Part shown: piece after piece, positions 1-64,000 of the stretch
How positions within the stretch are numbered: position 1 is the first letter of the stretch
Layout of the letters: each line of letters opens with the position of its first letter
NCBI GenBank assembly: GCA_013177935.1
Contig: JABLXZ010000003.1
Coordinates: 1-64,000, forward strand
Reading direction: 5' to 3'
From: a candidate division WOR-3 bacterium
Lineage (GTDB): Bacteria > Hydrothermota > Tepidihabitantia > Tepidihabitantales > Tepidihabitantaceae
DNA: 64,000 nucleotides
Notes under the pieces: model-generated
Told to the model about the DNA's origin: nothing
What the model saw: the letters and a program-made list of their open reading frames with translations, nothing else
Database searches by the model: none
Position numbers and translations under genes: made by a program

Positions 1-1
1 A

Positions 2-2182
2 TTTGGTGTGGAGCGGGCGCGGGTGCTGGAGGTTTTGAAGAAGATGCGCGGTTCGCAGCGGGTTACAGACCAGGCAGCAGAGGACCGTTATCAGCCGCTG
101 GAGAAGTTTGGCAGGGATTTGACCGCACTGGCACGGGAGGGAAAACTGGACCCGGTGATTGGCAGGGATGAGGAGATTCGCCGGGTGATGCAGGTTTTGT
201 CAAGGCGGACCAAGAACAATCCGGTTTTGATTGGTGAGGCGGGCGTTGGTAAGACCGCAATTGTTGAGGGTCTGGCGCAGCGGATTGTCAAGGGAGATGT
301 GCCGGAGAGTTTGAAGGAGCGCCGGATTGTGGCGCTGGATATGGGCGCTTTGATTGCCGGCACAAAGTATCGGGGCGAGTTTGAGAGCCGGTTGAAGGCG
401 GTTTTGAAGGAGGTGGCGGCGTCTGAGGGCAGGGTGATTCTGTTCATTGATGAGTTGCATCTGGTGGTGGGTGCGGGTAAGGCAGAGGGCGCGATTGATG
501 CCGGTAATCTGTTGAAGCCGATGCTGGCACGGGGTGAGTTGCGCTGTATCGGCGCAACAACGCTCGATGAGTATCGGGAGTACATTGAGAAGGACAAGGC
601 GCTGGAGCGGCGGTTCCAGCCGGTTTATGTTGACCAGCCTGATGTTGAGGAGACGATTTCCATTTTGCGCGGACTCAAGGAGCGGTATGAGACCCATCAC
701 GGGGTGCGGATTGCGGATGCGGCGCTGGTTGCCGCAGCGGTGCTTTCGCACCGGTACATCTCAGACCGGTTTTTGCCGGATAAGGCGATTGATTTGGTGG
801 ATGAGGCGGCGGCAAAGTTGAAGATGGAGATAACATCCAAGCCGGTGGAACTGGACGAGGTGGAGCGGAAGATTTTGCAACTGGAGATGGAGCGGCTTTC
901 TTTGAAGCGGGAGGAGGATGAACCGTCAAAGGCACGGCTTGCCGAGATTGAGGCGGAGATTGCCAATTTGAAGGAGCGGCAGGCGACCCTGACCGCACAA
1001 TGGGAGGCGGAGCGCAAAGAACTGGAGAAGCGGACGCGCTTAAAGGAGGAGATTGAGCGGGTGCAGCATGAGATTGAAGTGGCAAAGCGGAAGTACGATT
1101 TGAATCGGGCAGCAGAACTGGAGTACGGCGAACTTTTGCGTCTGAAAAAGGAGTTGAGCGAACTGGAGAAGTCACAGCGCACGCGGCGGCTCTTGCGTGA
1201 AGAGGTGACCGAAGAGGACATTGCGGAGGTGGTTTCGCGCTGGACCGGCATCCCGGTGAAAAACCTCTTGGAGTCGGAGCGGGAGAAGTTGCTCCGGCTG
1301 GAGGACGAAATTCACAAGCGGCTGGTGGACCAGGATGAGGCGGTGAGCGCGGTGGCGAATGCGATTCGCCGGGCGCGCGCCGGCATTGCGGAGCGGAAAA
1401 AGCCGATTGGCTCGTTCATCTTCCTTGGTCCAACCGGCGTGGGCAAGACCGAACTGGCAAAGACCCTGGCGCAGGTTCTATTTGACTCGGAAGATGCGAT
1501 GGTGCGGCTGGATATGTCGGAGTATATGGAGAAGCACACCGTTTCCCGCTTAATTGGTGCGCCACCGGGCTATGTGGGCTTTGAAGAGGGCGGGCAGTTG
1601 ACCGAAGCGGTGCGGCGCCGGCCCTATCGGGTGGTTCTTCTGGACGAGATTGAGAAGGCGCACCCGGATGTGTTCAACATCCTGCTGCAGATTCTGGACG
1701 ATGGCAGATTGACCGATGGCCATGGCAGGGTTGTGGACTTTAAGAATACGGTGGTGATTATGACCTCAAACCTTGGCACCGAACTGGCGCGCGGGGGCAG
1801 GTTTGACCGGGACGAGTTGATGCGGTTGTTGCGCCAGAGTTTTCGGCCCGAATTTCTGAACCGGGTGGACGAGATTGTGGTGTTCAAGCCGCTGGGCAGA
1901 GAGGAAATCAGGCAGATTGTTGATTTGCAACTTGCCCGGCTGAAAAATCAGTTGACAGAACAGGGAATTGATGTTATAATTAATGCGGGCGTCGAGGATG
2001 TACTCGCGAAGGAAGGCTACGACCCGGAATTTGGGGCAAGGCCATTAAAACGAGTAATCCAGAACCGGATTGAGAATCAACTGGCGAAGTTGGTTCTCGA
2101 ACAACGACCAGAAAGGGTCGTGATTAAGGTTGTTGACGGCGCAATTGTGGTTGCGCCCGAGACCGAAAAAGTAAAAATTTAA
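2..2182 (+). CDS. clpB: ATP-dependent disaggregase ClpB (5' end outside window)
   Basis: Hsp100 chaperone that works with DnaK/DnaJ to pull polypeptides out of aggregates. The frame is already open at base 2, so the N-terminal domain (about 140 residues) lies upstream; the GTG at 8 is internal, because its surroundings match the linker before NBD1. Visible are Walker A GEAGVGKT with Walker B LFIDELH in NBD1, a long charged coiled-coil M domain (about 835-1210), then a second Walker [10 protein letters not shown], Walker B VLLDEIEK and sensor-2 GARPLKR in NBD2. The M domain separates ClpB from ClpA, and the final residues carry no ClpP-binding loop that I can see. No heat-shock regulatory site is visible because the promoter is outside the window. 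Confidence 0.96.
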
Positions 2183-2190
2183 CAATTTTT

Positions 2191-2263
2191 GTCGGGAGCA
2201 GGTATCCCTCCTTCCCAACCCACCAAAAACCCCCTTGTTTCCCTGCTCCCGACACCATTTTTT
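2191..2263 (+). terminator. Long-loop inverted repeat with T-run after clpB
   Basis: A perfect 12-bp inverted repeat (2191-2202 GTCGGGAGCAGG, 2242-2253 CCTGCTCCCGAC) starts 8 nt after the clpB stop and is followed by six T residues (2258-2263). The 39-nt C-rich loop is long for an intrinsic terminator, so a transcript-end stabiliser or processed small RNA is also possible. Confidence 0.5.
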
Positions 2264-2330
2264 AGCCCGGTAATCAGGTAACCTGCACAACAACTTACGC
2301 CGATTTAGAGCGCGATCGCTGGTTGGGTGG

Positions 2331-2696
2331 TTAGGGCGCGCCGATGTTGAAAACCTGATACCGGATTGCGGTTAGAATGTTTGGGTCAAGGCCCCGGGCT
2401 GACCATTTGTCCAGAAGAACCTGTGCTGCCATTGCCAGACTCCTGCCTGATATCCCCTGCTGATTGGAAAGTTTCCACAGTTGTCGGGCAAAGTTCAGAT
2501 AGGGGACATAGAGAATCGACGACACACCGTTATCGTTCAAAACCGCCTTGACCTCAGACTCCATTGCGGCGATTTTCTCCATCACTATCTCATAACGGCT
2601 CCGCATATCCTCAATCTGCGCCTTTAGGGTCTCTTTTACCCATTCCGGGTTGGTTTTTATTCGATAGGCGCGGGCACGCCTTTTCAGGTCTGCCAT
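2331..2696 (-). CDS. Small conserved-looking hypothetical protein
   Basis: A 121-residue protein I do not recognise. The first 50 residues are highly charged (MADLKRRARAYRIKTNPEW and onward) and look helical, possibly coiled coil around residues 25-50. The second half is mixed and ends in NIGAP. No signal peptide, membrane segment or cysteine motif is seen. The start is well supported: AGGAGGTG lies 4 nt before the ATG at 2696. It is a single gene pointing towards clpB, with about 150 nt between the convergent ends. Function cannot be inferred. Confidence 0.7.
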   Translation of the reverse strand: MADLKRRARAYRIKTNPEWVKETLKAQIEDMRSRYEIVMEKIAAMESEVKAVLNDNGVSSILYVPYLNFARQLWKLSNQQGISGRSLAMAAQVLLDKWSARGLDPNILTAIRYQVFNIGAP

Positions 2697-2776
2697 AGTT
2701 CACCTCCTTTCTATGGTTAACTTTACCTTTACAAACAACGCTATACCGGAAAGGGTTATGCAAGTTAGCCGATAAG

Positions 2777-2808
2777 CCGTTCCGGAGCGGCTCCCGGAGC
2801 GGTTCTCC
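2777..2808. repeat. GC-rich palindromic intergenic repeat, copy 1
   Basis: CCGTTCCGGAGCGGCTCCC followed by GGAGCGGTTCTCC. It can pair with itself (GGAGCGG/CCGTTCC, GGAG/CTCC) and aligns with 49669-49700 over about 32 nt with only a few differences. Both copies lie in gene-free DNA. Confidence 0.5.
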
Positions 2809-3327
2809 AGTTCAATCTTACCGCCACTTACCGAACCCTTTTCCCTTCACTATAAGATACGCAAATCCGGGCAAAATTAACAAAGATTTTTCGGGGTGGT
2901 TTAAGTTTTATCTTTCGTGTGGATTTAAGGTCGCTGTTCAGGGTTATAACTACTTCTATGTTAATAGGTTATACACCGTTGGCTTTAATTGCAGTTGATT
3001 AATTAACACTACCGATGCATTTAGTTTGAATCATTCGGCGTGATTCAGGTGTCTAATCTATTCGCGTCCAACGGATTATAACTAACTTCGCGCTTACTCC
3101 GATGGTGTATTCTCAAGTCGGGTTCGGACGGTAGAGACAGGCGGGCAAACCGGATAGATAAAGGGCAAAAGATAAGACAAAAACCGATTCTGGGTTGAGT
3201 AAGTTAAGGGATAATTTATCAATTAGTTGTAAAAACGAAAGATAGAATAGCGTCCCCCGCGTTGTTGTGAGTTACAATTTTTCTATAGATTAAAGAACTA
3301 TTTGAATTTTGCATTTTCATTTTATAT

Positions 3328-3355
3328 TTGGACGCCGAAATTTGTATATTATATA
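3328..3355 (+). promoter_or_regulatory. Possible sigma70-type promoter of AAA+ gene
   Basis: TTGGAC (3328-3333), 16-nt spacer, TATATA (3350-3355). The predicted transcript would start near 3362 and have a leader of about 90 nt. The A/T-rich surroundings make chance matches more likely here than at other promoters of the window. Confidence 0.35.
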
Positions 3356-3365
3356 TTAGAAAGGG

Positions 3366-3394
3366 CACCGGTTAGGGGAATAACTGGTGTTTTT
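3366..3394 (+). terminator. Terminator-like hairpin in leader of AAA+ gene
   Basis: CACCGGTTA (3366-3374), loop GGGGAA, TAACTGGTG (3381-3389), then TTTTT (3390-3394). This has the shape of an intrinsic terminator, but it sits between the possible promoter and the gene start at 3455, so it may attenuate or stabilise that transcript. Confidence 0.45.
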
Positions 3395-3454
3395 GGGTTA
3401 AGTTATTTATTTAGTGTAAGTTATTTATTTTTTAAACCAAAGAAAGGAGTAGAG

Positions 3455-4873
3455 ATGGAACAAATAAAAGAAGTGAACCGGCAGTACCTGAAGACACTGA
3501 GTATGCTACTCCAGGCAAAATATCCGGATACGGTGGTAAAGGAGATTTTCCGGTCGGATAAGGATTTTCAACTCCTGCACGATTTTAAGGAGGAGCCAAA
3601 GTCAGCGGTTAACGGTAAGTTGAAAAGTGGGAAGAAGGATGCAAAGGTTTATGAAAAGGAGTTAAAGCGGATTGTTCATCGGGCGGAGAAGAAGGGGATA
3701 ATGATTCCGCTGGAGAAAATCGCCGCGGAAAACGGGCTGGAGCCATTAGAAAAAGAGTTGTTGATGATGCTGTTCTTTGCCCAGTTTTCCAATCGCAATA
3801 AAGTTGAAGGTCGGGAACTGTTAAAGTGGCTATCAGCGGATGCGCTGGAGATGATGGACAATATGCGGCTGCTTTTGCCCGGCAGCAGGTTGCGCAAGAA
3901 CGGGTTGATTGTGGCATCGCGGTCCTGGCGCGCTGCGGACGGTTTTGTGCTGGAACAGGAGTTTAGAATTCCGGACCGGATTTTCTACGAGATTTGTGGT
4001 GTGCAGGTTGAGAAGGAGCCGGTCGAGGTTAAGGAAAAAGAGCTGGAAATAGAGGAAGAGCGCATAGTTAATCTGCTTTCGGTTAGAGAGCCAGAGGTGT
4101 CTTTTGACCAGCTGGCTTTGCCCGAACCGACATTAAGGCAGATTGAGCAGGCGCTCTGGCAGTACCAGAATCAGGGCAGTGTCTTCAACGATTACGGCAT
4201 TGCGGCAAAGATTCCCTATGGTAAAGGGACAACGATGCTTTTCTATGGTCCACCCGGCACCGGTAAAACCGCTACCGCGGCAGCGATTGCCCGGGCACTG
4301 AACAAAAAACTGGGCGTCGTGAACTATCCCAGCATCTATAGCCGTTATGTGGGCGATTCTGAGAAGAACATCAAACAGGTTTTTGATGAGGCAAAAGAGG
4401 CAGACTGTGTTCTCGTTTTTGACGAGGCGGATGCCTGCTTTGGGGTCCGGGTTGAGGAAAGGCAGGCGGTGGACCGTTCCTTCAACCTGATGACCAATAT
4501 TTTGATGCAGGAGGTGGAGCGGTTTGACGGGATTGTGATTCTGACCACCAATCGCGACTTTGCCTTTGACCCGGCGTTTGACCGACGGTTTTTGTATAAA
4601 CTGAAGTTTGATTTGCCGGACGAAACACAGCGCGCGCAAATCTGGCAGATACTATTAAAGGACTGCGCGAAGATGAGCCCTGATGTCTCCTTTGCGGAAC
4701 TTGCCCGACGGTATCCGCTTTCCGGCGGCAAAATCAAAAATGCGGTGATGAAGGCGGTGATGAAATGCGCCCGGGAAAACAGGCTGGTCACAATGCTTGA
4801 CCTGCAAACCGCCGCCGAAGAGGAACTGGGGCAGAGAGAAGAAAAGAGGATTGGATTTTTGCTGGGTGAATGA
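3455..4873 (+). CDS. AAA+ family ATPase
   Basis: A 472-residue protein with an uncharacterised, mostly helical N-terminal half and one AAA+ module at about 235-440. Walker A GPPGTGKT is at 265-272, Walker B LVFDEAD ends near 325, and the sensor-1/arginine-finger stretch TTNRDFAFDPAFDRRF fits the classical AAA clade that remodels proteins. I chose the ATG at 3455 because AAAGGAG lies just upstream; the frame stays open to 3302, but that extension is A/T-rich and hydrophobic without support. A coiled, charged linker (about 175-205) precedes the ATPase. The substrate is unknown. It lies at the left edge of the accessory island and could belong to it or be a housekeeping remodeller. Confidence 0.85.
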   Translation: MEQIKEVNRQYLKTLSMLLQAKYPDTVVKEIFRSDKDFQLLHDFKEEPKSAVNGKLKSGKKDAKVYEKELKRIVHRAEKKGIMIPLEKIAAENGLEPLEKELLMMLFFAQFSNRNKVEGRELLKWLSADALEMMDNMRLLLPGSRLRKNGLIVASRSWRAADGFVLEQEFRIPDRIFYEICGVQVEKEPVEVKEKELEIEEERIVNLLSVREPEVSFDQLALPEPTLRQIEQALWQYQNQGSVFNDYGIAAKIPYGKGTTMLFYGPPGTGKTATAAAIARALNKKLGVVNYPSIYSRYVGDSEKNIKQVFDEAKEADCVLVFDEADACFGVRVEERQAVDRSFNLMTNILMQEVERFDGIVILTTNRDFAFDPAFDRRFLYKLKFDLPDETQRAQIWQILLKDCAKMSPDVSFAELARRYPLSGGKIKNAVMKAVMKCARENRLVTMLDLQTAAEEELGQREEKRIGFLLGE

Positions 4874-4967
4874 GCAAATGCTATCGCTTTTGCTTGACAA
4901 AGAGATGAAAAGGCTTACTTTTAGCAAGCCGTGAATAGGCGCGGCTGTAACTTAAAAAGGAGGTAAT

Positions 4968-5558
4968 GTGAACGACGTAAAAGAACTGGTTGAGGCTGTT
5001 GCCCATTGGTTAGCTTTTGAAATTGCCTGCAAAAGGGAACGGTTTCTATCTGAACGTGCACTGAGTTATCCACTGGTTCAATTTGCGCAATCACATAACT
5101 ATGAATTGGAAAGAGAGATAACTGGCGGCAATAGCGAAAGGATAGACTACGAATTAAAAAGAGATAACGTTGGGATAGGCTACTTTGAAGCCAAATTGAT
5201 TGAAGCCGAGGAGCCTAACGTGCTCTCTTTTTGCTATGATATAGCGAAACTCCTTGCCCGCAGCGAACAAGAATCGATAGGATGCTATTTACTGGTCGTA
5301 TTGCACAGTCAGAAGGGTTTCAATTTTGCTCGACTCCGACCTCTTATGCTGGACAATGACGAATGGAATACGGTCAGCAGAGCCGATGATTTATGGGAAA
5401 GTTTTCAGAAGGAGGGGATAAAATCCTTGTTTGAAAACCCGAATAGTAGACCGAGTTGGAGCCAATTCAGAGTAAGGCATAGACACCATATTAATCTGGC
5501 TGTATCGAATAAACATATATTTGTAGGCGTGTGGGAAGTAGATTTACCTGATCAATAG
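4968..5558 (+). CDS. Hypothetical protein, possible PD-(D/E)XK nuclease fold
   Basis: A 196-residue cytosolic protein read from a GTG start with AAAGGAGGT just upstream. The stretch RIDYELKRDNVGIGYFEAKL gives D60 and E74-A-K76, the spacing of a PD-(D/E)XK nuclease core: an acidic residue at a beta-strand start, then ExK at the end of the next strand. The text that follows (LLARSEQESIGCYLLVVLHS) looks like the helix-strand continuation of that fold. No other domain is seen. It lies 94 nt after the AAA+ gene on the same strand. The assignment rests on a short motif only and is inference. Its codons are richer in A/T than those of clpB. Confidence 0.6.
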   Translation: MNDVKELVEAVAHWLAFEIACKRERFLSERALSYPLVQFAQSHNYELEREITGGNSERIDYELKRDNVGIGYFEAKLIEAEEPNVLSFCYDIAKLLARSEQESIGCYLLVVLHSQKGFNFARLRPLMLDNDEWNTVSRADDLWESFQKEGIKSLFENPNSRPSWSQFRVRHRHHINLAVSNKHIFVGVWEVDLPDQ

Positions 5559-5634
5559 GATTACTTCGCCATTGGCTCGCAATGACCCCCCGATACAGTC
5601 ATTGCGAGAAGCGATAGCGACGAAGCAGTCCCCT
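5558..5634. repeat. Inverted repeat of the CATTGCGAG palindromic family
   Basis: GGCTCGCAATGAC (5573-5585) and its inverted partner GTCATTGCGAG (5598-5608) lie in a longer imperfect palindrome. The left arm is GATTACTTCGCC and the right arm GCGACGAAGCAGTC. This resembles the REP/MITE-like palindromes with TTCGCT...CGCAATGAC cores found in many bacterial genomes. It begins right at the stop codon of the preceding gene. A half copy is at 29188-29219. Confidence 0.7.
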
Positions 5635-5779
5635 GCTATATACATATACGGAGTGGACACGAGCCCTTGGCGTCATTAAAATCTTAAGACAGGTCGTGCT
5701 GTCGTTATCGTTACGGATAGTTGTTGAAAAACTTGGTATTACAAAAAGCGACTTCCAGAAAAGCGATTTTGGTTTATGT

Positions 5780-7009
5780 TTATGTCCTATAGTTCTCGAT
5801 TAACTCTCGGTTGTTATTATATCCTGCGCAACAGTGTCTAATAGGACATTCTCTGCAGTTAGGCTCGTCGTGATTGAAACAATAATTTGTGCCTATGAAC
5901 ATTAAGCCATCGTCTAAATCACCAATGCCGTATCCAGTGCCTAACAATGAAACATTGGGAATTTGTTGAATCTCCACCATTGTTGGTCTTCTTATCCTTG
6001 TTTTCAGATGGTCAAGACAGATGGTTGCGTAAGAATCCATAAATTCTTGAGATTCAGAAAACAATTGTGACTTACATCCCCTGATATTGGTTACCCGGAT
6101 ATAATGCTTACCATCTTTTCCCGCTTCCTTCTGGATTACATTCCAATTTTCGTAATCGTCAATCTCGGCGCAGTTAAGCAAAAAGCCAATACGAAACAAA
6201 ACACGGCCGGCATTACTATCAAGCGGCAATTCGTAGGAAAGGGGGCCGAAACAATCGTCAGTCCTTCTTGTTAGTTTAAATGTGTGGACAAACCACTTGG
6301 CGAAGAGATGGCAGGCTTTGTCACCAATAGCACTGCCCAAACCGTACCTTTCATTGTCCTTTAACATCTTGCTCATAATTTCTGCTGAGTCCCAACTTTC
6401 AATATAATCTACAAGAGGCTCTTGAGATTCTTGTTCATTCTTCCTGAGGTCTCTCTCGAGAAGAAGGGGTAAACATAGGGGAACTCCCCAGCGATAAACA
6501 CTGTAATCTAACACCTGTTTGGTTGATACAATACCACGGGTGGATTGGCTGAAAAATAGGCTATACTTATTGGGAGTTGAATTGTTGACTCTTGCCCATT
6601 CATCGGCACGAATATTCCTTATATTTTGGTGCTTATCTAAGATGCTATCAATAGCGATACCCAATTCTTTGAAAAAATCTAATGGTCGGTGGAAAATCCT
6701 TATTTCATTTTGGTAAAGTGTATTGGTTACATCCCGAAGTAGTAGCCCAACTCCTTCCATATCCGGTCCCTGGTCTAATACCGCATTGACAAGCAGGTAT
6801 CGGGAAAGAATCTCGCGCCGCGTCCATAAGCCGTCATTTTTATCAAGTTCATTGTACTTCACCTTGCCATTTCGGTTAAAATAATGTTCGAAGGGGGTTA
6901 TTCCCATTTTGGGAGGGTAAAGACTTCTTTCTCTACCGATTTGTGCTATTGTGACAATTAATTTTTTACTTTGTTCTATTTTTTGATTTATAGCCATACT
7001 TTTTCTCAT
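5780..7009 (-). CDS. HhH-GPD family DNA glycosylase-like protein with FeS cluster motif
   Basis: A 409-residue protein downstream of, and overlapping, a DNA methyltransferase gene. Features of the endonuclease III/MutY superfamily are visible. GLGSAIGDKACHLF (223-236) fits the helix-hairpin-helix, with K231 at the AP-lyase lysine position. LPLDSNAGRVLFRIGF (261-276) fits the Gly/Pro...Asp loop, with D264 as the catalytic aspartate. Cysteines 377, 385, 388 and 393/394 form a C-x7-C-x2-C-x5-C pattern like the 4Fe-4S loop of Nth. It is about twice the length of Nth, with an extra N-terminal region and about 15 more residues between Lys and Asp. An ATG at 6997 is an alternative start. The likely role is base excision linked to the methylation mark: mismatch repair or a glycosylase-type restriction enzyme (inference). 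Confidence 0.7.
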   Translation of the reverse strand: MRKSMAINQKIEQSKKLIVTIAQIGRERSLYPPKMGITPFEHYFNRNGKVKYNELDKNDGLWTRREILSRYLLVNAVLDQGPDMEGVGLLLRDVTNTLYQNEIRIFHRPLDFFKELGIAIDSILDKHQNIRNIRADEWARVNNSTPNKYSLFFSQSTRGIVSTKQVLDYSVYRWGVPLCLPLLLERDLRKNEQESQEPLVDYIESWDSAEIMSKMLKDNERYGLGSAIGDKACHLFAKWFVHTFKLTRRTDDCFGPLSYELPLDSNAGRVLFRIGFLLNCAEIDDYENWNVIQKEAGKDGKHYIRVTNIRGCKSQLFSESQEFMDSYATICLDHLKTRIRRPTMVEIQQIPNVSLLGTGYGIGDLDDGLMFIGTNYCFNHDEPNCRECPIRHCCAGYNNNRELIENYRT

Positions 7010-7931
7010 TGACTATAACCTCTTCAATTTTTAATTGCCTGTCAATTTGAGGTGATTTTGTCACTCTTTTTCGGTTCCCCAATTTAACGCCACGGTCCTT
7101 AACCGCAATCTTCTCAAAAATTGAGATGAGTTGTTCTCTTAAATACAAAGGCTCACACAGCCGCTGTTGAGCAATCTGCACATATTTCTCCTTTATTTCA
7201 TACCCCACCCATCTACGATTAAGGGCATTGGCGACTTTTATTGTTGTTCCTATACCCAGAAATGGGTCTAAAACTAATTCTCCAGTATAAGAAAAGAGTT
7301 TAATAAGTCGGTAAGGTATTTCTTCGGGAAAAGGACAAGGGTGGTCATACTGGTTGGGTGGAACTGGTGCAATATGCCAGATGTTATTTGCCAACTCTTT
7401 TGTAAACAACTCATCAATAGGAATCTTGTTACTTTCCTTTTCCTCTTTTGTTCTCTCCTTATAAATTTTAGGTCCGCCTTTTCTGAATATCAAAATGTAT
7501 TCGGTCATAATATTGGGGCAATAATAACCCGGGTAGGGGTTTTGGATTGTTACACCCGCTCGTTTTACGCCGCCCGTTACCTTATACCAGATGATATCCT
7601 GGTGAAACTCATAGCCGATACCTTCCATTAACTGGACAAAATGGTGGGGCAAAGGATAGTGCTTTCCGTTATAAAGAACGGTTCCTATAACAACGCAGCA
7701 GAAACCACCCGGTTTTAATACACGATAACACTCCTGAAAACATCCTTTAAGCCATACTAAATATTTTTCATACTCCTCGCCTTTTCTTGTTCTGAACCAT
7801 TTCGTATTGTCTAAAGTATGAACATCATAATCAATGGCATTCCAATAAGGAGGGGAGGTAATTATTAAATCTACTTCTCCCGTTTTTAGCTCGTCCATTT
7901 TCTCACAGGATTTAATAAAGATTTTGTTCAT
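6966..7931 (-). CDS. Site-specific DNA methyltransferase (beta class, N4-cytosine type likely)
   Basis: A 321-residue SAM-dependent DNA amino-methyltransferase. The catalytic motif TSPPYW is at residues 25-30 and the SAM-binding motif LDPFLGIGTT follows at 221-230, so the order is motif IV then motif I, the beta class. SPPY is commonest in N4-cytosine enzymes, though some N6-adenine enzymes carry it. VLKPGGF (71-77) and RRWVGYEIKEKYVQIAQQRL (239-258) fit the remaining motifs, and the middle 120-200 would be the target recognition part. The glycosylase-like gene begins inside its last 44 nt. A promoter with TTGACA and a 16-nt spacer lies upstream, with no Shine-Dalgarno sequence. Together they form an unusual modification module. 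Confidence 0.9.
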   Translation of the reverse strand: MNKIFIKSCEKMDELKTGEVDLIITSPPYWNAIDYDVHTLDNTKWFRTRKGEEYEKYLVWLKGCFQECYRVLKPGGFCCVVIGTVLYNGKHYPLPHHFVQLMEGIGYEFHQDIIWYKVTGGVKRAGVTIQNPYPGYYCPNIMTEYILIFRKGGPKIYKERTKEEKESNKIPIDELFTKELANNIWHIAPVPPNQYDHPCPFPEEIPYRLIKLFSYTGELVLDPFLGIGTTIKVANALNRRWVGYEIKEKYVQIAQQRLCEPLYLREQLISIFEKIAVKDRGVKLGNRKRVTKSPQIDRQLKIEEVIVNEKKYGYKSKNRTK

Positions 7932-7949
7932 AAGATTAGGTTATTGTGA

Positions 7950-7977
7950 ATGGTAAACTAAAAAGTAAGGATGTCAA
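7950..7977 (-). promoter_or_regulatory. Promoter of methyltransferase/glycosylase operon
   Basis: On the minus strand TTGACA (7972-7977), 16-nt spacer, TACCAT (7950-7955), 18 nt before the ATG at 7931. The -35 is perfect and the -10 weak. Confidence 0.5.
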
Positions 7978-8135
7978 TAACTTTGTTTAGGGTAAGTCTA
8001 TTAACGAGCGGTAGATTAGAATCTTTGGTCAGATGAAAATTTAATACTTTGCTGTGCTGGGACAGGTGATGCCGAAGTTTAAATCCTGTCATCATCTGTT
8101 TTGGATTTTAATCAAGTACCGTACACAGCGGCAAT

Positions 8136-9152
8136 TTACCCCCTGGGGCTGAACATTGTCCTGAAGTAGATAATGAAGAAGTAAACCGCCCAGAGGAGGG
8201 TGCCGATAATTATCAATCCGCCAAGGGTTAAAATTATACCTGCAGCAACGCGCAACCAGGGTCCACCTTTTTTAACCGCGATGAGCTGGCTGAAGATGGG
8301 TTCGGGTTCTTCTTCTATCAGGCTTAAGCCCTGTTTTAGCGCCGCAACAACTTCGCTTGCCCTGCCAAACAGGGTGATTTCTTCTTCCATTGCCGGTGGT
8401 TTGAATCCGCATTTCGGGCAGACAGGAAACTCCTGACTAAGTTTGCCCTGATATGCCCAGCCGGCAATAAGCGGTTTGTTGTCTTCACTTATTTCAAGGT
8501 AAAAGGGTTCAGGCAGGGTGATTTTGGTCGGGTTGAGCGGTTCGTCACAGCGTGGGCAGTGAAACGGGCGGCGGATTTTGACCTCGGCGCGGACAGCTTC
8601 GTTTATCTCTTCGGGCAGGAGCGCCTCCGGAAAAAGGCGGACCAGTACTTCGGCACCGGTGCTGGAGATGCCTTTGCCAATCAGCAGCCAGATTTTGTTC
8701 AGTTCCGGACTGGTATCGGGCAGTTGTTTAAGCCGGCGCTGGCGTTCGAGGTTGAGTACCTGTTCGCGGCGGCGTCTGAGCGTGCGCCAGATTTCAACTT
8801 CAAAGTTTGCCACCGCTTTTCTGCCGAACTTACGCTCGGATAGCGCCTCTTTCAGTTCCGGGTTTTTCTCCCGGTTTTTCGGCTCAAGCCAGAGCAAAAA
8901 CAGTTTGATTTCGTGCAGGGCGCTGCGGTCAAAAAAGAAAACTACGGGCCAGAGAAAGAGGTAAAGCGGCAGGCGAAAGACCGTGGCGGCGATGTCAAGG
9001 AACAGTTCATCGGGGTTGTGAAACTCGCCCCGGATGAAGAACTGGCTTAAGTGGTAAAGGACGGTGACAAGGATGCCGATTGATAGCCAGATGTTGATCA
9101 GGGGAATAACGATGGCATAGAGCAGACTCATTGGTGCGCCGCCGTAAGGCAT
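8136..9152 (-). CDS. Membrane protein with zinc-ribbon insert
   Basis: A 338-residue protein I cannot name. Two hydrophobic segments lie near the N terminus (about 8-33 and 48-70) and one near the C terminus (about 305-332). Between them is a soluble domain with two CxxC pairs, CPRCDEP and CPKCGFKP, about 50 residues apart, which should form a zinc ribbon. The sequence before the ribbon is charged (EKNPELKEALSERKFGRKA). The start is supported by AGGAG and a promoter at 9168-9196. Its base composition is like the chromosomal core, not like the A/T-rich neighbours, so it may be resident rather than part of the island. Confidence 0.75.
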   Translation of the reverse strand: MPYGGAPMSLLYAIVIPLINIWLSIGILVTVLYHLSQFFIRGEFHNPDELFLDIAATVFRLPLYLFLWPVVFFFDRSALHEIKLFLLWLEPKNREKNPELKEALSERKFGRKAVANFEVEIWRTLRRRREQVLNLERQRRLKQLPDTSPELNKIWLLIGKGISSTGAEVLVRLFPEALLPEEINEAVRAEVKIRRPFHCPRCDEPLNPTKITLPEPFYLEISEDNKPLIAGWAYQGKLSQEFPVCPKCGFKPPAMEEEITLFGRASEVVAALKQGLSLIEEEPEPIFSQLIAVKKGGPWLRVAAGIILTLGGLIIIGTLLWAVYFFIIYFRTMFSPRG

Positions 9153-9167
9153 CTTTACTCCTGATTA

Positions 9168-9196
9168 AAGATATGCCCTTGGCAACACAAAGTCAA
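9168..9196 (-). promoter_or_regulatory. Promoter of zinc-ribbon membrane protein gene
   Basis: Minus strand TTGACT (9191-9196), 17-nt spacer, TATCTT (9168-9173), then AGGAG before the ATG at 9152. Confidence 0.6.
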
Positions 9197-9227
9197 CAAC
9201 ACCGGTTGGCTATGTGTGGCACAAAAC

Positions 9228-9256
9228 TTGACAAAAGGGGGGATTGATGGTAAAAA
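9228..9256 (+). promoter_or_regulatory. Candidate promoter of the Dam-HerA-NurA operon
   Basis: TTGACA (9228-9233), 17-nt spacer, TAAAAA (9251-9256). It lies 13 nt before the ATG of a 66-codon ORF and about 210 nt before the methyltransferase. It is divergent from the 9168-9196 promoter. Confidence 0.5.
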
Positions 9257-9269
9257 TGGAATGTAAAGG

Positions 9270-9470
9270 ATGAAGTTGGTGACAAGTAAAGAGCCGTTAG
9301 TTGCCAAATACTCCATTGTTGTGCCAGACCACAGAAAGCAGTTCTGTTTATGGGCTACCTTACTCTGTGCATCACAGCAGTTTTTGCAAATTACCGTCGG
9401 CATATGCTTTTATGCTGAAGGTATTATCCGCAACGCCGTGCCAAGTAAAATTAAGGTAAGTGTTAAATGA
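9270..9470 (+). CDS. Possible small first gene of the Dam-HerA-NurA operon
   Basis: A 66-codon ORF (starting MKLVTSKEPLVAKYS) lying 13 nt after a promoter-like sequence. Its TGA stop overlaps the ATG of the methyltransferase in an ATGA arrangement, the same coupling as between the next two genes. The product is unrecognised: mildly basic, with a hydrophobic cysteine-containing middle (residues 26-50). A 249-nt minus-strand frame overlaps most of it, so the coding claim rests only on promoter position and the stop/start overlap. It could be a leader peptide, a small regulator or chance. Confidence 0.35.
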   Translation: MKLVTSKEPLVAKYSIVVPDHRKQFCLWATLLCASQQFLQITVGICFYAEGIIRNAVPSKIKVSVK

Positions 9471-10294
9471 GCCCCCAAAATATCAGTTTTATCCGATATC
9501 CCGGCGGGAAACAAAGGATTTTAAACTATATAATCCCTTATTTGCCCTCAAGGAATATGATTAAAAGGAGATTTATAGAACCATTTTTAGGTAGTGGGGC
9601 GGTATTTTTTGCATTAAACCCGAAGCGTGCTTTATTGGCAGATATTAACCGAGAACTCATTGCGCTGTATCGTGGAATACGTCGTTTTCCATTGAGAGTC
9701 TGGAAAATATACAGGAGTTTCCCCAAAACTAAAAAAGCATATTACAAAATTCGGTCAATCCGGTGCAGTGAAAGTGACTTGGCATTTATGGCAGCCAGAA
9801 TTCTTTATTTAAACAGAACTTGTTTTAAGGGGATGTGGAGGCAAAACGCAAACGGTGAATTTAATGTTGGGTATGGTGGAGAAGACAGACGGTGGGCAAT
9901 CAACCAAGCAGTTTTAAGAGGGGTTTCCGCTAGATTAAAAAACGCAATCTTAAAACACAGTGATTTTGAGAAAGTCATAGACGAAGGGGAAAAAGGAGAT
10001 TTTATTTTTGCTGATCCACCATACAAACCAGGAGAACGAGAGCTGTCTCATTCCCATTATGTATATAGCAAATTTGACTTTTCAGAATATCAAAGGCTGG
10101 CAAAAGCTTTGAGCAGAGCATCAAAGAGAGGTGTAAAATGGGCATTGACTATTTCATCTCATCCTGATATATTGAACTTATTTGATGGAAATTATATTAC
10201 ACCTCTACCCAAAGGAACAGGAAAAAAGCCTGGCATTTTAACAAATAATTCAGGGGAGGTTCTAATTCTAAATTACAAGGAGGTACTTCAATGA
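9467..10294 (+). CDS. Dam-type (D12 class) DNA adenine N6-methyltransferase
   Basis: A 275-residue alpha-class DNA methyltransferase. RYPGGKQR near residue 11 and EPFLGSGAVFF near 38 form the SAM-binding region; the catalytic DPPY is at 183-186, followed by the ending SGEVLILNY typical of D12 proteins. The order motif I, target recognition, motif IV is that of Dam, DpnII and EcoRV methylases, so the product should be N6-methyladenine. The target cannot be read from sequence. Its ATG shares an ATGA overlap with the small ORF before it, and its own stop overlaps the HerA start by 4 nt. It is A/T-rich relative to the window and is probably the self-marking arm of a defence operon. Confidence 0.92.
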   Translation: MSPQNISFIRYPGGKQRILNYIIPYLPSRNMIKRRFIEPFLGSGAVFFALNPKRALLADINRELIALYRGIRRFPLRVWKIYRSFPKTKKAYYKIRSIRCSESDLAFMAARILYLNRTCFKGMWRQNANGEFNVGYGGEDRRWAINQAVLRGVSARLKNAILKHSDFEKVIDEGEKGDFIFADPPYKPGERELSHSHYVYSKFDFSEYQRLAKALSRASKRGVKWALTISSHPDILNLFDGNYITPLPKGTGKKPGILTNNSGEVLILNYKEVLQ

Positions 10295-12258
10295 AAGATT
10301 TCTTTGAAAAAGCAGCAATGCAAAATCACCCACTTAGGGTTTTGCAAGAATTCCTTAAACAGGAAAAAGATAACGAACAAGCAAAAAGATACGATGCTAT
10401 GCGTTTCGTTGGATATGTTCTTGAAATTGGATATGATACAGTAACAATTATAACTTCTGACCCCTTCAAGATTGCCGTGGGGGGAGTGCCTCGAAATTCT
10501 TTACTTATTATGGTGCCAGCTAATTATGATACATTACCGGCACATTTTACATTGTTACGGGTTTTAGAAGCGGCACCTACTCCACTTACCAAAGAAGTCC
10601 AGCAGACATATTTTGAATTACAGAAAAAATCAATGCCAGAACTCGATGTTTTCACTCAGAGCGAATTACAATGGGGAGCGCTTAAGTCCGCAGTCCTTGG
10701 TATGTTTTACCCTCATCCCGAAAAATCGGATGCAATAGAATTCTCGGGTGATTTAAGTAATTTCGTTAGTGCACATAAATATCGGGTTTATGCACCTAAT
10801 GATGAATTATTGAATCTGATGATCAATTCAATGGTCCCTAAAGATAACCGCTTTCTTTTAGGAGAATTGCGACTGACAGAGTGCAGGTTGCCCTTACCCA
10901 ATAAGCCTTTACCCAAAGTACCTGTTTATGTCTCAGCCAGGGATTTTATGGGTACGCGCACAGCAATGTTCGGTAAGACACGATTAGGGAAAAGTAATGT
11001 GGTTAAATTGATTGCACAGAGCTTAATTGAGACGACAAAGAAAACAAAAAATGTGGGGCAACTCATATTTGACATCAATGGTGAGTATGCTAACGATAAT
11101 CCACAGGACAACAGTTTTTCTTTAAGAAGTGCATATCATGACAGGTGTGTAGTTTATGCTTTAACACAAAAACCAGGGACGCAATCACGTCCCTTAAAGC
11201 TCAATTTTTATGAACATCCAGATCGTTCACACAGAGTATTGGCTGATTTACTGCAGGCCGAAGGACGTAATTCTATTTATGTGAAAGCTTTTTTAGGGGC
11301 GGAAATTCCTTCTCTTGAGCTATTAAATACAATTGCCGACCACGGCGAAAGAAAAAGGGCGGAACGAAGGATTTTAATGTATTGGGCTGTTCTCAAAAAA
11401 GCCGGATTTGATGTTAATGAGCGTGCTCTTTCAGACAAGTTGAGATTTGACCCGGGTTACAGTCAAAATCTCCGATCCCTCATTTGGAAGAGGCAAACTC
11501 CTCCTCGTATCAATTCGTTATCATCGCTTGTCGAAGAGTTCGACATGATAGCAAAATTTATAAGGGAGGAACCAAATCATGTCGCACTAAGATCTTCAGG
11601 GAGTGGTGAAACTTTGTTCAGACCCGATGACCAAGCAATTCTCAATTTTCTTAATCCATCAGCCGGTGCAGGACCTGCAATGATTCAACGCTTTCGCATT
11701 TATCACGACAGGAATGCAGGTGATTTTTCCAAAGAAATAATCAAGTTATTAGACGAGGGGTTTACAGTTATTTTGGATCTCAGTAACGCAAATCCCGAAG
11801 TAATGAATTACTTTTCCGAAGAGTTATCAGCAGCTGTTTTCGTGCATCAGGTTGATAAATTCTCAAATAATCAGTTAGAGAATCATTTCATCCAACTATA
11901 TTTTGAGGAAGCACATAACCTATTCCCTCTTTCGGGAGACGTTACCACAATTTATAGTCGTTTAGCAAAAGAAGGCGCAAAATATCATATTGGAATGGTG
12001 TATTCCACTCAGTCCCCAACAACCATCAATAAAGACCTATTGGCACAAACCGAGAATTTTTTTGTTGCCCATTTGGCATCTCAAGATGATGTTAATATGC
12101 TTGCTAAGGTAAACATTGCATACGAGAGCCTAAAATATGATATCCTTCAAGCAAAAACGGTAGGCTACATTAGAATGCTAACTCGCTCACATCGTTTCGT
12201 TGTATCTTTCCAAGCAAGGAAATTTGAACCGCCAAATTTAAACGTAAAGGGAAAATAG
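10291..12258 (+). CDS. HerA-like DNA translocase/ATPase
   Basis: A 655-residue HerA/FtsK-superfamily ATPase. A beta-rich N-terminal region (about 35-215, the position of the HAS-barrel) precedes Walker A GKTRLGKS (228-235). FDINGEYAND follows as the HerA-type switch segment, then a helical insert, the Walker B/glutamate motif YFEEAHNLFP (EEAH 539-542) and the sensor STQSPTTINKDLL. HerA hexamers pump duplex DNA and work with NurA nuclease, which is encoded right after it. It overlaps the methyltransferase by 4 nt and the nuclease starts 1 nt later, so all three should be made in fixed proportion. Linking HerA to a DNA methylase suggests restriction rather than end resection in recombination (inference). 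Confidence 0.88.
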   Translation: MKDFFEKAAMQNHPLRVLQEFLKQEKDNEQAKRYDAMRFVGYVLEIGYDTVTIITSDPFKIAVGGVPRNSLLIMVPANYDTLPAHFTLLRVLEAAPTPLTKEVQQTYFELQKKSMPELDVFTQSELQWGALKSAVLGMFYPHPEKSDAIEFSGDLSNFVSAHKYRVYAPNDELLNLMINSMVPKDNRFLLGELRLTECRLPLPNKPLPKVPVYVSARDFMGTRTAMFGKTRLGKSNVVKLIAQSLIETTKKTKNVGQLIFDINGEYANDNPQDNSFSLRSAYHDRCVVYALTQKPGTQSRPLKLNFYEHPDRSHRVLADLLQAEGRNSIYVKAFLGAEIPSLELLNTIADHGERKRAERRILMYWAVLKKAGFDVNERALSDKLRFDPGYSQNLRSLIWKRQTPPRINSLSSLVEEFDMIAKFIREEPNHVALRSSGSGETLFRPDDQAILNFLNPSAGAGPAMIQRFRIYHDRNAGDFSKEIIKLLDEGFTVILDLSNANPEVMNYFSEELSAAVFVHQVDKFSNNQLENHFIQLYFEEAHNLFPLSGDVTTIYSRLAKEGAKYHIGMVYSTQSPTTINKDLLAQTENFFVAHLASQDDVNMLAKVNIAYESLKYDILQAKTVGYIRMLTRSHRFVVSFQARKFEPPNLNVKGK

Positions 12259-12259
12259 A

Positions 12260-13564
12260 ATGCCTTACAAGGCCGGAGCACGCTTGCCTGGTGAGAGATC
12301 TAGTCGTCTTGGTCATCTTGAAGTTCTTAAAAGTGAACTTGTCAATGAGTTGGTTAAGAATTTTCAAGAGAGCCCGATAAGTATGATAAAAACAAAACCT
12401 AATTGGGAACCAATTCCAGTAAATGGAAAACCACTTACTATAGTTTTCGGTATTGATGGTTCGATACAACCTATCGAGTCGGAAACGCCGCCTTTTAAAA
12501 GGCTTGCTTTTGTGAAAACTGCGTTGTTAAGAATTGATCACTTCGCACTTTCTAAAATTGATAAAGAGTATCCCCATCCGTTTGCATTACGTGATATACT
12601 TCGTGATTCGGCATTATACCACGCAACGGTTTTCCCTTTAAGGCACGTTTCCGTTTCCGGTCAAAATACATATCACGCAATAAGAAGGATTATTTTTGAT
12701 TCATTAAAAGACAAATCTTTAGATGGCGAACCGATGGAAACGCTTAAATGGATTGCATATGAAAAATGGGATGGGAAGCAGAAACAATTACCTCTTTTTG
12801 AATGTCCTCATTGTGAAAAAACCGTTGCTACGCTCCCATATGATGCGGAGACTGGTAAATGCCCCCAATGCAATGGTGAGCTATTTTTAACAGATATGCT
12901 CGGTTTTCATCAGGAAATGGCTCCGGATTCTGCTCCAGATACTATTGCAACGGCTTACATGAGTATTCATGAAGTTTTATTGCTATTTACAGGCATTCGA
13001 TACTATTGGGGGAAAAATAAGGACGTTCTTACTAAATGTCTCTTTGTAAAAGATGGCCCCCTTGCAATTCGTGCCCAATATTCAAAGCTTGTAGCGCCTA
13101 TTCGTCGATTTCTTTCGTTTGCAAGAGACCAAGGTTATCCAGTACATATAATTGGACAGGAAAAATCAGGAAGGTTTTACGAGCACTTAGAACTCATAGG
13201 GAGAAATGCACCAGACGGAAGTATCTTTATACCGGGTGACAAATATATAAAAGAAGAAATTCAGCAAAGACCTAATACGGGGGCTCCATATGGTAAAGAT
13301 ACAAATTATGGGGCAAAGGTTTTTGTTAAACTCAGTAACTATCATCAAATGGTATTAAATATTCCTACGGGTGAATTTACTCAAAATCCCAAAATCTCTC
13401 ATTTAATTGGCGCTAGTAACATTTTTGCTACCCTGCCAACCATTTTGAGCCAACGATTTGAAGGAGCCCTTTTACCCGTTGAACTTGCACACGGTATTGC
13501 TTCTCTTTCTACTTACCCCTCAGCACAAATTCTTACAATTTTTGCAGAAGCAGGAAGTGTTTAG
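12260..13564 (+). CDS. NurA-like nuclease with zinc-ribbon insertion
   Basis: A 434-residue protein directly after HerA. FGIDGSIQ (D66) fits the first metal-binding motif of NurA, LFVKDGPLAI (D265) the second, followed by HIIGQEKSGRFYEHL and the C-terminal LPVELAHGIASLS region, in the order expected for NurA. An inserted zinc ribbon (Cys182, 185, 201, 204) is not something I associate with ordinary NurA and could sense a DNA end or partner. NurA is a 5'-3' exonuclease/endonuclease stimulated by HerA. The assignment rests on gene order plus short motifs. No signal or membrane segment is seen. A gap of 160 nt follows, with only a weak A/T-rich palindrome. Confidence 0.7.
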   Translation: MPYKAGARLPGERSSRLGHLEVLKSELVNELVKNFQESPISMIKTKPNWEPIPVNGKPLTIVFGIDGSIQPIESETPPFKRLAFVKTALLRIDHFALSKIDKEYPHPFALRDILRDSALYHATVFPLRHVSVSGQNTYHAIRRIIFDSLKDKSLDGEPMETLKWIAYEKWDGKQKQLPLFECPHCEKTVATLPYDAETGKCPQCNGELFLTDMLGFHQEMAPDSAPDTIATAYMSIHEVLLLFTGIRYYWGKNKDVLTKCLFVKDGPLAIRAQYSKLVAPIRRFLSFARDQGYPVHIIGQEKSGRFYEHLELIGRNAPDGSIFIPGDKYIKEEIQQRPNTGAPYGKDTNYGAKVFVKLSNYHQMVLNIPTGEFTQNPKISHLIGASNIFATLPTILSQRFEGALLPVELAHGIASLSTYPSAQILTIFAEAGSV

Positions 13565-13724
13565 GTTCACTGGCATGAATATCTATAACTTATACTCGGA
13601 CCGTAAGTTGTTTTCTCATGTTAAGCGCACATGAAATCACGAAATTTCGTATCGTACACCATCTACCCCACTTGTCTTTGGCAGGGGTTTTAGGCTGGAA
13701 ATATCTAAAAATAAGGAGGAATGA

Positions 13725-14309
13725 ATGAAGACACAGGAAACAGTTCGGGAAAAGATAGTCGGGACTTTTGCTGAATGGGCGGCGGTTTCCGCAACAAGGT
13801 CAGGTTGTCCCATTAAAAAAACGGAGAAGGTTTACGATCTTATCAACATCCCCAATTATGAAGAGATTCTCGACAAGCGCATTACTCGAAAAAAGTTCGA
13901 TAATTGGCATAAGGAGAGTGCCGAAAAGATTGTCCGAAAAGCTCGCCAGAAATTCAATATAAGGTTGTCATTCGGATGGGCGGCGAAATTGATAAATGTG
14001 TATCTGAAAACCCGTGTCTATATAGGTGGTGAAGGTCGCCGCGATTTGGTCAAATGGATTCATCCGCCGATTGATAACGGACTCTTTGAAGGTATCAAGG
14101 AAAAATATGGTGAAAACGATGTAATTATGGGAGAAAAAAATAGGGTCAAGGCTATCAAAGATATAGGGTATGAGGACTATAAAGAAATTATAAAATACTT
14201 CCGCAGTATTGCCAAAGCAGAAAAACGATATTCCTGTCCAATAGAAATTGAAGAGTTGTGGCAATGGCCCAATATAAACAGGTCTAAAAAACGGAAAGTA
14301 AAAAAGTAG
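13725..14309 (+). CDS. Small basic hypothetical protein at right edge of island
   Basis: A 194-residue protein with a strong ribosome site (AAGGAGGAATGA before the ATG). It is highly basic, with a C-terminal tail SKKRKVKK. The segment LSFGWAAKLINVYLKTRVYI (residues about 80-100) and the later EIEELWQWPN stand out; similar FGxAxKLINxxLK patterns occur in small uncharacterised proteins that I recall from accessory regions, but I cannot name a family. It is codirectional with Dam-HerA-NurA, 160 nt downstream, and convergent with glyQ. Nucleic-acid binding is plausible from charge only. Confidence 0.7.
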   Translation: MKTQETVREKIVGTFAEWAAVSATRSGCPIKKTEKVYDLINIPNYEEILDKRITRKKFDNWHKESAEKIVRKARQKFNIRLSFGWAAKLINVYLKTRVYIGGEGRRDLVKWIHPPIDNGLFEGIKEKYGENDVIMGEKNRVKAIKDIGYEDYKEIIKYFRSIAKAEKRYSCPIEIEELWQWPNINRSKKRKVKK

Positions 14310-14350
14310 TATTAAATCCTGTTAAGGGAATTTACGCAGTTAACCGGTTG

Positions 14351-15223
14351 TTAACCTTCGGTGCTTTCCGGTTCGGCTTTTTTGAGGTAGGTGGTGGCGG
14401 CGAGGCGGGCAAGGCGCCGGACCCGGGCGATGTAGTTCTGTCGTTCGGAGACGCTGATGGCGCCCCGTGCTTCGAGGATGTTGAAGTAGTGGGAGCATTT
14501 TATGACGCAGTCGTAACCGGGATAGACAAGCCCGAGTTTGAGGAGCCTTTGTGCCTCAGCCTCAAAGCGGTCAAAGAGGAGGCGATGCAGTTCAATGTCC
14601 GCTTCTTCAAAGTTGTATTTTGAGAACTCTTCTTCGTTCTGGCGATAGACATCGCCCCAGGTGAGATGGTCGTTCCAGCGGACATCAAAGATGGAGTTGA
14701 CATTCTGGATGAACATCGCAATCCGTTCCAAGCCATAGGTCAGTTCGACCGGGATGATTTTGAGGTCGATTGAGCCGCACTGCTGGAAGTAGGTGAACTG
14801 GGTGATTTCAATGCCGTTGAGTTCGACCTGCCAGCCCAGACCCCAGGCACCCAAAGTGGGTGATTCCCAGTCGTCTTCGGTGAAGCGGATGTCGTTTTTC
14901 TTTAGGTCGATGTTGATTGCCTCAAGGCTTTTGAGGTAGCGGTCCTGGACATCGCTGGGTGCCGGTTTGAGTATTACCTGGAGTTGCCAGAACTGCTGGA
15001 CCCGTAAGGGGTTCTGGGCGTATCTGCCGTCGCGCGGTCTTTTGGACGGTTCGCAATAAACAACATTCCAGGGTTTGGAGTCCAGAACGCGCAGGAAGGT
15101 TGCCGGGTTGAAGGTGCCGGCACCGACTTCGGAGTTGTAGGGCGAGAGAATCGCACAGCCCTGTTCTGCCCAGTAGTTCTGGAGCCGAAGGATGATTTCC
15201 TGGAAGGTGAGAGGCGCGGACAT
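14351..15223 (-). CDS. glyQ: Glycyl-tRNA synthetase alpha subunit
   Basis: The catalytic alpha chain of the bacterial alpha2beta2 glycyl-tRNA synthetase, 290 residues, close to the usual length. The conserved opening [35 protein letters not shown] and the class II motif region [14 protein letters not shown] are clear. It starts 1 nt after the stop of the HD gene without its own ribosome site, so translation is probably coupled. The beta subunit gene (glyS), often next in the operon, is not here: downstream DNA is the accessory island on the opposite strand. glyS must be elsewhere, or the island separated the two. Confidence 0.96.
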
Positions 15224-15224
15224 T

Positions 15225-15770
15225 TTATAGCCCGAGCTGGCCCGCGATGCATTGCATCGCCTGGAGGCAGATGGTTAAGAACTCTTCAAGGGATAAGCCG
15301 AGTTCGGAGCAGGTTTGAATCTGTTCGCGGTTGGCGCCGGCAGCGAACCGTTTGTCTTTGAAGCGGCGCAGGATGAAGTCGGTGTCAACATTGGCGAGTT
15401 TTTTGGTCGGGTGCATCAGGGCGGCGGCAACGATTAAACCGGTTACCGGGTCGGTAGCGACAATCGCTTTATCAAGCAAAGAGACTGCGGGCACATTGCC
15501 GGAATGGGCTTTTACCGCCTGGACGATTTCAGGGTCAACGCCATGGTTGGCAAGGGTCTGGGCGGCAACAAGGGAATGACTGGTGGGGTCGTCTTTGGTC
15601 TGTTCGTAGTCAAGGTCGTGCAGGAGTCCAGCAAGCCCCCACTTTTCTTCGTCCTGGTTCAGACGCCGGGCAAGGGCGCGCAGGCAGGCTTCAGTGGCAA
15701 GCATATGCTTGATTAAGTTCTGGTTCTTCACCGAACTGGTTACCAGGTTCCAGGCGGTTTCGCGGTCCAA
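15225..15770 (-). CDS. HD-domain hydrolase
   Basis: A 181-residue HD-superfamily metal-dependent phosphohydrolase. LLHDLDYEQ gives the HD pair; the nearby His in [10 protein letters not shown] and the later KAHSG and TDPVTG supply the other metal ligands. It belongs to the short HDIG-like proteins often annotated as phosphohydrolases of unknown substrate. The start is TTG with GGAGG 5 nt upstream and a consensus promoter (15792-15819). It is cotranscribed with glyQ. The substrate is unknown. Confidence 0.85.
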
Positions 15771-15791
15771 GATTTCCTCCTTTTTATTTAG

Positions 15792-15819
15792 ATTATATTG
15801 GTTGCGGTGCGAGTGTCAA
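15792..15819 (-). promoter_or_regulatory. Consensus promoter of HD gene-glyQ operon
   Basis: Minus strand TTGACA (15814-15819), 16-nt spacer, TATAAT (15792-15797): a perfect consensus, followed by AAAGGAGG and the TTG start at 15770. It is back to back with the tRNA promoter. Confidence 0.85.
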
Positions 15820-15830
15820 TTGTGCGTATG

Positions 15831-15858
15831 TTGACAGGGGGAAAGTTTGTATTATTAT
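15831..15858 (+). promoter_or_regulatory. Promoter of tRNA-Asp
   Basis: TTGACA (15831-15836), 16-nt spacer, TATTAT (15853-15858), 9 nt before the mature tRNA 5' end. Confidence 0.8.
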
Positions 15859-15867
15859 TACCTATAC

Positions 15868-15943
15868 GGGCCCGTAGTGTAGCCTGGTTTAACACGTCGC
15901 CCTGTCACGGCGAAGATCGCCAGTTCAAATCTGGTCGGGCCCG
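15868..15943 (+). tRNA. tRNA-Asp (anticodon GTC)
   Basis: A complete cloverleaf can be drawn: acceptor GGGCCCG/CGGGCCC, D arm GTGT/ACAC, anticodon arm TCGCC-CTGTCAC-GGCGA with GTC at 15904-15906, and T arm GCCAG-TTCAAAT-CTGGT. The discriminator is G at 15943, as expected for Asp. CCA is not encoded and must be added. A protein gene begins only 9 nt after the 3' end. Confidence 0.96.
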
Positions 15944-15952
15944 CTTGATTTT

Positions 15953-16765
15953 ATGAAGTTCACCCTTCCCCTTTTTTTATTCACCGGGCTGCTTTTGGCG
16001 GTTGAACCGAAGCCGGAGTATCAACTGGAACTGAAGGTGCAGCAGTTTAGTGCGGCGTTGTTGAATGGTGACCATCGCACCGCATATCGGCTGTTTGTGC
16101 CGGTGTTTCGGCGCGAGATTGAGTTTAGCCGGTTTGATTCGGCGGTTCAAAAGTGGCGCCAGGGTCGAAGGTTGGTACGGATAAAAAGTAAGGTAATTGA
16201 TACAAAAGGGCTGGGTGGGCACGCTTCAATTTATGCCTATTTTGATGGTGAGGACGAATACGAGTATCTTTACCAGAGCTGGATTTACAGCGATTCGGGC
16301 TGGGAGCTTGCCTGGGTTTCCAATATCCTGAACCAGTCTTTTCAGTATGGGAGAAGTGAGACGCTGGCAATGCGGGCGGTGGCAGAAATGGCACTGGAGT
16401 TTTTGCTCTCGCCCGAAGGCAAGGGCTGGTTGAAACTGAGTAAGGTTAGTCTGCCCGAGACGATTGTTGTGGTTCAGCACAATCGGGTTGAGGAGGCGCC
16501 GGTTAATATCGAGGGTCATACTGTGGTCTGGCAGAGTCCGGATGTAATCAAGGGAAAGCCGATTTTTCCGTTTATGCCGCTTTACTGTGAGTTCGGGATG
16601 GTGCGGGTTTTTGGTTCGGTGGCGCTGGTGGCGCTGGATTTCAAGCCCTGGCCCTATTATAAAGGGCGCCGGGTACTGAAGCAGCGCCGGGGGATGGAGA
16701 TTTATTTAAAGAGGCAGGATGATGAAGGCTGGCAGGTTCATTCGGTTGGGAAGCGGTGGGGATAG
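15953..16765 (+). CDS. Secreted hypothetical protein
   Basis: A 270-residue protein opening with an N-terminal signal peptide (KFTLPLFLFTGLLLAVEP). The mature part begins with helical segments (YQLELKVQQFSAALLNGDHR) reminiscent of NTF2-like or DUF-type periplasmic domains, but I do not recognise a family. The ATG has no Shine-Dalgarno sequence and lies 9 nt after tRNA-Asp. It probably shares the tRNA promoter, and tRNA 3' processing would leave a nearly leaderless mRNA. It overlaps the next gene by 10 nt. Confidence 0.75.
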   Translation: MKFTLPLFLFTGLLLAVEPKPEYQLELKVQQFSAALLNGDHRTAYRLFVPVFRREIEFSRFDSAVQKWRQGRRLVRIKSKVIDTKGLGGHASIYAYFDGEDEYEYLYQSWIYSDSGWELAWVSNILNQSFQYGRSETLAMRAVAEMALEFLLSPEGKGWLKLSKVSLPETIVVVQHNRVEEAPVNIEGHTVVWQSPDVIKGKPIFPFMPLYCEFGMVRVFGSVALVALDFKPWPYYKGRRVLKQRRGMEIYLKRQDDEGWQVHSVGKRWG

Positions 16766-18765
16766 AGCAGAAGGTGAATAGCGCAGAAGAGCAGAACGGA
16801 GTGAGAGCAGAGACGCCGAAGTTTGGCTTCTGTGTCGTGTTGTTGGTTGGGCTGGTAGCGGTTTTTGTTTTCTGTCCAGGACCGGATAAAACCCCACCCA
16901 AGGTGCGTATCGGTTTTTTAGAAGCGGGTGATACGGTTTCGGGTGTTGTCACGGTAACAATTTATGCGACCGATAATCGAAGGGTGGAGCAGGTTGACTT
17001 TTTGGTTGACGATTCGTTGCAGGGTGAAGCGACGCGGGTGAGAGATTCGGTTTTTGAGTTTGTCTGGGATGTTTCCGGTTTAGTTGCGGGTAGTGAGCAT
17101 ACAATTTTTGCGGTCGGTTATGACCGGGCGGGTAATTGCGACAGTTCTGAAGCGGTGGAACTGATAACATACCCCTGGTCAGGCACACATCATCAGGGAA
17201 CGGTTGGAACTGACCAGGTGTGGACTGCGGCACAGGGTCCCCATTATGTTTATGGCGATTTGATGGTTGAGGCGGTGGTTACAATTGAGCCTGGAGTTGA
17301 GGTGCGGCTGGCGCCGGATGCGAGGATTGTGGTCGGGAGTCGTGATGGTGGCGGTTTAAGGGCGCAGGGTGAGGCGCGAAACCCAATCCGGTTTTTGAGC
17401 GCAGTTGCAGGAGAGCGGTGGCAGGGGTTGTGGTTTATGAATAATGCCCGGTCTGCGGACTGTATTCTCAAGAACTGTATAATTGAAGAGGGCAAGGGTG
17501 CACTGTTGACCGTGAACAATGCCCGGATTAAAGTTGAGAACTGTTCATTGCGTAATTGTGCTGGGGACGGGGTGTTTGCACAGGGCAGGGCTTTTGCCCG
17601 GTTCAACAACAATGTTATTACCGGTTGTAGCGGTTTTCCAATGGTGGTGGATGCGTCAGTCGCAGGAACAGTCGGTGATAACAATACCTTAATCAACAAT
17701 GGGTCAAATTTCGTCCAGATTCGGGGTGGCGATGTTTTAGTGTCAGGCATCTGGGGAAATCAGGGTGTGCCCTATTTTGTTACAGGCACGGTGACAGTTG
17801 CGGGTGACTCAAGCCCGATTTTGACCATTGCGCCGGGTTGTTCTCTGCTTTTTGCCGACTCGGTCAGATTGCGCGTTGGCACGGGCAAGCCGGGCAGGCT
17901 GGTTGCTGATGGGACTTATGGCGCAATTACCTTTACCGGTTTTAATGGTTACTGGCAGGGGTTTGAGTTCTGGAATGCGACCCAGAGCCAGACTTTGTTG
18001 AAGAGTTGTATTGTTGACCGGGCAGGCAGGAATGGTGTAGCAGCGATAATCGGTTATGCGCCGATTAACATTGTTGGCACAAGGGTTACCAATAGCGCAT
18101 CCGCCGGGATTTATCTTTTTAACTGCGGGTTTTATCAGTTTGGGTTTAATACAATTACCGGTTGCGCGCTAACGCCTTTGCGGATTGAGGCGCCTTATGT
18201 GGGGAGTTTGGGTTCGGGCAATCTTTTTTATGACAATGGTCAGGATTATATTGATGTTGTTGCCGGGGCGATAACGAACGATGAGGTGTGGCTTAATCAT
18301 CAGGCACCTTATCGGATTAACGGAATAGTTGAGGTTGGTTCAAGTTTTAGCCCGATGCTGTCAATTGGACCCGGGGTGACACTAATTTTTGCCGCAAATT
18401 CCGGGTTGCGGATTGGTGAGGTTGGTCCCGGGAAACTGGTGGCAATTGGTGAAGGCGATTCGATAGTCTTTACCGGCGATAGCGCCAAGCCTGGAGCGTG
18501 GCGCGGGATTGATTTTGGACCGCTGGGCGGGCAGGGTTCGATTCTGGACCGGTGCCGGATAGTTTATGGAAGCGGGGGCGGCGCAATGGGTATCGTTACT
18601 GTGCGGAGTTGTAGCCCGTCGATAATCAACAATGAAATTGCCTACTCGGCAAAGTACTGTATCGCCTTATTCAACAGCCCATTAGACCCGGATTTTTTGC
18701 GGCGCAACAACTGGCTGCACGATTGGAACGAGGAGTGCGACGATATTTATGATAGCGGGCCGTGA
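16756..18765 (+). CDS. Exported protein with Ig-like domain and right-handed beta-helix
   Basis: A 669-residue surface or periplasmic protein. An N-terminal hydrophobic stretch ending VAVFVFC (about 24-40) may be a lipoprotein signal. A bacterial Ig-like domain follows (PPKVRIGFLEAGDTVSGVVTV ... VGYDRAGN, about 45-135), then three cycles of right-handed beta-helix repeats, each starting with a VxxGVxLxFA-type turn (IEPGVEVRLAPDARIVVG, IAPGCSLLFADSVRLRVG, IGPGVTLIFAANSGLRIG) and running through asparagine-rich coils. Such folds bind or cleave polysaccharides or act as adhesins; no catalytic motif is identifiable. The start is uncertain: GTG at 16756 overlaps the previous gene, and GTG at 16774 or 16801 are alternatives. 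The stop abuts the convergent PDZ gene with no gap. Confidence 0.8.
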   Translation: MGIEQKVNSAEEQNGVRAETPKFGFCVVLLVGLVAVFVFCPGPDKTPPKVRIGFLEAGDTVSGVVTVTIYATDNRRVEQVDFLVDDSLQGEATRVRDSVFEFVWDVSGLVAGSEHTIFAVGYDRAGNCDSSEAVELITYPWSGTHHQGTVGTDQVWTAAQGPHYVYGDLMVEAVVTIEPGVEVRLAPDARIVVGSRDGGGLRAQGEARNPIRFLSAVAGERWQGLWFMNNARSADCILKNCIIEEGKGALLTVNNARIKVENCSLRNCAGDGVFAQGRAFARFNNNVITGCSGFPMVVDASVAGTVGDNNTLINNGSNFVQIRGGDVLVSGIWGNQGVPYFVTGTVTVAGDSSPILTIAPGCSLLFADSVRLRVGTGKPGRLVADGTYGAITFTGFNGYWQGFEFWNATQSQTLLKSCIVDRAGRNGVAAIIGYAPINIVGTRVTNSASAGIYLFNCGFYQFGFNTITGCALTPLRIEAPYVGSLGSGNLFYDNGQDYIDVVAGAITNDEVWLNHQAPYRINGIVEVGSSFSPMLSIGPGVTLIFAANSGLRIGEVGPGKLVAIGEGDSIVFTGDSAKPGAWRGIDFGPLGGQGSILDRCRIVYGSGGGAMGIVTVRSCSPSIINNEIAYSAKYCIALFNSPLDPDFLRRNNWLHDWNEECDDIYDSGP

Positions 18766-20046
18766 TTACAGCTCGCCGATAATCTCTTCGTAAAGCCCGA
18801 GCAGGTCGTTTTCTATTGCCTGAATTTCTATTATGCTGCGTGCCAGTTTTTGCTGGTTTTCAAGGCTGTTGAGCGGGAGATGGGTGGCGGCGATGCCTTC
18901 GAGTTTGCCAATGATTGCCCGGTTGCGTGCCATCGCTTCGTCAAGCAGAGCGGTTTTTTCCGGTAGCGCTTCTTTCATATCTTCAAGGAGGCGATTGGCG
19001 CTTTCTTTGCTGGCGATCAGGGTCCAGACCAGGCGGTAAAAATGTTCGGTGCTGATATCAGGTCCTTCCGGGCACACTGGAAACTGGCTTAACTTTTTCA
19101 ATATGATGTCGTAGGCTTCAAGACCGGAGTGCCAGCCGGATTCGGTTGAAGCCAGCCCCTGTTCCAGCGCTTTGTCAAGGACAGCAATTAACAGGTCAGC
19201 AGGGTCCGGGCTAACCTTGCCCCGGCATTTTACTTCGTAAACCGCCTGAACCTTTTCAAGAGCGAGTGGCTGTTCCTGGCTTGTGCCAAGCGAGTAGCCG
19301 TAGACTGTCGAGTCAGATGTACTAAATCGGGTGGCAATACCCCAGAGATAAGGGTTCTGGGACCAACCACCCCAGACAAGTACGGCTTCCCCGCGGTTGA
19401 GGGCGTCTTTGATCAGGGGGAGAAACGCCGTGGATTTCTCATCGAGGGTTTCTTCATTTTCGGTTGGCCGCCAGAGGGTCTTTACCGAGAGCCCGGTTAA
19501 ATTCTCCAGGTCTTCAAGATAGATTTCGGCGGTGCCGTTGTAGCCCCAGGAGCCGCAGTCTTCGTCCAGTACATTGATTGAGAAACTTTCGGTAGTCAGT
19601 CCGGCAAGCCAATCATAATATCCGACCTGGCCAAAGTGTGCCATTATATCTTCAAGTGCCTTTGCCAGACTGGCGGAGTAGCGCATTGCGATGGGTATAA
19701 ATCCCAGTTCTCCGGGTTTCGCTTCAAGGGTGATTTCCCTGTCGTTCCGCATTACAACCAGTTTAACCGTGCCGGTCTTGTCTTTTGCTCCGGCAACTGC
19801 CTGTTGCAGGGCGTTCAGGTCGGGGACAGGGTTTTCGTCATAACTGATGATAACATCGCCCGCATTTAAACCGGCGAGTTGGGCAATGGTTTTTGCCGGA
19901 ACTTTCCACACCTCTGGTTTGTCGATCAGACTGTAGGTGCTGCCTAAAGGCGTACCCGGCGGAGTTTGGCGACAGCCGGCGATTAACAAAATAGCACCAG
20001 CGGCTAATATCATCAATAGGGTTGAGGCTAACAATCGTTTTCTCAT
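18766..20046 (-). CDS. PDZ-domain lipoprotein
   Basis: A 426-residue lipoprotein: the signal ends in the lipobox LIAGC at about residues 21-25. A PDZ domain follows (about 45-112; AKTIAQLAGLNAGDVIISYD is the typical carboxylate-binding and turn region). The remainder (about 120-426) is unrecognised: DEDCGSWGYNGTAEIYLEDL and AVLVWGGWSQNPYLWG resemble a papain-like or BtrH-like fold, but no catalytic set is certain, and the C-terminal 100 residues are helical. AAAGGAGG precedes the ATG. It is 15 nt downstream of the methyltransferase gene, in the same operon. Confidence 0.8.
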   Translation of the reverse strand: MRKRLLASTLLMILAAGAILLIAGCRQTPPGTPLGSTYSLIDKPEVWKVPAKTIAQLAGLNAGDVIISYDENPVPDLNALQQAVAGAKDKTGTVKLVVMRNDREITLEAKPGELGFIPIAMRYSASLAKALEDIMAHFGQVGYYDWLAGLTTESFSINVLDEDCGSWGYNGTAEIYLEDLENLTGLSVKTLWRPTENEETLDEKSTAFLPLIKDALNRGEAVLVWGGWSQNPYLWGIATRFSTSDSTVYGYSLGTSQEQPLALEKVQAVYEVKCRGKVSPDPADLLIAVLDKALEQGLASTESGWHSGLEAYDIILKKLSQFPVCPEGPDISTEHFYRLVWTLIASKESANRLLEDMKEALPEKTALLDEAMARNRAIIGKLEGIAATHLPLNSLENQQKLARSIIEIQAIENDLLGLYEEIIGEL

Positions 20047-20061
20047 CTCGCCTCCTTTGAC

Positions 20062-21090
20062 TTATTCTGGTTTGGTCGCTGTAATTGGCTCACCGTCTAC
20101 ATAAGATGTCTCAACCGTTGCGGTGAGTTCAGCCAGCGCCTGCGCCAGGTCTTTTAGCTGGATGGCGTTCAGCCCATCCATGCCGATTCTGGGCCAGATT
20201 TTGCGGGCAAATGTGCCGGCAGAATAGCAAATCCGAACATCGGTGAACCCAATCTCTTCCAGGGTCTGTTTCATCGTTGTACTGGTGAAGTGCTCCAGTT
20301 CGTACCAGGAACCGCCGGTGATTTGGGTTTGATTGCGCTGGAGAAACTCCAGCCCGATTTCGGGCGCCTGAGTCGGGACCGGTCCGAGCCGTTCAATGAG
20401 CTCTTTGAGTTTCCGGAACTCTTCTTTCATCTCGGGCGAGGATGAAAATTTTACAAGGTAACTCCGTTCCCAGGGCGGGCTGGAGTGTTTCAAAACATAG
20501 TGATAACCGAGGTCTTCGCTGGTTTCGCTGACAAACACCTGTTCGGTTACACCTTTACTGTTCGCAGCGTATGTTTCAAAATAGATTCGAAGTTTGCCGC
20601 CCGGTTTCAACACCCGGAACACCTCGCGCAGCGCCTGATAAGGGTCCGGGGTCTGTTCAATTGCGGATGCCGCGGTGACGCCGTCAAATGATTCGTCCGG
20701 GAAATCAAGGGCAAGGGCAGACATTTTCTTGACCGCGACATTTTTCAACCCCAGTTTTTCGGCATGGGCTTTTGCGGTGGCAACGCGGCGCTCAGCGGCA
20801 TCGATGCCGGTTACCGATTCAAAAAATGGAGCGATGCGGAGCAAGGGCCAGCCATCGCCGCAGCCGATATCAAGGACCTGACGGGCGCCCCCAAGATGGG
20901 CAACAAAATCACGAATTTGTGCCTCATCAACGAAGTGGCTTTCTTCGTTAAGGTTCTGGGGTACATCAAGAACCGGTAATGTTCCCGCGACCTTTTCCAG
21001 TCGTTCATAAGTTTGCTCGGCGCTGTTTGATTCGACCGGTTTTACTTCATTTACAATCCAGGTTTCAATAACAGTGTATTTTTTCGGCAT
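20062..21090 (-). CDS. Class I SAM-dependent methyltransferase
   Basis: A 342-residue protein with a UbiE/COQ5-type methyltransferase fold. VLDIGCGDGWPLLRI is motif I, VTGIDAAERRVATAKAHAE motif II, and FDGVTAASAIEQTPDPYQALREVFRVLKPGGKLRIYFE covers the remaining core. About 60 residues precede the fold and about 120 follow it; the C-terminal part may select the substrate, which is unknown. No membrane segment is seen. The promoter at 21101-21128 ends 10 nt before the ATG and there is no ribosome site, so the mRNA is probably leaderless. It heads an operon with the PDZ lipoprotein. Confidence 0.85.
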   Translation of the reverse strand: MPKKYTVIETWIVNEVKPVESNSAEQTYERLEKVAGTLPVLDVPQNLNEESHFVDEAQIRDFVAHLGGARQVLDIGCGDGWPLLRIAPFFESVTGIDAAERRVATAKAHAEKLGLKNVAVKKMSALALDFPDESFDGVTAASAIEQTPDPYQALREVFRVLKPGGKLRIYFETYAANSKGVTEQVFVSETSEDLGYHYVLKHSSPPWERSYLVKFSSSPEMKEEFRKLKELIERLGPVPTQAPEIGLEFLQRNQTQITGGSWYELEHFTSTTMKQTLEEIGFTDVRICYSAGTFARKIWPRIGMDGLNAIQLKDLAQALAELTATVETSYVDGEPITATKPE

Positions 21091-21100
21091 ATTCGCAGTT

Positions 21101-21128
21101 ATAATAACCTGCTATCGGCTGATGTCAA
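21101..21128 (-). promoter_or_regulatory. Promoter of methyltransferase-PDZ operon (leaderless type)
   Basis: Minus strand TTGACA (21123-21128), 16-nt spacer, TATTAT (21101-21106), only 10 nt from the ATG at 21090; no Shine-Dalgarno sequence. Confidence 0.75.
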
Positions 21129-21147
21129 GATAATTGTCGGCGGGTTT

Positions 21148-21957
21148 CTACCGCGGTTTGCGCCGTGGGGGGAAAAGGGCGGTATCGGCGCGGACAAATA
21201 CCGGAAGGGTCCGTTCCACCGCCGAGCCAAAAACACCCAGACCGCCCAAAAGCCGGGTTGAGTCCGGAATCGTTTGCCCACCGGCAACTAAACCACCACT
21301 GGCAACCCAGTTAAAGTAGTTGGTATCCAGTGCCCAGAGATGGAGAGTGCACGGTTTTGGGGGTGAGTCAGGAGGGGGTGCGATAAGATATAAGAAGAAC
21401 ATCCGGGCAAGTTTGACCCGACTGGAGTCGTAGTTTGGGGCAAAGGAGTCGTTGGAGATAAGGAGGTCGATATAAAAGGTGTCACCAAGTTCAATTCGAT
21501 GGAAAGCCATGTAGTAGCCGCGGCAGTTCTGACTTCTGGTCCAGACCATTGAGTCGTTGATTGATACAGTGTCTCCGGGATGGGGAAATTGGATATTAAA
21601 CCCGGTCGGGACCACAGTCTTGCCGAAGACGGTGTCAAAATCGGGATGGGTAACGATGATGTGAAATGTGTCGCCTTCGTTCACCGGTACCGATTCGGAG
21701 GTCTGGTACAGGCCTTCGGTAATATAGGAGGGTTGCCATTGCTGGTTCCGGGACCAAACACGGATTGCGGCATCAGGGAATACCGGGTTGTAAGGTTCAT
21801 CCACTTTATAGGAACGATTGACATTTGCCCGGATGGGCGCGCTGCCGGTATGAAGGAGACAATGGAGAACCAGCTGGGGGGCAAACTTTTCACCGGGCGG
21901 GGTTTCGCAACCAAGCAGGAGGAGAAGGGTTATAAAAAGAATAGTGCCGTAGCGCAT
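21148..21957 (-). CDS. DUF4249-like outer-membrane lipoprotein
   Basis: A 269-residue lipoprotein with signal MRYGTILFITLLLLLGC and an extracellular beta-rich body (PDAAIRVWSRNQQWQPSY, VTHPDFDTVFGKTVVP). The layout resembles DUF4249 lipoproteins, which in Bacteroidetes sit next to TonB receptors. I take the ATG at 21957, 1 nt after the receptor stop; the frame stays open to 22269, but that stretch lies inside the receptor gene and gives an unconvincing sequence. It probably forms an uptake complex with the receptor as its surface lipoprotein. The ligand is unknown. Confidence 0.75.
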   Translation of the reverse strand: MRYGTILFITLLLLLGCETPPGEKFAPQLVLHCLLHTGSAPIRANVNRSYKVDEPYNPVFPDAAIRVWSRNQQWQPSYITEGLYQTSESVPVNEGDTFHIIVTHPDFDTVFGKTVVPTGFNIQFPHPGDTVSINDSMVWTRSQNCRGYYMAFHRIELGDTFYIDLLISNDSFAPNYDSSRVKLARMFFLYLIAPPPDSPPKPCTLHLWALDTNYFNWVASGGLVAGGQTIPDSTRLLGGLGVFGSAVERTLPVFVRADTALFPPRRKPR

Positions 21958-21958
21958 A

Positions 21959-24202
21959 TCAGAATTTCGCCCTGAATCCGAGTGTGGGCAGAATTGGTAA
22001 CATATTAACCTGATGGCGTTCGAGCAGTCCGGAAGGAGAGACATCCCAGTAATAGAGGAGGACATTCTTGGCATTGTAGAGGTTGATGACATCAAGGAAG
22101 AAACTGAGTTCAAGTTTACCCAGCCGTTTCGGTACGGTTGTTTCCAAACCGAGGTCAAGACGGTGGTATATTGGATAGCGGAAGGCGTCGCGGGAGCCGC
22201 TGATGAACTCCCAGCGATGTTCGGTACCGCCACCAGGTTTTTCAATCTGTTTTGGGTAGTAGCCGACAATGCCGGCGTAGGGTAAACCGCTACCCAGAGT
22301 CCAGCGCAGGGTCAGGTCAAGATATGGGATAATCTGGGTGGTGGCAACAAGATTAAGGTTGTGGTGCCGGTCGTAATGGGGAAAGTAGGTTTCGCCTTGA
22401 ATTGAACGTCGGGCCCACATAAATGAGTAAGCAAGCCAGCCGCTAATTTTACCGGCAGTTTTACGCAGGAGAAGTTCGGCACCGCAGGAGTAGCCATCGG
22501 CGGATAGGAGTGATTCCGGTGGGGTGAAGAAGTCACCGTAGCGGGTTTCAAGGAGGTTGTCGTAGTCTTTGTAATAGGTTTCGAGCTGGAGGATGATTTG
22601 TGGATTTAACCAGTGCTCAATGCCGGCGATGTAGTGATAGGCAGTGGGAGTTTTCCGGTTTTCCGGAACCGGGACCCACACATCGTAGATGGATAGGATA
22701 GGTTCGGTTGAGTTCAGGGTAACAAGAGGCTGGGTAAATCTGCCTATGGAGAGGTTGAGGGCGGTGTTCTTTTCAGGTCGGAATTTTATGCCGAGGCGGG
22801 GTTCAGGCTCAAAGCGGTTACCATTGGAGTAGTAGGAGATGCGCAAGCCCGGTTTGATAAAAAGTTTTTCGGGCAGAATTTCCCATTTGTCTTCAAGGTA
22901 CACGGCGAGGGGAAATAGGGTGTCGGGGAAGTTTAAGTTGAAGGTGTCAAACTTGATGTTCATTCCCATCCGGTTTGCCTGCGCCTCAAGTCCCATGCTG
23001 AGCGTGTGCTGGTCTGCGGGATAAGCGGTAAAATCGGCCTTTAGGGTCCAGCTGGTGAGGTCGGTTTTCATCGTGATATCGCTGGTACTGACAAAGTCAA
23101 CATCAAACCGGGAGAAGAAGTTGCTCCAGGCAAACATCATTTCACCGTAGAAAATTGGGGTGAAGATTGCGTTCCATTTCAGGGAGATACCACGATTGCC
23201 CCAGGGCAGTCTTGCCTTGAAGGTGTTGGGGTTGTATGGGTCCCAGAAAGAGAGGACATCTTCGGCTGCCAGTCCGGCAAGGCTAAAACGGGAATTTTCA
23301 CCCGGAATATAGTTTACTTTGCCCATCAGGTCGTAGAAGTAGTAACCCAAGCCCTCAACATCGAACGCCTTCAAGATTAAGTCAGGTAGATAGGTACGAC
23401 GACCGGCGATGAGAAACGAGCCATAAGGTAGTGGTCCTTCGGCAATCCCTTTGGCCGCGATGACGGAAACTGAGCCAGAGCCGGTGTAGGTTTTGGAGTT
23501 GCCCTCGCGGGTGGTGACATCAAGGACCGAGGAAAGTCTGCCACCGTACTTTGCACCAAACCCGCCGGCAAACAGGGTGACATCAGAAACCGCTTCGGGT
23601 ACAAAAGGGGAAAAGATGCCAAACAGGTGGGATGGGTTGTACACGGTGATGCCATCAAGAAGAATGAGGTTCTGGTCGGGTGAACCACCGCGGATGTAAA
23701 GTTTGTTTGAGAAGTCGGAAACGGTGATGACTCCGGGCAGGAGCTGGACGGTGCGGAATAAATCTACTTCACCACCGAGACGGGGTGTGATGACCAGTTG
23801 CCGGGTGTCAAGCCGGGTGGCGGATATCTCAACTTCGCGCTCAAAGCGTGCCCGTTCCGCGGTAACTTTGACCTCGCCTACCGGTACCGGCTCGGGTTTG
23901 AGTTCAAGGTTCAGGGTTAAAACTTTCCCGCTGGATATCGTGACCTTCATTTTAAGGTTTTCGTAGCCGATAAACGATACTTCCAACTGATACTCACCCG
24001 CGGGTACATCACCAAGGTAAAAATAGCCCTTAGCGTTGGTGACGGTGCCGATGCCGGTGTTCTTCAATTCGACATTGGCATAGCCGAGTGGCTCACCGCT
24101 GGATTTGTCCCGGACAAAGCCGTTGATAGCACCGGTAATACCGGAAGATAGCGCAAAGGCTATTCCAAGCCCCAAGGACAGTAGTTTTAGTGAGAAATGC
24201 AC
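21959..24202 (-). CDS. TonB-dependent outer-membrane receptor
   Basis: A 747-residue receptor. A signal peptide (about 1-25) is followed by a carboxypeptidase-regulatory-like domain (INGFVRDKSSGEPLGYANVELKN and on, about 26-105). Next comes the plug (DLFRTVQLLPGVITVSDF, KLYIRGGSPDQNLILLDGI, about 145-245), and then a long beta-barrel ending in a terminal phenylalanine (GFRAKF), the usual signal for barrel insertion. The order matches receptors of Bacteroidetes-type systems. The start is GTG, 8 nt after the flavoprotein stop. It is cotranscribed with the DUF4249 lipoprotein. No TonB box is obvious. Substrate unknown. Confidence 0.9.
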   Translation of the reverse strand: MHFSLKLLSLGLGIAFALSSGITGAINGFVRDKSSGEPLGYANVELKNTGIGTVTNAKGYFYLGDVPAGEYQLEVSFIGYENLKMKVTISSGKVLTLNLELKPEPVPVGEVKVTAERARFEREVEISATRLDTRQLVITPRLGGEVDLFRTVQLLPGVITVSDFSNKLYIRGGSPDQNLILLDGITVYNPSHLFGIFSPFVPEAVSDVTLFAGGFGAKYGGRLSSVLDVTTREGNSKTYTGSGSVSVIAAKGIAEGPLPYGSFLIAGRRTYLPDLILKAFDVEGLGYYFYDLMGKVNYIPGENSRFSLAGLAAEDVLSFWDPYNPNTFKARLPWGNRGISLKWNAIFTPIFYGEMMFAWSNFFSRFDVDFVSTSDITMKTDLTSWTLKADFTAYPADQHTLSMGLEAQANRMGMNIKFDTFNLNFPDTLFPLAVYLEDKWEILPEKLFIKPGLRISYYSNGNRFEPEPRLGIKFRPEKNTALNLSIGRFTQPLVTLNSTEPILSIYDVWVPVPENRKTPTAYHYIAGIEHWLNPQIILQLETYYKDYDNLLETRYGDFFTPPESLLSADGYSCGAELLLRKTAGKISGWLAYSFMWARRSIQGETYFPHYDRHHNLNLVATTQIIPYLDLTLRWTLGSGLPYAGIVGYYPKQIEKPGGGTEHRWEFISGSRDAFRYPIYHRLDLGLETTVPKRLGKLELSFFLDVINLYNAKNVLLYYWDVSPSGLLERHQVNMLPILPTLGFRAKF

Positions 24203-24210
24203 CCTGACGG

Positions 24211-24786
24211 CTACTTGATTAATGCCGCGCGCAGTTCTTTGCCAAAGCGCTGGGCTTCGGTGGCAAAGTAACGGTTTTTCTTCAGTTGCTGGGGACGGGA
24301 GCAGTTAATGGCGACAAATTGTCCGAGGTAATTCACCTTACCAAACTCGGCTAATCGCCGGAACATTTCAACGGCAAGGTCGGCACCGTCGAAATGGTCA
24401 CCTCCAGCAGTCAAAACCACCGCCCATTTAGTTCCTTTCAGGAGGTTTTCGCCGTTCAGTAGGGCAAAACAGCGGTCAACAACCGCCTTGAGCTGGCTGG
24501 TAATACCCCAGCAGAAAATCGGACTGGTCCAGATGATTAAGTCGCTGTCAATCATCAGGTCGTAAATTTCAAGCATATCATCTTCTTGCTGGCAGCCGGC
24601 TTTGTCTTTGTAGTCGAGGCAGCCTTCACACTCCTGACAGCCGTTGATGTTCAAGTCACACACCCGGAGACGATTAACCTCGACCCCCTTTTTACCCAGT
24701 CCTTTAAGTACCCAGTCGGTGACAATTTCAGTATTGCCCCGCCGCGGGCTACCTTCAAGAACTAAAATTTTTTTCTTTGCGGTCAT
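24211..24786 (-). CDS. Flavodoxin-like NADPH-dependent FMN reductase/iron-sulfur flavoprotein
   Basis: A 191-residue flavodoxin-fold protein. LEGSPRRGNTE is the FMN phosphate loop and IIWTSPIFCWGITSQLKAVVDR the second flavin-binding region. CQECEGCLDYKDKAGC gives a C-x2-C-x2-C-x7-C pattern, as in archaeal iron-sulfur flavoproteins, so it may carry a 4Fe-4S cluster. An ATG at 24801 is in frame, but GGAGGA sits 7 nt before the ATG at 24786, which I prefer. It opens the receptor operon; a paralogue is at 48822-49412. Confidence 0.85.
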   Translation of the reverse strand: MTAKKKILVLEGSPRRGNTEIVTDWVLKGLGKKGVEVNRLRVCDLNINGCQECEGCLDYKDKAGCQQEDDMLEIYDLMIDSDLIIWTSPIFCWGITSQLKAVVDRCFALLNGENLLKGTKWAVVLTAGGDHFDGADLAVEMFRRLAEFGKVNYLGQFVAINCSRPQQLKKNRYFATEAQRFGKELRAALIK

Positions 24787-24817
24787 AACAATTTCCTCCA
24801 TAGATATTTAGTTTCAT

Positions 24818-24846
24818 ATTATCTTACGCCGAGTTCTTGCTGTCAA
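24818..24846 (-). promoter_or_regulatory. Promoter of flavoprotein-receptor operon
   Basis: Minus strand TTGACA (24841-24846), 17-nt spacer, GATAAT (24818-24823), then a leader with GGAGGA. Confidence 0.7.
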
Positions 24847-24870
24847 GGAATACGACCCCTGGTTGCGCCG

Positions 24871-25428
24871 CTACTTCGGTGCGGTGTTCCAGAAGGCAAT
24901 TTCCTCAATGGGTTTGCGCTTGGGCGTACGGAGTTTTAACTCTTCAGCCGGATAGCCTACCGCAATTAAAGCAACCGCTCGATATCCCGGACCGAGTTTA
25001 AGATGCTTTAAAAGTGCCCGGGTGTCAAACCAGCCAATCCAGCAGGTTCCTAACCCCTGCTCGGCTGCGGCAAGGACGAAATGTTCACCGGCGATTCCGG
25101 CATCGATGAATTGAAACGGTGTACCAGCAGTGCCGCCGCCCAGACGGTTGATGACAAAACTTTCTTTTAATAGCAGTGCGACGAGCACTGGTGCCCGGGC
25201 AAAATGCTTTGATACGGCGAAGACCCCTTTAAAAACGGCTTGAGCCAGTTCCTGCTTCTTTGCGGCGTCGTCAAACACCAAAAACCGCCAGGGCTGGCCA
25301 TTGTCGGCTGAGGGCGCAATGCGCGCAGCTTCAAGGCAGAGCGCTAATTTCTCTCTTTCGACCGGCCGCTCGCTGAACTTACGCACTGAGCGGCGCATAA
25401 GGCACAGGTTTAAGAACGGGCTTTCCAT
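24871..25428 (-). CDS. Nitroreductase family protein
   Basis: A 185-residue FMN-dependent nitroreductase. MRRSVRKFSERPVEREKL opens the fold, RIAPSADNGQPWRFLVF binds FMN phosphate, FIDAGIAGEHFVLAAAEQGLGTCWIGWF is the central region and VALIAVGYPAE the C-terminal strand. The usual length of the small nitroreductase-like class is about 170-200. The start at 25428 is preferred over 25464 because the promoter -10 (25436-25441) ends 7 nt upstream. Its physiological electron acceptor is unknown. It is divergent from polA. Confidence 0.9.
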   Translation of the reverse strand: MESPFLNLCLMRRSVRKFSERPVEREKLALCLEAARIAPSADNGQPWRFLVFDDAAKKQELAQAVFKGVFAVSKHFARAPVLVALLLKESFVINRLGGGTAGTPFQFIDAGIAGEHFVLAAAEQGLGTCWIGWFDTRALLKHLKLGPGYRAVALIAVGYPAEELKLRTPKRKPIEEIAFWNTAPK

Positions 25429-25435
25429 AGCAAAA

Positions 25436-25464
25436 ATGTTAAATAAGCCTGTTGCCGAAGTCAA
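25436..25464 (-). promoter_or_regulatory. Leaderless-type promoter of nitroreductase gene
   Basis: Minus strand TTGACT (25459-25464), 17-nt spacer, TAACAT (25436-25441), 7 nt before ATG 25428. It also decides the start codon. Confidence 0.65.
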
Positions 25465-25540
25465 TGAGAGCGCAGAGTTAACAGGTAGAGAAGGGGTCCG
25501 GCTTAAGCGTCGCTGGACTATTCGGCAATGTTGCTAATTC

Positions 25541-25568
25541 TTGTCTTTTGTTCTATCAAGGATATACT
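25541..25568 (+). promoter_or_regulatory. Leaderless-type promoter of polA
   Basis: TTGTCT (25541-25546), 16-nt spacer, TATACT (25563-25568), 8 nt before the GTG at 25577; no ribosome site. Confidence 0.7.
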
Positions 25569-25576
25569 GATGAGTT

Positions 25577-28081
25577 GTGAAACGGCTTGTTCTGATTGAT
25601 GGACATTCGGTGTTATACCGCAGTTTTTTTGCTTTTATCCGGAATCCGTTGCGAAATTCTCGGGGCGAGAACACTTCGGCGCCATTTGGATTTGCCAATA
25701 CCATTCGCAAGGTAATTAAGGAGTTGAAACCGGACTTATGTGCGGTGGTTTTTGATGCTCCGGGTAAAACATTCCGGGAAGAACTCTTTACTGAGTACAA
25801 GGCACAGCGACCCAAGGTTCCAGATGAACTGAAAGCGTCAATTCCGGTGGTTAAGGAGATGGTTCAAGCCTGGGGCGTTAAGGTTTTTGAGGTGCCGGGG
25901 GTGGAGGCGGATGATGTCATCGGTACCATCGCTGAGCAGGGTAAAGAGCAGGAGATTGAGGTAGTGGTGGTGAGCTCTGATAAAGATTTGCTTCAACTGG
26001 TGGACGAAAGGGTAAAGGTCTATGACCCGTGGAAGGAGCAGTTTTTGACCCCAGCGGAGGTAAAGGAGAAGCTGGGTGTGAGTCCGGAGCAAGTACCGGA
26101 ATTTTTAGCCCTTGCCGGCGATACAGTTGATAATATTCCCGGAGTTCCCGGAGTCGGGCCGAAACGGGCACTTGATATTCTGTTAAAGTACGGCGGACTG
26201 GACGAAGCGCTGCAGCGTGATGAGCGGTTAAAGAGTTATCAGGATGTGGTAAAGACAAGTAAGCAACTAGCGGTTATCAGGTGCGATGCGCCTGTAGAGT
26301 TCAACTGGGAAGATTTGAAGTTGAAAGAAATGGACCGGGAAAAGCTGGTAGAGATTTATCGCCGGCTTGAGTTCAATTCTCTTTTACAGGAACTCACGGG
26401 TAATGAAGTTTCCGGAAATGGGGAGTTTGAGGGTTTAAAGGTGGTGGAGTTTGGAACTGAACCGCTGGCCCAGATTTTAACGAATCGGGTTTGTGGACTG
26501 TTTTTTGAGCGCGATAAAGGGGTTTGGGTTTACGGCCCGGATAGAACGGCGCTGTGTGTGCCGATTCAGGAGCCAGAAGCTTTGGTGCGGCTGGGTTCGG
26601 CAAGAGATGTGGTCTTTGCCGGGTTTGAATTGAAGGGGATGGTAAAAGAGATTATGAAGATGGGAATTGAAGAGCTGGGCGCGTTCTTTGATGTTGGAGT
26701 GGGCGCGTGGCTCTTGGACCCGAATCGGAAACGGTTTGAGGTGAGTGATGTGAGTGCCCAGATTTTAGGGCAGCCGATACGTGCCGATAGTGGAGCAGAA
26801 AAGGCGGCGCTTGCCTATAAGATTTATCAGGCACTGTTACCGCAGATTCAGGCGATGGGGTTGGAGCCGGTTGCCCGCGAACTGGAGATGCCTCTTATTT
26901 TTGTGCTCGCCCGGATGGAGCGGCGGGGGGTTAAGATTGATATAAACTTCCTTGCCCGACTGGAACAGGAGCTGGTTGAAGAACAGAAAATGGTCGAAAG
27001 AAGGATACACGATTTAGCCGGGGTCGTATTTAATGTTGGTTCACCAAAGCAGTTAGGTCAGGTGCTCTTTGAGCGGTTGAAACTGCCGCGGGGCAGACGA
27101 ACCAAGACCGGCTACTCTACCGGTTCTGATGTGTTAACAGAACTGGTTGAGGCGCACCCAATTGTTAAGGAGGTTTTACGCTATCGGGAACTGGATAAAT
27201 TAATTTCTACCTATCTTAATCCTCTGCGGGGACTGGCAGAGAAAAAGACGCAGCGGGTTTACACCAATTTTAACCAGACCGGAACAAGTACCGGACGGTT
27301 GTCCAGTTCTGAGCCCAATTTGCAAAACATCCCGATTCGGGGCGAGCTGGGGCGGAAAGTGCGGCGGGCGTTTGTTGCAGATGAAGGGATGGTGTTAATC
27401 TCAGCCGATTATTCTCAGATTGAATTGCGCATCCTCGCCCATTTTACCGAAGACGAGCGATTGATTGAACTGTTTGAACAGGATGAAGACATTCATGTGG
27501 CAACGGCAGCGGCGATATTGAACATTCCGATTGAGGCGGTAACTGAAGAGCATCGCCGGATTGCCAAGATGGTAAACTACGGAATTATTTACGGTATGGG
27601 GGATTGGGGACTTTCGTCAAGGATGGACATTCCAGTGGAGCAGGCGCGGGCGTTCATTGAAGAGTATTACCGTAAGTTCCCCGGGGTGGCAAAGTGGCGT
27701 GAGCGGGCGTTTGATGAAGCGCAGCGCCAGGGTTTTGTGCGCACAATCGCCGGACGTATAAGGCCGGTACCAGGGGTTATGAGTCCGGACCGTCAAACTG
27801 CTGAGGCGGCGCAACGGGCGGCACTGAATGCGCCGATGCAGGGGTCAGCAGCCGATATTATGAAGAAAGCGATGATTGCCATTGACCGGCGGATGCGGGA
27901 AATGGGTTTTGAAGGAGGAATTATTCTACAGATTCACGACGAACTGGTTGTCGAGGTGGAGGAGGCGCGGCTCGATGAAGCCAGGGAAATTGTGAAGATG
28001 GAGATGGAGGGTGCGTGGCGGTTACGTGTGCCTCTGGTCGTGGAGATTGGGGTCGGGAGAAATTGGGGTGAGGCGCATTAA
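25577..28081 (+). CDS. polA: DNA polymerase I
   Basis: Replication and repair polymerase of 834 residues, the size of Taq. The 5' nuclease domain (1-290) has DGHSVLYRSFF, EADDVIGTIA, SSDKDLLQLVD and GDTVDNIPGVPGVGPKRA. The middle domain (about 295-425) has the fold but not the DxE and other carboxylates of the 3'-5' exonuclease, so proofreading should be absent. The polymerase domain has motif A DYSQIELRILAH, the O helix RRIAKMVNYGIIYG and motif C QIHDELVVEV. At the O-helix position that is Phe in E. coli and Taq there is Tyr (residue 668), as in T7 DNA polymerase. GTG start, leaderless promoter. wecB starts directly after the stop codon. Confidence 0.97.
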   Translation: MKRLVLIDGHSVLYRSFFAFIRNPLRNSRGENTSAPFGFANTIRKVIKELKPDLCAVVFDAPGKTFREELFTEYKAQRPKVPDELKASIPVVKEMVQAWGVKVFEVPGVEADDVIGTIAEQGKEQEIEVVVVSSDKDLLQLVDERVKVYDPWKEQFLTPAEVKEKLGVSPEQVPEFLALAGDTVDNIPGVPGVGPKRALDILLKYGGLDEALQRDERLKSYQDVVKTSKQLAVIRCDAPVEFNWEDLKLKEMDREKLVEIYRRLEFNSLLQELTGNEVSGNGEFEGLKVVEFGTEPLAQILTNRVCGLFFERDKGVWVYGPDRTALCVPIQEPEALVRLGSARDVVFAGFELKGMVKEIMKMGIEELGAFFDVGVGAWLLDPNRKRFEVSDVSAQILGQPIRADSGAEKAALAYKIYQALLPQIQAMGLEPVARELEMPLIFVLARMERRGVKIDINFLARLEQELVEEQKMVERRIHDLAGVVFNVGSPKQLGQVLFERLKLPRGRRTKTGYSTGSDVLTELVEAHPIVKEVLRYRELDKLISTYLNPLRGLAEKKTQRVYTNFNQTGTSTGRLSSSEPNLQNIPIRGELGRKVRRAFVADEGMVLISADYSQIELRILAHFTEDERLIELFEQDEDIHVATAAAILNIPIEAVTEEHRRIAKMVNYGIIYGMGDWGLSSRMDIPVEQARAFIEEYYRKFPGVAKWRERAFDEAQRQGFVRTIAGRIRPVPGVMSPDRQTAEAAQRAALNAPMQGSAADIMKKAMIAIDRRMREMGFEGGIILQIHDELVVEVEEARLDEAREIVKMEMEGAWRLRVPLVVEIGVGRNWGEAH

Positions 28082-29218
28082 GTGAAACCGCATAAAGTTC
28101 TTTCTGTGTTCGGGACCAGACCGGAAGCGATTAAGATGGCGCCGGTGATACAGGAGTTGAAGCGGTTCAAAAGTTTGTTCAAAACATTGGTGGTGGTTAC
28201 GGCACAACACCGGGAAATGCTTGACCGGGTTTTGAAAGTTTTTGGTATCAAACCTGATTACGACCTTGGTGTTATGCGGGAAAACCAGAGTTTAACCGAT
28301 GTGACGGTGCGAGTGTTGAGGCGACTGGAACCCGTTTTGAAAAAGGAAAAACCTGCGGTGGTATTGGTTCAGGGAGACGCAACAAGCGCATTTGCCGCGG
28401 CGCTTGCTGCATATTACCAGAAGATACCAATTGGGCACATTGAAGCAGGGTTGCGTACTAACGACAAGTATGCTCCCTTTCCGGAAGAGGCAAATCGGCG
28501 GTTTATTACAACTATTGCCGATTATCATTTTGCCCCTACTGAGTGGGCGCGGCAAAATCTCTTGCAGGAAGGGGTTGACCCGCACCGGGTTTATGTAACG
28601 GGCAATACGGTAATTGATGCTCTGTACTGGATTCGGAAGAAGCAAAAACGCCGAAGCCAGCAACAAAGTAGCCGGCGGGTTTTGCTGCTGACACTGCATC
28701 GCCGGGAGAGTTTTGGGAAGCCACTGATGGCGATTTGTCGAGCGATTTTGTTATTGGTGGAACGTAATCCCGATATCGAGGTGGTCTATCCGGTTCATCC
28801 TAACCCCAATGTCCAGCTGCCGGTTAAGACGATTTTAGGAAAAAGGGAGCGCATTCGACTGGTGGCACCGATGGACTATCCGGATTTGGTACGTGTTATG
28901 GAGCAGGCTTATCTTGTAATGACCGACTCGGGTGGCATCACTGAGGAGGCTCCTGCCCTTGGTAAGCCGGTGCTGATTTTAAGAGACAAGACCGAAAGGC
29001 CTGAGGCGGTCAGAGCTGGGGTTGCGAGACTGGTAGGAACTGACCCGAAGAGAGTCGTGGCGGAAACTGAGAGGTTGTTGCGTTCGCGCGTTGCTTATCG
29101 GCGAATGCAGGGAAAGGGCAGTCCTTATGGAGATGGCAGGGCAGCCCAACGAATTCGAAAGTTGCTTTTAAAGGCGTTGGTGTCACGCGGAGATTGCGGC
29201 GCACCTGGCTCGCAATGA
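28082..29218 (+). CDS. wecB: UDP-N-acetylglucosamine 2-epimerase (non-hydrolysing)
   Basis: Interconverts UDP-GlcNAc and UDP-ManNAc for surface polysaccharide. 378 residues with SVFGTRPEAIKMAPV at the N terminus, VLVQGDATSAFAAALAAYY and IGHIEAGLRT around the active site, and TDSGGITEEAP for UDP binding. GTG start at the base after the polA stop, so it may be cotranscribed with polA. The last codons (DCGAPGSQ and stop) fall in a partial copy of the CATTGCGAG-type repeat (29188-29219), so the C terminus seems to have been rewritten by that repeat. Confidence 0.95.
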   Translation: MKPHKVLSVFGTRPEAIKMAPVIQELKRFKSLFKTLVVVTAQHREMLDRVLKVFGIKPDYDLGVMRENQSLTDVTVRVLRRLEPVLKKEKPAVVLVQGDATSAFAAALAAYYQKIPIGHIEAGLRTNDKYAPFPEEANRRFITTIADYHFAPTEWARQNLLQEGVDPHRVYVTGNTVIDALYWIRKKQKRRSQQQSSRRVLLLTLHRRESFGKPLMAICRAILLLVERNPDIEVVYPVHPNPNVQLPVKTILGKRERIRLVAPMDYPDLVRVMEQAYLVMTDSGGITEEAPALGKPVLILRDKTERPEAVRAGVARLVGTDPKRVVAETERLLRSRVAYRRMQGKGSPYGDGRAAQRIRKLLLKALVSRGDCGAPGSQ

Positions 29219-29219
29219 C
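29188..29219. repeat. Half copy of CATTGCGAG-type palindromic repeat
   Basis: GGAGATTGCGGCGCACCTGG followed by CTCGCAATGAC. It matches the left arm style of the element at 5558-5634 (GGCTCGCAATGAC). It supplies the last wecB codons and its TGA stop. Confidence 0.6.
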
Positions 29220-29238
29220 AGGGCAGGTTGGGCACAGG

Positions 29239-29266
29239 TTGACAAGTAGAGTGCTTTTTTTACACT
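29239..29266 (+). promoter_or_regulatory. Leaderless-type promoter of wzz-like gene
   Basis: TTGACA (29239-29244), 16-nt spacer, TACACT (29261-29266), 6 nt before GTG 29273. Confidence 0.7.
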
Positions 29267-29272
29267 TCAGTT

Positions 29273-30499
29273 GTGAACAAACTGGTTAACTATCTGAGCG
29301 TCATTATTAAGTGGCGCAAACTCATCGTTCTTAACACCATCATAATAACGGTGCTGGTGATGGCGCTCTCATTTGTAATTCCCCGACGATTCACCGCTAC
29401 GGCTCAGCTGTTACCACCAAGTGACGAAGGGGATATATTTGGGCTTACAAGTATTCTGGGTGGGGGATTAAGTAGCAGTTTGAGCAAACTGCGGGTCGGC
29501 GGGTTGGGAGGTGCGCCCACTGCTTCGGAACTGATGGCGGGAATTCTTGTGAGCCGGTCAATTATGGACCGGGTGGCAGAGCAATGCAGCATCGCCTATT
29601 ACTACCGAATCAAACCGACCAAGACTGAAGAGGTTCGTAAGCAGCTGAAGGGGATGACCAAAATCGGCGTTGGTGATGAGGGGATTGTTCGGATTACCGT
29701 TGAAGCCAAAACGCCCCACTTAGCGGCGAAAATTGCCAATGCCTATATTGCAGAACTGGACAGTTTTCTGCGGACTTCAAACATCAGTCGGGGCAGAAAC
29801 ATGAGGGTGTTTCTGGAGCGCCGGTTAGCCGAAGCAGAAAGTACACTTGCGGTCGTGCAGGAGTCTTTGAAGGTATATCAGGCGCGTCATAAGATAGTGG
29901 CGGTGGATGATGAGACCCGGGCAGCAATCGACGCCTATGCCCGACTCAAATCCCAGGCATATCTTAAAGAGGCGGAACTGGAAGCGGTGCGCGGTGTTGC
30001 CAGCGATGACAACCCCTACTTTCTTTCTCTCCAACGAGAGACAAAAGCCTTTGAGGACCAGTTACGCCGTCTGGAACAGGGGAATGGGAAAGGTGGTTTC
30101 GGGGTTGGGTTTGCCGTTGCCTTTGCCCATCTACCTGAGGTGAGTGCCGAATTTGCCCGGCGCTACCTCAATTATAGGATTCAGGAAGAAACCTATCTGA
30201 TGCTCTCGCAACAACTGGAATACGCCAAGATTCTTGAGGCACGGGATGCGCCGACCCTGACGGTACTCGACTATGCGGTCCCACCTCAGCGTCACAGTTC
30301 TCCCAAGCGCAGCGTCCTGACAATCGCTGCGTTCGTTTTCAGTCTTTTGGCGGGCATGATGCTGGCGTTTACAATTGAATATTTTGAATACCTGCACCGG
30401 GAAAAGCCCGATGAGTACCAGAAATGGTGGATTTTAGGCCAAGAGTTAAGGCAGATGGTGGGTCACCTCACGGGCGTGTTTCGGTCCCGCAGAAAATAG
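29273..30499 (+). CDS. Wzz-type polysaccharide chain-length determinant
   Basis: A 408-residue inner-membrane protein of the polysaccharide co-polymerase class, which sets the length of Wzy-made polymers. One transmembrane segment is near the N terminus (IVLNTIIITVLVMALSFVI, about 17-36) and one near the C terminus (LTIAAFVFSLLAGMMLAF, about 345-365). A periplasmic helical, coiled-coil region lies between (about 170-290). No tyrosine kinase domain is fused. It opens the flippase and ligase part of the cluster. Confidence 0.88.
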   Translation: MNKLVNYLSVIIKWRKLIVLNTIIITVLVMALSFVIPRRFTATAQLLPPSDEGDIFGLTSILGGGLSSSLSKLRVGGLGGAPTASELMAGILVSRSIMDRVAEQCSIAYYYRIKPTKTEEVRKQLKGMTKIGVGDEGIVRITVEAKTPHLAAKIANAYIAELDSFLRTSNISRGRNMRVFLERRLAEAESTLAVVQESLKVYQARHKIVAVDDETRAAIDAYARLKSQAYLKEAELEAVRGVASDDNPYFLSLQRETKAFEDQLRRLEQGNGKGGFGVGFAVAFAHLPEVSAEFARRYLNYRIQEETYLMLSQQLEYAKILEARDAPTLTVLDYAVPPQRHSSPKRSVLTIAAFVFSLLAGMMLAFTIEYFEYLHREKPDEYQKWWILGQELRQMVGHLTGVFRSRRK

Positions 30500-30503
30500 T
30501 AAA

Positions 30504-31988
30504 GTGGGTTTACCGGCCGAGAATGAGATTGATCATCCGGTCAGTGCCAGCCGGCGCATAATCCAGAACACATTATTTCTTGCCATCGCTGATGTCGTGA
30601 ACAAAGCGATGATGTTTGTTTTTTATCTCGTTGCCGCACGCCATTTAAGTGTCGAACAGTTTGGTGTATTATCTTTTGCCACCACCTTTGTGACGATGTG
30701 GTCGGTCTTTTCAGACCTCGGGCTTGGTGTGGTAAGTGCCCGTGAACTTGCCCGAGACCGGATTGAAGGTCGACGACAGGTTAATATTGCTTTGACAATT
30801 AAACTCGTTGCCACTTTACTGGTCATCGGATTGATTGTCGCGGTGGTTAATCTGATGAACCTGGACAACGAGAAAATCCGGGTTGTCTATATCGCGACAA
30901 TTTTTGTTCTTCAGACCGCTTTTACTACCTATTTTGCCAGTGTGTTTCAAGGGGTGGAAAAGATGCATTTCACCACTTTGAGTCGAATTTTGCAAGGGGT
31001 GGTTCTGGTCGCCGGGGTTTTTGTGCTGCGCACCGGTCCGGCACGGGTTGAGAGCTATACCTGGCTTTATGTTCTTGCCGGTCTGGTTTCGGTGTTGTTT
31101 GCTGCGGGCGCGGCTTATGTGCTAATTCGCCCCGCTTTCGATTTTCATATCAAGCGCTGGTGGAGGGTGCTGAAAGAAGCATTACCTATCGGGTTGGCAA
31201 TAATTTTGGTTTCTTTTTACTACTGGAACGGAACCACATTTCTCACCAAATTTAGTGGGGACCAGGCGGTGGGCGCTTACAGCGCGGCATTTCGGGTTGT
31301 CTGGGGTACACTGTTCATTACCCTTTCTTTTTCAGCAAGTATCTACCCATTTTTTTCCCGATTGTATGTAGCGGACCCCACGCGGCTAAGTGAAGTTTTA
31401 AAACAGGCATTGCGGTATATTACGGTTCTTACGCTGCCGGTTGGAGGATTCGGAACGCTTCTGGCGAAACCGATTGTCTTCTTACTGTACGGAACAAAAT
31501 ACAATGCGGCGGTTACACCATTTATGATTCTGGTCTGGTGGAGTGTTGCCGCCAGTTTTAGTTCAATACTTTCTAATTACTTCATTGCCATTAATCGTGC
31601 TTCGGAAATGACCATACAGTCAGGTTTATCACTCGGGGTTAATTTACTGGGGAATATTCTTTTGATTCCTCGATACGGTGCGATAGGTGCCGCGGTTTCG
31701 ATTACCGCCGCAGAGTTTGCCGGAGTACTGTATTTATGGTTGAGGCATTTAGGGACACCATACCGGGTTACTGTAGGCAGCTTTCTGTCGATACTTATTA
31801 GGGCAATTGCGACATTGGTGCTGGCGGTAGTAGTTGCATGGTTGTTAGGGCGGTACAACATCTGGGCCGCGGTTTTAGTTGGAGTGGTGCTTTATGCCTT
31901 TTTGCTGATGCTCACCGGTGTCTTTTCGAAAAACGATATTAAGTTTATCGAGAAATTGATAGGGAAAAGGGTTAGGCAGGAGAATTAA
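30504..31988 (+). CDS. Wzx-like polysaccharide flippase
   Basis: A 494-residue polytopic membrane protein of the MOP superfamily, with about 12-14 hydrophobic segments from NTLFLAIADVVNKAMMFVFY to the C terminus. The first helices carry the typical LAARHLSVEQFGVLSFATTF-like motif (here LVAARHLSVEQFGVLSFA). It should move lipid-linked oligosaccharide across the inner membrane. GTG start 4 nt after the wzz-like stop; the ligase follows with no gap. The specific repeat unit cannot be predicted. Confidence 0.9.
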   Translation: MGLPAENEIDHPVSASRRIIQNTLFLAIADVVNKAMMFVFYLVAARHLSVEQFGVLSFATTFVTMWSVFSDLGLGVVSARELARDRIEGRRQVNIALTIKLVATLLVIGLIVAVVNLMNLDNEKIRVVYIATIFVLQTAFTTYFASVFQGVEKMHFTTLSRILQGVVLVAGVFVLRTGPARVESYTWLYVLAGLVSVLFAAGAAYVLIRPAFDFHIKRWWRVLKEALPIGLAIILVSFYYWNGTTFLTKFSGDQAVGAYSAAFRVVWGTLFITLSFSASIYPFFSRLYVADPTRLSEVLKQALRYITVLTLPVGGFGTLLAKPIVFLLYGTKYNAAVTPFMILVWWSVAASFSSILSNYFIAINRASEMTIQSGLSLGVNLLGNILLIPRYGAIGAAVSITAAEFAGVLYLWLRHLGTPYRVTVGSFLSILIRAIATLVLAVVVAWLLGRYNIWAAVLVGVVLYAFLLMLTGVFSKNDIKFIEKLIGKRVRQEN

Positions 31989-33425
31989 TTGATGGAACAG
32001 AGCCAATCCCTCGAACGTCAAAAGTTGAATTCATTTCCAATTAAGTGGTTTTTAGTTGGTGAAGGTTTACTGTGCGGTAGTTTTATAGTATTGAGCATTC
32101 TGGGGATGGAAAAGCTTGCTGTCGTACTGGTGCTGGCGCCGATGCAACTGTTTATCTGGGCGTTATTAGTTGGTAACACTTTGCGAATTTTATATTACTT
32201 TGCGGCACTGGTGCCGGTTGTCGGTGCCGCGTTTTTGCCGCCATCATATCAGCGGTTCGCTTTTTATCCAATAGTATTGCTTCTCTTGGGTTTGTGTTAT
32301 ACCACCCCCTGGGCAAAAGGAAGGGTTAGTTTCAGGTCCCTTTCCCAACTTGAGCGAATACCGATTGTGACATTAGCCGCAGTAATTATCTTTTCGTTTG
32401 TCAATGCTTACAATAGAGGATGGCAGGGTCCGACGCTTTTACCGACGACCGTATTAATGCTTGAGTTGCTGGCGATTGGATATCTGGGGGCGAAAATGGA
32501 ATTAGATGAAAAAGAGATTGCCAAGGTATTGCGGATAATAATTTTTTCCACCGTTATTTGCACCGTGGGGATATTCGGACTGGCATGGCGCGGGGGGGTC
32601 GGTAGTGACTTTGGGTCAAAATCGGTATTGACGCCTTTTGGCTGGCTTAACCTCAACGCCTGGGGTTGCATCGCGGCGGTTGCCGGGATTATGGCTTTAG
32701 TGTTTGTACTGCAGGGAAAGTCGGTTTTGGATAGAATTACGCTCGGGGTGGTAATTTTTATCTTAATGGCGATGCTGGTTCTGACAAAGTCCCGGGGTGC
32801 CTGGTTGGGCTTTGGCTTGGCGCTATTGTACGTTTTAATTGTCTCCCGGTCGTTTAAACTGATTCTCGTTTTGGCAGCAGTTTTATTTGTTTTGAGTTTC
32901 TGGGATTTAGCCCGGCGATTGGTTTTTACCCGGGTTAGCGAGACGACACTGTTTGACCCATCGTTGGCGGGTCGGTTTATATTGTGGCATTATGCGTGGA
33001 AGATTGGGAAAATCAACTGGTTACTTGGGGTGGGGATGGAAAACTTTCGATTCGTAAAGCACCTGTACCGTTTTCCGAGTTCAACCGCGATGGGTTTACC
33101 TTTTAATGCCCATAATATCTACTTAGAATTTTTTGCCGACCTTGGGTTTTTTGGAGCACTGGCATTTCTCGCAATGCTGGTTGGGGCAGTAGTGCGCTCG
33201 TATACCACTAAATTTGATGAGTCCTTACCGCACGATGCAAGGACCGTAGGAATCGCCTTGAGCGCTGGTATTATCACATTTATGGTTCACGGCTTGGTGG
33301 ACGCATTTACTTACAACCCCGGAGCGTTATCTCTGTTGATAATTCTAATTGGGCTTTCATCTTCTTTTTGGGCGTTAAAGAAGAGGTATCGGACGCTCAG
33401 GATTGCTGGGCAAACTGCAAGATAA
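31989..33425 (+). CDS. O-antigen ligase/polymerase (Wzy_C family)
   Basis: A 478-residue polytopic inner-membrane protein with about 10-12 hydrophobic segments. The conserved TKSRGAWLGFGLALLYVL and, in the large periplasmic loop, FNAHNIYLEFFADLGFFGAL contain the Arg and His expected in Wzy_C (WaaL-like) enzymes. It would ligate or polymerise O-antigen; sequence alone cannot decide between ligase and polymerase. It starts at the base after the flippase stop. Its last 29 nt overlap the convergent glycosyltransferase gene. Confidence 0.88.
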   Translation: MMEQSQSLERQKLNSFPIKWFLVGEGLLCGSFIVLSILGMEKLAVVLVLAPMQLFIWALLVGNTLRILYYFAALVPVVGAAFLPPSYQRFAFYPIVLLLLGLCYTTPWAKGRVSFRSLSQLERIPIVTLAAVIIFSFVNAYNRGWQGPTLLPTTVLMLELLAIGYLGAKMELDEKEIAKVLRIIIFSTVICTVGIFGLAWRGGVGSDFGSKSVLTPFGWLNLNAWGCIAAVAGIMALVFVLQGKSVLDRITLGVVIFILMAMLVLTKSRGAWLGFGLALLYVLIVSRSFKLILVLAAVLFVLSFWDLARRLVFTRVSETTLFDPSLAGRFILWHYAWKIGKINWLLGVGMENFRFVKHLYRFPSSTAMGLPFNAHNIYLEFFADLGFFGALAFLAMLVGAVVRSYTTKFDESLPHDARTVGIALSAGIITFMVHGLVDAFTYNPGALSLLIILIGLSSSFWALKKRYRTLRIAGQTAR

Positions 33426-34461
33426 GCCGGGCAGTTTTCTCCCAGGTAAATTGGCGGGCGCGCTCTTTTCCGATTGTGCTCAATCTGGTTCTAAGTGCCG
33501 CGTTATCCAGGAGGGATTGAATTTTGGCGGCGATATCTTTTACCGAAAGCGGATTAAAATATACCGCAGCGCCATTTGCCACTTCCGGCAAACTGGAGGT
33601 GTTGCTACAGGCAATTGGTGCACCGTGCAACATCGCTTCGAGTACGGGTAGCCCGAACCCCTCGTAAAGTGAAGCGGTGATAAATAGGGTACAGTGTTGG
33701 TAAAGACTGGAAAGTCTATTTTCATCCAGTGCACTGAAAACAAATGCCCGGGACTGTAAGTTGTACCGTTTGAGCTGCGCATGAGCAAAATCAAGCTGAT
33801 GTTTGGTGTCACCGCCCACAAGGACAAGTTTTAGTTCTGGATAAGTTCTGAGTTGCGCAAAAGCGGCAATTAAACGGCGCGTATTCTTGTACGGGGCATG
33901 GCTGCCCACATAGAGAACATAGGGAACAAACTGTTTACCGAAATCGTAGTCGGTTGTGGTGGGAGTGACACCCGGTCCGTTATGGGCAACAAATATGCGA
34001 TGCGGCGGCAAGATTTTCATCTCTGTCAGGTCTTTTTTGGTGGCTTCTGATACGGTAACTATCTTCCAGGCAAAACGAAGGCTCTGAAAACCAAGCCAGA
34101 AGGACAGTTTTTCTTTCTGGGGTAGAAATTGACGCATTTTGAAAGGGATCAGGTCGTGGACCACACCAATGGTCGGCAGTCTCGGGAAAACTGGAACTAC
34201 CGGTGTAGGACAAAATAAGATGTCGTACTCTTTTGTGCAGTAGTGGTTAAGTTTGGTTAGTGTCCATCTTGTGCGGCTGAGGTTGGTGCGGACTAATTCG
34301 GGGAGTTTAATAGTTTTTCCATAAGCGGAAAATATTTCCGGGTCGGGCGTCAGGATTGTCAGCTCACACAGCCGAGCGAGTTCTGGAATTATGCGCTGGA
34401 TGTATGATGAGATGCCGACTTTCAATTTTGTGTTGAAGGCGGCGTTGAATAACATCTTCAT
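33397..34461 (-). CDS. GT4-family glycosyltransferase
   Basis: A 354-residue GT-B enzyme that transfers a sugar from a nucleotide donor. It has VSEATKKDL at the domain junction, YVLYVGSHAPYKNTRRLIAAF in the C-terminal Rossmann domain and [19 protein letters not shown], the GT4 E-x7-E donor signature. The start is taken at 34461 (MKMLFNAAFNT), 4 nt after the stop of the upstream GT. A longer frame to 34530 would lie inside that gene. It is a close paralogue of the product of 36855-37985: the first 100 residues align almost without gaps. Donor and acceptor are unknown. Confidence 0.9.
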   Translation of the reverse strand: MKMLFNAAFNTKLKVGISSYIQRIIPELARLCELTILTPDPEIFSAYGKTIKLPELVRTNLSRTRWTLTKLNHYCTKEYDILFCPTPVVPVFPRLPTIGVVHDLIPFKMRQFLPQKEKLSFWLGFQSLRFAWKIVTVSEATKKDLTEMKILPPHRIFVAHNGPGVTPTTTDYDFGKQFVPYVLYVGSHAPYKNTRRLIAAFAQLRTYPELKLVLVGGDTKHQLDFAHAQLKRYNLQSRAFVFSALDENRLSSLYQHCTLFITASLYEGFGLPVLEAMLHGAPIACSNTSSLPEVANGAAVYFNPLSVKDIAAKIQSLLDNAALRTRLSTIGKERARQFTWEKTARLILQFAQQS

Positions 34462-34465
34462 AAGG

Positions 34466-35626
34466 TTAAATCTTCCCGAATAGACGGTTCCAGAGGACTG
34501 TTTCAACCTTATCGATGTTTTTTCGGGCATCGTAATATTCTACGGCATAGGAACGGCAGTTTTGAGAAAGGTGGTTGTGCAGTTGCTGGTCGGATAACAC
34601 CCTGACGATGGCATCAGCCAATGCCTCCGGGTTTTGTTCCGGTACAAGGATTGCGGTCACGCCATCAATCACAAACTCAGGAATAGAGCCGCTAAAAGTT
34701 GATATTACCGGCGTGCCACAAGCGATACTCTGGATGTTCACCATTCCTACCTGTTCCGCCCAGCGCTGGGTGGCGATTGAAGGTGTGACAGTGACCCGCG
34801 CGGCGCGGAAGTAAGGCGGCAAATTCTGGTTTAAGATTGTTCCCAAAAGGTGGATTGAATTCGCTAAGCCCATTGAATTTGCGAGCTGGTTTATTTTATC
34901 TTTTAGAGGTCCTTCACCGATGATAAAAAGTTGGGCATCGGGGATTTGTTTTTTAACTTTGTTATAAGCCTCAAGCAGAACAAGGATTCCCTTTTGCTCA
35001 ATTAAGCGTCCGACAAAGAGTATGCCGTTGGGTCCCATATTAGGTTCATTGCCCTGAATCTGGTTCGTGAAAAGTTCAGTGTTAACCCCCCAGGTGGCAT
35101 AAAGTAAGTTGCTAATTTTCTCTCGGTGACAGTTTAAAGAAGCCATATTTTTTCTTGCCCCTTCATTAACGGCAAATATCACCAGTGCCCGCCCGGCATA
35201 TATTCGGGCAAGCCATTTTATAAAGGGAATTAAAAGGGGACTCAGGGGAATACCGAACCGATAGATGCGTGAAAACTTTGTTTCGGGTGGGATGTTTTCG
35301 AATGTGGGGAAGTAGTAAGGAACACCCAGAATTGAACTCCCGATGAGCGTTGCGACGATTAAAGAGAACTGCGTGGGAATGTCATAGGGCTCGCCGCCCT
35401 GAATAAGCGCCGGCTTCAGCCGAGCCAGTTTTAAAATCAGGTCGATTAAATTTCGGAAGCGGATGGTTCGGCTTCCCAACTCATTCTGGGAAATGTCACT
35501 GGCACAACGATGATAAAGATGCCACACTTCGAACTTTTTAAAATGTTGCAACTGGTTGTGAAAATCGGCGCGGAGCACAGTGGTCAATATCGCCAGTTTT
35601 GGCTTAGTGCTGGGGGGTGAAGTCAT
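34466..35626 (-). CDS. GT4-family glycosyltransferase
   Basis: A 386-residue GT-B glycosyltransferase. FVGRLIEQKGILVLLEAYNK and IIGEGPLKDKI are the standard C-terminal motifs; the donor region reads WAEQVGMVNIQSIACGTPVI, as in colanic-acid-type enzymes, with a Gln where many have the second Glu. The N-terminal half is divergent from its neighbours, so it is not one of the duplicated GTs. It is preceded by a consensus promoter 12 nt from the ATG and forms an operon with the GT at 33397. Confidence 0.9.
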   Translation of the reverse strand: MTSPPSTKPKLAILTTVLRADFHNQLQHFKKFEVWHLYHRCASDISQNELGSRTIRFRNLIDLILKLARLKPALIQGGEPYDIPTQFSLIVATLIGSSILGVPYYFPTFENIPPETKFSRIYRFGIPLSPLLIPFIKWLARIYAGRALVIFAVNEGARKNMASLNCHREKISNLLYATWGVNTELFTNQIQGNEPNMGPNGILFVGRLIEQKGILVLLEAYNKVKKQIPDAQLFIIGEGPLKDKINQLANSMGLANSIHLLGTILNQNLPPYFRAARVTVTPSIATQRWAEQVGMVNIQSIACGTPVISTFSGSIPEFVIDGVTAILVPEQNPEALADAIVRVLSDQQLHNHLSQNCRSYAVEYYDARKNIDKVETVLWNRLFGKI

Positions 35627-35638
35627 CGGTTGGCAAGA

Positions 35639-35666
35639 ATAATAACCGGACTATTAGGAATGTCAA
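35639..35666 (-). promoter_or_regulatory. Promoter of GT operon 35626-33397
   Basis: Minus strand TTGACA (35661-35666), 16-nt spacer, TATTAT (35639-35644), 12 nt before ATG 35626, without a ribosome site. Confidence 0.75.
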
Positions 35667-35680
35667 TTGGCATTTTGTGT

Positions 35681-35708
35681 TTGACGCAGCGGGTATTTGT
35701 TTTATACT
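35681..35708 (+). promoter_or_regulatory. Promoter of GT gene 35721
   Basis: TTGACG (35681-35686), 16-nt spacer, TATACT (35703-35708), 12 nt before ATG 35721. It overlaps the upstream ATG at 35697, which is therefore not the start. Confidence 0.75.
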
Positions 35709-35720
35709 TCTGCGACATTA

Positions 35721-36854
35721 ATGCGTATTGGAGTTGATGGATTTCCTTATATATTCAAGGGTGCGGGTATCGCCCGCTACTTAACCGCGATGTTAGATGA
35801 AATGGTCGTTCTGGCTCCAGAAGACGAGTTTCTCATCTATGCGCCGATGCCGGTCGCAGTTCCGCTCCGACCCGCGGGCAACTGGCGCTTGCGGGTGGTT
35901 GAGAGTCGTCTCTCGGCAAGACCTACGCTCTGGACCCAGATAATTTTACCTAAGGCACTGGCGGCAGATGGTACCGATGTTTTCTGGGCACAACCAACTT
36001 ATTTACCACTGAAGTTGCAGTCAAATTGTCTGCGGATATTAACCGTGCACGACCTGGTTCCTTATGTTGCGCCCTGGAGTATGGAACTTCGATGCCTGTT
36101 GCAGATGCGTCTGCGACTCGGGCGAATTGCGCGGGCAGCAGAACTGGTTGTTTGCGTTTCTGATGCTACGGCGGAACTGGCGCAGCGTTACCTGAAACTG
36201 AATCCGGAAAAAATAAAGGTGATAAAGGAGGCCGCAGCACCGGTTTTCCAGCCGGTTGAAATTTCGGAAGCAAAGCGCGCGGTAGCAGAGCGGTTTGGTA
36301 TCGTGGGCGATTACATAATTTTTGTTTCCACCATCGAGCCCAGAAAGGACCATCTGCTACTATTAAAGGCGCTGGAGATGGTACCGGACGCGCCTTTGCT
36401 TGTGCTGGTTGGGGGTATTGGTTGGCGCTGCGGCAAAATTTTAAGAGAAATCAAGCGGTTTGAGGCAAAAGGCAGAGTGCGCTATTTGGGAAGGGTGGAA
36501 GATGAACAGTTGCGGGCGCTTTACAGTGCGGCTCGGCTTTCGGTTTATCCTTCTCGCTATGAGGGTTTTGGTTTACCAGTGCTCGAGGCGATGGCGTGTG
36601 GTTGTCCGGTACTGGCAAGCGACTCATCCAGTTTGCCAGAAGTGGGGGGTAATGCAGCAGAGTATTTTCGAACCGGTGATGCCAATGACCTTGCCCGAAA
36701 ACTGCAGGCTTTACTTTGCGATGACGACCGATTGAAAACAATGGCGGAGCAGGGATTGGTGCGTGCCCGGCAGTTCAGTTTTCAAAAATCGGCAACTGAG
36801 TTCTTAGAATTAATAAGAACATCTCTTATAGCGCCGCATTTTTCTGCCAAATAG
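35721..36854 (+). CDS. GT4-family glycosyltransferase
   Basis: A 377-residue GT-B glycosyltransferase starting MRIGVDGFPYIFKGAGIARY, which fits the glycine-rich acceptor loop of GT4 enzymes. TVHDLVPYVAPW, VSTIEPRKDHLLLLKALEM and [21 protein letters not shown] are family motifs. I place the start at 35721 because the promoter -10 covers the earlier ATG. It ends where the convergent GT at 36855 ends, with no intergenic base. It shares C-terminal motifs with the GTs at 33397, 36855 and 38087. Confidence 0.9.
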   Translation: MRIGVDGFPYIFKGAGIARYLTAMLDEMVVLAPEDEFLIYAPMPVAVPLRPAGNWRLRVVESRLSARPTLWTQIILPKALAADGTDVFWAQPTYLPLKLQSNCLRILTVHDLVPYVAPWSMELRCLLQMRLRLGRIARAAELVVCVSDATAELAQRYLKLNPEKIKVIKEAAAPVFQPVEISEAKRAVAERFGIVGDYIIFVSTIEPRKDHLLLLKALEMVPDAPLLVLVGGIGWRCGKILREIKRFEAKGRVRYLGRVEDEQLRALYSAARLSVYPSRYEGFGLPVLEAMACGCPVLASDSSSLPEVGGNAAEYFRTGDANDLARKLQALLCDDDRLKTMAEQGLVRARQFSFQKSATEFLELIRTSLIAPHFSAK

Positions 36855-37985
36855 TTAAATCCTTAACTTTTGTTTTACAGTTATTGTCTGAAAAAACTGG
36901 TACAGTTTTCTTGCGGTAATCTCCCAGGAAAACAGACTGGTCCGAGACAGCCCTTTGGCTTTTAACTGCGCGCGCAGGCTCTCGTTGGTAAGCGCTTGTC
37001 GTAGAGTTTGAGCGATATCTTCAACTGAATAAGGGTTAAAGTAAAGAGCGGCGTCACCCGCCACTTCGGGAAGGCTTGATGTGTTGCTGCATATCACCGG
37101 TGCCTGATTTGTCATCGCTTCTAACAAAGGTAAACCAAAACCTTCGTAAAGGGAAGGATAGACAAACAGTTGACAGTTGCGGTAAAGGGCTGACAATTGA
37201 GATGAGGTTAAGGTGTTGGGCAGGATGAGCACGCGGTCTTTTAATTGATAGGTGGCAATTGTTTCTCGGGTTCGGTTAACAAGCGCTGGCGTTCCCCAGC
37301 CGACGATGACCAGTTGCAGAGTGGGAAACTGTTCAGCAATTCGAGCAAATGCGGCGATAAGGCGGGATAGGTTTTTGTGGGGAGCGTGGCCGCCAACATA
37401 AAGTAAATAGTGAGCCGAAGGCCGGGGCAAATCATCAGGGATAACTTCTGCCTCGGGCGCTTCAGGACGCACACAGGGTGCTTCGTGGATTACTGTTAGG
37501 GTGCGAGACCTCAAAGCCGGAAATTTTTTAATTAAATCCTGCCGTGTGCTCTCGGAAACGGTAACGATGCCGTCCACCTTATGCAGGGATTGGACTCCCA
37601 GCCAGAGCAGCAGTTTTTTTCGATGATAAATCATTCCAGTTTTCTTTTCGGGTTCAAGGAAGAGTAATGGAATGAGGTCGTGAACTGTGGCAACAACGGG
37701 GATTTCGCTGCGTAACGGAGCGGCAGGGATTGGGCAAAAAACCAAATCGTAGGAGGCGGTACAAAGTTTGGGAAGTTGAAAGAGAGTCCAGAATAGTGCG
37801 TGGCGCGGTGTTCTTACCTTTTCTGGTATCTTAACTGTTTCGCCGTGATTGAAAAACAGTTCCGGGTCTGGTGTCAAAATTGTAAGTTCGCATAGTTTTG
37901 CAAGATGCGGGATAAGAGATTTGATAAATCCGCTGATTCCTGAATTTTCTCTTGTGTCAAAGGCGGCGTTGAAAAGAACTTTCAC
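36855..37985 (-). CDS. GT4-family glycosyltransferase
   Basis: A 376-residue GT-B enzyme and the evident paralogue of the one at 33397-34461: both open MKxLFNAAFxT, continue LCELTILTPDPE and have TVSExTxxDL at the hinge. LLYVGGHAPHKNLSRLIAAFA and [19 protein letters not shown] are the nucleotide-sugar motifs. The start is GTG, with TATACT ending 7 nt before it. It lies alone on the minus strand between two plus-strand GTs, so it is expressed from its own promoter. Confidence 0.9.
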   Translation of the reverse strand: MKVLFNAAFDTRENSGISGFIKSLIPHLAKLCELTILTPDPELFFNHGETVKIPEKVRTPRHALFWTLFQLPKLCTASYDLVFCPIPAAPLRSEIPVVATVHDLIPLLFLEPEKKTGMIYHRKKLLLWLGVQSLHKVDGIVTVSESTRQDLIKKFPALRSRTLTVIHEAPCVRPEAPEAEVIPDDLPRPSAHYLLYVGGHAPHKNLSRLIAAFARIAEQFPTLQLVIVGWGTPALVNRTRETIATYQLKDRVLILPNTLTSSQLSALYRNCQLFVYPSLYEGFGLPLLEAMTNQAPVICSNTSSLPEVAGDAALYFNPYSVEDIAQTLRQALTNESLRAQLKAKGLSRTSLFSWEITARKLYQFFQTITVKQKLRI

Positions 37986-37992
37986 CGATTTC

Positions 37993-38020
37993 AGTATATT
38001 GATTGCTTTCAGGTGGTCAA
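37993..38020 (-). promoter_or_regulatory. Leaderless-type promoter of GT gene 37985
   Basis: Minus strand TTGACC (38015-38020), 16-nt spacer, TATACT (37993-37998), 7 nt before GTG 37985. Confidence 0.75.
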
Positions 38021-38048
38021 GGAGGCACAGAAAGCAAGTTCCTTTACA

Positions 38049-38076
38049 TTGACTGGGTTTATGTGCAGGTTATACT
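38049..38076 (+). promoter_or_regulatory. Leaderless-type promoter of GT gene 38087
   Basis: TTGACT (38049-38054), 16-nt spacer, TATACT (38071-38076), 10 nt before ATG 38087. It decides the start over the longer frame from 38003. Confidence 0.75.
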
Positions 38077-38086
38077 TCCATTTAAT

Positions 38087-39253
38087 ATGCAGAACCCCCC
38101 GGCTCGTTTCCGGATAGCGATTGACGCCCGGCGGATTGTACGCCGAATGTCCGGGATTGGCCATTATGTTTTTCAAATTGCGCGATGGATGGTGCAACTG
38201 GCACCAGATTTTGAGGTTAATTTGCTTGTAGACCGCAAAGCACCAGAAGATAAGGTTCCAGCGGGTTGTCGCGCGGTGGTCTTTGGAAGTTATCTTGGTG
38301 ACGGTACGGTATGGGCTAAATTGTATTCGCCATTCTGGTTGAATTTCTATGTCCCTTCTTATGTAGCACAAGCAAACATTGACTTATTTCATGGCGCGAA
38401 CTTTGTCTTACCGCTTCGGCTACCTTGTAAAACGGTGGCGACAGTACACGACATATCTTTTATCCATATTCCCCATGCCTACGGGCGTATTTACCGCCGT
38501 TATATGGTGATGCAGACGAAGCGGTCCTTACGCGCTGCCGATGCGGTGATAGCCGTCAGCGAAAAGACGCGAGACGACTTGATTAAAGTGTTTCGGGCAG
38601 AACCGAAACGGGTTACAGTGATTCCCAACGGTATTGGTGAGGAGTTCCGAAACGATTACGACCAGGACTATTTAAGCAAGGTCCGAGCACAATTGATGCT
38701 TCCGGAAAGGTATATTCTCCATGTTGGGGTCGTGGAGGTGAAGAAAAATATCGGAGTTTTGCTTCAGGCGGCGGCGCCGCTGATAAAAAGAGGGTTGGTT
38801 GATGGAGTGGTTCTTGCCGGTCGCGATGGGCTAGGGGCTGATAAAATCCGCGGGTTGGCAAACAAACTGGGGCTGGGAAATAGGGCGCATTTTTTGGGCT
38901 TTGTGCCTCAGGAGTTGCTTCCCGGGGTTTATAATCTGGCAAACGCGGTGGTTTTTCCTTCTCTTTATGAAGGGTTTGGTTTGCCGGTGCTTGAGGCGAT
39001 GGCGTGCGGGACACCGGTTATTACCTCCAACATCTCATCATTGCCTGAGGTTGCGGGTGATGCGGCACTTTTGGTTTCACCAAACAATTCTGAAGAGCTA
39101 AAACAGGCGCTGGAGCGGGTGTTAACCGATGAGAGGTTGCGCGCCTCTTTGCGGGAGAAGGGGTTAACCCGGGTTCAGGAGTTTACCTGGGAAAAGACAG
39201 CGGCAAAACATATCGAGGTTTATCGTCGGGTTCTGGCAGGTGATAATGTTTGA
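38087..39253 (+). CDS. GT4-family glycosyltransferase
   Basis: A 388-residue GT-B enzyme, close to mannosyltransferase-type GT4 proteins: [21 protein letters not shown] opens with the acceptor loop, [14 protein letters not shown] and [13 protein letters not shown] follow, then [20 protein letters not shown] and [19 protein letters not shown]. Donor and acceptor are not predictable. Its start at 38087 is set by the promoter. The last 14 nt overlap the next GT gene, so the two are cotranscribed. Confidence 0.9.
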
Positions 39254-40403
39254 GCCATTGGCAATAGTTCTTTTCTGGGTACCTTTAGGGTTTATCGTGT
39301 ATCACTGGGTACTCTTTCCTGTGCTTCTCTGGATATATGGAAGGCTGTTTCCAAGGAAGTTTCACTTTGAGCAGCGAGATGAACCGTTACGGGTAAGTGT
39401 GGTGATGGCGGTTTATAACGAGGAGGCGATTATTGCCGAAAAGATGAAGAATATTCTCGCGATGGAATACCCGGCTGATTATCTCGAAATTCTAATTGGC
39501 TCGGACAACTCTACTGACCGCACCGACGAGATAATTCGTTCGTTCAATGACCCGCGGGTGCGCTTGATTCATTACGATGAACAGGCAGGCAAAACCGTGG
39601 TCCTGAATCGACTGTTAGAAATGGCTACGGGCGATGTGGTGCTCTGTACCGATGCCGACTCGTTGCTGACGCCGCAGTCACTTAAACTTATGGTTGAAAA
39701 TTTCTATGACCCCAAAGTGGGGGTTGTTAATCCTAAATATCGGCGGGTAAACGAAGATGGCAGTCCAGCAGAAAGTTTCTACGACATCTGGGAGAGTAAG
39801 GTAAAGGAACTGGAAGGCAGAATCGGCGCGATGGTTGGTTGTTATGCCTATGCCAATATGGTGCGAAGGTCACTGGCGACACCAATACCGGACGATACTA
39901 TACTTGATGATTTTATCTTAGGAATTAGACCATTCCGATACGGTTATGATGTGGTCTGTGAGCCCCGGGCGCTGGTAGTTACCCGGGCGGAGAGCGAAAC
40001 GGTTGAATACCGGCGTAAATCAAGGATATCAGGCGGCAATATGCAGGCGCTATTACGCTGTTATGACCTGCTTTCCCCCAAGTACGGTAAAAAAGCCTGG
40101 GTTTACTTTTCCCATAAGGTGATAAGGATGATGGTGCCATTTCTGCTCCTTATGATGCTTATTGGTACGGGTTTACAGGTCAGACACCCGTTTTTTGCGG
40201 TACTGTTTGGGTTGCAACTGTTCGCCTATGCCACAATTCCGCTTTTGTTTGTCGTTCCAAGGCGGTGGCGTAAATTCCTGATAATTCAGTATTACCTTTA
40301 TCTTAACATCGGTCTGGTTATTGGTTACTGGCGTTACTTTTTCCAGCGGGAGCGGTTCTGGAAAAAAACACCGCGCACCGCGCCACCACCTGAATTAAGT
40401 TGA
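39240..40403 (+). CDS. GT2-family membrane glycosyltransferase
   Basis: A 387-residue inverting GT-A enzyme. An N-terminal membrane segment (IVLFWVPLGFIVYHWVLFPVLLW, about 8-32) precedes the catalytic domain: VSVVMAVYNEEAIIAEKM, IGSDNSTDRTDEII, the metal-binding TDADSLL, the base-containing TILDDFILG and RRKSRISGGNMQAL. C-terminal helices (about 300-370) complete the hyaluronan/poly-GlcNAc-like layout, which suggests membrane-associated synthesis of a polysaccharide or glycolipid. GTG at 39240 or ATG at 39246 are both possible starts and both overlap the preceding GT. Confidence 0.9.
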   Translation: MIMFEPLAIVLFWVPLGFIVYHWVLFPVLLWIYGRLFPRKFHFEQRDEPLRVSVVMAVYNEEAIIAEKMKNILAMEYPADYLEILIGSDNSTDRTDEIIRSFNDPRVRLIHYDEQAGKTVVLNRLLEMATGDVVLCTDADSLLTPQSLKLMVENFYDPKVGVVNPKYRRVNEDGSPAESFYDIWESKVKELEGRIGAMVGCYAYANMVRRSLATPIPDDTILDDFILGIRPFRYGYDVVCEPRALVVTRAESETVEYRRKSRISGGNMQALLRCYDLLSPKYGKKAWVYFSHKVIRMMVPFLLLMMLIGTGLQVRHPFFAVLFGLQLFAYATIPLLFVVPRRWRKFLIIQYYLYLNIGLVIGYWRYFFQRERFWKKTPRTAPPPELS

Positions 40404-40428
40404 CAACAGGCAGAAGGTTTTCTAAAAT
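40400..40428 (+). promoter_or_regulatory. Leaderless-type promoter of pdxJ operon
   Basis: TTGACA (40400-40405), 17-nt spacer, TAAAAT (40423-40428), 8 nt before the TTG at 40437. The -35 overlaps the stop of the preceding glycosyltransferase. Confidence 0.65.
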
Positions 40429-40436
40429 CGGCTGAA

Positions 40437-41153
40437 TTGAGAACATTATCTGTTAATATCGACCACATTGCGACGCTGCGCCAGGCGCGGCAGGAAATGT
40501 TTCCTGACCCGGTGCAGGCGGCAGCGCTGGTAGAATTAGGCGGTGCCGATGGTATTACGGTACATTTGCGCCAGGACCGGCGGCACATCAACGACCGGGA
40601 TGTGAAACTTCTGCGCCAGACGATAAAGACTGAACTGACCGTTGAGATGGCGGCGAAACCAGACCTGGTTAAATTTGCCTGCACCGTCAAACCGGACCAG
40701 GTGACCCTGGTGCCAGAACTGATTACCGAGGTTACGACAACCCGTGGTCTGGATGTGGTAAGGGAAGCAAAGCGGTTACGTCGGGTGATAGCAACACTGA
40801 ACCGTGCTGGTGTAAGGGTGAGTTTATTCATTGACCCGGAGCCCAGGCAGGTGGTTGCAGCGGCAAAAATTGGGGCGCAGGTTGTGGAGTTGAATACCGA
40901 CCGTTACAGTAAAGAGCCCAGACGCCGGGAGTTTCGGCTCCAGGAGCTGGAGAGCGCGGCACAGACCGCAATCCAGCACGGTTTAGTCGTCCATGTTGGG
41001 CATGGCTTGGATTACCTGAATGTTGTACCAATTCTGAAACAGAGTTGGGCGCAGGGGTTTTCCATCGGTTTTGCGATTGTGAGCCGGGCGGTATTTGTTG
41101 GACTTATACAGGCGGTTAGAGATATGAAGCGTTTACTGGAGGTGTACTCTTGA
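40437..41153 (+). CDS. pdxJ: Pyridoxine 5'-phosphate synthase
   Basis: Last step of the DXP-dependent vitamin B6 pathway, joining 3-amino-2-oxopropyl phosphate and deoxyxylulose phosphate. 238 residues in a TIM barrel: SVNIDHIATLRQAR binds substrate, GADGITVHLRQDRRHI carries the catalytic region, LTVEMA the Glu, and VHVGHGLDYLN the His and phosphate loop. The start is TTG with no ribosome site; the promoter -10 ends 8 nt upstream, so the transcript should be leaderless. It overlaps secD by 4 nt. Confidence 0.94.
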   Translation: MRTLSVNIDHIATLRQARQEMFPDPVQAAALVELGGADGITVHLRQDRRHINDRDVKLLRQTIKTELTVEMAAKPDLVKFACTVKPDQVTLVPELITEVTTTRGLDVVREAKRLRRVIATLNRAGVRVSLFIDPEPRQVVAAAKIGAQVVELNTDRYSKEPRRREFRLQELESAAQTAIQHGLVVHVGHGLDYLNVVPILKQSWAQGFSIGFAIVSRAVFVGLIQAVRDMKRLLEVYS

Positions 41154-42820
41154 GAGGCACGAGGATTAAACTTGCAATCTGGTTGCTGGTTTTTGTTATT
41201 GCCGGAGTGATACTCTGGCCCAGTTTTCAACTTTATGTGCTATTTCCCAGACAGGAAAAGGCGTTAAAAGAACGGTTGAGTCGGGCGACGACATTTGAGG
41301 ATAGTCAGGCGGTGCGGATGGAAATCAACGAGTTCAATCAGCGAAAAGGGGCGCTTTATGAGAAGCGGATTGTCCATCTCGGGCTGGACTTGGTGGGTGG
41401 GATGCATGTGGTGCTGGATGTTGACCGGTCCCAACTTTCCGAAGAGGAAGCAAGACGGGCTCCAGACTTGGCGCTGGAGGTTATCCGGAACCGCATTGAC
41501 CAGTTCGGGGTATTTGAACCGACGATTCAAAAGACCGACCGGGGAAGAATTCTGGTGCAACTGCCCGGGGTTGACCGGGAACGGGCGCTTAACATCATAA
41601 AGCAGCCGGCGCATCTCACTTTCAATCTGGTTGAGGAGAAGGCGAAGGTTTACGATGCGTTGAAGACGATTGATGAGCGCTTGCAGGCAAAAGGCGGAGT
41701 GCCAGCAACGGTTGATTCAACTGTGAGCCAGCCGCTGGATACGACAATGAAAGAGGAGGCGGTACCGGGAACGCTTTTAAGTTATCTGCGCAGTGAAGGC
41801 GACGAACTGGACCTTTTGATTTACGCCAAGGATACCGCAAACTTCCGGGCGGTTCTGGAACAGGGAAAAGAGTTCTGGCCTCAGGGTTATGAGTTTGCCT
41901 ACGGACCGGTGGAAACGATGGACAATGACAAGGTGGTGCGGGTTTACCTTATCAAGAGTGAACCGGAACTGGTGGGCACGCGGTTGCGCCGGGCGGAACC
42001 GGCGATTTATCAGGGTGCCGAACTGGAACGGGCAAACACCTGGGTGGTCAACTTTGAACTTGACCGGGAGGGTGCGGCAAAGTTTGCAACGGTTACCGGC
42101 AGAAATGTGGGAAGAAGACTGGCGATTGTTCTGGATGGTGTTGTGCGCTCTGCGCCCCGCATTCAGGAGCGGATTCCCAATGGTCGGGGGCAGATTACGA
42201 TGTACGACCGCCGGGGTGACAAGGCAAAGGACCTGTCGATTGTGCTGAACTCCGGTGCCCTGCCTGCACCGGTGGTTGTTGTGGAAGAGCGTTCAATTGG
42301 TGCTTCGCTCGGTGCCGATGCGATTCGGCGCGGCTTAATCGCCGCTGCAGTGGGCGCGCTGGTGGTGGTTTTGTTTATGCTTATTTACTACGGTGTTGGT
42401 GGTCTGTTAGCGGACTTTGCACTGGTAGCGAACATCTTTCTGCTCCTTGCGGTTCTTGCTGCCTTAAGGGCAACACTCACCCTGCCCGGGCTTGCGGGTA
42501 TCGCGTTGACAATCGGGATGGCGGTTGATGCCAATGTGCTGGTGTTTGAACGCATCCGCGAGGAGTTGCGGGCAGGAAAAACGCCGATGGCAGCGGTTGA
42601 TACCGGGTATGCCCGGGCGCTGGTGACAATCATTGACGCTAACGCCACGACGATTATCACTGCCCTGGCGCTCTACTTTATCGGCTCTGGTCCGGTCCGG
42701 GGTTTTGCAATCACCCTTGGTGTCGGGTTGGTAATCAACGTACTGACCGCGGTTTTCCTGACGAGGTTTATCTTTGACTGGTTCCTTGCCCAGTTTGAAG
42801 TCAAAACACTGAGGATATAA
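41150..42820 (+). CDS. secD: Protein translocase subunit SecD
   Basis: Inner-membrane component that uses the proton gradient to assist Sec export. 556 residues: a first membrane helix (LAIWLLVFVIAGVILWPSF), then the periplasmic P1 domain with HLGLDLVGGMHVVLDVD, then five C-terminal helices, with GIALTIGMAVDANVLVFERIREE as the conserved TM4-5 motif. The start is TTG with GGAGG 6 nt upstream, and its first bases overlap the pdxJ stop. secF follows 2 nt after the stop. Confidence 0.96.
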   Translation: MRGTRIKLAIWLLVFVIAGVILWPSFQLYVLFPRQEKALKERLSRATTFEDSQAVRMEINEFNQRKGALYEKRIVHLGLDLVGGMHVVLDVDRSQLSEEEARRAPDLALEVIRNRIDQFGVFEPTIQKTDRGRILVQLPGVDRERALNIIKQPAHLTFNLVEEKAKVYDALKTIDERLQAKGGVPATVDSTVSQPLDTTMKEEAVPGTLLSYLRSEGDELDLLIYAKDTANFRAVLEQGKEFWPQGYEFAYGPVETMDNDKVVRVYLIKSEPELVGTRLRRAEPAIYQGAELERANTWVVNFELDREGAAKFATVTGRNVGRRLAIVLDGVVRSAPRIQERIPNGRGQITMYDRRGDKAKDLSIVLNSGALPAPVVVVEERSIGASLGADAIRRGLIAAAVGALVVVLFMLIYYGVGGLLADFALVANIFLLLAVLAALRATLTLPGLAGIALTIGMAVDANVLVFERIREELRAGKTPMAAVDTGYARALVTIIDANATTIITALALYFIGSGPVRGFAITLGVGLVINVLTAVFLTRFIFDWFLAQFEVKTLRI

Positions 42821-42822
42821 AT

Positions 42823-43728
42823 ATGAAACTATTTGGCGATACGAATATTCCATTTGTTCCGAAACGCCGGTTTTTCTTCCTGATTTCGGCGTGCCTGGTT
42901 GTCGTTAGTGTTCTATTGATTGTATTTAAGGGGTTCCACTACGGTGTGGACTTTACCGGTGGTGGGCTGGTGCAGGTACGTTTCTCCGCTCCAGTAAAGA
43001 TTGATGCGGTTCGCGCGGCTCTGACCGCAATGGGTGAAGGCGGCGCTTCAATCCAGCAGACCGAAACCGGCGACTTTCTCATCCGGGTAAAGCCCAGTGC
43101 CAAGTCCGGTGACGAAAGCGGGTTTTCTTCGCGGCTGCGCCAGCAGTTTGCCGTTTCATTTCCCAATATACCGTTTGAGGTTTTACGGGATGAGGCGGTG
43201 GGTCCGCGTATCTCTAAAGAGTTGCAGAGTAAGGTATTGATTGCGGTTCTTATCGGGCTCATTGGCATTCTCATTTATGTCAGTTTCCGGTTTGACTTCC
43301 GGTTCGGCACGGGCGCGGCACTGGCGCTCATTCACGACACCTTAATCATCCTTGGTTTTTGCGCCCTTTTTAACCGGGAAATTACCACGACGCTGATTGC
43401 CGCCATCCTGACGTTGATTGGTTATTCGGTCAACGACTCAATCGTTGTTTCCGACCGAATCCGGGAAGCGGTCAAGAAAATCCGCAAAGAGTCGTTCCCG
43501 GATATTGTCAACCGGGCGGTGAACGATACGCTTTCCCGCACGGTTATCACCGCTCTGACCACCCTGTTTGTTACAATCGCGCTTCTAATTCTTGCCTCGG
43601 CAGAGATCAGAGACTTTGCCTTCGCTCTTACAGTGGGTATTGTTGTTGGTACCTACTCTTCAATTTTTGTGGTTGCGAATCTGGTGGTGGAGTGGGAGCA
43701 GAAGTTCCCGACCCGGCGCCGGCGGTAA
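42823..43728 (+). CDS. secF: Protein translocase subunit SecF
   Basis: Partner of SecD. 301 residues with the first helix (RFFFLISACLVVVSVLLIVF), the GVDFTGGGLVQVRF motif at the start of the periplasmic domain, and five further helices including ILTLIGYSVNDSIVVSDRIRE, the counterpart of the SecD TM4 motif. SecD and SecF are separate genes here, not fused. The last 37 nt overlap the pgpA start. Confidence 0.96.
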   Translation: MKLFGDTNIPFVPKRRFFFLISACLVVVSVLLIVFKGFHYGVDFTGGGLVQVRFSAPVKIDAVRAALTAMGEGGASIQQTETGDFLIRVKPSAKSGDESGFSSRLRQQFAVSFPNIPFEVLRDEAVGPRISKELQSKVLIAVLIGLIGILIYVSFRFDFRFGTGAALALIHDTLIILGFCALFNREITTTLIAAILTLIGYSVNDSIVVSDRIREAVKKIRKESFPDIVNRAVNDTLSRTVITALTTLFVTIALLILASAEIRDFAFALTVGIVVGTYSSIFVVANLVVEWEQKFPTRRRR

Positions 43729-44204
43729 AAAAGCCAGGGCACGGGGTCCGATTCCTTTTCCAGGCAGCGGTTGCCAGCGGGTTCTTTACCGGATACTTTC
43801 CGTTTGCCCCGGCGACAGTTACGAGTCTCTTTACATTACTTCCGGCTTATTTCCTTTCGCGTCAGCCTTTACTGGCGGCTGGGGTTATTGTTGTTATTTT
43901 CTTTCTGGGCGTCTTTCTGGCAGATGAACTGGAAAAGGTGTGGGGTAAAGACCCGGCAAGGGTTACCATTGACGAAATTGTCGGTACCTTTATCACCTTT
44001 TTCTTAAATCCGGTATCCTTTGCCGGGCTGGCGGTTGGTTTTGTTCTCTGGCGCGGGTTTGATATCCTGAAACTGCCCTTTATCAATCGGGTGCAGGATG
44101 TGCGGGGTGGCTGGGGTGTGATGCTGGACGATGTCCTTGCCGGCATCTGTGCCAATCTGATACTCAGGGCTTTAATTTTAATTATCCCGCAACTTGGGAT
44201 ATAA
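43692..44204 (+). CDS. pgpA: Phosphatidylglycerophosphatase A
   Basis: Removes phosphate from phosphatidylglycerol phosphate in membrane lipid synthesis. 170 residues with four hydrophobic segments and the PgpA signatures GYFPFAPATVTSL, VTIDEIVGTFI, WRGFDILKLPFI and GGWGVMLDDVLAGI, the last two carrying the conserved acidic residues. The start overlaps secF, so the gene belongs to the pdxJ-secDF operon. A GTG at 43692 is used; the first 20 residues are not conserved, so an internal start is possible. Confidence 0.92.
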   Translation: MGAEVPDPAPAVKKPGHGVRFLFQAAVASGFFTGYFPFAPATVTSLFTLLPAYFLSRQPLLAAGVIVVIFFLGVFLADELEKVWGKDPARVTIDEIVGTFITFFLNPVSFAGLAVGFVLWRGFDILKLPFINRVQDVRGGWGVMLDDVLAGICANLILRALILIIPQLGI

Positions 44205-44310
44205 CGATTCTTTAAAGCCGCTGATGATTGGAATGAACTTCAATGCCCTTCAATAGGAGTCAACTGCCGCGCCTGGGCTTAACCTGCTTAGGCTAATATT
44301 TATAACTACG

Positions 44311-45285
44311 CTATTTTGTTGGCTGCCAGATAACCTTTCCGTTTTTATCAATATACTTTGATTTACCTTCAGCTTCTACATACGCCAGTCCTTCCCGGAA
44401 ATCGTCACAATAATCAAACTGAGGTTGAATGACAAACTTACCGCTCTTGTCAATATAACCCTGTTTGAAACCAATACCGACAACCGCCAGTCCTTCTGAG
44501 AAACTTTTAGCATTATCAAACTGCGGCTCGATGACCAGGTTTCCACTTTTATCAATGTAGCCGTATTTGCCGCCAATTGCTACTGGCGCCAATCCTTCAG
44601 AGAAATCTCCTACATCATTAAACCGCGGTTCGATGACAACCTTGCCGCTTTTATCGATATACCCGTACTTGTCGTTCACTTCTACTCCGGCTAACCCTTC
44701 GTGGAAACTGCCGGCAAAAACAAACTGCGGTTCGATGACAACGCTGCCGTCTTCATCGATAAAACCCCATTTGTCGTTAATTTCAACTCCTGCCAATCCT
44801 TCGGTGAAACCCCAGGTTAAATCATACTGCGGAGTAACAACAATATTTCCGCTTTTATCAATATAGCCCCACTTGTCGCGAATTTTTACCGGTGCCCGAC
44901 CTTCGGAAAAAGTCCAGGCATCATCGAACTGCGGCTCAATAACAACTTTACCTTCTTTATCGATATACCCCTCCTTGCCGTCAATATCGACCGCGGCCAA
45001 TCCTTCGGTGAAACGTTCGGCATCGTCAAACTGCGGTTTGATGACAATTTTTCCGGACCTGTCAATAAAACCCAATTTGCCGTCAATTTCCACTCCCGCA
45101 AGCCCTTCGAAGAAATACATGGCATGATCAAACTGAGGTTTGATAACAACTTTGCCGGTTTTATCGATAAACCCATATTTGCCCTTAACCCGAATACGGT
45201 ACCTTCCGGATGGCTCGGTTTGAGTTTGTCCGAAAACCAGGGCGAAAATCGCAAGCAGGGTTATGAAAAGCACCAGCCTTTTCAT
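44311..45285 (-). CDS. Exported WG-repeat protein
   Basis: A 324-residue protein with a signal peptide (KRLVLFITLLAIFALVFG) and nine tandem WG repeats of about 33 residues, each with the pattern KxGYIDKSGKVVIxPQFDxAxxFxEGLAxV. WG repeats are thought to form beta-propeller-like or solenoid surfaces; no enzymatic residues are visible. The repeats are near-identical, which suggests recent expansion by duplication. A ribosome site GGAGGT and a promoter at 45328-45355 precede it. It is a single gene convergent with pgpA. Confidence 0.9.
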   Translation of the reverse strand: MKRLVLFITLLAIFALVFGQTQTEPSGRYRIRVKGKYGFIDKTGKVVIKPQFDHAMYFFEGLAGVEIDGKLGFIDRSGKIVIKPQFDDAERFTEGLAAVDIDGKEGYIDKEGKVVIEPQFDDAWTFSEGRAPVKIRDKWGYIDKSGNIVVTPQYDLTWGFTEGLAGVEINDKWGFIDEDGSVVIEPQFVFAGSFHEGLAGVEVNDKYGYIDKSGKVVIEPRFNDVGDFSEGLAPVAIGGKYGYIDKSGNLVIEPQFDNAKSFSEGLAVVGIGFKQGYIDKSGKFVIQPQFDYCDDFREGLAYVEAEGKSKYIDKNGKVIWQPTK

Positions 45286-45327
45286 AGTTTACCTCCGTTG
45301 TTTAAATCCTGCGAACCCAATGCGTAA

Positions 45328-45355
45328 ATTGTATTAATGAAAATGAACTGGTCAA
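45328..45355 (-). promoter_or_regulatory. Promoter of WG-repeat gene
   Basis: Minus strand TTGACC (45350-45355), 16-nt spacer, TACAAT (45328-45333), with a 42-nt leader and GGAGGT. Confidence 0.65.
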
Positions 45356-45561
45356 ATTTTACTGATGATACTGATGGCTATTCCGATAAATTTTTCTGTT
45401 TGACCGATTTTGGTTTCGGTGCTATTCTTGGCTGTGGTAGGAATGTGTGGAGCGCTCGAATATTTGGCGGAATGATAACGAATAGAAACCCAGCCTGCAA
45501 AATCTCCTCGCGTGGTGTTCGATGGTGGTTTTACAATGAACAGAAAATACTTTTCCAGAAT

Positions 45562-45656
45562 CCTTTACCTTTAATGGGTTGTGCAGGCTGATAATGAACA
45601 AAAAAGGCTTCCCAATTTCCTCCCCCTTTTATGGGGGAGGATTAAGGTGGGGGTGA
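45562..45656 (+). repeat. DUF559-associated palindromic repeat, copy A
   Basis: Starts CCTTTACCTTTAATG, continues through AAAAAGGCTTC to AATTTCC, then the hairpin TCCCCCTTTTATGGGGGA (45621-45638) and the tail GGATTAAGGTGGGGGTGA. It lies 54 nt before the DUF559 gene. Copies B and C repeat the same order. Confidence 0.85.
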
Positions 45657-45710
45657 AAAATAAGACTGGGTCCCGGAAGAAAAGAACAGATAAAAAGGCT
45701 TAGAGAAAAT

Positions 45711-46055
45711 ATGACCGAGGCAGAGAAGAGGTTATGGTTTCGGGTAAGGAACCGACAGCTTGGGGTAAAATTTCGAAGACAGCAGGCGATTGGAAATTAC
45801 ATTGTGGATTTTGTATGCTTTGAGAAAAAGTTAGTGATTGAACTTGATGGTGGTGAGCATTTTGAAAGTAGCAGGGATGAAGTAAGGGACCGGTCGTTGC
45901 AGAAGCAGGGGTATAAGGTATTAAGGTTCTGGAATAATGATGTGTTAAAGAATACGTTAAAGAATACAGAGGGTGTGATGCAGATAATAATGAAAGAAAT
46001 AACACCCTCCCCTTATTCCCCTCCCATCAAAGGGAGGGGATTTGAACGCCGATAA
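45711..46055 (+). CDS. DUF559 (Vsr-like) endonuclease-fold protein
   Basis: A 114-residue stand-alone protein with the DUF559 signature: MTEAEKRLWFRVRNRQL, KFRRQQAIGNYIVDFVC, LVIELDGGEH and GYKVLRFWNNDVL. D33, E44, D46 and H50 fit the Vsr/PD-(D/E)XK active site. Its target is unknown; the family occurs scattered in genomes beside repeats. The last residues (SPYSPPIKGRGFERR) are translated from an inverted copy of the neighbouring palindrome, so gene and repeat are fused. Upstream codons EQIKRLREN continue the family pattern, so a non-ATG upstream start is possible. No ribosome site is obvious. Confidence 0.85.
   Translation: MTEAEKRLWFRVRNRQLGVKFRRQQAIGNYIVDFVCFEKKLVIELDGGEHFESSRDEVRDRSLQKQGYKVLRFWNNDVLKNTLKNTEGVMQIIMKEITPSPYSPPIKGRGFERR
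46001..46046 (-). repeat. DUF559-associated palindromic repeat, inverted copy D
   Basis: Read on the minus strand it gives AAATCCCCTCCCTTTGATGG, then GAGGGGAATAAGGGGAGGGTG, a diverged version of copies A-C. It lies in the 3' end of the DUF559 gene, so that gene is bracketed by A and D in opposite orientation. Confidence 0.75.
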
Positions 46056-46133
46056 GCAACAAGATAGTATTGTGCTATACTTTAAAGGGATGGAATTTAA
46101 CGATTATGAATGGCAAGGTATTTTTCTAAATGT

Positions 46134-46222
46134 CCTTTACCTTTAATGAATGTCGCAATCACCAGAAATCAGACTTCAGAATTTCCTCCCCCTTTGATGG
46201 GGGAGGATTAAGGTGAAGGTGA
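46134..46222 (+). repeat. DUF559-associated palindromic repeat, copy B
   Basis: CCTTTACCTTTAATG at 46134, then TGTCGCAATCACCAGAAATC, AATTTCC, the hairpin TCCCCCTTTGATGGGGGA and GGATTAAGGTGAAGGTGA. It is a direct repeat of copy A, 572 nt further on. Confidence 0.85.
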
Positions 46223-46327
46223 TGTTTGGCGATATCCTTTCAGGAGCAGGTAATGGTTCTTTTTCTTCGAGCCAGTGGAACAAATTAGGGTGTGTTTTAA
46301 GGAATTGCTTTTATTCACCAGTTATCC

Positions 46328-46355
46328 TTGACACGATATCCGACAATGTTATACT
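46328..46355 (+). promoter_or_regulatory. Promoter of BamE-like lipoprotein gene
   Basis: TTGACA (46328-46333), 16-nt spacer, TATACT (46350-46355); a leader of about 45 nt with AGGAGG precedes the ATG at 46407. Confidence 0.75.
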
Positions 46356-46406
46356 GCTCCAGCAGTGATGTGAGCCATGAGATGCAATGTAAACCCAGGA
46401 GGAACG

Positions 46407-46829
46407 ATGTTAATACAATTAAAGTATATGTGGGTAATAGTGGCTTACTTTTTTCTTTCGTGCGTCCCATATGAGTATGTTCATCACACATCATTGCGCC
46501 AGTTGCGCCTTGGTATGACCACAGATGAAGTTGCCAAAGTTCTTGAAGGTAAATATGTCCGACGGGGAGCATATATGACTAACCAAGGTTACGCCGATGA
46601 GTTTTGGCAGGTTAGAGTCGCGGAAGATTATGCAAGCAGAAAACCCAAAGATAAGTCCGGAGACTACTCAGAAGGAACTTCAATATATTCCGAATCTAAG
46701 TGGTATTATTGGTTGGGGTTTCGTGACGGAAAATTAACTTGGTGGGGTCGCATCGGCGATTGGGGCACCAGCCAGAAAGAAGAAAAAATACAACTTAGAG
46801 TGTTATTCGAGGACAATGATAACCGGTAA
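46407..46829 (+). CDS. Small lipoprotein with BamE/SmpA-like motif
   Basis: A 140-residue lipoprotein: a signal ending FFLSC (about residue 18) and then LRQLRLGMTTDEVAKVLEGKY, the LxxGMTxxEVxxxLG pattern of the SmpA/OmlA (BamE) fold. The remainder is rich in aromatic residues (ESKWYYWLGFRDGKLTWWGR), as in the second strand-turn of that fold. The start is the ATG at 46407, with AGGAGGAACG before it, rather than 46377. Whether it works in the Bam complex is unknown; many solitary proteins share this fold. It lies between repeats B and C. Confidence 0.8.
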   Translation: MLIQLKYMWVIVAYFFLSCVPYEYVHHTSLRQLRLGMTTDEVAKVLEGKYVRRGAYMTNQGYADEFWQVRVAEDYASRKPKDKSGDYSEGTSIYSESKWYYWLGFRDGKLTWWGRIGDWGTSQKEEKIQLRVLFEDNDNR

Positions 46830-46872
46830 GTTTTGCTTGTACAGTTGATTTTATCTTATACATTCTTCGTTG

Positions 46873-46942
46873 TGTCGTAACTATTAGAAAAAGGCTTCAA
46901 AATTTTCTCCCCCTTTATGGGGGAGGATTAAGGTGGGGGTGA
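46873..46942 (+). repeat. DUF559-associated palindromic repeat, copy C
   Basis: TGTCGTAACTATTAGAAAAA, GGCTTCAAAATTTTC, the hairpin TCCCCCTTTATGGGGGA and GGATTAAGGTGGGGGTGA. A solo copy 40 nt before cinA. Confidence 0.85.
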
Positions 46943-46982
46943 TAGGATGGTGGGTTTAAATATAAAGAAAGGATATTGAGCG

Positions 46983-48212
46983 ATGGTTAGCAGAAGTTCA
47001 GAGGCAGTGATAGTAATTGTGGGCGATGAGGTGGTGGCGGGCAGGGTTGTGGATACAAATTCTGCGGTCATTGCCCGGGAACTGGCAAAGATTGGTATTG
47101 AAACAAAACAGGTGGTGCGGGTAAGAGATGATGAGGCGGCGATTAAAAGTGCGGTGGCGGGCGCACTGGTCAACGCCCGACTGATTTTTGTCTGCGGCGG
47201 GCTTGGTCCAACGCCGGATGACAAAACTTTGCAAGCGGTTGCGGAACTGATTGACCGGAAATTGACAGTTCATCAGGAGTGTTTAAAACGGATTGACCAA
47301 TTTTTCGAGGGGAAAGGCGTAAAGACTCCTAAACTGGCGCAACGGCAGGCGCTCATTATTGAGGGGGCAACCGTTTTTGAAAATCCAGTTGGTATGGTGC
47401 CGGGAACAGTGGTTGAGCATCAGGGCGGTATTCTTATTCTTTTGCCCGGGGTGCCCGAGGAACTTAAAGCCATCCTTGAAGGCGGGGTTATTCCTTATCT
47501 GAAAGAGCGGTTTTCAGCGGAAAGATTGACCGTTGCCCTTATCCGAACATTTGGCTTGATTGAGTCAAAGATTGCACCCAGGGTGAACCGGCTGGTTTGC
47601 CGCTATCCGGGTGTCAGGGTTGGTTACTACCCTTCGGTTCAGGGGTTGGACCTTTTGATTTCGGGTATAGATAAAAAGGCGGTAGAGGCTTGCGCCGCCA
47701 AGTTAAAGGAACTTTTAGGTGAGCGGGTTTATGCCGATGAGGAAAAAAGTCTTGAGGCGGTGGTAGGTGAGATTTTGCGCAAGAGGCAACTGACATTAAG
47801 CACTGCTGAGTCCTGTACCGGCGGTCTGGTGGGCGACATTTTAACCAATGTGCCGGGCAGTTCGGATTACTATCTGGGCGGTGTTGTTGCCTATTCCAAC
47901 CAGACAAAGATGGCGGTTCTGGGCGTGAAGGAGAAGACTTTGCAGAGTTATGGCGCGGTGAGTTCGCAAACGGTAAAGGAGATGGCAAAGGGTGTTTGCC
48001 GGGTTATTGGCAGCGACTGCGGGATTGCGATTTCCGGAATCGCTGGACCCGGTGGTGGCACAAAGGATAAGCCGGTTGGCTTGGTTTATATCGGTGTGGC
48101 GTTTAAGGGCAAGGTCAAGGTTGAAAGGCACATCTTCGCCGGGAACAGAAGGGTTATTAAAGAGCGTTCGGCGTATACCGCGCTTGACCTTTTGCGCCGG
48201 GTGCTAATGTAA
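46983..48212 (+). CDS. cinA: CinA-like protein (MoCF-type domain plus nicotinamide-nucleotide amidase)
   Basis: A 409-residue two-domain protein. The N-terminal molybdopterin-binding-like domain (IVIVGDEVVAGRVVDTNSAV, FVCGGLGPTPDDKTLQAVAE) is the COG1058 part, an ADP-ribose pyrophosphatase in characterised members. The C-terminal domain (STAESCTGGLVGDILTNVPG, ISGIAGPGGGTKDKPVGLVY) is the PncC-type NMN deamidase, which recycles pyridine nucleotides. Full length for CinA. The ATG follows AGAAAGGA. thpR begins 12 nt after the stop, a pairing also seen in other genomes. Confidence 0.95.
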   Translation: MVSRSSEAVIVIVGDEVVAGRVVDTNSAVIARELAKIGIETKQVVRVRDDEAAIKSAVAGALVNARLIFVCGGLGPTPDDKTLQAVAELIDRKLTVHQECLKRIDQFFEGKGVKTPKLAQRQALIIEGATVFENPVGMVPGTVVEHQGGILILLPGVPEELKAILEGGVIPYLKERFSAERLTVALIRTFGLIESKIAPRVNRLVCRYPGVRVGYYPSVQGLDLLISGIDKKAVEACAAKLKELLGERVYADEEKSLEAVVGEILRKRQLTLSTAESCTGGLVGDILTNVPGSSDYYLGGVVAYSNQTKMAVLGVKEKTLQSYGAVSSQTVKEMAKGVCRVIGSDCGIAISGIAGPGGGTKDKPVGLVYIGVAFKGKVKVERHIFAGNRRVIKERSAYTALDLLRRVLM

Positions 48213-48224
48213 AGGAGGCGAGCG

Positions 48225-48821
48225 GTGACCAACGATAAGCGGACAGCGGTTGAGGGCAAGAGCGAGGCGATTCGCTCGTTTGTTGCGGTGGATACGACAC
48301 CAGAGGTTAAGGCGGAGGTTTCTCAGCTTTTGAGCCGTTTGAAGGAGAAAGCCCGCTTTTCGGTTAAATGGGTGAAGCCGGAGCAGATGCACATCACCCT
48401 CGCATTTTTGGGTGAGGTCAGTCCAGAGTTTATTGAGAGGGCAAAGGTGGAGTTAAGGGCGGTGGCAGGTAGATTCAAGCCTTTTGCGTGCCGGCTTGAA
48501 GGGCTGGGCGCTTTTCCATCCGCGGCGAGGGCGCGGGTTTTGTGGGTAGGGCTGAAAACCGGTGAGCAGGAGTTAAAGGAGCTGCAGAGAGAGGTTTCCC
48601 GTACTCTTGCCCGGATTGGCTATGTGCCAGAGAAAAGACCGTTCAGCCCGCATTTGACCCTGGGAAGGTTGCGCGCGCCGGTGGATGTAAATTTTATAAA
48701 TGAAATGTCCTTTCAAAGTTCTGTTTTTCCTGTCGCCGGGATTGTCTTATTCCGTTCAACCTTGAAACCCGAAGGACCGGTCTATTCGGTGCTTGAGGAG
48801 TTTAGATTTGGCGCGGGATAA
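48225..48821 (+). CDS. thpR: RNA 2',3'-cyclic phosphodiesterase
   Basis: A member of the 2H phosphoesterase superfamily (formerly 2'-5' RNA ligase). The two catalytic HxTx motifs are HITLAFLGEV (around residue 50) and HLTLGRLR (around residue 145). 198 residues, slightly longer than usual because of a charged N-terminal extension (TNDKRTAVEGKSEA). The start is GTG with AAAGGAGG upstream. It is cotranscribed with cinA. Its stop abuts the convergent flavoprotein gene with no gap. Confidence 0.92.
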   Translation: MTNDKRTAVEGKSEAIRSFVAVDTTPEVKAEVSQLLSRLKEKARFSVKWVKPEQMHITLAFLGEVSPEFIERAKVELRAVAGRFKPFACRLEGLGAFPSAARARVLWVGLKTGEQELKELQREVSRTLARIGYVPEKRPFSPHLTLGRLRAPVDVNFINEMSFQSSVFPVAGIVLFRSTLKPEGPVYSVLEEFRFGAG

Positions 48822-49412
48822 TTAAACTTCCTTCTCGTGCCAGAGTCTCTTTGCCAGGAAGGCGATGTTCTCGCCCAGGTTTTTGAAGTTTCTTATCCCT
48901 TCTTCATCGTTGAGAATCTCGCCCGGTTTCATCCCGAACCCAAAGTTCCAGTAGGTTGAACCCGGGACAAACATCTCTTTGATAAGAAAGAAGTAGTTGA
49001 TTTCGGCAAATACGACATTGCCACCACCGCGGCGCACCGCCACAACCGCGGCACCAATCTTGTGCCGTAAAGGGTTGTTGTTTCTGCCCGCCACATAACC
49101 GGCGCGGTCAATCAAAGCCTTTGCCTCCGCGGTCATTGAACTGAAGTAAACCGGCGAGCCGATTAAAATGATGTCCGAGGAAAACATCTTATCAATCAAA
49201 GGGTTCATATCGTCGTCCCAGCCGTGACAACGCCGGTCCCGGATTTCGGCGCACTTGTTGCACGCCCGGCAGCCGTGCAGGTTCAAACCACCTACCTGGA
49301 CCAGTTCAGTTTCAATGCCCGCAGAACGCAGCTCTTCAAGGACGATGTTCAGCGCGAGAAATGTGTTGCCCTTTGGTCTGGGGCTGCAGTTAAACCCGGT
49401 TGCTTTGACCAT
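48822..49412 (-). CDS. Flavodoxin-like FMN reductase/iron-sulfur flavoprotein
   Basis: A 196-residue paralogue of the protein at 24211-24786. FNCSPRPKGNTFLALNIV binds the FMN phosphate; CRACNKCAEIRDRRC has the same C-x2-C-x2-C-x7-C spacing and is followed by DDDMNPLIDKMFSSDIILIG; SPVYFSSMTAEAKALIDRAG completes the flavin site. It may be an iron-sulfur flavoprotein or an NADPH:FMN reductase; the redox partner is unknown. AAAGGAG precedes the ATG. It is monocistronic and convergent with thpR. Confidence 0.88.
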   Translation of the reverse strand: MVKATGFNCSPRPKGNTFLALNIVLEELRSAGIETELVQVGGLNLHGCRACNKCAEIRDRRCHGWDDDMNPLIDKMFSSDIILIGSPVYFSSMTAEAKALIDRAGYVAGRNNNPLRHKIGAAVVAVRRGGGNVVFAEINYFFLIKEMFVPGSTYWNFGFGMKPGEILNDEEGIRNFKNLGENIAFLAKRLWHEKEV

Positions 49413-49668
49413 TATAACTCCTTTCCAGTTTCTGTTCAGGGTCAGCGGTATCGGAAACGGGTTTTATCCGGTTAATTCTCATTTCCTATCCTGATTACTA
49501 TCACTTTTACCTTAAAAACTGCCCGGGGTCAAGGAAATGTTTCTATACCGGCAGGCGTAACTTTCCCGAACGGGGTCGTATTATCGCCCATTTCGGTAAT
49601 GTCTTGATAAAATGTGAGTTGGATGATTGGATTTATCGCTGGTTCAGTGTAAGAGGGTGCTCTTGGAA

Positions 49669-49700
49669 CCGTTCCGGGAGCGGTTCCCGGAGTGGTTCGG
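49669..49700. repeat. GC-rich palindromic intergenic repeat, copy 2
   Basis: CCGTTCCGGGAGCGGTTCCC followed by GGAGTGGTTCGG; it aligns with 2777-2808. GGGAACCGCTCCC on the minus strand shows its self-complementary character. Confidence 0.5.
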
Positions 49701-49894
49701 CAAGCAACACGGTGAGCCCTTTCCAGGTTGGTAATCATCGGCATTAACGCACCGGTAACTCAATGGGTTAACTTGATTGATTTTCAGGGTAAGATAGTGA
49801 TAGTTGGCAAATTGAACTTAACCGGTAAATTAGAGTTCTGTTTCACCGCTAAACCGGACGCACCAGACACCAGTTATCCGGTTTTCAAATCCTC

Positions 49895-49922
49895 TTGACT
49901 TTCAAAGATAAAAGGGCATTAT
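49895..49922 (+). promoter_or_regulatory. Possible promoter of nfeD-SPFH operon
   Basis: TTGACT (49895-49900), 16-nt spacer, CATTAT (49917-49922); the overlapping TATAGT at 49920 with a 19-nt spacer is the alternative. Confidence 0.45.
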
Positions 49923-49956
49923 AGTTTGTAATGTTATTTATCAAATGGAGGCGGTT

Positions 49957-50397
49957 ATGGTTGGATTGAAGCCGGTGGTCTGGATTATAATTGGGTTGGT
50001 TCTCGCCGCACTGGAGATGGTTGTGCCCGGGCTGGTAATCATCTGGTTTGGAGTCGCAGCGGTTCTCACCGGTATTCTGGCATTTTTTATCCGTAATCCA
50101 TATTTCCAGTATGGGGCGTTTCTGTTTTTTTCCGGGTTGGGCGTGTTTCTGGCGCAGTGGATTGGCAAAAAGATTACCCGACCAGAACCTGAGCCGGTGG
50201 GCGCGTTGCGTTTAGCAGGTGCCACAGGCGTGGTTTTAGAGAAGATTGAGCCGGCGAAAATGGGCCGGATAAAGGTGCAGGGGGAAGAGTGGCGGGCAGA
50301 GGCAGAGGTGCCGCTCGAAGCCGGGGCAAAGGTCAAGGTGGTAAGAGTTGACGGTACCCATCTAATAGTTGAACCGTTAGAAGAAAGGAGGCAATGA
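49957..50397 (+). CDS. NfeD-like membrane protein
   Basis: A 146-residue short NfeD. Two membrane segments at the N terminus ([36 protein letters not shown], in two helices) and a further hydrophobic stretch precede a C-terminal OB-fold domain ([25 protein letters not shown]). Such proteins partner with SPFH proteins in membrane quality control. The ATG at 49957 is preferred over 49945 because GGAGG falls 5 nt before it. It overlaps the SPFH gene in an ATGA. Confidence 0.88.
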
Positions 50398-51311
50398 TGC
50401 CGGCACTGGTAATCATCGTTCTGATTTTTTTGTTTATCTGGGCGCTTTTAGGGTTGAAGATTGTGCGTCCGTATCAGCGGGGCGCGGTGGAAAGGCTGGG
50501 AAAGTATCAGCGGATGGTCCAGCCCGGTCTGAATTTTATCATTCCGTTTCTTGAGCGGCTGATTAAGGTTGATATGCGCGAGCAGGTGGTTGATGTGCCA
50601 CCGCAGGAGGTTATCACCAAGGATAATGCGACAGTGACGGTTGATGCGATTGTTTACTATGAGGTAACAGACCCGGTGAAAGTGCTTTACAATGTCGCCA
50701 ATTTCCGGCTGGCAACGATTAAGCTGGCGCAGACCAATCTGCGTAATGTGATTGGTGATTTGACCCTGGATGAGTCTTTGACCTCACGGGAAAGAATCAA
50801 TGCGAAGTTGCGCGATGTGCTGGATGAGGCAACCGATAAATGGGGCGCAAAGGTGACCCGGGTGGAGTTGCAGCGGATTGAGCCACCGAGCGATGTGACC
50901 GAGGCGATGCACCGGCAGATGAAGGCGGAGCGCGACCGTCGGGCAGTGGTGCTTGAAGCCGAAGGTATCAGGCAGGCGGCGATTCTGAAGGCGGAGGGTG
51001 AAAAGCAGGCAAGGATTCTTGAGGCCGAAGGGCAGGCGGGCGCAATTGAGCGGGTTGCCGATGCGGAGAAGTATAAGTTGCTGACCGTGGCAGAGGGTGA
51101 GGCGCAGGCGATTGAGCGGGTTTATTCAGCGATTCACAAAGGGAACCCGACCAAGGATTTAATCGCAATTAAGTATTTAGAGGCGCTGGCGAAGATGGCA
51201 GAGGGCAAGGCGACGAAGATGTTTGTGCCTTATGAGGCATCAGGGATTATGAGTGCGGTTGCGGTGATTGCCGAGGCTTTGAACGATAAGGCGGGGGAGG
51301 GTGAAAAGTAG
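50394..51311 (+). CDS. SPFH-domain slipin (paraslipin/QmcA-like)
   Basis: A 305-residue membrane-anchored protein with an N-terminal helix ([17 protein letters not shown]) and the SPFH domain: [40 protein letters not shown] and [19 protein letters not shown] long alpha-helical tail follows (about 190-260) rich in Ala and Glu ([20 protein letters not shown]), which builds oligomers. It is the usual partner of NfeD; the pair organises membrane microdomains or restrains proteases. Translation is coupled to nfeD by the 4-nt overlap. Confidence 0.93.
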
Positions 51312-51360
51312 GCGTAGCAGCAGTTAGGCAACGGATTTCCCGGTTGCCGTTTCGGTTGAT

Positions 51361-54147
51361 ATGAGCGACTGGTACAGAAAAGAGGCAGAGCAGGTTGTTG
51401 CCGAACTGGGTTCAGACCCGGGAAAGGGTTTGAGCAAACAGGAGGTACAAAACCGGCTACAAAAATTGGGCCGAAATGTGCTGAAGGAGCGGGAGGTTCG
51501 AAGCCCACTCTCAATCCTTTTGTCCCAGTTCACTTCGGTGATGGTGATAATGCTTTTAGTAGCGGGGGTGGTCTCAATATTTTTAGGTGAAACGGTGGAT
51601 GCGGTGGCGATATTTACTATCGTGGGGCTTAATTCTATTCTCGGTTTTGTTCAGGAGTTCCGGGTAGAAAAGGCATTGCAGGCTTTGAAGCGACTGGCGG
51701 TACCAAAGGTCAGGGTGTGCCGGGATGGGGTGGTCGAGGATGTTTCGGCACAAGAGCTGGTTCCTGGTGACCTCGTGTTTCTGGAAGCGGGGGTTCATGT
51801 TCCGGCGGATGGCAGGTTGCTGGAAGCGGTGAATTTGCGGGTCCAGGAGGCGGCTTTGACCGGCGAATCAGTTCCGGTGGATAAGGTGAGTGGAAAGGAG
51901 ACGCTCGAACCGGAAGGTGAAGAGCTTAGTGTTGGGCACCGGGCGCGGAATATGGTTTTTATGGGGACCGCGGTGGTTGCGGGTCGGGGTCGGATGGTCG
52001 TGACCGAGACCGGTATGAGAACCGAGTTAGGCAAGATTGCGGATATGCTTCAGACAACAAAGCGTGAGCCAACACCGTTACAGAAGCGGCTGGAGCGGAT
52101 GGCACGGGAACTGGCGATAGCGGTTTTGGTAATTGTTGCCATCGTTTTTACCTTAGGGGTGTTAAGAGGACAGAATTATCGGGAGATGTTTCTGGTGGCG
52201 GTGGCGATGGCGGTGGCAGCGGTGCCTGAAGGGTTGCCGGCGGTTGTTACCATCGGATTGACTTTGGGTGCGCGGCGGATGCTTAACCGAAATGCGTTGA
52301 TTAGAAGGTTGAATGCGGTGGAGACGCTGGGTTCGGTGACGGTGATTTGTTCGGATAAGACCGGCACTTTGACCCAGAATCGGATGACGGTGACGGTGCT
52401 GGATGTTGCCGGTGAAAAGTGTGACCTGCAGGTGGTCCGGGCAAAGGGCAATAATGGTGAAGGTTGTTACCATCTTTCTCCAGCAATGCTTTTACTGGTT
52501 ACGGCGGGTGCGTTGTGTAACGACGCCTTGATTGCGGTTGATTCCCAAGAGGTGAAGGTGTTGGGTGACCCAACAGAAGGGGCGCTGGTCTTGGCAGCAA
52601 TGGAGTTGGGGTTGGAGCCGAATCGGTTGCGGCATCTGTTGCCCCGGGTTGCCGAAATCCCATTTTCTTCGGAGCGCAAGCGGATGAGTACCATCCATCA
52701 GTTCAAAATTGAAGGTCCAGTTACAGAAAAGGAGCGGTTGGTTCTCGAGATTTTGAAAACCGGCAGTGATAAAGAGAGGGTACTATTTACCAAAGGTGCG
52801 GTAGATGTGCTGTTAAAGTTGTGTCGCGGAGTGTATGTCAATGGCGAAATTGAACCGTTGACCGAAGCCTGGCAGGAACGGATAACCGATGCCCTTACTA
52901 ATCTGACCGCACAGGGAGTCAGGGTGCTGGGAAGCGCTTTTCGATTGGTTAAAGAGGAGGAGTTGACCGGTTCTGATGGGGAGGGAGAAAGCCTCGAAAA
53001 TGGTTTGATTTTCATCGGGATGAGCGGAATGATTGATCCGGCACGACCGGAGGTAAAGGATGCGGTTAAAGTGTGCCGGGAAGCCGGGATTAAACCGGTG
53101 ATGATTACCGGTGACCACCCATTGACCGCGCTTTTTATCGCCAGTGATATTGGCATTCTAAAACGGGATGAGCCCGACTGGCAGGAGCGGTCTCTTACCG
53201 GTGAGCAATTGCGGCAGATTCCTTTTGAGGAGTTAAAGTCAATCGTGGAGCGGGTTGTGGTTTATGCCCGGGTCGCGCCCGAGGATAAACTATCGATTGT
53301 TAAGGCGCTGCAGGAGAAGGGCGAAGTTGTGGCAATGACCGGGGATGGGGTGAACGATGCGCCGGCGCTGAAGAAGGCGGATATCGGCGTGGCAATGGGG
53401 ATTACCGGAACCGATGTGGCGAAAGAGGCGGCAGATATGGTGCTCCTCGATGACAACTTTGCGACGATTGTCGCGGCGGTGCGTGAGGGCAGGGCAATCT
53501 ACGAAAACATCCGCAAGTTTATCCGCTACACCTTTGCCTCTAATACCGGGGAGATTGTGGCGATGATTTTAGCACCATTTTTCGGGATGCCATTTCCATT
53601 GGGTCCTTTGCAAATCTTATGGGTTAATCTTGTGACCGATGGCTTGCCCGGTCTGGCTCTGGGTGTTGAGCCACCCGAACGGGATGTGATGCAGCGACCA
53701 CCCCGACGGTTGAATGAGAGCATATTTGCCCACGGTATGGGCTTTAATATCGTCTGGTCCGGTATTTTTTTAGGGCTGGTGTCTTTGGGCGTGGGATACT
53801 GGGCATTTGTCAGGGGCAGAGAGGACTGGCGGACGATGGTGTTTACGACACTGATTATGGGTCAGTTATTTCATTCACTTGCGCTGCGGTCCCAGCGGGA
53901 ATCTTTCTTCCGGATGAAATTGACGGGGAATCCAGCACTCATCGGAACATTTTTGCTGACATTTGCCCTCCAGCTGTTGTTGATATACAATCCACTGTTG
54001 CAGCGGGTATTTAAGACAACAGCACTGCCGTTACCGGATTTGATAATGGCGCTGGCGGCAAGTTCGGTTGTGTTCCTGGCGGTGGAAATTGAGAAGACAG
54101 TACGCCGGGTTTGGAGCCGTAGACAGCGCGCAGTAAAAAAAGAGTAA
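51361..54147 (+). CDS. P-type cation-transporting ATPase (type IIA/Ca2+ pump-like)
   Basis: A 928-residue P-type ATPase. The N-terminal cation-ATPase domain is followed by the TGES motif (actuator; [10 protein letters not shown]), the VPEGLPAVV membrane motif typical of Ca2+/Na+ pumps, the phosphorylation site [15 protein letters not shown], the nucleotide-binding domain with KGAVDVLL, and the hinge [22 protein letters not shown]. Ten membrane segments can be placed. NxxxD-type residues in the C-terminal helices ([16 protein letters not shown]) favour Ca2+ transport, but the ion is not proven. It begins 49 nt after the SPFH gene and could be cotranscribed. No ribosome site is visible before the ATG. 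Confidence 0.93.
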
Positions 54148-54154
54148 TAAAGCG

Positions 54155-55858
54155 GTGGTCTTTTTAGCAATTCTGGGCATATTATGCCAGGTGTTGTCGG
54201 ACACGAAGGTTGACATTGTTCGGTTTGCAGGTAACAAAAGTTTTTCTCGCCGCGTACTGCTCAATCTCGTTCAGGTAAAACCCGGGACGCCCGCGGTCAA
54301 TGGTTTGCTTGATGAAGATGCGCGGCTACTGGAGAATTTTTATCGCAATGAGGGTTTCTTTGATGCTCAGGTCGAGAAGGGGCTTGGAGTTGTTGCCGGC
54401 AAGGTAGTGGTGACATTTTATATTCAGGAAGGGTTTCGGGCAAAGGTGGCGGATGTGGTTGTTCAGGGCAATAACGCTTTTCCTATCGAACGGTTGCGAC
54501 AAACATTGAGGTTGAGTGCCGGCACTCCGTTCTCGCTCAGTGCGGTCAAAAGCGGTACTCAGAGTCTGCGGAATTTTTATTTAAATTCGGGATATCCTTT
54601 TGTGACGATACAGGATAGCGTTGAGCGTAAGGATACACTGGTGGTGGTCAGGTATGTTATTGAAGAGGGACCACGCTGCTACATAAAAGAGGTTCGGGTG
54701 CGGGGCAACAAAACGGTGCGCACCGCCACGATTCTGCGCACCCTTGAGATAAAACCCGGCGAGGTGTTTTCCCGGCGTCGGCTGGAAGAGGCACAGCGCC
54801 GGGTTTACGCGACGAAAATCTTCTCCCGGGTTCTGTTCTATGTGGGGCGGGACTCTTTGGCACCGGATAGCGTAATAGTGCGGTTTGATGTGGTGGAAGG
54901 TGCCCAGCATGGTGTGGCGCTGGGCGTTGGTCTGCAAACGCCGCCCAGTCGGGCGCTCTTTTCGGTTGAGTGGGAGCACAACAATGTGATGAATCGCGGG
55001 CAGTGGTTGATTGCCGAGGTCGAGTTCAGCCCGGATTTAAAGAAGAATTACCGAAGCAGTTTTGACCTGACCTGGCGCGTGCCGTATCTGTTCCGCAACC
55101 GGATTGATTTTCAGAGCCATCCGTTTTTTTATTACGAGCGGATTGATTCGGCGCGACAGCGGGAGTTCGGAATTGAGAATGGTATGCAAAAAGACATCGC
55201 ACCCCAGTGGCGGCTTGGTTTGTTCAATCGATTGCGGTTTGTTGCCGATACGAGCCGGGGGATAACCAATTCACTGGCGCTGAGTTTAATATATGACTCG
55301 CGGGACAACTTTTTTGACCCGCAACGCGGTGTGTATTTTCAGCCCGGGCTTGAGGGAGCGGGTGGTATTTTGCTCGGGGACAACGATTTTGTCCGGGGGG
55401 TAGCGGACATCCGCGTTTATCAGGCGCTGGGTCGTGGTTTTGTTTTTGCTCTGCGCGGTTTAGGTGGCAGGGTGATTCCTTATGGCCGGTCAACAACGGT
55501 GCCATATTACGAGGAGTTTTTCCTGGGCGGTAAGAACAATCTGCGCGGCTATCCAGACCAGGCAGTGGGACCGGATACAGCGCTTGGCGGCCGTTACGGA
55601 CCGGTGATTTTGAATGGTAGCGTTGAGGTGCGGAGTCCTTATATCCTGCGCTGGGTCGGGGTTGTTGGTTTTGTTGATGTGGGACAGGTTGCCGGGCAAA
55701 GGGATTTGAGGTTGCGCGGGTTTGAGGTTGGCGCCGGTGTTGGTTTACGGGTGCGAACGCCGGTAGGACCGATTCGGCTCGACTGGGGAAAGCGGTTGAA
55801 AGACCCGCCAGCCGGAGACTGGGGCAGAATTTATTTCGGGGTGTTGCATGCGTTTTAA
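54155..55858 (+). CDS. tamA: Omp85-family outer-membrane protein (TamA-like)
   Basis: A 567-residue Omp85 protein. A short signal peptide (VFLAILGILCQVLS) is followed by about three POTRA domains (about 20-255; VDIVRFAGNKSFSRRVLLNLV, ADVVVQGNNAFPIERLRQTL, KEVRVRGNKTVRTATILRTL). A 16-strand-type barrel comes next, with EEFFLGGKNNLRGYP as the conserved L6 (RGY/F) motif and a C-terminal Phe. BamA usually has five POTRA and about 800 residues, so this one and the TamB neighbour suggest TamA. The GTG start lacks a ribosome site and follows the ATPase stop by 7 nt. It overlaps tamB by 11 nt. Confidence 0.85.
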   Translation: MVFLAILGILCQVLSDTKVDIVRFAGNKSFSRRVLLNLVQVKPGTPAVNGLLDEDARLLENFYRNEGFFDAQVEKGLGVVAGKVVVTFYIQEGFRAKVADVVVQGNNAFPIERLRQTLRLSAGTPFSLSAVKSGTQSLRNFYLNSGYPFVTIQDSVERKDTLVVVRYVIEEGPRCYIKEVRVRGNKTVRTATILRTLEIKPGEVFSRRRLEEAQRRVYATKIFSRVLFYVGRDSLAPDSVIVRFDVVEGAQHGVALGVGLQTPPSRALFSVEWEHNNVMNRGQWLIAEVEFSPDLKKNYRSSFDLTWRVPYLFRNRIDFQSHPFFYYERIDSARQREFGIENGMQKDIAPQWRLGLFNRLRFVADTSRGITNSLALSLIYDSRDNFFDPQRGVYFQPGLEGAGGILLGDNDFVRGVADIRVYQALGRGFVFALRGLGGRVIPYGRSTTVPYYEEFFLGGKNNLRGYPDQAVGPDTALGGRYGPVILNGSVEVRSPYILRWVGVVGFVDVGQVAGQRDLRLRGFEVGAGVGLRVRTPVGPIRLDWGKRLKDPPAGDWGRIYFGVLHAF

Positions 55859-58800
55859 GAAGGGCGCAGGGGTGCAAAGGAGAGCGGTGCGGTGGTGGCA
55901 TTTCTTGTTAGGGGCTGCTATTGTGCTGCTTGTTAGTGTGGTTTTATTCCGGCAGGAGATTGGCCGGCTGGTATTGAAAAGGACGCTCGGCGGTTTGGGC
56001 AAGGGAATTAAGGGTGAGGTTAGTTACCGCGCAATTGTCGGAGACATATTTTCTGCGCCTCAAGTGTCCGATTTGAGGATAGTTTTCAACTCTGATTCGG
56101 TTCTGGTTAAACGACTTAGCGTGCGCTACGACATTTTTGCTTTATTACGCGGCAAGATTGTCCTGCGTGATGTTCAACTGGATAGTGTTCGGGTCTATAT
56201 CGGTGAGCGAGCCGAAAAGCAGAAGAAGCAGGAACCGCAGGCGTTGAGATTGCCTGATATTACAATGCGAAAATTGATTTTGCAGGGCGGTCAGGTTTTT
56301 GTCCGGGGTAACAAGCGGATTGATTCACTAAGGCTTAGCCTGCGGCTGGCAGCAAGTGGTCCGTATGCGAGACTGGAGCTTGATTCAGCGCAACTTTTGA
56401 TGGTTGAGGAGAGTCTGGCAGTCCGGCATCTCGGCGGCAGGGTGGTACTGGCGGCAGATTCGTTAAAGATGAGCGAAGTTCAGGCGATGACAAAGACCTC
56501 AAGGTTTCGCGGGGGCGTTGTCGTCAATTTGAAAACAAAGGAGATTAGCGCTGAGGTTAACGAGCTGAGTGTCAACCTGGGGGAGATTTTGCATATCCCG
56601 GGCCGGGTTTGGTTTGAGGGGGATGCGCAGGTGGCAACGGATAGAAAAGTGGCTAAAGGCAGATGGATTGCCGAGGGGTTGCGCTGGAAAAAAATAAATC
56701 TGCCCAGACTTACCGGCGGCTTTAACCTGCAAGACTCCATATTTAAACTCACGCTTGCCGGTAGCGACCCGCAACTTGGTCGGTTTGCGCTTGATGGCAA
56801 GGTTAATTTAGCGCGGTTTGATTTTACCGCTTCAATTCAGGTTGACAGTCTTGCGGTATCTCGTGTTGAACCCGCACTACCCGAACTTCGGCTCACAGCA
56901 CAATTCCAGTCGAGAGGGGTGCTGGGTTCACTGGCTTATTTACTGGGTGAGGAGAAAGAGTCTGTTCGTTCCGATTCGGTGAACCTTGTCGTAAAGGGAA
57001 AGGTAACAGAGTTGGGCATCGATACGCTCAATGCGGTTGTTGATTATCGGCAGGGTCGTGTGCAGTTAAGGAGTTTGACCCTCAAGGGCGCGGTGGGAGA
57101 TTTTGATTTTATCGGTGTGGCGCGTTCCCGATTGTTGAAGGCACGGTGTGAGATGCATAATTTCGACTTGAGTATCATGGGTCGGTTGCTCAATGCTGAA
57201 GTTCACGGCCGAGCCGATGGTGAACTTTCAGTCTTCTGGGAAAATGATTCTTGGGGATTTTCGGGTACGGTGCATTTTGAAGGATTCCGCTGGAGTAAGG
57301 TGGAGGTTACCAACGGTCTTATCGCTGCTGATGTGTCGGGCAGCGGTCCGCTGCGGGGAAATTTCGTGGACCGGATGGCGGGCAGATTGGCGGTTGGTGG
57401 AGAAGGTGTTGTGCTGGCAAATCAGGAGTGGAACGCAGCGCAGCTAGTCTGGACCGGTCCAGAGTTTGATGTGAGGTTTGAGCGCGAGAACGCGCGTTTC
57501 GGGACACTGGGTGAGTTGCATTTCGAGAAAAGGGCGGTTGTCTGTTCGCTTAATACTCTGGAATATGTGACCGAACAGGAGACAGTTGCCCTTGTTGAAC
57601 CTTGCTGGGTCGTTTTCCGCGATTCGATGGTTGATGTGGCAGGGGTGAAGGTGGCGATGGCGGATGGCGTAGTGAATTTAGCCGCCCGGATTGTTGCGGG
57701 GCGGTCACCCTGGTTTGAAGTTCAGGCGCGTGGGATAAACATCCGAAAGATGCAACAGTTGCTGGGTATTGATACTGAGTTGTGGGGTGTATTTGATATT
57801 GATATTGCGGGTGGTGATTCTCTCTCAATCGGGTTTATCGGGGCTGATTTTGGTGTGCCGAGGCTGAATTTGAATCTAAAACAGATTCAGGGAAATTTAA
57901 CTGCCAGCCGCATTGGGGGTCATCTGGAAAAGTTGGAGTTTGTTTACCACCGCGACACAAGCCGGATAAAGGGAGATTTTCGCTGGACTTTGAATAATGG
58001 TTTTCGTTTAGAGGGAGCGGTACTGAACCTTTCCCTTGTTGACCCCGGAACCTGGATTTTTGAGGTTGCAAAGCCTTATGTGGAGATTAGCGATGGTATG
58101 ATTTTTGGTACGGTAAAAGTAGATTGGCAGCCCGCAAGTTTACTGCTTTCGGGACGGTCAAGGGTAAGCAAAGGTGTGCTGAAGGTACCATCGGTTGCCA
58201 CCACAGTTGAGGCGGTGGAGGCTGAGATTACTTTTCAGGAGGACCGACTGGTCATTGAAAAGTTGAGTGGCAAAAGTGCCCGGGGTACAGTTACGGCGGA
58301 AGGGGTTGTGGATTTGAGTCCTCAGGGCGAGGTGGATTCGGTTGTGGTTAAGACCCATTTTACCGGGGTATCGGCAGTGCCGATGTCACGGGTTTATGCA
58401 ATTGGGAGAGGTGATATCGACATCACCTGGCATCGCGGAGAAAAGCGGGCATTTATCTCCGGAAATGCGGTAGTGGACGAGGCGCTGGTGGCGATTGGTT
58501 TTGGACCCCAGAACGGAGGAAGTGGTGGTTCAGCCGGGGTCGATTATGATATTAGAGTCCGGGCGGACCGCGGGGTATGGTTGCGCAATCGGGAGGCGGA
58601 CATCGAACTGGCGGTGGATTTGACAATCCGGCAGGTGGGTGAAGAGGCGGTGTATACCGGTGAACTTGTGACCCGGCAGGGCAACATTTACTATCTTGAC
58701 CATATCCTGCGCGTTACTGAGGGGAAACTGCTCTTTGACAATGTGAGCCGATTTGACCCACAACTTGATATTACTGCGGAATTGCCGATCACCAGTAACG

Positions 58801-59279
58801 GGAAAAATGAGCAGCCGGACAAGATTGTTCTCAGTTTGACCGGAACCCTTTCGGAACCTTCCTTTGTATTTCGAACCGAACCGCCGGTGTGGGATGAAAC
58901 CCAGATTCTTTCTTACCTGAGTCTCAATGTCACAATGGATGAAATTTCCGCAATGGAACAGAAGGAGCTTTTGAACCGGCTTTTATCGGAAAGAGTGCTA
59001 AGTTATTTTCAGACACAAGTCGCCAAAAAAGTACGAGAGTATGTCAGCCTTGACTATCTTGAACTGGAGACCGGGATTCTGTCGGGACAGGAAGCGCGGG
59101 TTACAGTCGGGAAATATGTGGGACGCAACATCTATGTTTCTTACACCCAGAATTTTACCGGGGAACTGAACCCGGCATTTTTGATTGAGTATTACCTTAA
59201 TCGCCGCAACGAACTGATTGCCGAGCGTTCCTCGGACGGTAGGTATTCTTTGCGCTACCGTTTTAAACTGCGCTACTGA
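55848..59279 (+). CDS. tamB: Translocation/assembly module protein TamB
   Basis: A 1143-residue inner-membrane-anchored periplasmic protein. One N-terminal helix (WWHFLLGAAIVLLVSVVLF) precedes an AsmA-like start and a long beta-taco repeat region. The C-terminal TamB/DUF490 domain (about 900-1143) contains VTEGKLLFDNVSRFDPQLDI, DETQILSYLSLN and RNIYVSYTQNF. Such proteins form a hydrophobic groove that carries lipid across the periplasm or helps barrel assembly with TamA. Its start lies inside the TamA-like gene, so the two are translated together; priA follows with a 1-nt overlap. Confidence 0.92.
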   Translation: MRFKKGAGVQRRAVRWWHFLLGAAIVLLVSVVLFRQEIGRLVLKRTLGGLGKGIKGEVSYRAIVGDIFSAPQVSDLRIVFNSDSVLVKRLSVRYDIFALLRGKIVLRDVQLDSVRVYIGERAEKQKKQEPQALRLPDITMRKLILQGGQVFVRGNKRIDSLRLSLRLAASGPYARLELDSAQLLMVEESLAVRHLGGRVVLAADSLKMSEVQAMTKTSRFRGGVVVNLKTKEISAEVNELSVNLGEILHIPGRVWFEGDAQVATDRKVAKGRWIAEGLRWKKINLPRLTGGFNLQDSIFKLTLAGSDPQLGRFALDGKVNLARFDFTASIQVDSLAVSRVEPALPELRLTAQFQSRGVLGSLAYLLGEEKESVRSDSVNLVVKGKVTELGIDTLNAVVDYRQGRVQLRSLTLKGAVGDFDFIGVARSRLLKARCEMHNFDLSIMGRLLNAEVHGRADGELSVFWENDSWGFSGTVHFEGFRWSKVEVTNGLIAADVSGSGPLRGNFVDRMAGRLAVGGEGVVLANQEWNAAQLVWTGPEFDVRFERENARFGTLGELHFEKRAVVCSLNTLEYVTEQETVALVEPCWVVFRDSMVDVAGVKVAMADGVVNLAARIVAGRSPWFEVQARGINIRKMQQLLGIDTELWGVFDIDIAGGDSLSIGFIGADFGVPRLNLNLKQIQGNLTASRIGGHLEKLEFVYHRDTSRIKGDFRWTLNNGFRLEGAVLNLSLVDPGTWIFEVAKPYVEISDGMIFGTVKVDWQPASLLLSGRSRVSKGVLKVPSVATTVEAVEAEITFQEDRLVIEKLSGKSARGTVTAEGVVDLSPQGEVDSVVVKTHFTGVSAVPMSRVYAIGRGDIDITWHRGEKRAFISGNAVVDEALVAIGFGPQNGGSGGSAGVDYDIRVRADRGVWLRNREADIELAVDLTIRQVGEEAVYTGELVTRQGNIYYLDHILRVTEGKLLFDNVSRFDPQLDITAELPITSNGKNEQPDKIVLSLTGTLSEPSFVFRTEPPVWDETQILSYLSLNVTMDEISAMEQKELLNRLLSERVLSYFQTQVAKKVREYVSLDYLELETGILSGQEARVTVGKYVGRNIYVSYTQNFTGELNPAFLIEYYLNRRNELIAERSSDGRYSLRYRFKLRY

Positions 59280-61105
59280 TGCTTTGTGATATTGTCATTC
59301 CCCGGACGCCGCTCAACCGGTTGACCTACGAACTTCCCGCGGATATGGAAGTAACACCGGGTGATTGCGTGCGTGTGCCGCTGCGCGGTAAACAGGTAAT
59401 CGGCGTGATTTTCCAGATAAGAAACGAAAAATCTTCGGACGAGATGAATGTGCCGTTACAGTGTGTTACCGAGATAGTTCGCCGGGGTATCATTACGAGC
59501 GAACTTCTCTTTCTGGTCCGGTGGGTGGCTGACTATTATGTTGCACCTCTGGGTGAAGTGCTGAGTTTTGTTTTGCCCCGTGGGATTTTTTCTCAAATGC
59601 GCGCCGGTAAATGTCTTCAACCCGTGGTAGACAAGCAACCGATTTGTCAGGATACTGCGTTCGATTCATCTGCCTTAGGAAAACGGGGATTTGAAGTCTT
59701 GGTTTGCCCCGAGAGCAAAGAGAAGGAAAAGGTTGCCGATTTTTTAAGGCGGTGCCGACAGCACGGTTCAGTGCTTTTTTTAATGCCGGAGCGGCGGCTG
59801 AAGGAGTGGGGAAACTTAGCCCGAGAGATTTGGGGTGAAGGGGTAATTGAGTATCACAACGGGCTTTCATTGGCAAACCAGAGAAAGGCTTGGTTAAAGG
59901 CGGTTGAATCGGAACGGGCTCTAATTATCGGTGTGCGTGCCGCAGTCTGGGTTCCGGTACGCAATCTATCCGGCGTGGTGATTCTTGAGGAGCATTTTCC
60001 TGGTTACAAAGAGGAGCGTCGGCCGATGTGGCACGCCCGGGATGTGGCAATCGCCCGGGCAAAATTTGCTTCCTGTCCGGTTTTGCTTACGGACCGGACC
60101 CCGACATTGGAGACCTATGGCAACATTAAATCGGGACGGTTTACTTTGCTGGCGCCCCTAAAATTTACGGTAACACGGGAGCGGATTTTTGTTGTTGATA
60201 TGCGGTTACATCGTGGAGAGCTATTTTCCCCGCGTCTCTTAACCGAGTTGAGAAGGGCGGTTGATAAAGGTCGGGTCGCAGTTCTATTTTTAAATCGAAA
60301 AGGTGTAAGCCGGTTTGTGGTTTGCCGGCAGTGCGGTAGGGTGTTGAAATGCCAGGAATGCGGTGTGCCCGGTGTTCTTACAGCAGATGCCCGGATTGTA
60401 TGCCGTTACTGTGGAAGTGGTTACGAGGCGCCAGATAAGTGTCCATTGTGCCAGGGAGTAGATTTTGAGTTTCGAGCACCTGGTGTCGATATGGTTCAAC
60501 GGAAGTTGAAAGAGTACGGGTTTACCGGTGCTGGAATGCAGATTGTGGTGGGAACAAAAAAACTGCTCAGCCAGGATTTTCCTGATAACCTCGGGGTTGT
60601 CGGAATTGTCAATTTGGACACAGAATTTGCCCTGCCCGATTTCCGTACCCGGGAGAAGGTTCTGCATCTATTGGGTAATTTAATCACCCGGGTACAGCGC
60701 CAGCGTGCCCGGTTGGTCATTCAAACCTACCGGCCGGAAGAGCCGGTGCTGGACTGTTGTTTGCAAGGCGATGCTGAGAAGTTCCTTAAAGAGGAGTTAC
60801 GGCTTCGGAAGGAGGCGGGATTTCCGCCTCACCGCAGATTGGTGTTACTGAAAATCAGGGGTGAGGACCGGGAATCGGTGGGCAAACAGGCCGGTGCGGT
60901 GTGCTGTGCCATCGAGCAACAGACGAAGGCGATTCAACCGCGGGTAGAGGTATTGGGACCGGTAACGATGGTCGAGGCACGGAGAGTTGGGGCACGCATT
61001 TTATTAAAGATACCTCCCACGATTATGCCCGCAAAGTTAATCCCGGAGTTGAAGCTTCCCAAAGTTGACTTACGGATTGAGGTTGACCCGCAGGAGATTT
61101 TTTAG
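59279..61105 (+). CDS. priA: PriA-like primosomal protein without helicase motifs
   Basis: A 608-residue PriA relative; E. coli PriA has 732. The N-terminal DNA-3'-end binding domain (CDIVIPRTPLNRLTYELP) and winged region are present, and so are all eight zinc-binding cysteines (CRQCGRVLKCQEC, CRYCGSGYEAPDKCPLC). In the ATPase core the Walker A GVTGSGKT is replaced by CPESKEKEK, the DEEH box reads LEEHFPGYKEERRPMWHARD, and motif VI (QVAGRAGR) reads LITRVQRQRA. It should therefore not hydrolyse ATP, as reported for actinobacterial PriA. A role as a DNA-fork scaffold for loading the replicative helicase is inference. TGATG overlap with tamB. Confidence 0.85.
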   Translation: MLCDIVIPRTPLNRLTYELPADMEVTPGDCVRVPLRGKQVIGVIFQIRNEKSSDEMNVPLQCVTEIVRRGIITSELLFLVRWVADYYVAPLGEVLSFVLPRGIFSQMRAGKCLQPVVDKQPICQDTAFDSSALGKRGFEVLVCPESKEKEKVADFLRRCRQHGSVLFLMPERRLKEWGNLAREIWGEGVIEYHNGLSLANQRKAWLKAVESERALIIGVRAAVWVPVRNLSGVVILEEHFPGYKEERRPMWHARDVAIARAKFASCPVLLTDRTPTLETYGNIKSGRFTLLAPLKFTVTRERIFVVDMRLHRGELFSPRLLTELRRAVDKGRVAVLFLNRKGVSRFVVCRQCGRVLKCQECGVPGVLTADARIVCRYCGSGYEAPDKCPLCQGVDFEFRAPGVDMVQRKLKEYGFTGAGMQIVVGTKKLLSQDFPDNLGVVGIVNLDTEFALPDFRTREKVLHLLGNLITRVQRQRARLVIQTYRPEEPVLDCCLQGDAEKFLKEELRLRKEAGFPPHRRLVLLKIRGEDRESVGKQAGAVCCAIEQQTKAIQPRVEVLGPVTMVEARRVGARILLKIPPTIMPAKLIPELKLPKVDLRIEVDPQEIF

Positions 61106-61115
61106 CCGGCGGTAA

Positions 61116-61907
61116 TTAGCGATGCAAGTTTCGCTTCAGTCGTATTGCCGGTAAGGCACTCTGGTCCTGGGCAGCATCGGTCGGGATGGCGGTGTCGATA
61201 TAGATTGTGGCGCGCAGAAACGCATCTCGGGCAGCGGTTGAGTCACCAGTTAACTCGGCGGCGACCCCAAGGTTGTTCAAAAGCGCGCCGGCAAATTCTT
61301 TGATGGCTGTATCTTGAACAGAAATTGACCGTTCAGCCTGGTGGTAATAGACAAGGGCACTTTCCGGATATGAGTAGTACTGGAAGATGTAACCAATATT
61401 GAACGCCAGCCAGCCGGTTATACGGGATGCGGCTGGTTCAGAAAGGACGCGAGCAATATCCAGTCCTTTTTGGAATTCGACAAGAGCGACTTGGGGTTGG
61501 GCAAGTTCATTGTAAGCGAAACCGATATACCCATGAATTACTGCCTGACTTACATTGTCTCTTTTTATTTCCTTTTTCTGAAGGAGTTTTGTTAATCGGG
61601 CGATAGCGTCGCGCAACTCGCGGTTCTCAAACATCGTGTCGATTGAAGCCAGCTGACGATTAAGTTCAGGAGAAAGGACGGTGCGAAGGGTGGTGTCGAG
61701 ATATACCCTGCCCAGCATTCGGGTGTAAGCGATGAGGTCAACTTTAGCCAATTCAACTGTTTTTCTTTCGGGTTCATTTTTGGGTGGCTGGGAAAGAATT
61801 CGGGCGAGAAACAGAAGGATGACAATAGCGACCACACCGATCGTAACCCAGAGCCACAGATTGCGGATTGACAGTCCTGATTTAGGCTTTTTGTTTTTCT
61901 TTGGCAC
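61116..61907 (-). CDS. TPR-containing membrane-anchored protein
   Basis: A 263-residue protein with a basic N terminus (PKKNKKPKSG), one membrane helix (LWLWVTIGVVAIVILLFLARI, about 17-38) and periplasmic tetratricopeptide-like helices (about 120-245; VIHGYIGFAYNELAQPQVAL, ALVYYHQAERSI, ALLNNLGVAAELTGDSTAAR). Probably a scaffold for protein contacts; its partners are unknown. The start is GTG with TAAAAT ending 5 nt upstream, another leaderless type. It is convergent with priA, with 10 nt between their ends. Confidence 0.85.
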   Translation of the reverse strand: MPKKNKKPKSGLSIRNLWLWVTIGVVAIVILLFLARILSQPPKNEPERKTVELAKVDLIAYTRMLGRVYLDTTLRTVLSPELNRQLASIDTMFENRELRDAIARLTKLLQKKEIKRDNVSQAVIHGYIGFAYNELAQPQVALVEFQKGLDIARVLSEPAASRITGWLAFNIGYIFQYYSYPESALVYYHQAERSISVQDTAIKEFAGALLNNLGVAAELTGDSTAARDAFLRATIYIDTAIPTDAAQDQSALPAIRLKRNLHR

Positions 61908-61912
61908 GCCGA

Positions 61913-61941
61913 ATTTTAATCCAACATAACTTTTCTGTCAA
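61913..61941 (-). promoter_or_regulatory. Leaderless-type promoter of TPR gene
   Basis: Minus strand TTGACA (61936-61941), 17-nt spacer, TAAAAT (61913-61918), 5 nt before GTG 61907. Same boxes and spacing as the pdxJ promoter. Confidence 0.65.
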
Positions 61942-62508
61942 TCTTTCGGTAAAAATCACTAACTTCGGGGAAAGATGGCTACAGTGTTGGCTGGCTCATT
62001 TACGGTTTTGTCGAGTTTACCTGTTTTAACCTCGGGCTCTTTGCGAGATTAAGTATGCTAAAATCAATTGCAGGCGTGCAATTGTTTTACCTTCAATCGT
62101 CATAGTGGTAATGGTTCGATAAGTTAACAAGATAGCGGTTCGCCAATTCAATTCTGGATTCGCTGGCAGGACGAATCCCGGATTGGCTACCTGAGTCATT
62201 ACCCGGTTCAAATAGATGGGGAATGGGAGATTGAGTTGCCAAGCCCTTATATAAACCCGGTCTGGCGTTAGGGCCGGGTAATTTTTAACGGGTGTCTGGT
62301 ATGCTGATTTATTTGCTTTTAGCAGGTTAACATTGCAGTTACTCTGATGCACCCTTTCTATCACAGTTTTATATTGTACCGTTTTTACCCATTTGTGGGG
62401 ATTTTTCGATTGCTTCGCAAGAGGTTTAGATAGAGGAAAGTGATAAGAAAAATGGTGGTAAGATAGAGCATTTCAATAAGCAGGCAATTTCTCAGGAACA
62501 CCGAACCC

Positions 62509-62537
62509 TTGACTTAAGGTAATTTTTTAGGTATAAT
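62509..62537 (+). promoter_or_regulatory. Promoter of nfnAB operon
   Basis: TTGACT (62509-62514), 17-nt spacer, TATAAT (62532-62537). It gives a leader of about 70 nt ending in AAAGGAGG. No riboswitch fold is recognised in the leader. Confidence 0.8.
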
Positions 62538-62614
62538 TCGCATCAATTTATTGGTTAGTTTAGTTAGAACGGAAATGAAGGAATAGTTTTTTGTTTTATC
62601 CCAAAGGAGGAATT

Positions 62615-63475
62615 TTGGTTAAGATATTGAAAAAGCAGGTGTTAGCGCCACAAATTAAGATGTTTGAACTGGATGCGCCCGAAATCGCCCAAAAGGCGCA
62701 GCCAGGGCAGTTTGTTGTAGTGCGGGTGAATGAAGAGGGGGAAAGAATACCTTTGACTGTGGCGGATACTCGTCCTGAGGAGGGGGTGTTGGTAATCGTT
62801 TTTCAGGAGGTTGGTAAGTCCACAATGCTTTTAGGTACGCTTGAAGAGGGTGAGATGATTATGGACCTGATTGGACCCCTTGGGAAACCCAGTGAAATTG
62901 AGCGGTTCGGAACGGTGGTGTGTGTTGCCGGGGGTGTTGGAACGCCGGAGATTTTTCCGGTTGCCCGGGCGCTGAAACAGGCGGGAAATAAGGTGATTTC
63001 AATCATCGGGTTCCGGAATCGGGAGCTGGTTTTGATGGAGGAAAAGATGCGTGCTGTTTCCGATGAGTTGATTGTTGCGACCGATGATGGTTCGTACGGG
63101 GTTAAGGGTTTTGTCACCGATGTTTTAAGGCAGGTCTTGAATCGGGGGGAAAAGGTGGATAGGTGTTTTGCAGTTGGTCCGGTAATTATGATGAAAATGG
63201 TTTCGCTTCTTACGAAGGAGTATGGTGTACCGACCGTTGTCAGTTTGAACCCAATAATGTTAGATGCGACCGGGATGTGTGGTGTTTGCCGGGTTGAGGT
63301 CGACGGTGAGACAAAGTTTGCCTGTGTTGATGGCCCGGAGTTTGATGGCCACAAGGTCAATTTTGACCAGTTGATGGCACGGTTACGCACTTATGTTAAT
63401 GAGGAAAAACAGGCGGTGGAACTTTTCCTGAAATCCCGGGGTTGCGGTTGCGAAAAAGGAGGTGCCCGTGGCTAA
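62615..63475 (+). CDS. nfnA: Ferredoxin-NADP+ reductase subunit alpha (NfnA/SudB-like)
   Basis: A 286-residue FAD/NAD(P)-binding reductase of the dihydroorotate dehydrogenase electron-transfer family. QPGQFVVVRVNEEGERIPLTVAD binds FAD, VCVAGGVGTPEIFPVARALK binds the nicotinamide nucleotide, and DATGMCGVCRVEV plus the later Cys (FACVDGPEF) hold a 2Fe-2S cluster. Followed by the GltD-like subunit, it makes the NfnAB complex, which in anaerobes bifurcates electrons between NADH, NADPH and ferredoxin, or alternatively a sulfide dehydrogenase. I choose the TTG at 62615, 4 nt after AAAGGAGG, over the in-frame TTG at 62591. Confidence 0.92.
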   Translation: MVKILKKQVLAPQIKMFELDAPEIAQKAQPGQFVVVRVNEEGERIPLTVADTRPEEGVLVIVFQEVGKSTMLLGTLEEGEMIMDLIGPLGKPSEIERFGTVVCVAGGVGTPEIFPVARALKQAGNKVISIIGFRNRELVLMEEKMRAVSDELIVATDDGSYGVKGFVTDVLRQVLNRGEKVDRCFAVGPVIMMKMVSLLTKEYGVPTVVSLNPIMLDATGMCGVCRVEVDGETKFACVDGPEFDGHKVNFDQLMARLRTYVNEEKQAVELFLKSRGCGCEKGGARG

Positions 63476-64000
63476 GATCAGTCCAAAACGAACACCGATG
63501 TCCGAGCAACCGGCGGACAAGCGGCGGCACAATTTTGATGAGGTCCCTTATGGGTACACGCCCGAGCAGGCAATGGCTGAGGCACAGCGTTGTCTCCAGT
63601 GCAAAAAACCCTCCTGTGTTAGCGGTTGTCCGGTTCAGGTGGATATTCCGGGTTTTATCCGTGAGGTAGCACAGGGTAATTTCCTTGAAGCGGTTAAAAT
63701 TATGAAGCGGACGAATGTGTTGCCCGCAATATGTGGCAGGGTTTGTCCCCAGGAAGTACAGTGCGAAGGTGCCTGTATTTTAGGTAAGAAAATGGAGCCG
63801 GTGGCGATTGGCAATCTGGAACGGTTTATCGCCGATTGGGAGGCAACCCAGCCCGAGTGTGTGATGTGCGAAATTCAGCCGGCAACCGGGAAGAAGGTGG
63901 CGGTTGTTGGTGCCGGACCCGCCGGGTTAACAATTGCTGGTGATATGAGGAAGTTAGGGCACAGCGTGACGATTTTTGAGGCGCTGCATAAACCGGGCGG
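63468..64000 (+). CDS. nfnB: NfnB/GltD-like NADPH oxidoreductase subunit (3' end outside window)
   Basis: A GTG at 63468, inside the end of nfnA and 5 nt after AAAGGAGGT, opens a frame that runs off the window (177 codons seen). The start MAKISPKRTPMSEQPADKRR leads to the cysteine region RCLQCKKPSCVSGCPVQVDI and ICGRVCPQEVQCEGACILG, the two 4Fe-4S sites of the GltD/SudA family. The first FAD-binding Rossmann motif VAVVGAGPAGLTIAGDMRKLG then follows. It is the large subunit partner of NfnA. The 8-nt overlap means both are translated together. Confidence 0.95.
   Translation, partial: MAKISPKRTPMSEQPADKRRHNFDEVPYGYTPEQAMAEAQRCLQCKKPSCVSGCPVQVDIPGFIREVAQGNFLEAVKIMKRTNVLPAICGRVCPQEVQCEGACILGKKMEPVAIGNLERFIADWEATQPECVMCEIQPATGKKVAVVGAGPAGLTIAGDMRKLGHSVTIFEALHKPG

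What the first reader, a model, noticed from the sequence alone, without database searches (positions are those of the whole stretch)
5780..7931. DNA methyltransferase overlapping an HhH-GPD/FeS glycosylase: possible base-excision restriction or mark-repair module
Seen: a beta-class methyltransferase (TSPPYW) overlaps by 44 nt a 409-residue protein with helix-hairpin-helix GLGSAIGDKAC (K231), LPLDSNAGRV (D264) and a C-x7-C-x2-C-x5-C cluster loop. Known: Nth/MutY enzymes use these residues; a C5-cytosine methylase of Methanothermobacter is paired with a T:G glycosylase; R.PabI shows that a glycosylase can act as a restriction enzyme. Inference: SPPYW suggests m4C, whose deamination would not give T, so mismatch repair is a poor explanation. 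A glycosylase that cuts unmodified sites would be a new type of restriction-modification pair.
Basis: partly seen in the sequence, partly recalled or inferred. Interest (0 to 1): 0.78.

Follow-up and report, generated by a model that had tools for sequence, protein, structure and literature searches.

The report
Repair-type glycosylase recruited as restriction enzyme
Two overlapping genes encode a DNA methyltransferase and a protein built like a DNA-repair glycosylase; relatives across bacteria and archaea almost always keep the pair together, and genomes that carry it avoid the sequence AGCT, which points to a bacterial immune system that destroys foreign DNA by cutting out a base rather than by cutting the backbone.

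Summary
Window 5780-7009(-) encodes a protein whose AlphaFold2 model (pLDDT 94) credibly matches only HhH-GPD/FeS glycosylases in the PDB; K231, D264 and Q80 are invariant in 33 relatives, the four cluster cysteines in all full-length ones. It overlaps a beta-class SPPYW methyltransferase. No Pfam, PADLOC or PHROGs family covers it. Relatives occur in more than 17 phyla of bacteria and archaea; a methyltransferase adjoins 42 of 43 (the other is cut by a contig end), against 0 of 22 housekeeping Nth/MutY genes. No third gene recurs. The methyltransferases belong to different classes (SPPY, DPPF, DPPY) that swap along the glycosylase tree. The glycosylase gene is broken in several loci, the methyltransferase in none. 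Carriers avoid AGCT: in two lineage-matched sets they rank first and second lowest of 61 and lowest of 98 genomes. Such avoidance marks type II restriction. Best reading: a type II restriction-modification system for AGCT whose restriction enzyme is an HhH-GPD/FeS DNA glycosylase, a second restriction-glycosylase family, of a different fold from PabI. Base excision itself is inferred. The window's own genome avoids AGCT no more than a sibling lacking the pair.

The parts
5780..7009 (-). Predicted restriction DNA glycosylase, 409 aa: HhH-GPD/FeS fold with large insertions
   Evidence: ORF; AlphaFold2 pLDDT 94.0, pTM 0.92; Foldseek top six hits all EndoIII/MutY; 33-row family alignment
6281..6385 (-). 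Helix-hairpin-helix element, residues 209-243 (GLGSAIGDKAC)
   Evidence: Helices 209-218 and 229-243 around the hairpin in the model
6317..6319 (-). K231, predicted catalytic (Schiff-base) lysine at the start of the second HhH helix
   Evidence: Invariant in 33 sequences; aligned with the Nth lysine by sub-region hhalign, weak E=0.06
6218..6220 (-). D264, predicted catalytic aspartate just before helix 265-273
   Evidence: Invariant in 33 sequences; aligned with the Nth/MutY catalytic Asp, weak E=0.06
6770..6772 (-). Q80 in the LDQGPD loop, at the place of the intercalating Gln of Nth
   Evidence: Invariant; lies in the loop between helices 64-78 and 84-100; the equivalence to the Nth Gln is inference
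5828..5881 (-). 4Fe-4S cluster loop, C377-x7-C385-x2-C388-x5-C394
   Evidence: Invariant in full-length members; NCBIfam mutY FeS region E=0.0019; hhalign to Nth/MutY E=5.6e-5
6966..7931 (-). Cognate beta-class amino-methyltransferase, 321 aa, upstream of and overlapping the glycosylase gene; probably m4C
   Evidence: Pfam PF01555 1.8e-47; PADLOC MTase_II 3.8e-73; PDB 2zie 9.4e-36
7842..7856 (-). Methyltransferase motif IV, SPPYW
   Evidence: Residues 26-30
7248..7268 (-). Methyltransferase motif I, DPFLGIG (order IV then I = beta class)
   Evidence: Residues 222-228

Best explanation
This is a two-gene type II restriction-modification system for the tetranucleotide AGCT. The methyltransferase marks AGCT in the host genome: the SPPYW class probably as AGm4CT, the DPPF/DPPY class of other copies possibly as m6AGCT. 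The second protein is an HhH-GPD/FeS DNA glycosylase with large insertions that presumably read the sequence. At unmethylated AGCT it flips out and excises a base, using D264 with K231 as nucleophile, and probably nicks the abasic site by beta-elimination; the palindrome allows attack on both strands. Methylation blocks it. Shown here by computation: the fold, the conserved active-site residues, the near-obligatory pairing, the absence of any other recurrent gene, the one-sided decay of the glycosylase gene, and AGCT avoidance in carriers. Inferred: base excision itself, which base is removed, lyase activity, and the methylated position.
For: Fold: pLDDT 94, pTM 0.92; top six PDB hits all EndoIII/MutY, best probability 1.00; separate model of L036, top ten all MutY. 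Residues. Pairing: (42 of 43, no third recurrent gene); control 0 of 22 (with finding no family for the L067 ORF). Separate housekeeping copies. Mobility: 36 loci in more than 17 phyla, both domains, interleaved on the tree. Class swapping of the methyltransferase, at least 4 changes S/D. Decay of the glycosylase only. AGCT avoidance: T. daxensis 0.15 and a Dehalococcoidia chromosome 0.03 obs/exp; Chloroflexota carriers 0.29 against 0.88 in 20 non-carriers, p=1.8e-5, lowest p of 16 palindromes; two lowest densities of 61 same-family genomes and lowest of 98 same-order genomes; all 16 flanking contexts depleted. Avoidance is typical of orthodox type II systems and was not seen for methyl-directed ones, with the exception of GATC (PMC4687349).
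Against: No enzymatic activity is shown. Foldseek E-values are weak (0.07-0.17) because of the insertions, and PF00730 does not match. The window's genome (AGCT 0.41) does not avoid AGCT more than a same-genus genome without the pair (0.34), and that lineage avoids many palindromes. Two carriers, L021 and L027, do not avoid AGCT. GATC is also somewhat low in carriers. By the ratio to the reversed pattern, carrier G147 is third, not second, of 61. Carriers within a phylum are related, so the tests are not fully independent.
Confidence: 0.77

Rival explanations
1. Mark-repair module: the glycosylase removes deamination or mismatch products that arise at the sites methylated by its partner, as Mig.MthI does for a C5-cytosine methylase.
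For: HhH-GPD/FeS glycosylase beside a methyltransferase, the same layout as the known T:G glycosylase paired with a C5 methylase (own knowledge); the fold is supported.
Against: All partners tested are N6_N4 amino-methyltransferases, and two or more classes are interchangeable, so there is no common lesion to repair. Repair predicts no avoidance of the site, yet carriers avoid AGCT. Ordinary HhH-GPD genes are present as well.
Confidence: 0.07
2. A modified-base glycosylase (like ROS1/Demeter or Brig): it removes the methylated base, acting as an eraser or as a type IV defence.
For: FeS-tail similarity includes ROS1, weakly; glycosylases that attack modified phage DNA exist (PMC13160076).
Against: It is co-encoded with the methyltransferase that would make the target, which would be self-destructive. 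Methyl-directed systems as a rule do not cause site avoidance (PMC4687349). It accompanies both SPPY and DPPF classes.
Confidence: 0.04
3. Restriction by another chemistry or role: the HhH fold serves for AGCT-specific DNA binding, with backbone nicking or control of the methyltransferase rather than base excision.
For: Large insertions of unknown role; weak statistics for superposition with known glycosylases; activity untested.
Against: Lys, Asp, Gln and four Cys are conserved over a family down to 45% identity, and no nuclease partner recurs.
Confidence: 0.09
4. Ordinary housekeeping repair enzyme that happens to lie beside a methyltransferase.
For: Fold only.
Against: 42 of 43 pairing against 0 of 22 in controls; sparse distribution, 4 of 147 genomes in the phylum.
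Confidence: 0.01

Closest known systems
R.PabI / R.HpyAXII / R.CcoLI (HALFPIPE restriction glycosylases) with gamma-type adenine methyltransferase, site GTAC
   Same: Glycosylase-type restriction component paired with a methyltransferase; 4-bp palindrome; glycosylase gene disrupted more often than the methyltransferase gene (PMC4615327); mobile across bacteria and archaea
   Different: Half-pipe fold against HhH-GPD/FeS; PabI partners are gamma-type, here beta-class and of several sub-classes; site GTAC against AGCT (GTAC does not differ between carriers and non-carriers)
Nth / MutY (HhH-GPD superfamily with 4Fe-4S loop), e.g. Deinococcus EndoIII-3 (4uob), mouse MUTYH (7ef9)
   Same: Predicted fold, HhH lysine (as in Nth), catalytic aspartate, glutamine loop, cysteine loop
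   Different: About 409 aa with several insertions against about 220 aa for the core; not found by PF00730; paired with a methyltransferase; Lys-Asp spacing 33 against 18 in Nth (own knowledge)
Mig.MthI, T:G mismatch glycosylase beside a C5-cytosine methylase (from own knowledge)
   Same: HhH-GPD/FeS glycosylase encoded with a methyltransferase
   Different: Partner here is an amino-methyltransferase; carriers avoid the site; not compared directly by sequence
Brig1/2/3 anti-phage glycosylases
   Same: Defence by making abasic sites
   Different: Uracil-glycosylase superfamily, act on modified phage bases; no methyltransferase is mentioned (PMC13160076)
Orphan archaeal AGCT m4C methyltransferases (HG11, HG16, HG19)
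   Same: Same probable site; m4C
   Different: Reported as orphans (PMC10609329); relation to the methyltransferases here not tested

Membership tests
HhH-GPD/FeS DNA glycosylase superfamily | Fold: helical core with HhH and FeS loop | tested here: met
   Two AlphaFold2 models; credible PDB hits only EndoIII/MutY; E-values weak
HhH-GPD/FeS DNA glycosylase superfamily | Match to the family profile PF00730 | tested here: not met
   No hit in P0001 or in the 33 members; only the FeS loop is weakly recognised. This is a detection criterion, not a mechanistic one
HhH-GPD/FeS DNA glycosylase superfamily | Conserved catalytic Asp and HhH Lys | tested here: met
   D264 and K231 invariant in 33 rows, at helix starts in the model
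HhH-GPD/FeS DNA glycosylase superfamily | Four-cysteine FeS loop | tested here: met
   C377, C385, C388, C394 in all full-length members; absent only from the truncated or cut L037, L013, L028
HhH-GPD/FeS DNA glycosylase superfamily | Base-excision activity | not testable with these tools
   Needs an enzyme assay
Type II restriction-modification system | Restriction gene linked to a cognate DNA methyltransferase | tested here: met
   42 of 43 loci; 0 of 22 controls
Type II restriction-modification system | Avoidance of the site in carrier genomes | tested here: met
   AGCT; the window's own genome is not informative
Type II restriction-modification system | Loss of the restriction gene tolerated, loss of the methyltransferase not | tested here: met
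   Glycosylase interrupted in L018, L029, L038, L041 and truncated in L039, L037, methyltransferase intact; reverse never seen; few cases, MAG errors possible
Type II restriction-modification system | Methyl-inhibited cleavage of the site | not testable with these tools
   Needs an assay
PabI/HALFPIPE restriction glycosylases | Half-pipe fold | tested here: not met
   Credible fold-search matches are HhH-GPD only
PabI/HALFPIPE restriction glycosylases | Gamma-type adenine methyltransferase partner, site GTAC | tested here: not met
   Beta-class partner; AGCT, not GTAC, avoided
Mig.MthI-type mismatch repair module | C5-cytosine methylase partner | tested here: not met
   PF01555 amino-methyltransferases

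The most novel reading that the evidence does not exclude
A second superfamily of restriction glycosylases, of a different fold from PabI: an HhH-GPD/FeS base-excision-repair enzyme became an AGCT-specific restriction enzyme that excises a base (and cleaves the abasic site) when the site lacks methylation. It spread through bacteria and archaea with exchangeable m4C-type and probably m6A-type methyltransferases that guard the same site.
Probability: 0.72. Interest if true: 0.9.

Novelty: new variant of a known kind. Interest (0 to 1): 0.86.

Why it matters
All characterised restriction enzymes are phosphodiesterases except the PabI family (PMC10273834). A second family built on the main base-excision-repair fold would show that repair glycosylases can evolve true sequence specificity against undamaged DNA, would link repair and immunity, and could explain methyltransferases that look like orphans because their partner is annotated, if at all, as a repair enzyme. 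The predicted site (AGCT), the active-site residues and cultured carriers make it directly testable.

Tried and rejected
Housekeeping repair and mark repair were rejected on the neighbour census and site avoidance. A third component or hidden nuclease: none recurs in 43 loci; the 196-aa ORF at 4968-5558 has a possible nuclease-like ExK motif by eye but is not shared. Searches that found nothing: plasmids, phages, viral contigs, PHROGs, PADLOC for the glycosylase. Whole-profile hhalign aligned only the FeS tail; sub-region alignments place K231 and D264 on the catalytic residues but with E about 0.06. Avoidance in the window's own genome against its sibling G111 does not discriminate. A synteny test with partial G111 sequence found nothing usable. 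Literature searches for HhH-GPD with restriction-modification found no such system; the library is open-access only and REBASE was not available.

Full report
1. The observation. The 321-aa methyltransferase (6966-7931, minus) is a beta-class amino-methyltransferase: motif IV SPPYW precedes motif I DPFLGIG, Pfam N6_N4_Mtase 1.8e-47. The closest solved structures are 2zie, a putative modification methylase, and an N4-cytosine methyltransferase. The 409-aa protein (5780-7009, minus) starts inside it and has no Pfam family even at E=1. NCBIfam mutY touches only its FeS tail, E=0.0019.

2. Relatives. Within the phylum 4 of 147 genomes carry it, window included. The host belongs to the WOR-3 group, because G130:C277, in the same phylum, carries the same gene as the WOR-3 record behind L014. 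A scan of GTDB representatives gave 36 loci in Chloroflexota, Acidobacteriota, Omnitrophota, Nitrospirota, Fibrobacterota, Pseudomonadota and others, and in Asgard, DPANN, Thermoplasmata, Nitrososphaeria and a haloarchaeon. Records that are not metagenome bins include Thermanaerothrix daxensis GNS-1, Thioalkalivibrio sp. HK1 and Halorubrum yunnanense (truncated). None was found in plasmids, phages or viral contigs.

3. Fold and active site. In 33 sequences K231, D264 and the LDQGPD loop are invariant, and the four cysteines are invariant in all full-length members. AlphaFold2 with this alignment gives pLDDT 94.0 and pTM 0.92. The only credible PDB matches are Deinococcus EndoIII-3 (probability 1.00, TM 0.53 on the target), MUTYH and MutY. 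A second model, of the Dehalococcoidia protein, again gives MutY for its top ten. K231 sits at the start of the second helix of the hairpin and D264 just before a helix, as in Nth (own knowledge). E-values are weak because insertions enlarge the core from about 220 to 409 residues. Those insertions would be the natural place for sequence recognition (inference).

4. Pairing. In a blind clustering of ORFs from 43 loci only two gene families recur widely, apart from antisense shadow ORFs: this protein (43) and a methyltransferase (42; the exception L042 is cut by the contig end). In 30 loci the methyltransferase is directly upstream on the same strand, within about 110 bases or overlapping; in three it is downstream. 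As a control, 22 housekeeping HhH-GPD genes from the window's genome and seven carrier genomes have no adjacent methyltransferase; the single motif hit, in L067, matches no Pfam family. Carriers tested keep one to five ordinary HhH-GPD genes, so the paired protein is not their Nth or MutY.

5. The partner is exchangeable. The methyltransferases fall into an SPPY group and a DPPF/DPPY group. A DPPF member is closest to the m6A enzyme CcrM, the window's SPPY enzyme to 2zie and an m4C enzyme. On the glycosylase tree the S/D state changes at least four times. The glycosylase gene is interrupted in L018, L029, L038, L041 and shortened in L039 and L037 while the methyltransferase is intact; the reverse was never seen. 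Such one-sided decay is also reported for PabI systems (PMC4615327).

6. The target. If the protein restricts unmethylated sites, carriers should avoid the site. Among 4-bp palindromes, AGCT stands out. Observed/expected is 0.15 in T. daxensis (SPPY partner), where the next lowest is 0.53, and 0.03 in a Dehalococcoidia chromosome (DPPF partner), where the next lowest is 0.36. Chloroflexota carriers pool to 0.29 against 0.88 in 20 non-carriers, p=1.8e-5 per genome, the lowest of the 16 palindromes; GATC is second at p=2.4e-3. Every flanking context is depleted in both genomes, so the site is AGCT itself. Lineage-matched counts of SSAGCTSS: in the family of T. daxensis the only two carriers known have the two lowest densities of 61 genomes, 21 and 70 per Mb against a median of 287; in the order of the Dehalococcoidia carrier it has 50 sites against 3680 for the reversed pattern, the lowest density and the lowest ratio of 98. 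If ranks were random the combined chance is about 6e-6. By ratio rather than density, T. daxensis is third of 61. The same site with either methyltransferase class implies that the conserved protein sets the target.

7. What this means. Avoidance is characteristic of type II systems with separate restriction and modification enzymes and, GATC apart, was not found for methyl-directed systems (PMC4687349). With the pairing and one-sided decay, this favours restriction over repair or erasure. The restriction component has the active site of a lyase-type HhH-GPD glycosylase and no recurrent nuclease partner, so base excision is the most economical chemistry. It is not demonstrated here.

8. Limits. 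The window's own genome has AGCT at 0.41, but its same-genus relative without the pair has 0.34 and both avoid many palindromes, so the AGCT assignment for this copy rests on homology. L021 and L027 do not avoid AGCT. Most carriers are metagenome bins. Methylation position and excised base are unknown. AGCT m4C methyltransferases are known in archaea as orphans (PMC10609329; PMC6329791); whether they are related to these was not tested.

9. Place among known systems. The only restriction glycosylases found described are the PabI/HALFPIPE family (PMC10273834, PMC4357717). This family differs in fold, partner class and site. Brig glycosylases are of the uracil-glycosylase superfamily and act on modified phage bases (PMC13160076). 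I therefore rate it a new variant of a known kind, on a fold not previously used for restriction as far as the searched literature shows.

Noticed in passing
window 9467-13564 (+): A Dam-family adenine methyltransferase (TIGR00571, 1.3e-53) overlaps a HerA-type helicase gene (PF01935, 10291-12258), followed by a 434-aa protein without a Pfam family at 12260-13564, possibly NurA-like; a possible separate GATC-linked defence cluster.
   Followed up: partly
whole genome G000 and sibling G111: GATC is almost absent (obs/exp 0.07 and 0.09), and CTAG, ACGT, GGCC and CATG are all below 0.3: unusually broad avoidance of 4-bp palindromes in this lineage.
   Followed up: partly
window 4968-5558 (+): A 196-aa ORF convergent with the module, no family match (one sub-threshold Pfam hit); by eye a D...ExK pattern (RIDYEL...GYFEAK) that could be a PD-(D/E)XK nuclease. 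Not shared with other copies of the module.
   Followed up: partly
L037 3474-7047: In Halorubrum yunnanense the glycosylase lacks the FeS loop and two methyltransferase-motif ORFs lie divergently upstream: a degraded or rearranged copy.
   Followed up: no
L021 and L027, whole loci: Carriers with intact pairs but no AGCT avoidance (26 observed/22 expected and 32/33): recent acquisition or a different site.
   Followed up: no

Follow-up and report, generated by a model that had tools for sequence, protein, structure and literature searches.

Among described repeats, the closest counterparts of those considered here are the TM_ECO elements of Escherichia coli (earlier PIT), of which Holder et al. 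(2015) counted 23 copies in strain MG1655 (PMC4666352). A single strand of TM_ECO forms a stable triplex in vitro; the TM motif occurs in more than 260 genomes, with Neisseria gonorrhoeae listed as unit-rich, and has been linked to local instability (PMC4666352). Neither a mobility gene nor a pattern of flanking genes was given for TM_ECO in that study, whose text contains neither "DUF559" nor "endonuclease" (PMC4666352). In Enterobacter sp. 638, 100 such palindromes have been reported (PMC2869309). The REPtron offers a second point of comparison: the gene for its enzyme (RAYT, or TnpA_REP) is flanked by dispersed palindromic units, the GTAG REPs, and mobilisation of non-autonomous palindromes has been proposed (PMC3733652, PMC8266576). 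The DUF559/YcjD family (PF04480; NF007294; 3HRL) is annotated as being of unknown function, with no role related to repeats; one earlier study places YcjD in the PD-(D/E)XK superfamily and retrieves Vsr with a YcjD profile (PMC1189080). In the locus described here, a DUF559 gene is the partner of a repeat family. The two halves are known separately; their union was not found in the literature searched, where no link between DUF559 or ycjD and a repeat was met in the portions of text covered, most subscription journals and preprints lying outside the search. This is weak evidence of novelty.

The locus lies in a 64-kb window (the whole stretch of DNA analysed) from a candidate division WOR-3 bacterium. 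Its features are listed below, with unit scores from a covariance model, R1.

45561 to 45576, forward strand: 16-nt stretch 5' of unit A, 100% identical to that 5' of unit B (repeat search)
45618 to 45658, forward strand: unit A, left-end unit (44.2 bits, E 1.5e-7, matched at 45619 to 45658)
45618 to 45641, forward strand: hairpin of unit A, TCCTCCCCC-TTTTAT-GGGGGAGGA (sequence inspection)
45711 to 46055, forward strand: ORF of the putative DUF559 nuclease, 114 aa from ATG, frame open from 45657 (PF04480, E 7.2e-37)
46000 to 46039, reverse strand: unit D, right-end unit, inverted (40.7 bits, E 7.7e-7)
46018 to 46039, reverse strand: hairpin of unit D, CCCCTCCC-ATCAAA-GGGAGGGG, with the tail at 46000 to 46014
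46133 to 46148, forward strand: 16-nt stretch 5' of unit B, 100% identical to that 5' of unit A
46184 to 46224, forward strand: unit B, solo, left-end type (38.5 bits, E 2.1e-6, matched at 46185 to 46224)
46905 to 46944, forward strand: unit C, solo, left-end type, upstream of a cinA-like gene (47.7 bits, E 2.8e-8)

R1 was trained on DUF559-linked units, units A and D among them, while B and C lay outside the training set; besides these four, no sequence on either strand of the 64 kb scored above 13 bits. The first-pass annotation of this DNA had recognised three direct copies and one inverted copy, and R1 recovered all of them in the arrangement it described: A and D form an inverted pair around the DUF559 gene, B and C are further copies, and the ORF ends just past D, which encodes the C-terminus of the protein (TPSPYSPPIKGRG). 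The unit length of 70-95 nt given there is valid for A and B and not for C, since the perfect 16-nt 5' stretch is common to A and B only; the core common to all three, from the hairpin through a spacer of 3-5 nt to the G-rich tail, measures about 40 nt. As to the surroundings, a protein of eight WG repeats (DNA period 102 nt) is encoded at 44311-45285 on the reverse strand, and between units B and C lies an ORF of 150 aa (46377-46829, forward strand), lipoprotein-like and weakly matching BamE.

In each window unit the C/T-rich 5' arm of the hairpin is paired with a G/A-rich 3' arm; 3-5 nt of linker separate the latter from a G-rich tail that is the mirror image of the purine arm, with T or A opposite A. 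In unit A the purine arm is GGGGGAGG and the mirror tail GGTGGGGG(TGA); in unit D they are GGGAGGGG and GGGGAGGG, and the two tails are aimed at the DUF559 gene from opposite sides. By inspection, the design of A and D is that of an intrastrand purine-motif triplex. The units are members of the known TM_ECO/PIT kind of repeat. TM_ECO/PIT elements have a near-identical sequence and the same design (a CCCTCxCCC hairpin, a 3-nt linker and a mirror G-rich tail) and, like the units here, are dispersed and sometimes form inverted pairs; they were described without a partner gene, whereas one is present here and, as detailed below, in E. coli too. REPtron REPs, in contrast, have no mirror tail and carry tags. 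Among 138 units from DUF559 loci, GTAG was found within 8 nt of the 5' foot in two and CGTC in none, and the units were therefore not classed as REPs in the strict sense.

Hairpins next to a short gene might be transcription terminators or serve to stabilise mRNA, and the copies at gene 3' ends in Enterobacter sp. 638 were proposed to be terminators (PMC2869309). However, sequence inspection found no T-run after the hairpins of the window units, no Rfam family matched the region, and a terminator does not need a tail that mirrors its arm. PIT motifs showed neither promoter nor terminator activity in earlier work, as relayed in PMC4666352. The link between gene and repeat and the abundance correlation reported below also argue against this function, which we regard as extremely improbable.

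Unit D belongs to a sub-type other than that of A, B and C, with a CCCCTCCC arm in place of CCTCCCCC, and is 80% complementary to B. Exact copies of the A/B/C core number three, all within these 1.4 kb of the 1.96-Mb genome, and the idea that this sub-type is itself a genome-wide REP was rejected on that ground. A wider family becomes visible in the genome only with the covariance model, which detects 22 units of three sub-types. Units of the CCCCTCCC and CCCTCGCCCC types were seen on contigs C1, C2 and C4, often beside degenerate repeats of the same arm, the A/B/C type being found only near the gene; they may have been left by earlier, now lost DUF559 partners.

The product of the ORF is a DUF559 protein, as the annotation had it, and is 42% identical to E. 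coli YcjD. Pfam and NCBIfam searches with it returned DUF559 and nuclease families only, with no Y1 (HUH) transposase domain. Its AlphaFold2 model (pLDDT 78) best matches 3HRL, an endonuclease-like protein of N. gonorrhoeae (Z 14.6), followed by the catalytic domain of the homing endonuclease I-Bth0305I (Z 12.4); the match to Vsr (1cw0) gave a Z of 10.8. By sequence and by this model, the protein is a DUF559 member with a PD-(D/E)XK fold of the Vsr type, and a putative nuclease. Residues D33, E44, D46, H50, D56, R59 and R72, which include the catalytic acidic ones, are invariant in all 81 DUF559 sequences compared. A role in a defence system was considered and rejected, PADLOC giving only a weak partial match to DpdF. 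DUF559 is the only recognised gene between the units, which sets the element apart from insertion sequences and agrees with its first description as transposase-free. The likeness to RAYT/REP systems proposed at the same time is true in part: the units flank a gene and are dispersed, but the GTAG tag and the Y1 domain are absent, and a nuclease of predicted PD-(D/E)XK/Vsr fold stands where the REPtron has a Y1/HUH transposase. The system works like a REPtron and yet is not one, having neither HUH transposase nor GTAG tag.

To place the locus in a wider frame, 80 relatives of the window protein were collected from one-genome-per-species data, giving 81 loci with that of the window. Their record titles name Stahlbacteria/WOR-3, several classes of Proteobacteria, Nitrospirae, Planctomycetes, Spirochaetes, Omnitrophota, Doudnabacteria, Gastranaerophilales, Sumerlaeota, Dehalococcoidales and others. 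A DUF559 gene between two inverted palindromic units was found in more than 10 bacterial phyla. A unit lies upstream at 69 of the 81 loci and an inverted unit downstream at 69, commonly encoding the C-terminus of the protein; 60 loci have units on both sides with the tails facing the gene, and 78 have one on at least one side. A detector independent of R1, defined by stem and mirror tail without sequence training, located 54 units directed toward the gene in the 200 nt preceding it and 51 inverted ones in the 100 nt that follow; farther away than 500 nt, the loci as a whole yielded 26. The same detector found 202 units in the 80 related loci and one in shuffles of 50-nt blocks. Among 42 further loci (16 from Marinobacter and 26 from the window's class, some genomes of which overlap the first set), units are in place at 38, and on both sides of the gene at 29. 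The same flanks are thus found at DUF559 genes of unrelated genomes, a check that the first-pass annotation had proposed. A left unit of the CCCTCCCCC type combined with a right unit of the CCCCTCCC type is seen at many loci, and the block formed by gene and units therefore has defined ends. Variants of the design occur: Bradyrhizobium and two MAGs labelled Rickettsia have a second hairpin between arm and tail. In a gammaproteobacterial MAG (L089), one DUF559 gene is surrounded by several clustered units, which are found in both orientations.

Nuclease and units also co-vary. Sequence distances between nucleases correlate with distances between the units on the left (r 0.46) and between those on the right (r 0.47); left and right unit distances correlate with each other (r 0.60), and all three values lie at the permutation limit. 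The two units sharing a locus are more alike than units drawn from separate loci (permutation p 2e-4). All four statistics were calculated irrespective of the kinship of the organisms. A perfect mirror relation between tail and arm is present in 49 of 138 units, compared with a mean of 10 and a maximum of 18 when tails were swapped between loci (500 trials). Since the same bracketing recurs in more than 10 phyla and the units are scattered genome-wide, the nuclease is likely the dedicated enzyme of the repeat family.

Unit numbers were then compared with the presence of the gene. Units were counted in whole genomes with R1, the counts saturating at the 55 or 101 candidates scored per genome, and DUF559 was taken as strong at 60 bits or more; weak PF04480 matches of about 21-48 bits, many of which lie in longer proteins, were assigned to a separate group and left out of the partner count. 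In the window's class, the 29 genomes with a strong DUF559 gene hold from 4 to at least 101 units (median 30), whereas the median is 2 in the 36 genomes lacking one, 13 of which have none (p 1.1e-8). The window's own genome has 22 units and one strong gene; its two relatives in the same genus have neither units nor a strong DUF559 gene. In other genomes the numbers run up to about 100 units against 1-3 genes. Within genus g3 of this class, unit counts did not differ between genomes with and without the gene. Among 120 Marinobacter genomes, all 16 with a strong DUF559 gene have 6 to at least 55 units (median 24), compared with none in 79 and at least 6 in 10 of the 104 others (median 0; p 1.7e-13). 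These p values, like that for the window's class, take no account of phylogeny, and some of the genomes are incomplete. In the same 120 genomes a Y1 transposase of the RAYT type shows no association with unit number (mean 4.3 versus 4.5 units). Genomes lacking the gene have far fewer hairpins, and so the equal abundance that the annotation had named as contrary evidence was not found. Some genomes are rich in units in the absence of a detected strong gene (G013 with 52, G012 with 41, G016 with 28, and the 10 Marinobacter genomes); the units must therefore be able to persist or spread without a resident copy.

Such genomes would be expected if an unrelated agent or replication slippage spread the units and DUF559, captured between two of them, merely travelled along; the direct repeats at one E. 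coli unit (see below), compatible with slippage, point the same way. On the other hand, a captured gene would hardly be bracketed alike in so many phyla, co-vary in sequence with the units, keep its active site invariant at 81 of 81 loci, or predict unit number where Y1 transposases do not, and we consider the passenger role quite unlikely. Alternatively, DUF559 might cut or resolve hairpins or triplexes that stall replication, without spreading them, and be selected where units are common. This function likewise predicts the abundance correlation; the Vsr fold includes a repair nickase, and TM loci have been reported to be unstable in E. coli (PMC4666352). It leaves unexplained, however, why the gene is bracketed by inverted units with inward tails and why whole blocks are inserted in priA and valS (below), and E. 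coli strains without ycjD tolerate units. Such a protective role seems very unlikely.

In E. coli K-12, ycjD is a DUF559 gene (E 1.4e-49), and its product is the YcjD protein compared above. The 3' end of the gene is formed by an inverted unit that has decayed, with an intact unit about 170 nt downstream. Strain S1-CHI-01-A has an intact unit at the 3' end of ycjD (41.7 bits), and the gene is 12 nt longer. A 12-nt insertion at this end has been reported in ST69 and ST182, its nature not being named in that study (PMC12817139, 2026); it is probably the same difference. E. coli ycjD is the same gene-unit system as that of the window. The gene is present in about 3,350 of 5,426 complete E. coli genomes; unit counts in this species run from 1 to 27 per genome. 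Units occupy 12-27 places in the 37 ycjD-positive strains of a spread sample and 1-19 in its 23 negative strains (medians 19 and 5), a comparison confounded by phylogroup, which both the gene and the number of units track. The sapF-fabI interval of two ycjD-less genomes was rejected as an empty site, as the eef efflux operon occupies it, beside fabI. Two further observations concern E. coli. Directly before the ycjD start, K-12 carries a perfect inverted repeat of about 17 bp (TCACCTCATTCTGACAA ... TTGTCAGAATGAGGTGA; L217, about 7745-7802, reverse strand), which is unrelated to the TM unit and is present also in S1-CHI-01-A. A TM unit (H280) is located at 2489-2540 of NZ_AP023208.1 from strain TUM18781, a 70-kb and apparently plasmid replicon; TM_ECO has been described as not plasmid-associated (PMC4666352).

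The first-pass annotation had proposed comparing filled with empty sites. At about a dozen of the 80 related loci the whole block sits in frame inside another ORF. Hosts, named from their sequences, are PriA (L024, L028, L037 and L057, the positions in L024 and L028 being different), ValS (L061 and L062), a B12-type radical SAM protein (L042, L046 and L049), a UvrD-like helicase (L040) and others, with more in-frame cases within the same genomes. Rickettsia palindromic elements (RPE) are likewise short in-frame palindromic inserts in protein genes and carry no gene; the insert in ValS also carries that of the nuclease. Both states of priA are found in the genus of L028, filled in G065 and G066 and empty in G081 and G082, which fits gain and loss alike. 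Solo units vary as well: between E. coli strains that are 99% identical, a 92-nt difference corresponds to presence or absence of the pstB-pstA unit, the 8-nt direct repeat at the site (AACCGTGT) fitting insertion and slippage deletion equally, and units at ilvC-ppiC and yihR-yihS vary as short replacements. No clean target-site duplication was seen at these three E. coli sites. Two other candidates for clean empty sites were rejected. In the window's genus, the pgpA-cinA interval is without the block in both relatives, but pgpA adjoins cinA in one (G002) and an unrelated TPR gene separates them in the other (G001); it is therefore the whole interval, and not the block alone, that is absent. 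For the Bradyrhizobium block L050, no exact boundary could be drawn because a different palindrome occupies the site in most relatives. The palindromes seen at this intergenic site (L230-L246) are of the CGTC type (CGTCATTCCGGG...); CGTC REPs have been reported without a known transposase.

Homing endonucleases, too, leave a conserved gene with an occupied and an empty allele at the same site, as seen for priA. It could accordingly be supposed that DUF559 is a free-standing homing-type enzyme that cuts block-less alleles, repair then copying unit, gene and unit together; the units would be the protected ends of the block, and a solo unit would be what remains of a deleted block and not a copy that had spread by itself. 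The catalytic domain of I-Bth0305I is the second-best fold match, and in-frame residence in conserved, probably essential genes (PriA, ValS) is typical of homing elements. The Vsr-fold enzymes of the I-Bth0305I type thus share with DUF559 both fold and insertion in conserved genes; unlike them, the DUF559 gene carries a dispersed repeat family of its own. Most blocks are intergenic and occupy differing places, which does not suit site-specific homing; also contrary to this view, solo units are in large excess over genes (22 units to 1 strong gene in the window's genome). Homing of this kind seems unlikely, if somewhat less so than the passenger and protective roles.

The explanation that we favour, and take to be probable, is that DUF559/YcjD is the dedicated nuclease of the PIT/TM units, in a REPtron-like arrangement that uses a nuclease of Vsr/homing type instead of a RAYT. 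With its two inverted units the gene makes up a compact block (hairpin-tail-DUF559-tail'-hairpin'), some 0.4-0.5 kb long, and solo units would be non-autonomous copies produced by means of this enzyme, as is thought for REPs and RAYTs. The enzyme, with its predicted Vsr/homing fold, would recognise the unit when folded as a hairpin or triplex, a form that replication might expose on single strands, and cut at or beside it; repair of the break would then copy the unit, or the entire block, to a new place. The partnership itself is well supported, by block architecture, abundance link, co-variation, conserved active site and the presence or absence of blocks and units; that it is a dedicated one appears very probable. 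Judged from sequence comparisons, mobilisation of the units by the enzyme is fairly probable; nicking as the specific action, which the first-pass annotation had suggested, is a more doubtful proposition. That early interpretation as a whole is partly supported. It is conceivable, though we would advance it only tentatively, that these loci are minimal selfish elements spanning bacterial phyla, in which a nuclease of Vsr/homing fold, with neither transposase nor integrase, recognises a triplex fold, spreads it as dispersed repeats (including those of E. coli) and inserts in frame into essential genes.

An E. coli repeat family without a known agent now has a testable candidate in ycjD, an orphan gene. 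If the favoured explanation is true, the DUF559 system would represent a second, unrelated solution to the problem that REPs and RAYTs have solved, would possibly provide a natural nuclease for triplex-forming DNA, and would account for some of the in-frame palindromic inserts in conserved genes.
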